A DNA stretch of 25,794 nucleotides from Geobacillus icigianus (lineage in GTDB: Bacteria; Bacillota; Bacilli; Bacillales; Anoxybacillaceae). Positions within the stretch are counted from its first letter, which is position 1. The number at the start of each line of letters is the position of its first letter. The position numbers and the translations under genes are program-made. The stretch lies in the NCBI RefSeq assembly GCF_000750005.1, contig NZ_JPYA01000053.1, forward strand, positions 1-25,794. Direction: 5' to 3'. The notes beneath the pieces were generated by a model. The model ran no database searches, was not told the DNA's origin, and worked only from the letters and a program-made list of their open reading frames with translations. This document shows positions 1 to 25,794 of the stretch, in pieces.

Positions 1-313
1 CGTGCCCTAGAAGAAGCGGAAAAGCGTTGTGATCGGAGACAGGAGGAAAGGGGGAAAGCGCCGTTTGGCTCTTTTCTTGAAAGGGAAAAAAATTTCTTCT
101 ATCCTAAAAGCGTAACCGTTTCGGTGAGACAAGCTGAGCGGTGTCGTCTTCCCTTTGAACGAACCGAGCGCCCGCTTTCCCGACCATCGGGCTTTCGAGG
201 CGCTCAAGGGAAAAGAAGTGAAGCGTCTGGGACAATTGAAGGCAATCGAGAGAAAAGCGCGAATATACTTGGTAAGGAAGGGGAATCGATGCTGCAAAGG
301 AAGTGATGGGTCG
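1..313. other. window edge, no confident gene
   Basis: Frame 1 is open from the first base to a TGA at 304-306, so this could be the 3' end of a gene starting outside the window. Its translation is rich in Arg, Lys and Glu and matches no family I know. A second frame running into the glycosyltransferase (from about 126) also reads plausibly but has no start with a ribosome binding site. I cannot decide between a truncated gene, a decayed one, and non-coding DNA. Confidence 0.3.
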
Positions 314-1144
314 ATGTTTCATGTGTTAGTGACGACAGACGCCAATTACCTTCCACCGCTAAAGGTGTTGATGCATTCGTTGTTTTGCAACAATCAGCGC
401 CCGTTTACGTTTTACTTGCTTTATTCACGCATTGCCGAACAAGACCTAGAAGCGCTCGGGGAATTCGTTCGCAGACAAGGGCATAAGCTTGTATCGATCT
501 ATGTGGACCCGCAACTGTTTTGTGATGCGCCTGTGTTCCGCCACTACACGGTTGAGATGTATTACCGATTGGCAGCCCATTTATTTTTGCCTCCGCATGT
601 TGAACGCGTCTTATACCTTGATCCGGATATTGTGGCGATCAATCCGATCGATGAGCTGTACGAGATGGACTTTGAAGGGAACTTATTCATTGCCGCTGAA
701 CACACCCATTCGACCAAAGTGGCGAATTTATTCAATAAGCTGCGGCTGAAAACGCCGAACGCCAAGGGGTATTTCAATACGGGCGTGATGATGATGAACG
801 TGGAGTTGATGCGCATGCACGTTCATCTTGCCGACATTTATCAATTTATCCGCGATCACCGCTTTAAGCTCGTCCTGCCCGATCAGGATGTAGTGAACGG
901 GCTGTATTGGGACAAAATTAAGCCGGTCGACGGCTATCGTTACAATTACGATGCGCGTTATTACGATTTTTTGCAGCTGTTGCCCAACCCGAAACACGAT
1001 TTAGCTTGGATTGAGGAAAACACCGTTTTTATCCATTATTGCGGGAAAGAAAAACCGTGGAAAGATCATTATAAAGGGGAGCTTGGACGGTTTTACAAGC
1101 GGTACAGCCAAGTGTTAGAGCTCGAGGGTGAAGCGACAGTGTAA
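314..1144 (+). CDS. family 8 glycosyltransferase (GspA-like)
   Basis: A 276-residue protein of glycosyltransferase family GT8 (GT-A fold), which moves a sugar from a nucleotide-sugar to an acceptor while keeping the anomeric configuration. It opens with the family's N-terminal strand (HVLVTTDANYLPPLKVLMHSL). It carries the metal-binding DxD motif as DPD at residues 103-105 (LYLDPDIV), then the GYFNTGVMMMN acceptor/donor motif near 155 and a C-terminal HYCGKEKPW with the last metal ligand. No signal peptide or membrane segment is seen, so it is probably cytoplasmic. The start at 314 is chosen because AAGGAAG lies about 10 bases upstream and the GT8 fold begins at once. The same frame is open to 155, but that stretch has no family similarity. 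B. subtilis GspA, a general stress protein, is a similar-sized relative; the acceptor here is unknown. Confidence 0.85.
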   Translation: MFHVLVTTDANYLPPLKVLMHSLFCNNQRPFTFYLLYSRIAEQDLEALGEFVRRQGHKLVSIYVDPQLFCDAPVFRHYTVEMYYRLAAHLFLPPHVERVLYLDPDIVAINPIDELYEMDFEGNLFIAAEHTHSTKVANLFNKLRLKTPNAKGYFNTGVMMMNVELMRMHVHLADIYQFIRDHRFKLVLPDQDVVNGLYWDKIKPVDGYRYNYDARYYDFLQLLPNPKHDLAWIEENTVFIHYCGKEKPWKDHYKGELGRFYKRYSQVLELEGEATV

Positions 1145-1158
1145 GGAATGGGGAGACA

Positions 1159-1190
1159 AAGGTGTCCCGTTGCGGCGGGACACCTTCGTT
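1159..1190. terminator. hairpin terminator between convergent genes
   Basis: AAGGTGTCCCG (1159-1169) pairs perfectly with CGGGACACCTT (1176-1186) around a 6-base loop, followed by a short T-rich stretch. It sits between the convergent glycosyltransferase and yfhD genes and probably serves both. The U-tract is weak in both directions. Confidence 0.7.
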
Positions 1191-1191
1191 G

Positions 1192-1377
1192 TTACCGTTT
1201 GCGCTCTTGGCGGCGGATGCCAGCGGCCGCCGCGCGCGCTTGCGCTTCGAGATCTTCATGGTCAGCAAACTCTTGCGAATAGTCCACGTCAATGCCGTCA
1301 GATTTCAGCTGTTTTGGCACTTGCGGCAAAGTCGCTTTGTTTTTGTCGCGCGTTCGTTGTCCGCGAGAACGACCCAT
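1192..1377 (-). CDS. yfhD: YfhD family small protein
   Basis: A 61-residue, highly charged, hydrophilic protein of the YfhD family (PF14151), found in Bacillaceae and of unknown function. The opening GRSRGQRTRDKNKATLPQVPKQLKSDG and the VDYSQEFADHEDLEAQARA stretch are the conserved parts as I remember them. ATG at 1377 follows a G-rich ribosome binding site (AAGGGGGCATGGGG). It is the first of a minus-strand run of yfh genes in the same order as B. subtilis (yfhD, yfhE, yfhF). A role in sporulation or the spore is often suspected for such small charged proteins; that is inference. Confidence 0.85.
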   Translation of the reverse strand: MGRSRGQRTRDKNKATLPQVPKQLKSDGIDVDYSQEFADHEDLEAQARAAAAGIRRQERKR

Positions 1378-1403
1378 TCCCCATGCCCCCTTGCTGAAAG
1401 ATG

Positions 1404-1419
1404 TGAATCGTACGATTCA
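1404..1419. promoter_or_regulatory. perfect 16-bp palindrome upstream of yfhD
   Basis: TGAATCGTACGATTCA is a perfect inverted repeat 27-42 bases upstream of the yfhD start, where a repressor or activator site could lie. I do not recognise it as the operator of a known regulator. Confidence 0.35.
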
Positions 1420-1473
1420 TCGATTAGGATGGCTTGAACGGGGCAAAGGTATAAATGGTAATCCTATCTAAGA

Positions 1474-1600
1474 GGCTGGTGATTTCATCGTGGATATGCC
1501 TTTACAATGTTAGTTCTCAATTAGAAAAACCTCGTTGTATCGGTCCTTTTTTCCGCGCATTCTCCCATTGATGAAGGGGATCAGCCGTTTTTCACCAGCC
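1474..1600 (+). repeat. GGCTGGTGA-ended intergenic repeat, copy 1
   Basis: A 127-bp unit bounded by perfect 9-bp inverted ends, GGCTGGTGA (1474-1482) and TCACCAGCC (1592-1600). Inside is a conserved core (TTCTCAATTAGAAAAACCTC) and a right part ending CCGTTTTTCACCAGCC. The same structure recurs at 15039-15174 and, inverted, at 15183-15312. It fills most of the yfhD-yfhE gap. No open reading frame is carried. It resembles a short non-autonomous element or a structured repeat. Confidence 0.75.
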
Positions 1601-1641
1601 TTCTCAGTGCAGGCTGAATGGTCAAAGCTAAGGGCGGCTTT

Positions 1642-1770
1642 TTAGTGGCGAGCTTTTTTCGCTGTATAGCCGCCCGCTTGGTCCGCCAGTTTGAAATCGC
1701 GGGCATAGCTGACTTCTTGCGCGCTTGTTAGCGTATGTTTCGCTTTTTCGCGTTTTCGTTTTTCCGCCAT
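1642..1770 (-). CDS. yfhE: YfhE family small protein
   Basis: A 42-residue protein in a different frame from the longer open frame over the same bases. It begins MAEKRKREKAKHTLTSAQEV and continues SYARDFKLADQAGGYTAKKARH, which fits the YfhE family (PF14152) of Bacillaceae. ATG at 1770 follows a GAGGGA ribosome binding site 7-8 bases upstream, and TAA lies at 1642-1644. Its place just after yfhD matches B. subtilis. Function is unknown; the protein is basic and soluble. Confidence 0.85.
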   Translation of the reverse strand: MAEKRKREKAKHTLTSAQEVSYARDFKLADQAGGYTAKKARH

Positions 1771-1842
1771 CGCTTGTTCCCTCGCTTTTCATCGATCGTT
1801 TGTTGATTTTCATTTTGGACGAATTCTTCCGTTTTTATGCAT

Positions 1843-1866
1843 AAAAAAGAATGTCCGGACGGACAT
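1843..1866 (-). terminator. rho-independent terminator of the acetyltransferase gene
   Basis: On the minus strand ATGTCC-GTCC-GGACAT is followed by TCTTTTTT, 29 bases past the stop codon of the GNAT gene. The stem is short but the U-tract is good. Confidence 0.7.
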
Positions 1867-1894
1867 CCTTGTTTGACTGCTCCGATCGGCGCGC

Positions 1895-2449
1895 CTACGC
1901 TTCCTTTCGTTTCCCCTCTTCGGCGGCGAAGGAGGGATGGCGCATCGTATAGAGCGTGTAGTTGTCTTTCGTAATTTCATACAAATCGTACACGTCCGCA
2001 CCGATTTGTTCAAGCAGCGGCCGCCGCGTTTCGTTGGCGGGCGTGATGTAGGGCAGTTTTTCAGCCGCTTTGATCGAACGGACGTTAGCTTTGCGGATGC
2101 GCAAAAACACCGTTTCAATCGACAGCTCATAAAACAGTTCATGGAAAAACGCTTCTTTCGCGCGGCGATTGTAGCCGAGCCCATGATACGGTTTGCCGAG
2201 CCACGTGCCTAAAAAGCCGGTGCCATTCTCGATGTCAAACAAACTGATCGTGCCGATCGGGTTGCCCCATTCGTCCAAAATCGTGCGCGAAATCAGTTCG
2301 CCGCGTTCTTCCGCCTCGATGAGCTGTTTGGTCATAAACAAAAACTCTTCGTACGAGCGAGCTTTCTGGCGCACGAAAGGGAAGACGTCCGGGTGCACCA
2401 TCAGCTCGTACAGCGCATGGCAGTCTTGCAGCTCGCGTTTTTTCAACAT
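1895..2449 (-). CDS. GNAT family N-acetyltransferase (RimJ/RimL-like)
   Basis: A 184-residue acetyltransferase of the GNAT superfamily, Acetyltransf_3 type, using acetyl-CoA to acetylate an amino group. Family signs are the N-terminal LQDCHALYELMVHPDVFPFV, the central strand NPIGTISLFDIENGTGFLGTWLGKPYHGLGY (acetyl-CoA binding loop region), and VFLRIRKANVRSIKAAEKL, the usual 'N-x-x-S-x-x-x-x-E-K' helix. ATG at 2449 is preferred because AAGGAGGG lies 8 bases upstream; an in-frame TTG at 2455 is too close to that site. Substrate is unknown; relatives act on ribosomal proteins or small amines. The gene lies between yfhE and yfhF, where I do not recall one in B. subtilis, and has a long structured leader. 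Confidence 0.85.
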   Translation of the reverse strand: MLKKRELQDCHALYELMVHPDVFPFVRQKARSYEEFLFMTKQLIEAEERGELISRTILDEWGNPIGTISLFDIENGTGFLGTWLGKPYHGLGYNRRAKEAFFHELFYELSIETVFLRIRKANVRSIKAAEKLPYITPANETRRPLLEQIGADVYDLYEITKDNYTLYTMRHPSFAAEEGKRKEA

Positions 2450-2469
2450 GGCCAATCCCTCCTTCGAGA

Positions 2470-2607
2470 CGAGGGCAGCCTCCCAGCGGGACCCACCCTC
2501 GAAATTTTTATCGAACGTTCATGAAAAAAATTTCGGGGTGGGAATCGAACCCACTAGAACCAGCGCGAGCGCTGGTGGCGCACCATTTGCCTTCCCCTTC
2601 TTCTAGT
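2470..2607 (-). promoter_or_regulatory. structured leader with tRNA-like T-arm and competing hairpins
   Basis: The leader of the GNAT gene holds several inverted repeats. GTGGG/CCCAC (2538-2554) encloses a TTCGATT loop on the minus strand, exactly the T-arm consensus of tRNA. CCAGCG/CGCTGG (2560-2575) looks like a long variable arm. ACTAGAA/TTCTAGT (2553-2559 with 2601-2607) closes a larger domain. A long stem pairs 2492-2509 with 2526-2542, and CGAGGG/CCCTCG pairs 2470-2475 with 2496-2501. The last two stems exclude each other, and the long stem also excludes the T-arm. No complementary 5' acceptor strand was found, so this is not an intact tRNA. It may be a tRNA remnant or a cis-regulatory RNA. 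Confidence 0.45.
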
Positions 2608-2689
2608 CCGTATGCGGTTATAAACGAAAACTGCCTTCAAGTCCCTTTTATCATACACAATCTGTGTGAAAAAGAGAATCGCTTTTTTG

Positions 2690-3610
2690 TTAATTTTGTT
2701 TGGATATTTTTTGTCGGTCTTGTTGTAACAGCAAATCAGCGAGACAATCTTCCAACGTTGGAAACGAAAAGCGAAATCCGGCTTGCAGCAGTTTTTCCGG
2801 AATGACGCGTTGCCCTTCTGTCACGAGCATGCTCATTTCGCCAAGGAGAAGGCGGAGTGCTGCCTCGGGGACCGGAAGCCAATGCGGGCGGCGCAGCAAA
2901 CGGGAGACGGTGCGCCCAAACTCATTCATCGAGACCGGATGGGGCGCCGTGAAGTTGATCGGGCCGGATAGCGTTTCGTGTTTGATGAGATAAGAAACGG
3001 CGCGGACGACGTCGTCAAGGTGAATCCATGACAGCCATTGCCGTCCGCTGCCGATCGGGCCGCCGACGAACAGCCGATACGGTTTGACCATCATCGGCAA
3101 GGCGCCGCCATGTCGGGCCAGCACGACGCCCAAACGGGCATAGACCGTGCGGATGCCGAGCTGTTCGATCGGACGGGCCGCCGCTTCCCACGCTTGAACC
3201 GTTTTGGCGAGAAAATCTTGTCCATACTCGTTCGTTTGTTCCGTAAATGTTCCGGTGTCCGATGTCCCGTAAATGCCGATGGCGCTCGCGTTGATGAACA
3301 CGTTCGGATGGCGGGGGAGGGAAGCGATATATCGGGCCATCGCGTCGGTTGCCTGCAAGCGGCTGGCGACAATCCGCTCTTTTTGTTTGGCGGTCCAACG
3401 TTTCCGGTTGAGCGGTTCACCGGCTAAATTGACGGCCACATCGATCGTGTCCGGCCTTCTTTTGTCATCGTCCAAGGAAAGATAATGAAGGCGGCCTTCC
3501 GAAGGACGGGGGGAGCGGGTAAAAATATAAACGTCATGCCCTTGTGCGGAAAAATGGAGGGCAAGCGCCCGGCCGATCAGTCCGGTTCCGCCGTTGATGG
3601 CGATGCGCAT
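2690..3610 (-). CDS. yfhF: YfhF, TIGR01777-type NAD(P)-dependent epimerase
   Basis: A 306-residue extended short-chain dehydrogenase of the TIGR01777 (SulA/YfcH-like) family. The Rossmann motif GGTGLIG is at residues 7-13. The family-typical [40 protein letters not shown], and a C-terminal DUF1731 domain follow ([53 protein letters not shown]). The substrate of the family is not established. ATG at 3610 has AAAGGAGAG about 7 bases upstream; the in-frame TTG at 3631 lacks a site. It is divergent from recX, as in B. subtilis, with about 100 bases between the two starts. Confidence 0.92.
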
Positions 3611-3714
3611 AGCGGTCTCTCCTTTCGCCAAACGATTTCTTTATTTACTATGTTCGTGCTGTGCGCGCCAATTCCTTTTTGTGATACGATAAAACGAGAG
3701 GAGAGATGGACAGG

Positions 3715-4515
3715 ATGGGGACGATTATTGAAATCGCGCCCACGAAGGGAAACGGGGAACGGTTTTGGCTTGTCATTGACTGCGCCGAAGAGCCGCCGCT
3801 CAAGCTGACGGTCGACCAAGATGTGTTGCTCCAATTCCGGCTGAAAAAAGGGATGGCGGTCGATGAGGCGCTTTTGCGCGAGATCATTGCTGCCGATGGC
3901 GTAAAAAAGGCGTATCAGCAAGCGTTGTACTTTTTGGCGCGCCGGATGCGCTCCGAGCAGGAAATCATTCGCCATTTGCGCAAAAAGGGCGTTGCCGATG
4001 CGGTGGCGGAGCAGGTGCTCAACAAGCTTCGCGCCGAGCGGTATGTGGATGACGAGGCGTTTGCGCGAGCTTATGTATGCACGCAGAAAAAGGCGGCGAA
4101 AGGGCCGCTGCTCATTCGCGCCGAATTGGAGCGGCTTGGTGTACCGACTGATTTGATCGAGCAAAGTTTGGCCGAGTATTCGTGGGAGGAACAACTGCAT
4201 GGCGCCCGCGCTCTTTTCGAAAAGGCCAAACGACAACGCCGGGCTGAATCGGCCCGCGCGTTTTCCGAGCGGGTTCGACAGCAGCTTGGGCGCAAAGGAT
4301 TTCCTCATGAAGTGATTGCGGCGGTGCTGGAGGAAGGGAGTGGGCAAACGGACGAGCAGGAGTGGGAGGCGCTTGTCGTTCAAGCAGAAAAAGCGCACCG
4401 CCGCTATGCGCAGCACCCGCGCCCGCTGTACGAGCAAAAAATGCGCCAGGCCCTGTATCGCAAAGGGTTTTCCCTCCCTCTTATCGACGAATGGCTGCGA
4501 TCTCGCGATGGCTGA
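3715..4515 (+). CDS. recX: RecX, regulator of RecA
   Basis: A 266-residue RecX, a small helical protein that binds RecA filaments and modulates recombination and SOS induction. Like other Bacillus RecX it is longer than the roughly 150-residue enterobacterial form and has three or more repeats of the three-helix module: ARRMRSEQEIIRHLRKKGV (about 82-100), then a KLRAERYVDDEAFARAYV helix, and a C-terminal MRQALYRKGFSLPLIDEWL. ATG at 3715 aligns with the start remembered for B. subtilis RecX (M-x-x-I-x-x-I) and lies 11 bases after AGGAG. ATG at 3706 is in frame but only 2 bases from that site. A GC-rich hairpin follows the gene (CCGGCGCTC 4528-4536 with GAGCGCCGG 4551-4559), without a U-tract. 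Confidence 0.93.
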   Translation: MGTIIEIAPTKGNGERFWLVIDCAEEPPLKLTVDQDVLLQFRLKKGMAVDEALLREIIAADGVKKAYQQALYFLARRMRSEQEIIRHLRKKGVADAVAEQVLNKLRAERYVDDEAFARAYVCTQKKAAKGPLLIRAELERLGVPTDLIEQSLAEYSWEEQLHGARALFEKAKRQRRAESARAFSERVRQQLGRKGFPHEVIAAVLEEGSGQTDEQEWEALVVQAEKAHRRYAQHPRPLYEQKMRQALYRKGFSLPLIDEWLRSRDG

Positions 4516-4946
4516 TGTTAGTCACCGCCGGCGCTCGGTCGAACGTCCGGGAGCGCCGGGGCGTAGCCATCGCGTCGCGAAGCCGTCCGGATTCATCCGA
4601 TCGACCATCAAGGTGGGTGAAAAAACGCCGTTTGCCTTGATCGATGATGGAACGCGTGAACATCGAGGCTGATGCAGCAAGTGTTTTGGCTCTTCCCCAA
4701 AAGTTGTCCTTGATTTGTTCGTCACGTACCTTAACTTATGCCACCAAGAAAGAACAGGAAACGAATCATGTTTTGCATACACTTATGCAAAGAAGTGAAC
4801 CGTCTGCCAAGTACATGTTGTGGTGAGGAGCCAGTTTTTCCCCTTGAGAACCGATGCCGAGAAGGGGTTGCGCGAGCCAATCCTCAGCCTCCACCGACAA
4901 CGCGATTTCGGAGGCTGCAAGGGCAAAAAGAAAGGGGGAACTTTCG
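4516..4946. other. recX-yfhH gap, no gene recognised
   Basis: About 430 bases. The recX-distal hairpin is at 4528-4559. I could not support any of the short open frames on either strand: none combines a ribosome binding site with a recognisable product. The minus strand around 4680-4790 has a faint look of a decayed coding sequence, but no family could be named. A TGCATACACTTATGCA near-palindrome lies at 4772-4787. Confidence 0.5.
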
Positions 4947-5288
4947 ATGATAAACGAAGGAGCCAAGCGGTACAGCGAAATGACGAAAGAAGAATTGCAA
5001 CAAGAAATCGCCGTGCTGGCCGAAAAGGCGCGCAAGGCAGAGCAAATGGGCATGGTGAATGAATATGCCGTCTATGAGCGGAAAATCGCCATGGCAAGAG
5101 CGTATATGCTCAATCCGGCTGATTTTCGCCCGGGGGAGATTTACGAAATCGAAGGGGCGCCCGGCGAGTATTTCAAAGTGCGCTATTTAAAAGGAGTGTT
5201 TGCCTGGGGATGGCGATGGAAAGGAACCGGTGAAGAGGAGGCGCTCCCGATTTCGCTTTTGCGCCGACCGGTGAGAGAGGAGAGCTAG
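4947..5288 (+). CDS. yfhH: YfhH family protein (DUF1811)
   Basis: A 113-residue YfhH homologue (DUF1811, PF08838), conserved beside recX in Bacillaceae; no biochemical role is established. The N-terminal half is a helical, coiled-coil-like segment (KRYSEMTKEELQQEIAVLAEKARKAEQMGMVNEYAVYERKIAMARAYML). It is followed by a small beta domain (FRPGEIYEIEGAPGEYFKVRYLKGVFAWGWRW and a terminal PISLLRRP). ATG at 4947 has AAAGGGGG 8 bases upstream. The long gap after recX suggests its own promoter. Confidence 0.9.
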   Translation: MINEGAKRYSEMTKEELQQEIAVLAEKARKAEQMGMVNEYAVYERKIAMARAYMLNPADFRPGEIYEIEGAPGEYFKVRYLKGVFAWGWRWKGTGEEEALPISLLRRPVREES

Positions 5289-5290
5289 GA

Positions 5291-5327
5291 AAAAGGGGCG
5301 TCCGCATGAAACGGAACCGCCCCTTTT
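5291..5327. terminator. bidirectional terminator, yfhH / YpzG-like gene
   Basis: AAAAGGGGCG (5291-5300) pairs with CGCCCCTTTT (5318-5327). The A- and T-ends give a U-tract in either direction, fitting the convergent genes on both sides. Confidence 0.85.
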
Positions 5328-5329
5328 GG

Positions 5330-5491
5330 CTAGGACTGCTTGCGCGTCTGCCGCTCCAAAATGATAAGGTCGAGCGTTTGTTGCGTTTCCCCGTTGACTT
5401 GCGAGTGGGCATGTTTCGGATTGGCCCACGGCTGTTGGAACGGATTGGAGTAAAGGTGATCGTAAAACGGTTTGTGCCGATGGCGACCCAT
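5330..5491 (-). CDS. YpzG-like small protein
   Basis: A 53-residue protein beginning MGRHRHKPFYDHLYSNPFQQ and continuing PWANPKHAHSQVNGETQQTL. The 'P-W-x-x-P-K-H-A-x-S-Q-V-N-G-E-T' core is the hallmark I associate with the YpzG family (PF14139) of spore-formers. ATG at 5491 has a GAGGTG site 8 bases upstream, and TAG is at 5330-5332. It is read in a frame hidden under longer spurious frames. Function is unknown. Its neighbour sspK and the family's restriction to spore-formers suggest expression during sporulation, which is inference. Confidence 0.8.
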   Translation of the reverse strand: MGRHRHKPFYDHLYSNPFQQPWANPKHAHSQVNGETQQTLDLIILERQTRKQS

Positions 5492-5559
5492 GGCTGTTCA
5501 CCTCGCTGCCGGAATGTGCCGGGGAGGGCGGTGGGCCGCACCGTGCCCCGGTGTGGCTG

Positions 5560-5721
5560 TTAGAAAAAGTCGCTTCGCTCTCCCGAGGCGCGCATCCGTT
5601 CCTGCGGGTGGGTGTTGGTTGTGCCGTCAGCCCGCTTCGATGCATATTCGGCTTTGGCGCGCGGCTCGCCTTCGAGCTTGTTGTTGTTTTGGTTTGGGAA
5701 ATGGCGCTCTTTATTCCGCAC
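5560..5721 (-). CDS. sspK: small acid-soluble spore protein K
   Basis: A 53-residue minor SASP of the SspK family, made in the forespore. Conserved parts are [35 protein letters not shown] and [12 protein letters not shown], nearly matching the B. subtilis sequence as I remember it. GTG at 5721 is taken as start because AAAGGAGGG lies 8 bases upstream and B. subtilis SspK begins at the same place. A nearby ATG (5727) is in another frame. TAA is at 5560-5562. A GC-rich hairpin (CCGGGG 5519-5524 with CCCCGG 5546-5551) follows the stop, without a clear U-tract. The gene is preceded by a candidate forespore promoter and a strong 5' stem-loop. Confidence 0.92.
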
Positions 5722-5747
5722 GGCACATTCCCTCCTTTATGGCGTGC

Positions 5748-5769
5748 CCGTGTTGGGTGGCCAACACGG
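5748..5769 (-). promoter_or_regulatory. stem-loop in the sspK 5' leader
   Basis: CCGTGTTGG-GTGG-CCAACACGG is a perfect 9-bp inverted repeat ending about 10 bases before the sspK ribosome binding site and starting just after the predicted transcription start. On the plus strand it is followed by TATTTTTA and would read as a terminator, but no plus-strand gene precedes it. A 5' stabilising stem-loop of sspK mRNA is the simpler reading. Confidence 0.5.
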
Positions 5770-5775
5770 TATTTT

Positions 5776-5805
5776 TAGTATGGGACGCCGTGCGGTGCTT
5801 ATGTG
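5776..5805 (-). promoter_or_regulatory. candidate sigma-G promoter of sspK
   Basis: On the minus strand CACATA and CATACTA are separated by 17 bases. CATACTA equals the sigma-G -10 consensus as I know it; the -35 element is only partly matched (-ATA). This fits forespore expression of a SASP gene. Confidence 0.55.
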
Positions 5806-5895
5806 TGAAAATGACTGGACAGCTACCCATCAGTTGTTAGGGCAATACGATCATTTGTTCTGCTGGCGATCCGGCGACCGTCCGAACGGCCTCCA

Positions 5896-6096
5896 TCAGT
5901 TGTTGGGGGCCAACTCCAGTTTTTTGCGCCGCCACGTTGGCACGGTAATGATGTCAGTGGCACCATTCACCGCGGCGCGGACGAGCTGTTGGCGGAAGCG
6001 GAACCCGTAGTAGATGACCATGAGTCCGTAAACGGCGAGGAAGGTGTAGCCGGGATGGGCGCCGAGAAACAGGCCGCCGATGCCGGCGAAATCGTT
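5896..6096 (-). pseudogene. 3' remnant of a membrane-protein gene
   Basis: Minus-strand codons give 66 residues before TGA (5896-5898). They begin NDFAGIGGLFLGAHPGYTFL and continue AVYGLMVIYYGFRFRQQLVR and AAVNGATDIITVPTWRRKKL. Wobble positions are GC-rich as in real genes here, and PGYTFLAVYGLMVIYYGF is a clear membrane helix followed by positive residues. There is no start codon with a ribosome binding site: an in-frame TGA lies just upstream, and beyond that comes the terminator of the DUF1641 gene. I read this as the 3' end of a deleted gene. The family is not recognised. Confidence 0.55.
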
Positions 6097-6138
6097 TCAT
6101 GTGTTTGGTTTGGCTGCCGAGGGGCGCTTTGGCCAACG

Positions 6139-6190
6139 AAAAAGGCCGATGCCCGAACGGGAGATCTGCCGTTTCGGGTCGGCCTTTTTT
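6139..6190 (-). terminator. terminator after the formate dehydrogenase operon
   Basis: AAAAAGGCCGA pairs with TCGGCCTTTTTT, with an inner stem CCCGAAACGG/CCGTTTCGGG-like. T-runs flank both sides, so it may act in both directions. It lies 23 bases past the DUF1641 stop codon. Confidence 0.85.
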
Positions 6191-6212
6191 GCCGCGCTTG
6201 ATGGAATGGGCG

Positions 6213-6704
6213 TTACTCCTTGCTTCCAAGCTGTTGGCCGATGGCTTTCAGCGCGGACAGGCCAAACCGGATTGCCCGGTTCGTGTCTGGATCGTTGAGC
6301 GCTCGCAACAAGTCAAGCAGCCCAATTTTTTTCGTCTCCGTCTCTGTCTGTTCGTACGCGTCCATCACGCCAGCGGCAAGTTGTCCGAGCAGTTTGGCTG
6401 TCTTTTCCGGGTCGAGAGAAGCGGCCAAACCAGCGATGGAGAACAGATGGTTGATCATCGTTGTCACCACCGGTTTTTGATTGAGCTGGCCAACGACGAT
6501 TTTGGCTACGTCTTCCCGCGCTTTCAATAAGGCGTTGGCTGCTTCGAGCAAGCCGCTTTCGTGAAGCTGCTCGATCAACGTCAAGAGCTCGCGGACCGCC
6601 TCTTCGCTGTCGCCGACCGCCGCTTTCAGTTTGGCCAAAGCTTCGGCCCGTTTTTCTTCCTCGGTCAGTTGACGCTTCTGAATGGTGGTAATCGGTTTAG
6701 CCAC
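6213..6704 (-). CDS. DUF1641 protein, formate dehydrogenase partner (YrhD-like)
   Basis: A 163-residue DUF1641 protein (PF07849), resembling B. subtilis YrhD, which is encoded next to the formate dehydrogenase homologue YrhE. It is all-helical and soluble: a charged N-terminus (KRQLTEEEKRAEALAKLKAA), then EEAVRELLTLIEQLHESGLLEAANALL and the conserved GLAASLDPEKTAKLLGQLAAGVMDA, ending in NRAIRFGLSALKAIGQQLG. It starts with GTG at 6704 inside the end of the dehydrogenase gene (8-base overlap, stop TAA at 6697-6699), with GGGGGTG upstream. Translational coupling and roughly equal production are expected. A structural or electron-transfer subunit role is inferred only from this constant neighbourhood. 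Confidence 0.88.
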   Translation of the reverse strand: MAKPITTIQKRQLTEEEKRAEALAKLKAAVGDSEEAVRELLTLIEQLHESGLLEAANALLKAREDVAKIVVGQLNQKPVVTTMINHLFSIAGLAASLDPEKTAKLLGQLAAGVMDAYEQTETETKKIGLLDLLRALNDPDTNRAIRFGLSALKAIGQQLGSKE

Positions 6705-9660
6705 CGATTTTCACCCCCTTGGTTTCCTCGGTGAGCGGCACGTAATCGCGGCGCCGCCATTTCCGTTCAACTTCCACCCCGTTTTGCGGATGACGCTGTT
6801 TAAAGCGCGGGTTTGTGCGCGGCAGCGGCGTCCTGCCGGATCGTTCAATCACTTCCATGCGCACGCGCGCTTGTTTGTAGGCCGGCGTGTTCGTGCGATG
6901 GTCGGTCTGCGGGCCGGTCAACATATTAATGGCGCTCTCATTGGCGGTGGAGTGCATCGGCAAGAACAGTTCATTGCCTCTGACCCGATCGGTGACGAGC
7001 ACGCGCACGTTGACGCGGCCGTACGGCGAGATGAGCCGGACGAGCGCCCCGTCCTCAATGCCGCGCTCGTTGGCGAGTTCCGGCGACACTTCGACGAACA
7101 CTTCCGGGAATTTGTGCTCGATGCCTTTGGATTTATACGTTAAATTCCCTTCATGGAAGTGTTCCAGCAGCCGGCCGTTGTTGACGAGCAAATCGTATTC
7201 TTCCGGGTATGGCACCGGTTCGACCCAATCGGCCAGCGCAAAGCGGGCTTTGCCGTCCGGGAAGTTGAACCGCTCTTTGTACAAAAGCGGGGTATCCGCG
7301 CCGTCATAGCTACCCCAGCATAAGCTGTTCCAGCCCTCGAGTCGGTCGTAATGCGCCTGCGAATAGAGCGGGGCGAGGCTGGCGATTTCGTCCATGATTT
7401 CTTTCGGACCGGCGTAATTCCAGTCGGCGCCAAGCCGTTTGGCAATTTCTTGAATGATCCACCAGTCTGGCTTGGAGTCGCCAAGCGGCTCGAGCGCTTG
7501 GTAAAACCGTTGGATGCGGCGCTCGGTGTTCGTGAATGTTCCTTCTTTTTCCAAACTCGGCGCGGCCGGCAAGATGACATCAGCAAATTGCGCCGTTTTG
7601 GACAGGAAAATGTCTTGAACGACGACAAAGTCGAGCTTCGCCAACGTCTCTTGCACGTGGCTGGCGTTGCAGTCAACAAGCGCCATATCTTCGCCGACGA
7701 TATACATCGCTTTCAGCTCGCCGCGCTCGGCCGCTTCAAGCATTTGGATGTTGTCAAGCCCCGGTTTCGCGTCGATGCGGACGCCGTACGCTTTTTCAAA
7801 CTTCGCCCGCGCCTCATCATCGGTGACATGTTGGTAGCTAGGCAGCCAGCTAGGAAGCGAGCCCATGTCGCAGGCGCCTTGGACGTTGTTATGGCCGCGC
7901 AATGGGAACGCGCCCGCCCCCGGACGGCCGTAGTTGCCGGTTGTAAGCAGCAAGTTGGAAATCGCCGCCGATGTGTCGCTGCCGCCCGTGTTTTGCGTCA
8001 CGCCCATGCCCCAGAGGACGCACGTGCCGTCCGCTTCGTGAATCATTTCGGCGATGCGGATGAGATCGGCTTTGGCGACGCCGGTGACTTGTTCGGCATA
8101 GTCGAGCGTATAGTTTTCAAGCAGTTGCCGAAATTCAGCAAAGAAATGGACGCGCTCGCGAATGAACGCTTCATCGTGCCAGCCTTGGTCGATGATGTAT
8201 TTGGTCACGGCCATCAGCCATACTTGGTCAGTGCCTTGTTTCGGACGGATGAACAAATCGGCCCGCTCAGCCATTTCGTTGCGGCGCAAGTCAGCGACGA
8301 TCAGTTTTTGGCCGAACAGCTTATGCGCCCGTTTGACGCGGGTCGCAATCACCGGGTGCCCCTCGGCAGGGTTGGCGCCGATGATGATGACCAAGCCGGC
8401 GGAAGCGATGTCATGAATCGTGCCGGAGTCGCCGCCCATCCCGACCGTGCGGAACAGGCCGTCCGTCGCCGGCGACTGGCAATAGCGCGAACAGTTGTCG
8501 ACGTTGTTCGTTTCAAATACTTGCCGCGCCAACTTTTGCATTAAATAGTTTTCCTCGTTGGAAATTTTCGAGGAGGAAATAAAGCCAATGGCATTGCCGC
8601 CGTATTGTTGCTTAATGGCGCCAAGCTTTTCAGCCACTAGATCGAGCGCTTCTTCCCACGTCGACTCGACGAACACGTCGCCTTTGCGGATGAGCGGCTT
8701 CGTCAGGCGCTCTTCGCTGTTGACAAAATCCCAGCCGAATTTTCCTTTGACGCATGTGGAAATCGCGTTGACCGGCGCTTCGGAAACCGGCTGGATTTTT
8801 AAAATCTTGCGCCCTTTCGTCCACACTTCAAACGAACAGCCGACGCCGCAGAACGTGCAAACCGTTTTCGTCTTTTTGATCCGCTGTTCGCGCATGGCGG
8901 CCTCGATTTCAGAAATGGCGAAAATGCTCGTATAGTTTGGCTCGACTTCTTTGACAAAATCGATCATCGGGTTGAGGACGTCTTTGTCCAAGCCGGTGAG
9001 AAAGCCCGCTTCGCCAAGCATCGATTTTTCCATTAAGGCGTTGCACGGGCAGACGGTGACGCAATGCCCGCAGCTGACGCATGACGATTCGTTGATCGGC
9101 ACGCCGCCATCCCAAACGACGCGCGGCCGTTCCGCTTCCCAGTCAATCGAGAGCGTTTCGTTCACTTGCAAGTTTTGGCAAGCCTCCACACACTGCCCGC
9201 AGGCGATGCATTGGTTCGGGTCATAGCGGTAGAACGGATGCGACATGTCCACCTCGGACGGGTCGACTTTCGGCCGGTACGGATATGTTTGATGTTCGAT
9301 TTGCATCATTTCCGCTGTGTTGTGCAGCTTGCAGTTGCCGTTGTTGTTGTCGCACACCGTACAGTAGAGGAGATGGTTCTCCAACAGGCGGTCCATCGCT
9401 TCTTTTTGCGCCGCCTTTGCCCGCGGCGAGCCGAGCTCGACGACCATGCCGTCCGCAACCGGCGTCGAACAGGCGCGAAGAAGCCTGCCGTTGATCTCGG
9501 CAATGCATGTGTCGCACGTTTGAATGGCGCCAAGCTCCGGCGTGTAACAAACTTGCGGATGCCCAATGCCGTGTTCATTGGCGACTTCCAAAACGGTCAT
9601 CCCTTGTTTGGCGCGATACGTGCGTCCGTTGATGGTCAATGTCACCATGGATGGTTCCAT
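6697..9660 (-). CDS. formate dehydrogenase alpha subunit (FdhA/YrhE-like, NAD-type)
   Basis: A 987-residue molybdopterin oxidoreductase of the FdhF/YrhE type, predicted to oxidise formate to CO2. Domains in order: a [2Fe-2S] ferredoxin domain with Cys38, 49, 52 and 64; a NuoG-like His-Cys cluster region (His96, Cys100, Cys103, Cys110); and two [4Fe-4S] clusters (Cys151/154/157/161 and 194/197/200/204). The [4Fe-4S] of the catalytic domain follows (Cys268/271/275/303), then the bis-MGD domains to about 960. The position of selenocysteine in E. coli FdhF is occupied by Cys393 (VDNCSRYCQSP), so this is the cysteine form. No Tat signal, so cytoplasmic. ATG at 9660 has GGGGGAG about 5 bases upstream; the TTG at 9681 has none. 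The metal may be Mo or W. The leader carries an intrinsic terminator. Confidence 0.93.
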   Translation of the reverse strand: MEPSMVTLTINGRTYRAKQGMTVLEVANEHGIGHPQVCYTPELGAIQTCDTCIAEINGRLLRACSTPVADGMVVELGSPRAKAAQKEAMDRLLENHLLYCTVCDNNNGNCKLHNTAEMMQIEHQTYPYRPKVDPSEVDMSHPFYRYDPNQCIACGQCVEACQNLQVNETLSIDWEAERPRVVWDGGVPINESSCVSCGHCVTVCPCNALMEKSMLGEAGFLTGLDKDVLNPMIDFVKEVEPNYTSIFAISEIEAAMREQRIKKTKTVCTFCGVGCSFEVWTKGRKILKIQPVSEAPVNAISTCVKGKFGWDFVNSEERLTKPLIRKGDVFVESTWEEALDLVAEKLGAIKQQYGGNAIGFISSSKISNEENYLMQKLARQVFETNNVDNCSRYCQSPATDGLFRTVGMGGDSGTIHDIASAGLVIIIGANPAEGHPVIATRVKRAHKLFGQKLIVADLRRNEMAERADLFIRPKQGTDQVWLMAVTKYIIDQGWHDEAFIRERVHFFAEFRQLLENYTLDYAEQVTGVAKADLIRIAEMIHEADGTCVLWGMGVTQNTGGSDTSAAISNLLLTTGNYGRPGAGAFPLRGHNNVQGACDMGSLPSWLPSYQHVTDDEARAKFEKAYGVRIDAKPGLDNIQMLEAAERGELKAMYIVGEDMALVDCNASHVQETLAKLDFVVVQDIFLSKTAQFADVILPAAPSLEKEGTFTNTERRIQRFYQALEPLGDSKPDWWIIQEIAKRLGADWNYAGPKEIMDEIASLAPLYSQAHYDRLEGWNSLCWGSYDGADTPLLYKERFNFPDGKARFALADWVEPVPYPEEYDLLVNNGRLLEHFHEGNLTYKSKGIEHKFPEVFVEVSPELANERGIEDGALVRLISPYGRVNVRVLVTDRVRGNELFLPMHSTANESAINMLTGPQTDHRTNTPAYKQARVRMEVIERSGRTPLPRTNPRFKQRHPQNGVEVERKWRRRDYVPLTEETKGVKIGG

Positions 9661-9679
9661 TCTCGCTCCCCCTTTTTCC

Positions 9680-9723
9680 AAAATAAAACTCCACCAACGA
9701 TGCGTGCTTCATCGTGGTGGAGT
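9680..9723 (-). terminator. attenuator-like terminator in the fdhA leader
   Basis: On the minus strand ACTCCACCACGATG pairs with CATCGTTGGTGGAGT (one bulge, 7-base loop) and is followed at once by TTTATTTT. The ribosome binding site of the formate dehydrogenase gene starts about 8 bases later. A strong intrinsic terminator between promoter and gene implies regulated read-through. CGATGG upstream (9757-9763 on the plus strand as CCATCG) could pair with the CATCG arm as an antiterminator. Confidence 0.7.
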
Positions 9724-9779
9724 AGTTCTTTAGCATGGCGATACTAAACAACCAATCCATCGTTTTGGCGACTTCGTAG

Positions 9780-9816
9780 AAAAATCACAAGGTCATGACC
9801 TTGCCTTATGATTTTT
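9780..9816. promoter_or_regulatory. palindromic hairpin between divergent formate genes
   Basis: CAAGGTCATGACCTTG (9788-9803) is a perfect 16-bp palindrome, enclosed by AAAAATCA (9780-9787) and TGATTTTT (9809-9816). It lies in the transcribed leader of the dehydrogenase gene if the promoter at 9844-9872 is right. It could be an operator or, as RNA, a first hairpin with a U-tract. Confidence 0.5.
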
Positions 9817-9843
9817 CCACTATGGATACATTTGCTATAGTTT

Positions 9844-9872
9844 ATTATAGTACGGCAAAACGAAGAACACAA
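9844..9872 (-). promoter_or_regulatory. candidate sigma-A promoter of the fdhA operon
   Basis: On the minus strand TTGTGT (9867-9872) and a perfect TATAAT (9844-9849) are 17 bases apart. The predicted transcript would have a leader of about 175-180 bases. The -35 box is only half matched. Confidence 0.5.
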
Positions 9873-9920
9873 TGGATGGGCCGGAACTTTTTCTGGTGGC
9901 TTTCGGAAAGGGGAAGAAAA

Positions 9921-10268
9921 ATGTCTAAAAAAGAAGCCGCTTTCAACGACATTGTGCGCAAAGTACGCAAACAGCTGTTTGGCAAAGGGCCGGAACGGAT
10001 TAAAACGTATTTTGTCGACAACTTGGCGATTACGATTTTGCACGGCAATTTAACGCCGACGGAAAAATTTATCGCCCGCACCCCGGAAGGCCGGGAGATG
10101 GTGCACGCGGCGAGAACGAAAATGATTCAAGACGTGTACGCTCAACATGTGCCGGACGGCATGGAAGAGCTCATCGGTTCGAAGCTTCTTTATTTGTTCA
10201 GCGACATTAAAGTGGAAGAAGATATGGCCGTGTCCGTATTCGTGTTTGAAAAACCGATTGAATTGTGA
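9921..10268 (+). CDS. DUF2294 (MpsC-like) protein
   Basis: A 115-residue soluble protein of the DUF2294 family (PF10057), lately also called Na+-translocating membrane potential-generating system MpsC-like. It shows the family's EAAFNDIVRKVRKQLFGKGPERIKTYFVDNLAITILHGNLTPTEKFIA and the C-terminal GSKLLYLFSDIKVEEDMAVSVFVFE. ATG at 9921 follows GGGGAAG; frames opening at 9795 are longer but start in the hairpin region and lack a site. It is divergent from the formate dehydrogenase operon and upstream of fdhD. That position suggests a role in formate or one-carbon metabolism, but no function is proven. Confidence 0.85.
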   Translation: MSKKEAAFNDIVRKVRKQLFGKGPERIKTYFVDNLAITILHGNLTPTEKFIARTPEGREMVHAARTKMIQDVYAQHVPDGMEELIGSKLLYLFSDIKVEEDMAVSVFVFEKPIEL

Positions 10269-10288
10269 CAAATTTGTGAACAAAACGG

Positions 10289-10317
10289 TTGTCTTTCCCC
10301 GCTGTTCATGGTATGCT
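10289..10317 (+). promoter_or_regulatory. sigma-A promoter of fdhD
   Basis: TTGTCT (10289-10294), 17 bases, TATGCT (10312-10317). It starts 20 bases after the DUF2294 stop and would give a leader of about 190 bases before fdhD. Just upstream TTGTGACAAATTTGTGA holds two TTGTGA direct repeats resembling Rex/Fnr half-sites, but not the palindromic arrangement. Confidence 0.6.
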
Positions 10318-10440
10318 TATGAGTGTAAACAAGGTCAAACTAAAAGAAGCTTGGCCGGCTAGCCGCGGCTGTTCGGTTGGTTGGCAAGTTTCGAAAACGG
10401 ATGTGCGTTGGTTTCGCTGCAGAAGCGCTGGGCGCAAACT

Positions 10441-10503
10441 ACCGCCGCTTTTCGCTGACAGGGGCAAACAGTGCCTTTGTCCGGAAGGTGGCGGTTTTAT
10501 TTT
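10441..10503 (+). terminator. attenuator-like terminator in the fdhD leader
   Basis: ACCGCC (10441-10446) pairs with GGCGGT (10490-10495). Inside, GACAGGGGCA (10457-10466) pairs over 10 positions, two of them G-U, with TGCCTTTGTC (10472-10481) around AACAG. TTTTATTTT follows, then the ribosome binding site of fdhD. The flanks AACTAC-C-CC on the 5' arm and GGTGG-G-TTTTATTTTGG on the 3' side recur in the leader of the formate dehydrogenase gene. Upstream leader bases 10324-10440 contain further small hairpins (e.g. GCGCTGGGCGC at 10425-10435). Confidence 0.65.
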
Positions 10504-10516
10504 GGGGGAAAGGGGG

Positions 10517-11317
10517 ATGGCAAGGGTGAGCGGATTTGCGGCGAAGCGGCGGCTGATTGTGAAATACCGGGACGGCCGCTTGGTTGAGGAAGAGGACGAG
10601 ATCGCGCTCGAGTTTCCGTTGACCATAATGGTCAACGGCGAGGAGTTTGCGACGATCGTTTGCACGCCCGCGCATCTCGATGAACTGGTGAGCGGATTTT
10701 TAGCCGCGGAAGGAGTCATTCGGACGTATAGCGACATCAAAGCGATGACGATCGATGGCGAGCGGGGGTTTGCGTACGTCGAGCTCGCCGCAGGGGGACT
10801 GCCGGCCAAACAGTTTTATGCGAAGCGGTTCATCGGCTCGTGCTGCGGAAAAAGCCGCCAGTTTTATTTTTACAACGATATGAAAACGGCGAAAACGATT
10901 GTCGGCGGCATTACCGTGAAAGCGGATGACTGCATTCGCCTCATGGAAGCGCTACACGATCAGTCGACGGACTTTGCGGCGACCGGGGGGCTGCACAATG
11001 CCGCGCTCGCTACACCGAATGGGATAGTCGTCGCCCGTTCCGACATCGGGCGTCATAATGCGCTTGATAAGTTGTACGGCTATTGCCTGCGCCATCAAGT
11101 GGCGATGAAAGACAAGTTGATTGTATTCAGCGGCCGCGTCTCGTCGGAAGTGCTTTTAAAAGCGGCGAAAATGGGCGTGAGCGTCTTGCTCTCGAAGTCG
11201 GCGCCGACGACGCTCGCTTTGGATCTCGCCGACGAGCTCGGCATCACTGTGGTCGGCTTTTTGCGCGGACAAGCGTTTAACGTGTATACGCATGAGAATC
11301 GGATTATCAGTGGATGA
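10517..11317 (+). CDS. fdhD: formate dehydrogenase accessory sulfurtransferase FdhD
   Basis: A 266-residue FdhD, which carries sulfur from a cysteine desulfurase to the molybdenum/tungsten bis-MGD cofactor before insertion into formate dehydrogenase. Family features: [30 protein letters not shown] near the N-terminus, the catalytic cysteine motif in GSCCGKSRQ (about residue 110), [27 protein letters not shown], and [31 protein letters not shown] at 10517 is preceded by two G-rich tracts; GTG at 10526 is an alternative start with a spacing of 9 from the nearer one. It has its own promoter and a structured leader. It serves the dehydrogenase encoded about 0.9 kb upstream on the other strand. 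Confidence 0.94.
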
Positions 11318-11333
11318 AAGGGGAAAAGAGGCG

Positions 11334-12126
11334 ATGAAAAACCGTTGGCTCATTGCGCTGTCGGCCGTTGGCATTCATCTTTCGATTGGGTCGGTGTATG
11401 CATGGAGCAATTTTACCAACCCGCTAAAACAATTGTTTGGTTGGTCGGACCAAAGTGAAGGCCGGAAAAGCGAAACCTTCGCTAGATTTGGCGCAGCTTA
11501 CGGCCAATGAGGCGGTGAAAACAAGACGGTTTTGGTATTTATGGTTCATGCTGTTTATTAATGTGACATGCGGCATTGCCGTTTTGGCGGTGGCGAAACC
11601 GCTGGCAGTGGAAAGCATCGGCATCAGCCAAGCCGCCGCGGCGGCATTAGTTGGCGCCATCGGAGTGTTTAACGGGTTGGGACGCATCGGCTGGGCGTCG
11701 GCTTCGGATTATATCGGCCGTCCCAATACGTATACGGCGTTTTTCGTTTTGCAAATTTTGATTTTCTTCCTGTTGCCGAACGTGTCCATCAAATGGTTGT
11801 TTGTGGTGATGCTGACGATTGTGTATACGTGCTACGGCGGCGGATTCGCCTGTATTCCGGCGTATATCGGCGATTTGTTTGGAACAAAGCAGCTCGGTGC
11901 CATCCATGGTTATATTTTGACCGCTTGGGCCGCGGCTGGACTCGTCGGACCGATGTTTGCCGCGTATATTAAAGACACGACCGGTTCGTACGAAGGAAGT
12001 TTGGCCTTTTTTGGCGGATTGTTTGTCATCGCTTTCATCATCTCGCTGCTCGTGCGCATCGATATTCGCCGATTGCGCGCCCAACATGAACAAATCGCCT
12101 ATGTTTCGGCGGCCAAGGAAAGTTGA
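11334..12126 (+). pseudogene. OFA-family MFS transporter, internally deleted
   Basis: The first 40 codons from ATG 11334 ([38 protein letters not shown]) are the typical N-terminus of the oxalate/formate antiporter (OFA) family of MFS permeases. The frame then ends at TGA 11508-11510. From about 11455 another frame carries the C-terminal half (residues starting [20 protein letters not shown], then six membrane segments such as RFWYLWFMLFINVTCGIAVL and CYGGGFACIPAYIGDLFG) to TGA at 12124-12126. The parts add up to about 260 residues against some 400 for the family. So roughly 150-170 residues are missing, with a frameshift at the join near 11450-11458. The gene follows fdhD by 16 bases and probably once moved formate or oxalate. 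Confidence 0.85.
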
Positions 12127-12144
12127 GAACGATGTCCTTTTGCT

Positions 12145-12180
12145 CCCTCGGCGTGCGGCAAGCCACGCCGGGGGTTTTTT
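12145..12180 (+). terminator. rho-independent terminator before mutY
   Basis: CCCTCGGCGTG pairs with CACGCCGGGGG around an 8-base loop, followed by six T. It ends the fdhD/OFA transcript. A TATAAT at 12184-12189 directly after it is a likely -10 box for mutY. Confidence 0.9.
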
Positions 12181-12229
12181 GCTATAATAAAGTGGATATT
12201 GATTATAGGCATCATGGGGGAAACATTGC

Positions 12230-13326
12230 ATGACAAAGGAAACAGAGCGATTTCCAGCGCGCGCGTTTCAGCGCGCTTTGCTTGACTGGTTCGCCCGCGA
12301 GCGCCGCGACCTGCCGTGGCGGAAAGACCGCGACCCATATAAAGTATGGGTGTCGGAGGTGATGCTGCAGCAGACGCGCGTCGAGACGGTCATTCCGTAT
12401 TTTGAGCAGTTTATCGAGCGGTTCCCGACGCTGGAGGCGCTCGCTGACGCTGAGGAGGACGAGGTGCTGAAGGCGTGGGAAGGGCTCGGCTATTACTCGC
12501 GCGTGCGCAATCTGCACGCGGCGGTGAAAGAAGTCAAAGAGCGGTACGGCGGCAAAGTGCCGGACGATCCCGATGAATTTTCCAAGCTGAAAGGAGTCGG
12601 GCCGTATACGGTCGGGGCGGTGTTGAGCCTCGCCTACGGCGTCCCGGAGCCGGCGGTCGATGGCAACGTGATGCGCGTCTTGTCGCGTCTGTTTCTCGTG
12701 ACAGATGACATTGCGAAAACATCAACGAAAAAACGGTTTGAACAACTGATCCGCGAAATCATGGCGTACGAACATCCGGGGGCATTCAATGAGGCGTTGA
12801 TCGAGCTTGGCGCCCTTGTTTGCACGCCGCGCCGCCCGTCGTGCCTGCTATGCCCGGTGCAAACCTACTGCCGGGCGTTTGCCGAAGGGGTAGCGGAAGA
12901 GCTGCCGGTAAAAACGAAAAAAACAGCGGTCAAACAAGTGCCGCTCGCGGTGGCGGTGCTAGCCGATGAGGAAGGCCGCGTGCTCATCCGCAAGCGCGAC
13001 AGCTCCGGCTTGCTTGCGAATTTATGGGAATTTCCGAGCTGCGAAACGGCCGGTGCAGATGGAAAAGAGACGCTTGAGCAAATGGTTGGGGAACAATACG
13101 GCTTGCAAGCGGAGCTGACAGAAGCGATCGCTTCGTTGGAGCACGCGTTTTCCCATTTAGTCTGGAAGTTGACGGTCTTTCCCGGTCGCCTGATCAGCAG
13201 CCGGTCCGTCAAAGAGCCGCTTCGGCTTGTGTCTGAAGATGAGCTCGAAGCGCACGCTTTTCCGGTGTCCCAGCAGCGCGTTTGGCGCGAATACAAAAAA
13301 TGGGCGGGCCAAATGCGCCGCCCCGA

Positions 13327-13330
<4 letters not shown>
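12230..13330 (+). CDS. mutY: A/G-specific adenine DNA glycosylase MutY
   Basis: A 366-residue MutY, which removes adenine mispaired with 8-oxoguanine. Catalytic Glu43 (SEVMLQQT) and Asp144 (PAVDGNVMRVLSR) are present. The helix-hairpin-helix is LKGVGPYTVGAV (about 120-131). The [4Fe-4S] cluster cysteines are 198, 205, 208 and 214 (CTPRRPSCLLCPVQTYC). The C-terminal MutT-like domain, which reads the 8-oxoguanine, holds the AFSHL loop. The numbering and length equal the structurally studied G. stearothermophilus enzyme, a strong clue to the organism. ATG at 12230 has GGGGGAAA upstream. The stop overlaps the convergent yfhS stop. Confidence 0.97.
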
Positions 13331-14361
<1,031 letters not shown>

Positions 14362-14367
14362 CGACAG

Positions 14368-14398
14368 CGGATAGAACGATCACCTCCGGGGCACAGTA
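14368..14398 (+). promoter_or_regulatory. candidate sigma-G promoter of sspE
   Basis: CGGATA (14368-14373) and CACAGTA (14392-14398, five of seven bases of CATACTA) are 18 bases apart, about 20 bases before the sspE ribosome binding site. This fits forespore-specific expression. Confidence 0.45.
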
Positions 14399-14419
14399 AG
14401 GGATGTGGAGGTGAGAACA

Positions 14420-14611
14420 ATGGCCAAACAAACGAACAAAACATTTGCTGGCACGAACATTCAAGAAGTAAAACAACAAAACGCACAATCGGCTCAAGCT
14501 GCTCAAGCTGGCCAATTCGGCACTGAGTTTGCGGCTGAGACGGACGTGCAACACGTCAAACAACAAAACGCGCAAGCGGAAGCCCGCAAAGCGCAAAACG
14601 TCAACCGATAA
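14420..14611 (+). CDS. sspE: gamma-type small acid-soluble spore protein
   Basis: A 63-residue gamma-type SASP, the amino-acid store of the spore core, which does not bind DNA. It is rich in Gln, Asn and Ala and has two repeats around VKQQNAQ (about 18-24 and 50-56). The conserved FGTEFAAETDVQ between them carries the germination-protease cleavage type site. ATG at 14420 has GGAGGTGAG 6 bases upstream. It lies between fabL and ygaB, as in B. subtilis. It has only two repeats and is shorter than the 84-residue B. subtilis protein. Confidence 0.93.
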   Translation: MAKQTNKTFAGTNIQEVKQQNAQSAQAAQAGQFGTEFAAETDVQHVKQQNAQAEARKAQNVNR

Positions 14612-14704
14612 ACGAGTCATCACCGACGGCTAGGGCTTGCCCCTAAGCGATGGCAGCGGGTGCTGCGGAAGCGGGAGCAAGAACTGGCCGAACGAGGAGA
14701 GACG

Positions 14705-14737
14705 AAAAAAGCAGGGGCGGCACGCCTCTGCTTTTTT
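14705..14737 (+). terminator. terminator after sspE
   Basis: AAAAAAGCAG (14705-14714) pairs with CTGCTTTTTT (14728-14737), with inner GGCG/CGCC. It lies about 95 bases past the sspE stop. Confidence 0.85.
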
Positions 14738-14840
14738 GTCGACAAAAGCAGTCACGGTTGCGCAAAATTCGTGCAAGGGATTTTTCCATCGAACCGCGAA
14801 CGGATAAGAAAAACGCATGGTCAACGGGAGGGGAGAGAAC

Positions 14841-15047
14841 ATGGGGTACGCATGGGCGGACGCAGAGGATGACGCGCTGTTTTTATGGCATGAAATGCAA
14901 CGTTGTGAAGAGATCGCCCGCCAGTTGGAAGAGCTTGAGCATGAAGCGCCGACCGCCGCTCTTCGCGAGGAGGTTCGACGGATGAGACAGCAGGTGGAAG
15001 ACATTCGGCGCCTCTTTTTCGCCCAGCTTTCTCTAGAAGGCCGGTGA
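14841..15047 (+). CDS. ygaB: YgaB-like coiled-coil protein
   Basis: A 68-residue, mostly charged protein in the place of B. subtilis ygaB. Residues 18-60 (EMQRCEEIARQLEELEHEAP, then LREEVRRMRQQVEDIRRLFF) form a long amphipathic, coiled-coil-like helix. ATG at 14841 follows GGAGGGGAGAG by about 4-8 bases. The TGA stop lies inside the left end of an intergenic repeat (15039-15174), so the last residues (EGR) are partly encoded by repeat DNA. The original C-terminus may have been replaced. Function unknown. Confidence 0.75.
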   Translation: MGYAWADAEDDALFLWHEMQRCEEIARQLEELEHEAPTAALREEVRRMRQQVEDIRRLFFAQLSLEGR

Positions 15048-15174
15048 TTTAAGGGAGCAGGGAGCAAGCCGCTTATCCAGTCTGTTTCTCAAATAGAAAA
15101 GCCTTGTCGCATCAGGATCGTCTTTCAAACGCTCCCCCCCATTGCTCAAAAGAAACAACCGTTTTTCACCAGCC
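15039..15174 (+). repeat. GGCYGGTGA-ended intergenic repeat, copy 2
   Basis: 136 bp from GGCCGGTGATTT to GTTTTTCACCAGCC. The core TTTCTCAAATAGAAAAGCC and the right end match copy 1 (1474-1600). It is flanked by TCTAGAA on both sides (15032-15038 and 15176-15182), which may be a target duplication or an outer part of the inverted ends. Confidence 0.75.
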
Positions 15175-15182
15175 ATCTAGAA

Positions 15183-15312
15183 GGCCGGTGAAAAACCGAT
15201 GTCACACACCGATCGGCAGCCATTTTCATTCAGAAAAGAAAGCTGATTCTGCAAGGTTTCTCTCATTGAGAAATGGATGGAATCAGTAGTATTTGGCACT
15301 AAATCACCAGCC
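15183..15312 (-). repeat. GGCYGGTGA-ended intergenic repeat, copy 3 (inverted)
   Basis: Read on the minus strand this 130-bp unit begins GGCTGGTGATTT, has the core TTTCTCAATGAGAGAAACC, and ends GGTTTTTCACCGGCC. It faces copy 2 across the 8 bases ATCTAGAA, so the pair could fold into a long hairpin downstream of ygaB. Confidence 0.75.
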
Positions 15313-15391
15313 CCTAGGCGTTTCATGAGGCGAGATGGCTGTTTCCCACCGCTCGTTTGGCCGCTTCGGCGCGGCGAGCGGACTCGCTTTC

Positions 15392-15421
15392 TTTCCATTT
15401 GCGCAGGAAACAAGGTATAAT
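15392..15421 (+). promoter_or_regulatory. sigma-A promoter of ygaC
   Basis: TTTCCA (15392-15397), 18 bases, perfect TATAAT (15416-15421), about 30 bases before the ribosome binding site of ygaC. Confidence 0.6.
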
Positions 15422-15459
15422 AGGGGAAAGAAAAAGCTCCCATTGGAAAGTAGGGAAGA

Positions 15460-15996
15460 ATGATGCCAACGCACCCTCGAGAAGGGAAAATCATTCAAAT
15501 CCATAGTTATAAGCATAATGGGACGATTCATCGCATTTGGCAGGAAACCGTCGTGCTCAAAGGAACGCCGTCATATGTGATCGGCGCCAACGACAAAACG
15601 CTCGTCATGGAGGCGGACGGCCGGACGTGGGTGACGCGCGAGCCGGCGATTTGTTTTTTTCACGCCAAGCACTGGTTTAACATTATTGCGATGATCCGCC
15701 AAGACGGCGTGTATTATTACTGCAATTTGAGCTCGCCGTTCGTCTGGGACGAGGAGGCGCTGAAATATATTGATTACGACTTGGATATTAAGGTGTTTCC
15801 AGACATGACGTATATGCTGCTTGACGAAGACGAGTACGAGCGTCACCGTCGTGAAATGAACTATCCGGAAGTGATCGATCGCATTTTAAAAAACAACGTC
15901 CATAAGCTCATTGGTTGGATTCAAGAGCGGAAAGGGCCGTTTGCCCCCGAGTTTGTCGACAAGTGGTACGGAACGTTCCAAGCGTATCAAAGATAA
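15460..15996 (+). CDS. ygaC: nucleoside di-/triphosphate phosphatase YgaC (DUF402)
   Basis: A 178-residue DUF402 protein (PF04167), orthologue of B. subtilis YgaC, annotated as a nucleoside tri- and diphosphate phosphatase. The conserved blocks are [41 protein letters not shown] and [20 protein letters not shown], followed by [13 protein letters not shown] and [10 protein letters not shown]. The acidic residues of these blocks are the likely metal ligands. Two ATG codons stand in tandem at 15460 and 15463; the second is better spaced from AGGGAAG. Own promoter and terminator flank it, so it is monocistronic. Confidence 0.92.
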
Positions 15997-16008
15997 CATA
16001 GCGGCACG

Positions 16009-16044
16009 AAAAAAGCCTGTTCGGCACCGCTGGCAGGTTTTTTC
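16009..16044. terminator. bidirectional terminator, ygaC / ygaE
   Basis: AAAAAAGCCTG and CAGGTTTTTT pair around a GC-containing loop, with U-tracts in both directions, between convergent ygaC and ygaE. Confidence 0.75.
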
Positions 16045-16071
16045 TGCTTTTCGGGTGAAGCAGGCGGTCCG

Positions 16072-17151
16072 CTACGAGCGGCCGCCTGTTGCCTTTTCGA
16101 GCTCTTTTTCAAGTTTATCATCGTAGTGATAATGATGGAAGCTGTCAACAAGTTTGTCGAGATGTTCAAGCCGGTCCCCGTAATCGATGAGCGCTCCAAT
16201 CAACGAAAACAACCGATACTCAGCAGGCGGTTCGCCGCCAGCGTAAAGAGCGGAGGCGAGCCGTTCGCGTTGGCGGCCGATTTCCTTGGCCCTTTTGTCG
16301 TGGGGGAGCGGTTTGGCCTTATGGATAAATTTCAGCAACAGCTGTTCGTGATAGTCGAGCAAGTGGCTAAGGTGCAAGCAAATGGCTTCGCGGAGTTCAG
16401 CCGGCAAGCGGGTGAACTCGTTTTCGAGCTGATGAAGCCATTTCAAGACGGACAACGCGCGATGGGCGGCGATGATCATTTGCCGGTATAACACGAGCTT
16501 GCGCGATTTTTGGAAGCGCAGGCGCCGGAAGTACGTGCGTTCTTCTTTATACATGAAATACAGATGATCCAGTTTTGTCATTTCTTCATGCAATGTTTCA
16601 ATCTCGTCTTTTAAGCGATGATGATCGGCTGCCTGTTGTTTATGGAGGCGAATCCATTTTAAAATTGTTTCTGTTTTGCCGCTAATTGTTTCATACAATT
16701 TTTTTTCATATTTGGGCGGCAAAAAAATCAAGTTGACAAGAAAAGCGGCAAAAAGCCCGAGCATGATTGTGAGAAAGCGGATGGCCGCAAACTCGATAAA
16801 CTGCCGGTCGGTATATTCCATAATCGCGATCACGGTCACGAGCGCGACCGAAATCGTCGAGGATTCGAGGCGCATTTTCAGGCAAAGGGCGATGACAATC
16901 ATGATCGTTAACCCGACGATCAGCGGATCGCGGCCGAGAATAAGAACGGCGGCAATGGCAAACAAGGCGCCGATCACATTCGCTTGCACTTGCTCGATCA
17001 GCGATAAATACGAACGATAAATGGTCGGCTGCATCGCGAACACCGCTGAAATGCCGGCAAACACCGGAGACGGAAAATGAAAGAGCGCCCCGAGAAACAA
17101 CGCCAGCGCTACGGCAATCCCCGTTTTCAAAATGCGGGCACCGAGTTTCAT
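16072..17151 (-). CDS. ygaE: aromatic acid exporter family membrane protein (YgaE)
   Basis: A 359-residue integral membrane protein of the ArAE/FUSC type (PF06081, formerly DUF939, with the C-terminal PF11728 domain). Residues 1-150 hold about five to six membrane segments (e.g. TGIAVALALFLGALFHFPSP, LTIMIVIALC, FLTIMLGLFAAFLVNLIFLP). From about 155 a long, charged, cytoplasmic helical domain follows. An efflux role is inferred from the superfamily; no substrate is known. ATG at 17151 has AAAGGAGA some 13-14 bases upstream, a long spacing; no better start is seen. Synteny with B. subtilis ygaE is kept; ygaD, expected nearby, is absent. Confidence 0.85.
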   Translation of the reverse strand: MKLGARILKTGIAVALALFLGALFHFPSPVFAGISAVFAMQPTIYRSYLSLIEQVQANVIGALFAIAAVLILGRDPLIVGLTIMIVIALCLKMRLESSTISVALVTVIAIMEYTDRQFIEFAAIRFLTIMLGLFAAFLVNLIFLPPKYEKKLYETISGKTETILKWIRLHKQQAADHHRLKDEIETLHEEMTKLDHLYFMYKEERTYFRRLRFQKSRKLVLYRQMIIAAHRALSVLKWLHQLENEFTRLPAELREAICLHLSHLLDYHEQLLLKFIHKAKPLPHDKRAKEIGRQRERLASALYAGGEPPAEYRLFSLIGALIDYGDRLEHLDKLVDSFHHYHYDDKLEKELEKATGGRS

Positions 17152-17238
17152 CTATGATCAAAACTCTCCTTTTTCGTTTTCCTGAACCATTCAGTACTAT
17201 ACACACTTTTCTATATGAGTTCAAGGAAAAAATAGAAC

Positions 17239-17495
17239 GGGGGTGACCAAAAAAATGGTCTGCCTCAAGATAGCAACCCTATCAGGTGGCAGAAGGAGTT
17301 GGCATAAATAAAAGAGGGGCAGACCGAAAAGGCGATCTCGCTTCAAGAAAGACAGAGCATATCGTGTGGCAAAGGAGCAGCTAGCGCCTATATAGCGGTG
17401 AGAGAGGGGCAGACCGAAAAGGCGATCTCGCTTCAAGAAAGACAGAGCATAATCGTATGGCAGGGAAGCAGTTAGTGCCTCTATATAGCGATGAG
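17239..17495 (+). repeat. 90-bp tandem repeat array
   Basis: Two near-identical units start at 17314 and 17404 (GAGGGGCAGACCGAAAAGG); the first 48 or so bases are the same, then they drift. A degenerate unit precedes them (17239-17313, GGGGTGACC...) and the first 20 bases of another follow (17496-17515). The gap holds no gene. A minus-strand frame reads the units as repeated SFLKRDRLFGLPL peptides because the period is divisible by three, but no gene is supported. Confidence 0.85.
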
Positions 17496-17522
17496 AGAGA
17501 GGGTGGCCCAAAAGGACCGGGA

Positions 17523-17619
17523 CGCCCTCTTTCGTCGCTATATATACGTGCTGACTGCTTCTGCTGCACTATATGTTGTGCCTATCTTGAAAGAAGGCGA
17601 CCTTTTGGGGCAGCCCCTC
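17523..17619 (-). repeat. inverted copy of the 90-bp unit
   Basis: The minus strand reads GAGGGGCTGCCCCAAAAGG, then a TCAAGA-AGCA core and TATATAGCGACGAAAGAGGG, parallel to the plus-strand units at 17314 and 17404. Together with them it could form a large stem-loop. It ends 12 bases before the stop codon of the unrecognised gene. Confidence 0.75.
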
Positions 17620-17631
17620 GTTGCCGAAAGT

Positions 17632-18690
17632 TTAGAACACGACGGGAAGGCGAGGGGTGCGGCGGTTGGAAAGGCGGGCGTTTACTTCTTGCCGGAAGCG
17701 GGTTCCCTCAAGCCACAGCAATGATCCAGCGGCCGAGCGGACAAGAGCCAACGGCCGACCAGGGGGCAACGGCTCGGCGTTGTCGCCGTACGGTTCAGTA
17801 GTGATGAAGATACGGGAAAGCGATTCCGTTCTCCACAGCGCCCCTTCCGTTTCAGCCAGCCATATCGCTTCATGATCCAAGCTGGCGACGATGCATCTGC
17901 TGTACGGCCGCGGCGGGGACGAGACCGTTTCTGGCGTCAACACAAGCGCGGCCGCCTCGAGCAAGCTGTAGCCATTGTCGTAGACGAGCGTTTCCACGGA
18001 TGAAGCGGACGTCTCGCCGCCATCGACGAGCAGGCCTGCTGCCCCAAGTCGCCGATAACCATGAGGCGCATCTGCCGTTTGGGTATACGCAAAGGCAGCC
18101 GATGAGGCGAAGAACGGATGGGATACATCTAGGTCGCGCCGCAATTCGTCCACGGTGTTCGCTTCGTAGATGACGTGGAGATGGCTGAGCGAAGCGACGC
18201 GGACATCCGTTTGCCGCTCCATCGCGACTGCTAGGCGGAACAAGCGATCGGATAGGGAAAACACATCGCTCGGCAGCATGGCGACTTGCCAAAACAAGGA
18301 ATTTTTTTGCCAAGATGGCCGAGTCGATTCGAACAGCAGGGTGAAGCCGAACTGTTTGATCAGTTGGCGCAGGCCCGCTTGAATCGGCTCCGGACGGGCG
18401 GAGCAGGAAAGAAGCACATGGCCGACGATGAAATGGTCGTTGGCGGCAATTTCCGGGTTTTGTCCGGCGTTGGCGAGCTTATCCATCCACAGCTTGCGCG
18501 GAATATCAAATTGAACGGCAATATTCGCTTCACGACAGTGTCGGTCGGCCGATTGGCTCCAGCCGGTGAGCGTTTCTAGGACGGCGTTCGTATGGCTCTT
18601 TGTTCCCATCCCGTTGATTTCCATGACCGCCGCGAAAAAGGCGGGCTGCCCTTTCGCCGCTTGGGCCGCGTTGGCTGTTGGTTGATCCAT
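17632..18690 (-). CDS. unrecognised protein, possible 5' damage
   Basis: A 352-residue open frame with normal GC-rich codon use that I cannot assign to a family. It has no signal peptide or membrane helix. Segments include KLWMDKLANAGQNPEIAAND, HFIVGHVLLSCSARPEPIQA, LAVAMERQTDVRVASLSHLH and a C-terminal WLAETEGALWRTESLSRIFI, suggesting a globular mixed alpha/beta protein. ATG at 18690 is the first ATG but has no ribosome binding site. The open frame continues upstream in plausible coding sequence (RFRLRLTF) to a strong AGGAGGTG (about 18735-18742) that has no in-frame start at the right distance. A frameshift near 18700-18735 or an unusual start would explain this. I know no counterpart between ygaE and gsaB in B. 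subtilis. Confidence 0.6.
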   Translation of the reverse strand: MDQPTANAAQAAKGQPAFFAAVMEINGMGTKSHTNAVLETLTGWSQSADRHCREANIAVQFDIPRKLWMDKLANAGQNPEIAANDHFIVGHVLLSCSARPEPIQAGLRQLIKQFGFTLLFESTRPSWQKNSLFWQVAMLPSDVFSLSDRLFRLAVAMERQTDVRVASLSHLHVIYEANTVDELRRDLDVSHPFFASSAAFAYTQTADAPHGYRRLGAAGLLVDGGETSASSVETLVYDNGYSLLEAAALVLTPETVSSPPRPYSRCIVASLDHEAIWLAETEGALWRTESLSRIFITTEPYGDNAEPLPPGRPLALVRSAAGSLLWLEGTRFRQEVNARLSNRRTPRLPVVF

Positions 18691-19288
18691 GAACGTTAGG
18701 CGCAGGCGGAAGCGCGCGCTCCCGTGGCGCCGGCCACCTCCTCTCAAAGCATGACGGAAAAAGGGGAGTCTTAATTTTCAAAATTTGTTGTTTATCATAC
18801 CATGGGGGGCAGAGGAAATCAATGGACGTTGGTTAGGGGGGGATCATGTTCACAAAATTGTCGAAAAGCTTGACGAAAACGGCCGTGTTCCCCTCGCATG
18901 GACGTTTGCGGGGCAAAAGGGAAACGTTCAACATCTTGGAGGAGGGAGATTTCATCTTGGATCGGGCTTTGCAATGTCATTTCCGAACTGGAATAAACTG
19001 TTGGTTTTCTGGCGTGCTCCATCGCCAAAAAGGAGTGAAGAGCGGCTCGGTCGTGATGGAAAGGGCGCCCAATGTTTGGAAAAGGCGCCCTTCTGGACAT
19101 GTCGGTGGACAGACCGAGTTTTCTGCTCGTTCTGGCGATTCATGATCGCTTTTCTCACGTTCGGCAATCGATTGGCCCGCCACCTCCCGTTCTAGCGATT
19201 CATGATAGGTTTTTCTTCCATCATTTCCGCGCGGCGTGCTGGGAACAGCCGCTTTTCGTCCTTCCTGCTTCGGCAAGGAAAGAGGCAG
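18691..19288. other. gap with degenerate sequence, no confident gene
   Basis: About 600 bases between the unrecognised gene and gsaB. A perfect 9-bp hairpin lies at 19061-19092 (AAGGGCGCC/GGCGCCCTT). The 19-mer CGTTCTRGCGATTCATGAT occurs at 19129-19147 and again exactly 60 bases later at 19189-19207. A plus-strand frame from ATG 18846 has a G-rich site before it, and a minus-strand frame ending at 18819 also looks coding-like, but the two overlap and neither is recognised. Confidence 0.5.
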
Positions 19289-20575
19289 TTACAGTTGTCG
19301 GAACGCTTTGCCAACGGCATCGATCGTGTAGGCGATGTCGTCTTCGGTATGAGCGAGGGTGATAAACCATGCTTCATACTTGGACGGTGCAAGATTGATT
19401 CCTTGTTTGAGCATGAGCTTGAAAAATTTCGCAAACAACGTGCCGTCGCTGCGCTGGGCTTGCTCATAGTTTTCGACTTTTTCTTCCGTAAAGAAGACGG
19501 TGAGCGCACCTTTTAAGCGGTTGACGGTCACCGGCAGGCCGCATTGGCGGGCATGGGCGAGGATGCCTTCTTCGAGCATGGCTCCTAGCCGATCCAGATG
19601 TTCGTAGACGCCCTCTTGCTTTAACACTTCAAGGCAGGCGATGCCAGCGAGCATCGACGCCGGGTTGCCGGCCATCGTCCCCGCTTGGTACGCCGGTCCG
19701 AGCGGAGCGACTTGTTCCATAATGTCTTGGCGTCCGCCGTATGCGCCGATCGGCAAGCCGCCGCCGATAATTTTCCCCATCGCTGTCAAGTCGGGTTCGA
19801 TGCCGAGCAAGTTTTGCGCTCCGCCATACATAAAGCGGAAGGCGGTGATCACTTCGTCGTAAATGACAAGCGCCCCTGTTTGGTGGGCGATATCGTTCAC
19901 CGCTTCTAAAAAGCCTGGTTTTGGCAGAACGATGCCGAAGTTGCCAACGATCGGTTCGACCAATACGGCTGCGACTTGCTCGCCCCAAACGTTCATCGCT
20001 TCACGGAACGATTCCGCATCATTGTACGGCACCGTAATCACTTCTTGGGCAATGCTTGGCGGCACGCCAGCTGAATCCGGCGTCCCTAATGTCGATGGTC
20101 CTGAGCCGGCGGCGACGAGCACAAGATCTGAATGGCCATGGTAGCAGCCGGCAAATTTGACGATTTTGCTGCGGCCGGTGTAGGCGCGGGCGACGCGGAT
20201 CGTCGTCATCACCGCTTCCGTTCCTGAGTTGACAAACCGTACTTTTTCAAGCGACGGAATCGCCTCTTTTAACATTTTGGCGAACGTAATCTCATGCGGC
20301 GTCGGCGTGCCGTACAGCACTCCGGTCTCGGCGGCGCGGCGGATGGCCGCGGCGATGTGTGGATGGGCGTGGCCGGCGATGATCGGCCCGTAGGCGGCCA
20401 AATAGTCGATGTACCGGTTTCCATCTACATCCCAGAAATACGCTCCCTGCGCCCGTTCCATCACGACTGGTGCTCCGCCGCCGACGGCTTTGTATGAGCG
20501 GGACGGGCTGTTCACCCCGCCGACAATGTGCTTAAGTGCTTCCTCATAGAATTGTTCTGATTTGGTCCACTGCAT
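19289..20575 (-). CDS. gsaB: glutamate-1-semialdehyde 2,1-aminomutase
   Basis: A 428-residue PLP enzyme that converts glutamate-1-semialdehyde to 5-aminolevulinate in the C5 haem pathway. Landmarks: [28 protein letters not shown], the aspartate of [12 protein letters not shown] that pairs with the cofactor, and the Schiff-base lysine in [16 protein letters not shown] (about residue 267). ATG at 20575 has AGGAGG 7-8 bases upstream. B. subtilis has two such enzymes; this locus, before bcp/ygaF and perR, is that of GsaB rather than HemL of the hem operon. That is inferred from synteny. Confidence 0.93.
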
Positions 20576-20696
20576 CGTTTGATCCTCCTGTTTCCGATGA
20601 CTGCGCCTTTATTTTACCATAATGGGGTTGTCAGTTGCGGCTAGGGTGTTCGCGCGCACAAACGAGCCCCTTTGGTATGGATGAGACACAAAAGAG

Positions 20697-20724
20697 GTGC
20701 AAATGACGATGATTTATGTATAAT
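20697..20724 (+). promoter_or_regulatory. candidate promoter of the ABC exporter operon
   Basis: A perfect TATAAT (20719-20724) lies 70 bases before the ATPase start; the best -35 (GTGCAA, 16-base spacing) is weak. The leader contains CCCCTTT/AAAGAGG (about 20754-20780), a small hairpin just before the ribosome binding site. Confidence 0.45.
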
Positions 20725-20794
20725 GAATGGCGATGTAACGGAAAACAGGCAAACCCCTTTGTTAGTCGGCAACTAAAGAGGCGGGAGGAGAACG

Positions 20795-21799
20795 ATGAAC
20801 ATCATTGAAGTTGAACAGCTGCGAAAAGAATTTAAAGTCCATAGAAGCCGCTCCGGCCTCGTCGGGGCGTTTCGCGATTTATGGACGCGCCGTTACACGA
20901 CCGTTCGGGCGGTTGACGGCATTTCTTTTGCTGTCAAGCGAGGTGAAATCGTCGGTTATATCGGCGAAAACGGGGCCGGCAAGTCGACGACGATCAAGAT
21001 GTTGACCGGTATTTTAACCCCGACGTCAGGTCGCATCGTCGTCAACGGGATGAACCCGCATCAAGAGCGGGAGAAATTTGTGCGCACGATCGGCGTTGTG
21101 TTCGGCCAGCGCTCGCAATTGTGGTGGGATATCGCGGTTCAAGAATCGTTTCGCTTGTTGAAAAAAGTGTACCGCGTTCCCGATGAACAGTACGACCGCC
21201 ATATGGGCGAGGTGATCGAGATGCTTGAGATCGGATCGCTGCTTGATAAGCCGGTGCGCAAGCTGTCGCTCGGGCAGCGGATGCGCTGCGAGCTCGCCGC
21301 CGCGCTCATTCACAATCCGCCGCTGTTGTTTTTGGACGAGCCGACAATCGGTTTGGATGTGCTTGTTAAGCTCAACATCCGTCAGTTTTTGAAACAGTTG
21401 AACGAGCGGTACGGAACGACGATTTTGCTGACGACGCACGACATGTCAGACATCGAGGCGCTGTGCGAGCGGGTGATCATGCTTGACGAAGGAAAAATCA
21501 TTTATGATGGTTCGCTCGAAACGTTAAAAGAAAAGTGGGGACAAGGAAAACGGGTGGCGTTTACATTCGCAGAAGCAACGGCCGCTCCGCCTTTGCAGGA
21601 GCTGACGGTTGGCTTGGATGTCGTCTGGAAAAAAGGAGAGCAGCCGAACATTTGGGTGGCGCACGTTCCATCGGGAGGAGTGCCGGAAGTCGTCAGCCGC
21701 GTCGCCGCCCGCTACCCGCTGCAAGATATTCGGATTTATGAAGCGTCGACGGAAGAGATCGTTCGCCACATTTACGAAGAGGGTGCGGTGCATGGATAA
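20795..21799 (+). CDS. ABC-2 type exporter, ATP-binding protein
   Basis: A 334-residue ABC ATPase of the drug/lipid exporter (DrrA-like, ABC-2) group. Walker A is GENGAGKST (57-65), the Q-loop VFGQRSQLWWD, the signature LSLGQRMRCELAAALI, Walker B LLFLDEPTIGLD and the switch histidine in LLTTHDMSDIEALC. The roughly 90-residue C-terminal extension is typical of this exporter class. ATG at 20795 has GGGAGGAG about 6 bases upstream. The stop overlaps the first permease by 8 bases. The substrate is unknown; DUF990-type permease pairs are broadly annotated as exporters. Confidence 0.93.
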   Translation: MNIIEVEQLRKEFKVHRSRSGLVGAFRDLWTRRYTTVRAVDGISFAVKRGEIVGYIGENGAGKSTTIKMLTGILTPTSGRIVVNGMNPHQEREKFVRTIGVVFGQRSQLWWDIAVQESFRLLKKVYRVPDEQYDRHMGEVIEMLEIGSLLDKPVRKLSLGQRMRCELAAALIHNPPLLFLDEPTIGLDVLVKLNIRQFLKQLNERYGTTILLTTHDMSDIEALCERVIMLDEGKIIYDGSLETLKEKWGQGKRVAFTFAEATAAPPLQELTVGLDVVWKKGEQPNIWVAHVPSGGVPEVVSRVAARYPLQDIRIYEASTEEIVRHIYEEGAVHG

Positions 21800-22583
21800 G
21801 TATATGGAAATGATTCGCATCCGCTTTTTAATGATGCTCGCTTACCGGACCAACTATTATACGGGGATTCTCATTTACGCCATTAACATTGCGGCGTACT
21901 ACTTCCTTTGGTCGGCCGTTTATGGGGGCAGGCCGTCGATGCAAGGGATGTCGCTTGAGCAAATGACGACGTATGTCGCCATTTCTTGGCTGGCGCGGGC
22001 GTTTTATTTTAACAACCTTGACCGCGAAATCGCCATGGAAATCCGGGATGGAAAAGTAGCGGTGGAATTGATCCGCCCGTACAGCTATTTGGGAATGAAA
22101 GCAGTGCAAGGGCTTGGCGAGGGGCTGTTCCGCCTGTTCTTTTTATCATTGCCTGGGCTTTTGGTCGTATCGCTTTTTTTGCCGCTGCAGTTTCCAGAAC
22201 ACGCGAAAACGTGGTTCGCCTTCGCTCTGTCGCTTTTATTCAGCTTTATCATTTTTTCCGAGCTGAACTTGCTTGCGGGGGTTGTGACGTTTTTTACGTT
22301 CCGCAATGAAGGGTTGCTGCGGGCGAAGCGGTTTATCATCGACTTGTTTTCCGGGTTGATTTTGCCGCTTTCCTTTTATCCAGATTGGGCGCAGCGATGG
22401 ATGCACTATTTTCCGTTTCAGGCGATCAGCTATATCCCGAGCATGATTGTTACGGAAAGCTTCCAAGGCGCCGCCGCTCGCGACGGCCTGCTCATGCAGG
22501 CGGCATGGTGCATCGCGTTGCTGTTCCCGCTTGGATGGTTATGGAGGGCGGCGAAACGGCGTCTCGTTGTGCAAGGAGGGTAA
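21792..22583 (+). CDS. ABC-2 type permease, first subunit
   Basis: A 263-residue polytopic protein with about six membrane segments (e.g. YTGILIYAINIAAYYFLWSA, LFFLSLPGLLVVSLFLPLQF, FALSLLFSFIIFSELNLLAG). Residues include the permease-typical EIRDGKVAVELIRPYSYLG, a cytoplasmic loop expected to contact the ATPase. ATG at 21792 lies within the ATPase gene's last codons, so translation is probably coupled. The second permease follows after 3 bases. Confidence 0.9.
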   Translation: MDKYMEMIRIRFLMMLAYRTNYYTGILIYAINIAAYYFLWSAVYGGRPSMQGMSLEQMTTYVAISWLARAFYFNNLDREIAMEIRDGKVAVELIRPYSYLGMKAVQGLGEGLFRLFFLSLPGLLVVSLFLPLQFPEHAKTWFAFALSLLFSFIIFSELNLLAGVVTFFTFRNEGLLRAKRFIIDLFSGLILPLSFYPDWAQRWMHYFPFQAISYIPSMIVTESFQGAAARDGLLMQAAWCIALLFPLGWLWRAAKRRLVVQGG

Positions 22584-22586
22584 ACG

Positions 22587-23372
22587 TTGTTTTACGTATC
22601 GGTGTTTGTTCAATACATGGGGCAATATATGAAGACGAAACTGCAATATCGTGCCGATTTGTTCGTAGAGTGGCTGTCCGACTTGATGGCTCAGGCCGTC
22701 AACTTGATCTTTTTGCTCGTTGTGTTCAGCCATACGCCGCTCCTTCACGGTTGGTCGCGCGATGAGATGTTGTTCATTTACGGCTTTTTCCTCGTGCCGT
22801 ACGCCGTATTTGCGGCCTTTTTTAACTTATGGGATTTTAATGAGCGCTACATTGTCCAAGGCGAAATGGACCGCGTGTTGACGCGCCCGGTGCACAGCCT
22901 GTTTCAGATCATTCTCGAGCGAATGGAGCTCGAATCGTTGCTTGGCGCTGTGCCCGGGCTGGTCATTATGGTGTATGTCGGCAGCCGCTTGTCGCTTTCG
23001 TTCCATTGGTATGATGCCTTGATGTTTATTTTGCTTGTGGTCGGCGGGGTGTTGATTTATGCCGGCATTTTCATTTCGCTGGCGACGATTAGCTTTTTTG
23101 CCGATGCCCGCACATCCATCATGCCGATGATGTACAACATCAGCAGCTATGGCCGCTACCCGGTCGATATTTACCATCGCGTCATCCGCTATATTTTAAC
23201 GTGGGTGTTGCCGTTTGCCTTCGTCGGCGTCTATCCGGCTTCGTATTTTCTCCGCAAGGAAGAATGGTATGGCTACGCGTTTTTCACTCCGGTCGTCGGC
23301 GCCTTGTTTTTTGCCATCGCCGTCATGCTTTGGAACGCTGGGGTGAGGTGGTATCGCGGGACGGGGAGCTGA
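22587..23372 (+). CDS. ABC-2 type permease, second subunit (DUF990)
   Basis: A 261-residue membrane protein of PF06182 (ABC-2 family, formerly DUF990), with about six membrane segments. The cytoplasmic motif WDFNERYIVQGEMDRVLTRPVHSLFQ parallels the loop of the first subunit. TTG at 22587 is accepted as start because AAGGAGGG lies 6 bases upstream and the next in-frame ATG would cut into the conserved N-terminus. Its stop codon lies in the loop of the operon terminator. Confidence 0.9.
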   Translation: MFYVSVFVQYMGQYMKTKLQYRADLFVEWLSDLMAQAVNLIFLLVVFSHTPLLHGWSRDEMLFIYGFFLVPYAVFAAFFNLWDFNERYIVQGEMDRVLTRPVHSLFQIILERMELESLLGAVPGLVIMVYVGSRLSLSFHWYDALMFILLVVGGVLIYAGIFISLATISFFADARTSIMPMMYNISSYGRYPVDIYHRVIRYILTWVLPFAFVGVYPASYFLRKEEWYGYAFFTPVVGALFFAIAVMLWNAGVRWYRGTGS

Positions 23373-23390
23373 CTGCCCCGTCCGTTTTTT
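23359..23390 (+). terminator. terminator of the ABC operon
   Basis: GGACGGGG (23359-23366) pairs with CCCCGTCC (23376-23383), followed by GTTTTTT. The last permease stop codon (23370-23372) is within the loop. Confidence 0.92.
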
Positions 23391-23451
23391 GCTTAACGGA
23401 GGCTGTCATAAAAATGCCAAACAACGGCCAAACAATTGCCATAATCGTTTA

Positions 23452-23480
23452 TGCATAGTTCTCGCTTCATCGTGTAAAAT
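23452..23480 (+). promoter_or_regulatory. candidate promoter of ldh
   Basis: TGTAAAAT gives a -10 TAAAAT at 23475-23480; TGCATA 17 bases upstream is a weak -35. The Rex operator begins 4 bases downstream, so a bound repressor would cover the transcription start. Confidence 0.5.
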
Positions 23481-23482
23481 AA

Positions 23483-24544
<1,062 letters not shown>

Positions 24545-24705
24545 GCGTTCGGTCAAAATGACAACTTGCCATTTGACTGGATGAGCCACTCGACAGACGG
24601 CGCCTTGGTGCGGTCGGTTGGTTTCACTCCCCGCTGGTTCCTCCCCGTCATAATTGCTTGTCCGGCCACGTATATATGAACAACGGACAAAGATGGGGGG
24701 ATGCG

Positions 24706-25110
24706 ATGGATTACGCCTTCCTCGGAGTGATTGCCGCCGTCCTCCTAGGCAGTATCACCTCGCTTTGGACGGCGCGCGTGCAAGCGACGCACCGGCTTTC
24801 GCTCGACAGCTTATGGGTGCTTGTTCAGTGGTACGTAACAATGATGCTTGGGTTTGCTATGATTTACATGATTTTGCAGATCAACGGCCATCAAGTGTTT
24901 ACTCCGTCTCCGAACAGTGCCACAGGAGAACGTCTCGCTTTGCTTGAGGATAGCTTGTACTTAAGCGGTATGACGCTCTTATCCGTCGGGTACGGGGATG
25001 TGACCCCGATCGGCATCGGTCGGTGGATCGCCATTGCCGAAGCGCTTCTCGGCTACATTATGCCTGCTGTCATTGTCACGCGCACTGTATTTGACTGGGA
25101 CCATCGCTGA
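24706..25110 (+). CDS. two-pore-helix type K+ channel protein
   Basis: A 134-residue ion channel of PF07885 (Ion_trans_2). The selectivity filter is SVGYGD in TLLSVGYGDVTPIG, diagnostic of potassium channels, preceded by a pore helix (DSLYLSGM). Membrane segments: about 3-22 (YAFLGVIAAVLLGSITSLW), 37-58 (LWVLVQWYVTMMLGFAMIYM) and a last one (WIAIAEALLGYIMPAVIV). There is no cytoplasmic RCK domain, so gating by ligands is not predicted. ATG at 24706 has GGGGGG about 6 bases upstream; the frame is open to 24658 but that part is not conserved-looking. It lies alone between ldh and bcp. Confidence 0.88.
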   Translation: MDYAFLGVIAAVLLGSITSLWTARVQATHRLSLDSLWVLVQWYVTMMLGFAMIYMILQINGHQVFTPSPNSATGERLALLEDSLYLSGMTLLSVGYGDVTPIGIGRWIAIAEALLGYIMPAVIVTRTVFDWDHR

Positions 25111-25173
25111 CAGTTGCAAATTCTCTTCGTCTTCGCTACGCTAAAAGAAAACAACGAAGACGGAGGGAATGCC

Positions 25174-25650
25174 ATGACGGCAGTGATTGGCCAGCCAGCC
25201 CCGGATTTCACTTTGCCAGCAAGCAACGGGGAAATGGTGTCGCTTTCCGATTTTTGTGGTCAGTATGTCATTCTTTATTTTTATCCAAAGGACATGACGC
25301 CTGGGTGCACGACCGAGGCATGCGATTTTCGCGACCGCTATGAACGGTTTAACGAATTGAATGCCGTCATCTTAGGGGTGAGCACAGACCCAGTCAAGCG
25401 GCATGAAACGTTCGTTGAGAAGTATGAATTGCCGTTTTTGCTTCTTTCCGATGAGCAGCATCAGGTGGCAGAACTGTATGGGGTCTGGAAGAAAAAGCGG
25501 AATTTTGGCAAAGAATACATGGGCATCGAGCGCTCGACGTTCATTATCGCCCCCGATGGAACATTGGTCAAAGAATGGCGCGGGGTGAAAGTAAAGGGGC
25601 ACGTCGATGAGACGCTCGCGCAGGTGGCCCGATTGGCCTCATCTAGGTAA
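25174..25650 (+). CDS. bcp: thioredoxin-dependent thiol peroxidase (Bcp/PrxQ)
   Basis: A 158-residue peroxiredoxin of the Bcp/PrxQ type that reduces hydrogen and organic peroxides with thioredoxin. The peroxidatic cysteine is Cys45 (MTPGCTTEAC) and the resolving cysteine is Cys50, five residues later, as in E. coli Bcp. The arginine of the active site is in YMGIERSTFIIAPDG. ATG at 25174 has GGAGGG 6 bases upstream. In B. subtilis this gene is ygaF, next to perR; perR would be expected just beyond the window. Confidence 0.95.
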   Translation: MTAVIGQPAPDFTLPASNGEMVSLSDFCGQYVILYFYPKDMTPGCTTEACDFRDRYERFNELNAVILGVSTDPVKRHETFVEKYELPFLLLSDEQHQVAELYGVWKKKRNFGKEYMGIERSTFIIAPDGTLVKEWRGVKVKGHVDETLAQVARLASSR

Positions 25651-25718
25651 GCGTCCAAGCAAGAACAACGTTTTTGCGTATGATGCATAGTAACCTCCTC
25701 AAATGAATGAATTGTGGC

Positions 25719-25747
25719 GGGCGGAAACGATTTCCGCCCTCTTTTTG
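25719..25747 (+). terminator. terminator after bcp
   Basis: GGGCGGAAA (25719-25727) pairs with TTTCCGCCC (25731-25739) around CGA, followed by TCTTTTTG. Confidence 0.93.
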
Positions 25748-25794
25748 TTAAATAAAGACGCGCAAGTCCGATATATTAATGGTATGTATATTGA

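Follow-up and report, generated by a model that had tools for sequence, protein, structure and literature searches.

A putative family of transcription-attenuator leaders upstream of formate and molybdenum-cofactor genes in Bacilli, and its association with DUF2294 proteins

The window, that is, the whole stretch of 25,794 nucleotides of Geobacillus icigianus analyzed here, carries two oppositely oriented leaders with a small gene between them. On the minus strand lies fdhA (6697-9660), encoding the alpha subunit of a formate dehydrogenase (Pfam Molybdopterin and other matches), and on the plus strand fdhD (10517-11317), encoding the formate dehydrogenase accessory protein (Pfam FdhD-NarQ). 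Both are presumed to be controlled by the leaders that precede them. The gene between the leaders (9921-10268, plus strand) encodes a protein of 115 amino acids belonging to DUF2294 (PF10057, "MpsC"), a candidate RNA-binding regulator on the basis of its Pfam match, its co-occurrence with the leaders and its structural model.

The fdhA leader is preceded by a predicted promoter (TTGTGT-17-TATAAT, 9844-9872, minus strand; start near 9837) and the fdhD leader by another (TTGTCT-17-TATGCT, 10289-10317, plus strand; TG before the -10 box, 8 of 12 matches), both read by eye from the sequence rather than from mapped starts; the second was missed by a consensus promoter scan. TATAAT recurs in relatives: 19 of 33 related fdhA leaders have an exact copy no more than 45 nt before the element, against 2.1% of control windows. 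Behind its promoter, the fdhA leader is predicted to fold into a hairpin P1 (9776-9820; GTGGAAAAAT..ATTTTTCTAC), a second hairpin P2 (9719-9758) with a GGA/UCC closing stem, a U.C mismatch and a UUGGU/ACUA core, which is a candidate antiterminator, and an intrinsic terminator with its U-run (9681-9722), whose 5' foot is the 3' strand of P2. The fdhD leader repeats this order with P1 at 10346-10392 (folding and covariation alignment), P2 at 10405-10445, with a GCG/CGC closing stem and the same mismatch and core (pairing and alignment), and a terminator with U-run at 10441-10503 (folding).

As an earlier note on this DNA had claimed, each leader ends in an intrinsic terminator directly 5' of the ribosome binding site. 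The hairpin of fdhA (9722-9689, minus strand) reaches -19.8 kcal/mol (z -4.06 against shuffled sequences) and that of fdhD (10441-10495, plus strand) -37.8 kcal/mol (z -6.28), and the entire leaders are also more stable than shuffled ones (z -6.2 for fdhA, -3.9 for fdhD). Two strings which that note had found in both leaders fall on this structure, AACTAC..CC..CC being the 3' strand of P2 with the terminator foot, and GGTGG.G-TTTTATTTTGG the 3' arm of the terminator with the U-run. A third, CAAGGTCA, is indeed present in both leaders, but was rejected as a shared motif and is ascribed to chance: its fdhA copy lies in the loop of P1, its fdhD copy upstream of P1, and neither is conserved in relatives. 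The leaders have seven 8-mers in common, where mono-shuffles gave 0.52 and reached this number in 1 of 1000 cases. Five of the seven are overlapping words from the U-run string, and the other two are AAAGGGGG of the ribosome binding site and CAAGGTCA. The raw identity of the two leaders alone is weak evidence of kinship, and since the shared words come mostly from the U-run, kinship had to be tested on relatives.

Within the family, fdhA occurs at 83% identity or more in 20 of 41 genomes, with the core motif upstream of it in all 20. By eye, these 20 genomes also have the fdhD form at their fdhD loci, and the six further fdhD loci lack it. Independent covariance models were built from 16 fdhA leaders (model R1, alignment A1) and from 13 fdhD leaders (R3, alignment A5), and in relatives each matched leaders of the other gene. 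R1 recognized the fdhD leader in 7/7 sister-genus loci (L126-L132; E 1.5e-4 to 0.027) and in 0/6 same-genus loci searched, the window (L113) included. R3 recognized three of the nine fdhA leaders of the family (L008, L014 and L018; E about 7e-7), and left unmatched the fdhA leader of the window, the 10 fdhA leaders searched from outside the family and the six loci searched where the element precedes genes other than fdhA. The homology of the two window leaders thus rests on their relatives, because R1 matched no same-genus fdhD leader and R3 misses the fdhA leader of the window. A fuzzy motif scan across all loci was rejected for its spurious matches in coding sequence.

Both alignments covary. 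In A1, the full structure has 42 double-change cells (shuffled alignments: 13.7), of which P1 accounts for 34, and 10 of the 12 modelled P1 pairs change on both sides somewhere, while P2 is almost invariant; A5 has 30 such cells against 13.2. P2 of both window leaders consists of the closing stem, the U.C mismatch and then U-A, G.U, G-C and U-A pairs. The formate-transporter leaders L037 and L040 have UGC closed by GCA or GCG, U.G in place of the mismatch, and then U-A, G.U and A-U, so that the G.U pair of P2 is retained across targets despite changes in the adjoining pairs. In P1 of the fdhA leaders a G.U pair in a UGG/CUA context is conserved in 15 of 16 sequences, the remaining one having G-C. 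A conserved G.U in both hairpins hints at two sites for one binder, as judged from the alignments. These features bear on the reading that the hairpins are unregulated terminators that insulate genes from upstream transcription, and that they owe their likeness to an inherited spacer without function. Many genes have an intrinsic terminator upstream, and the divergent arrangement would suit such a role, but promoter-like -10 boxes stand upstream of the terminators, P1 covaries, P2 hardly changes over many genera, and unlinked genes are also preceded by the element; we therefore hold this explanation to be very improbable. The suggestion of one regulatory RNA class acting on termination is borne out by the cross-matching models, the covariation and the promoters upstream of the element. 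Both leaders are members of a single family of probable RNA switches upstream of formate and molybdenum genes in Bacillus-type bacteria, and we are nearly certain that an attenuator-type RNA class for these genes is real. In the texts available to a literature search, incomplete for subscription journals, neither this class nor any RNA-related function of DUF2294 was found described. In a further group of loci (L066, L070, L074, L075 and L078, also L068 and L081) a diverged leader (e.g., GGATTACTAGTAGG..TTATTAGCCCGCC) with weak R1 scores stands upstream of fdhA, and DUF2294 lies downstream of fdhA.

Of the 397 genomes in the order, 75 gave an R1 match at E ≤ 0.05, with a best E of 5e-10 or less in 70 of them (hereafter strong-element genomes), and class-wide 43/299 genomes did so at E ≤ 0.001. 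Forty further elements were fetched for the analysis of neighbours. Apart from fdhA, the element is seen before DUF2294 in L169-L174; in L181 DUF2294 is followed by moaB and mobA, in L177 the element precedes mobB and modB, and in L176 an Mrp/ApbC-like gene and mobB. An FdhF/YdeP-type enzyme follows in L183 and likewise in L239, L245 and L246. In L175 (1745-2347) and L180 (1741-2349) the formate-class leader precedes a membrane protein that we take to be UPF0126-like, with DUF2294 divergent. Transporters of the formate/nitrite family follow such leaders in L247 and L248 (NCBIfam) and presumably, as named by eye, in L033, L034, L037, L040, L056, L060 and L241, the leader of L241 being itself read by eye only; L035 and L055 have what we take to be MoeB/ThiF-like genes. 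R1 matches before the formate-transporter and moeB genes are mostly weak, with E 7e-7 in L034, 8e-4 in L040 and 0.006 to 0.08 in L060, L035, L055, L056, L037 and L033. The neighbours look like a regulon for formate and the molybdenum cofactor, and the proposed link to molybdenum is upheld by targets such as mobA, mobB, moaB, modB, fdhA, fdhD and the formate transporter. Weak matches in G138, G214, G358 and G409 (C1:1717236) were dismissed as chance-like. Another (L182, genome G331) precedes an adenine-deaminase-like gene and is unproven; a weak match in G247 (L183) is adjoined by DUF2294 and an FdhA-like gene.

No Rfam 15 family matched at gathering threshold across the window, and none at E ≤ 10 in 9600-10600, T-box included; in 12 further loci only c-di-AMP riboswitches were matched (L226 and L227). 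The Moco/Tuco motif, which the earlier note had considered the natural guess, left the window leaders unmatched when the Rfam covariance models were compared. Moco/Tuco RNAs do resemble the present class in standing upstream of genes for molybdenum-cofactor biosynthesis, molybdate transport and molybdenum enzymes (PMC2408646), but our class differs from them in the lack of a covariance-model match, in its small P2 core and in its link to DUF2294; the taxa named in the abstract of that study exclude Bacilli (PMC2408646). No BglG-family regulator was found among the Pfam matches of 10 window proteins. The RAT of the BglG/LicT/SacY systems is a short mismatched hairpin at the foot of a terminator, bound by a protein that is often encoded nearby. 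P2 is also a short mismatched hairpin in this position, but its core differs, and the sole Pfam match of the window's DUF2294 protein is MpsC. In the attenuators of ANTAR proteins (AmiR/NasR/EutV) there are two hairpins, the second at the terminator, with hexaloops that have a conserved A1 and G4. Our leaders share the two hairpins and the position of the second, but what they conserve is the base of the stem, while the loops of P1 and P2 vary in length and sequence (by eye, in the fdhA and fdhD alignments). In the main text of a survey of premature terminators, a term search found no mention of formate or molybdenum (PMC2965389).

The leaders have the layout of a transcription attenuator: promoter-like boxes upstream, an intrinsic terminator before the gene and an alternative pairing that uses a strand of the terminator. 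The 5' foot of the terminator is the closing strand of P2 in the fdhA, fdhD and formate-transporter leaders. The closing triplets of P2, with the terminator arm in brackets, are GGA-UCC-(TGGTGGA), GCG-CGC-(GGTGGCG) and TGC-GCA/GCG-(GTGCTGC/GTGCCGC), according to the target; since one strand serves both hairpins, the 5' strand of P2, the common strand and the 3' arm of the terminator change together between targets. This joint change rests on few programmed cases, the rest having been placed by covariance model and by eye, since a strict P2-plus-terminator finder recovered the proper P2 in 5/6 fdhA, 1/4 fdhD, 2/6 focA, 2/2 DUF2294, 1/1 UPF0126-like, 0/1 mobB, 0/1 Mrp and 0/1 moeB leaders, with several false pairs. 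In the B. subtilis group (L037) P2 abuts the terminator without common bases. Folding of the window leaders shows P2 formed before the 3' arm of the terminator is transcribed; in the full leader, P2 can be held closed only at a cost of 4.4 kcal/mol in fdhA and 8.4 kcal/mol in fdhD, and the terminator then opens at its base. The natural reading is termination by default, with a factor that stabilizes P2 acting as antiterminator. Against it, the isolated, GC-rich P2 of fdhD is no more stable than shuffled sequences (z +0.25). On this reading, RNA polymerase would start 5' of P1 and make first P1 and then P2. With no partner bound, the terminator would reclaim the 3' strand of P2, because it is the more stable structure, and transcription would stop before fdhA or fdhD. 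The DUF2294 protein made from the intervening gene would, given molybdenum cofactor, formate or a related signal, bind the conserved P2, perhaps P1 too, and keep P2 closed, which would allow readthrough into the gene.

DUF2294 proteins as a whole occur in 287 of the 397 genomes of the order, and the formate-type subfamily (profile A3, E ≤ 1e-40) in 75. This subfamily is present in 69/70 strong-element genomes and in only 6/327 others (Fisher 6e-69, computed without correction for ancestry; kinship makes such p-values overstate independence). In the six exceptions (G084, G170, G203, G254, G291 and G341) an element turned up at the DUF2294/fdh locus once the loci were searched one by one, with E 6.7e-9 to 1e-4 in small search spaces. 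These searches covered the six protein-bearing genomes without a match and not protein-free ones, so that an element in all 75 is a one-sided statement. In G270 it is the reverse: the element is present and formate-type DUF2294 is missing.

The same association is seen around single elements. DUF2294 lies in the fetched stretch of 32 of the 40 further elements; the eight others are L207 (G270), L178 and six matches with E near 1e-3 or higher. In 7 of the 40 loci DUF2294 directly follows the element, and in four that have neither fdhA nor fdhD it is the divergent neighbour. Among 80 named fdhA loci, DUF2294 was present in the fetched stretch of 42/52 with an R1 match (E ≤ 1) and of 3/28 without one; at E ≤ 0.01 the counts are 38/47 and 7/33. 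As to its position, DUF2294 diverges from fdhA on the upstream side in 29 loci, immediately precedes it with the same orientation in five and lies downstream of it in eight. Ten of the 52 element-bearing loci have no DUF2294 in the fetched stretch; that of L055 is probably located beyond the stretch on the same contig (cf. L244). L178 carries a weaker element (5001-5160, minus strand; E 2.5e-6) and no DUF2294 reading frame was seen in it; downstream there is, as in L169, a hutH-like gene (by eye). This element may perhaps be a decaying copy left after loss of the protein.

The AlphaFold model of the window's DUF2294 protein is compact and confident (pLDDT 96.8, pTM 0.88). A sequence search found no relative of solved structure and a structural search no clear match to a solved fold; a HutP-like fold is not among the fold matches listed, which excludes nothing. 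Formate-type members keep F8, N9, R13, K14, R16, K17, G21, K22, G23, P24, E25 and R65, and R13, K14, R16, K17 and K22 are invariant. The basic N-terminal helix is suggestive, though no more than that, of contact with nucleic acid. YrhF, the DUF2294 protein of B. subtilis, is called unknown in the pertinent passages of one study, in which it appears as a target of RoxS (PMC8216469). In the same species acid and benzoate raise fdhD, yjgCD and yrhEFG jointly (PMC2788229), and forCE2 (yrhED) is reported to be controlled differently from typical formate dehydrogenases (PMC8808070). A 139-nt RNA peak between yrhF and yrhE, listed as "New sRNA or yrhE leader region", was co-precipitated 170-fold with Hfq; its authors thought non-specific retention of leaders likely, and the passages concerned assign it no class, regulon or regulator (PMC3574147). 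By its position, this yrhE leader is probably the same element, which occupies that place in the close relatives L037, L040 and L041, and the short transcript fits attenuation. The Hfq result is one ground for supposing that a different protein binds P2 and that DUF2294 is an accessory of formate or bicarbonate metabolism, merely linked to the leaders. Another is the S. aureus mpsC deletion, for which no growth phenotype and no function were found, the passages on it containing no RNA role (PMC6689103). We think this quite improbable, as among the four proteins labelled at the 40 further elements (FdhA, FdhD, DUF2294 and DUF1641) only DUF2294 also adjoins elements that have neither fdhA nor fdhD.

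Paralogs of DUF2294 adjoin bicarbonate transporters, either a DabA or DabB-like subunit (L219 and L228) or SbtA (L220, L229 and L232). The gap between the two genes contains a hairpin of the form GGGAGAU-stem-AUAAACC, whose closing CC is the start of a terminator (e.g., L219:4206-4337, L225:3926-4035 and L229:3698-3811, minus strand). This second class is the layout of the formate class with a different sequence. Nine of its leaders (alignment A4) have 13 double-change cells against 4.2 in shuffled alignments, no Rfam family matched this class in the 12 loci searched, and the corresponding model, R2, matched 115/397 genomes at E ≤ 0.01, including that of the window (C96:7705-7837). At least 70 of the 120 R2 places with E < 1e-5, or at least 61/111 when the nine seeds are excluded, begin 11-256 nt past a same-strand DUF2294 stop codon, where relatives are expected by descent since the model was seeded from DUF2294-adjoining loci. 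At least 19 more of the 120 precede a DUF2294 gene of like orientation by 4.2-5.5 kb, and at most 31 are without a nearby DUF2294 among the DUF2294 places listed. Eight R2 loci were inspected: the leaders of L273, L276 and L279 precede what we take to be DabB-like genes, that of L266 an SbtA-like gene (by eye), and those of L264, L265, L268 and L275 lead into neither. In L264 and L265 (G104 and G165) the gene behind the leader encodes an uncharacterized protein of 286 amino acids, away from any listed DUF2294. Upstream of the bicarbonate-type DUF2294 gene in L225, L229, L234 and L235, and partly in L220, there is a further leader (CCGAGAGAU ... AUAAAUCGGUAUAU and a terminator), its closing strand again shared with the terminator (by eye). 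S. aureus MpsC, the name behind PF10057, resembles these paralogs in that a bicarbonate transporter adjoins it and a weak terminator lies between mpsAB and mpsC (PMC6689103). Yet another DUF2294 subfamily is flanked by c-di-AMP riboswitches (L226:4006-4144 and 3334-3476, minus strand, and 4264-4407, plus strand; L227:4296-4438, plus strand), and in L226 kdpA adjoins.

The main rival to regulation by DUF2294 is a riboswitch, in which the leader itself would bind molybdate, formate, the molybdenum cofactor or a relative of these, DUF2294 being just one more gene of the regulon. The formate and molybdenum genes behind a structured RNA of two hairpins fit such a sensor, and DUF2294 itself follows the element in L169-L174 and L181; a target can be inherited together with its switch without operating it. 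The Moco aptamer is elaborate, however, whereas the conserved core of our leaders is one short mismatched hairpin. The near one-to-one co-occurrence with one DUF2294 subfamily across genomes, and the second attenuator class, different in sequence, which DUF2294 paralogs adjoin beside bicarbonate transporters, also speak against a riboswitch, which we consider unlikely despite the similar regulon of the known Moco RNA (PMC2408646). What the computations show is the RNA class with its structure and neighbours, the strand that P2 and the terminator have in common, and the co-occurrence with the formate-type subfamily. That DUF2294 operates the leader as an RNA-binding antiterminator is the best-supported mechanism, and we think it somewhat probable. 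The RNA-binding protein that had been named as an alternative to a regulatory RNA class is now the better alternative, and DUF2294, which the earlier note did not name, is the candidate that would bind. More tentatively, and with slightly less than even confidence, we propose that DUF2294 proteins in general are RNA-binding attenuation regulators, each subfamily with its own hairpin set against a terminator (at formate and molybdenum genes, or at the bicarbonate-transport genes dabAB and sbtA), perhaps sensing one-carbon oxyanions such as formate and bicarbonate, and with staphylococcal MpsC as a member.

A search of the literature for DUF2294 by name returned, in the texts available, only a paper on a fungal secretome. 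Our results offer a testable regulator and RNA target for the formate dehydrogenase and molybdenum-cofactor genes of Bacilli, and a possible role for a family present in 287 of the 397 genomes of the order. If the proposal is true, DUF2294 would represent a further family of proteins that operate transcription attenuators, in this case through two distinct classes of RNA, and would provide a handle on the sensing of formate or bicarbonate in Bacilli.
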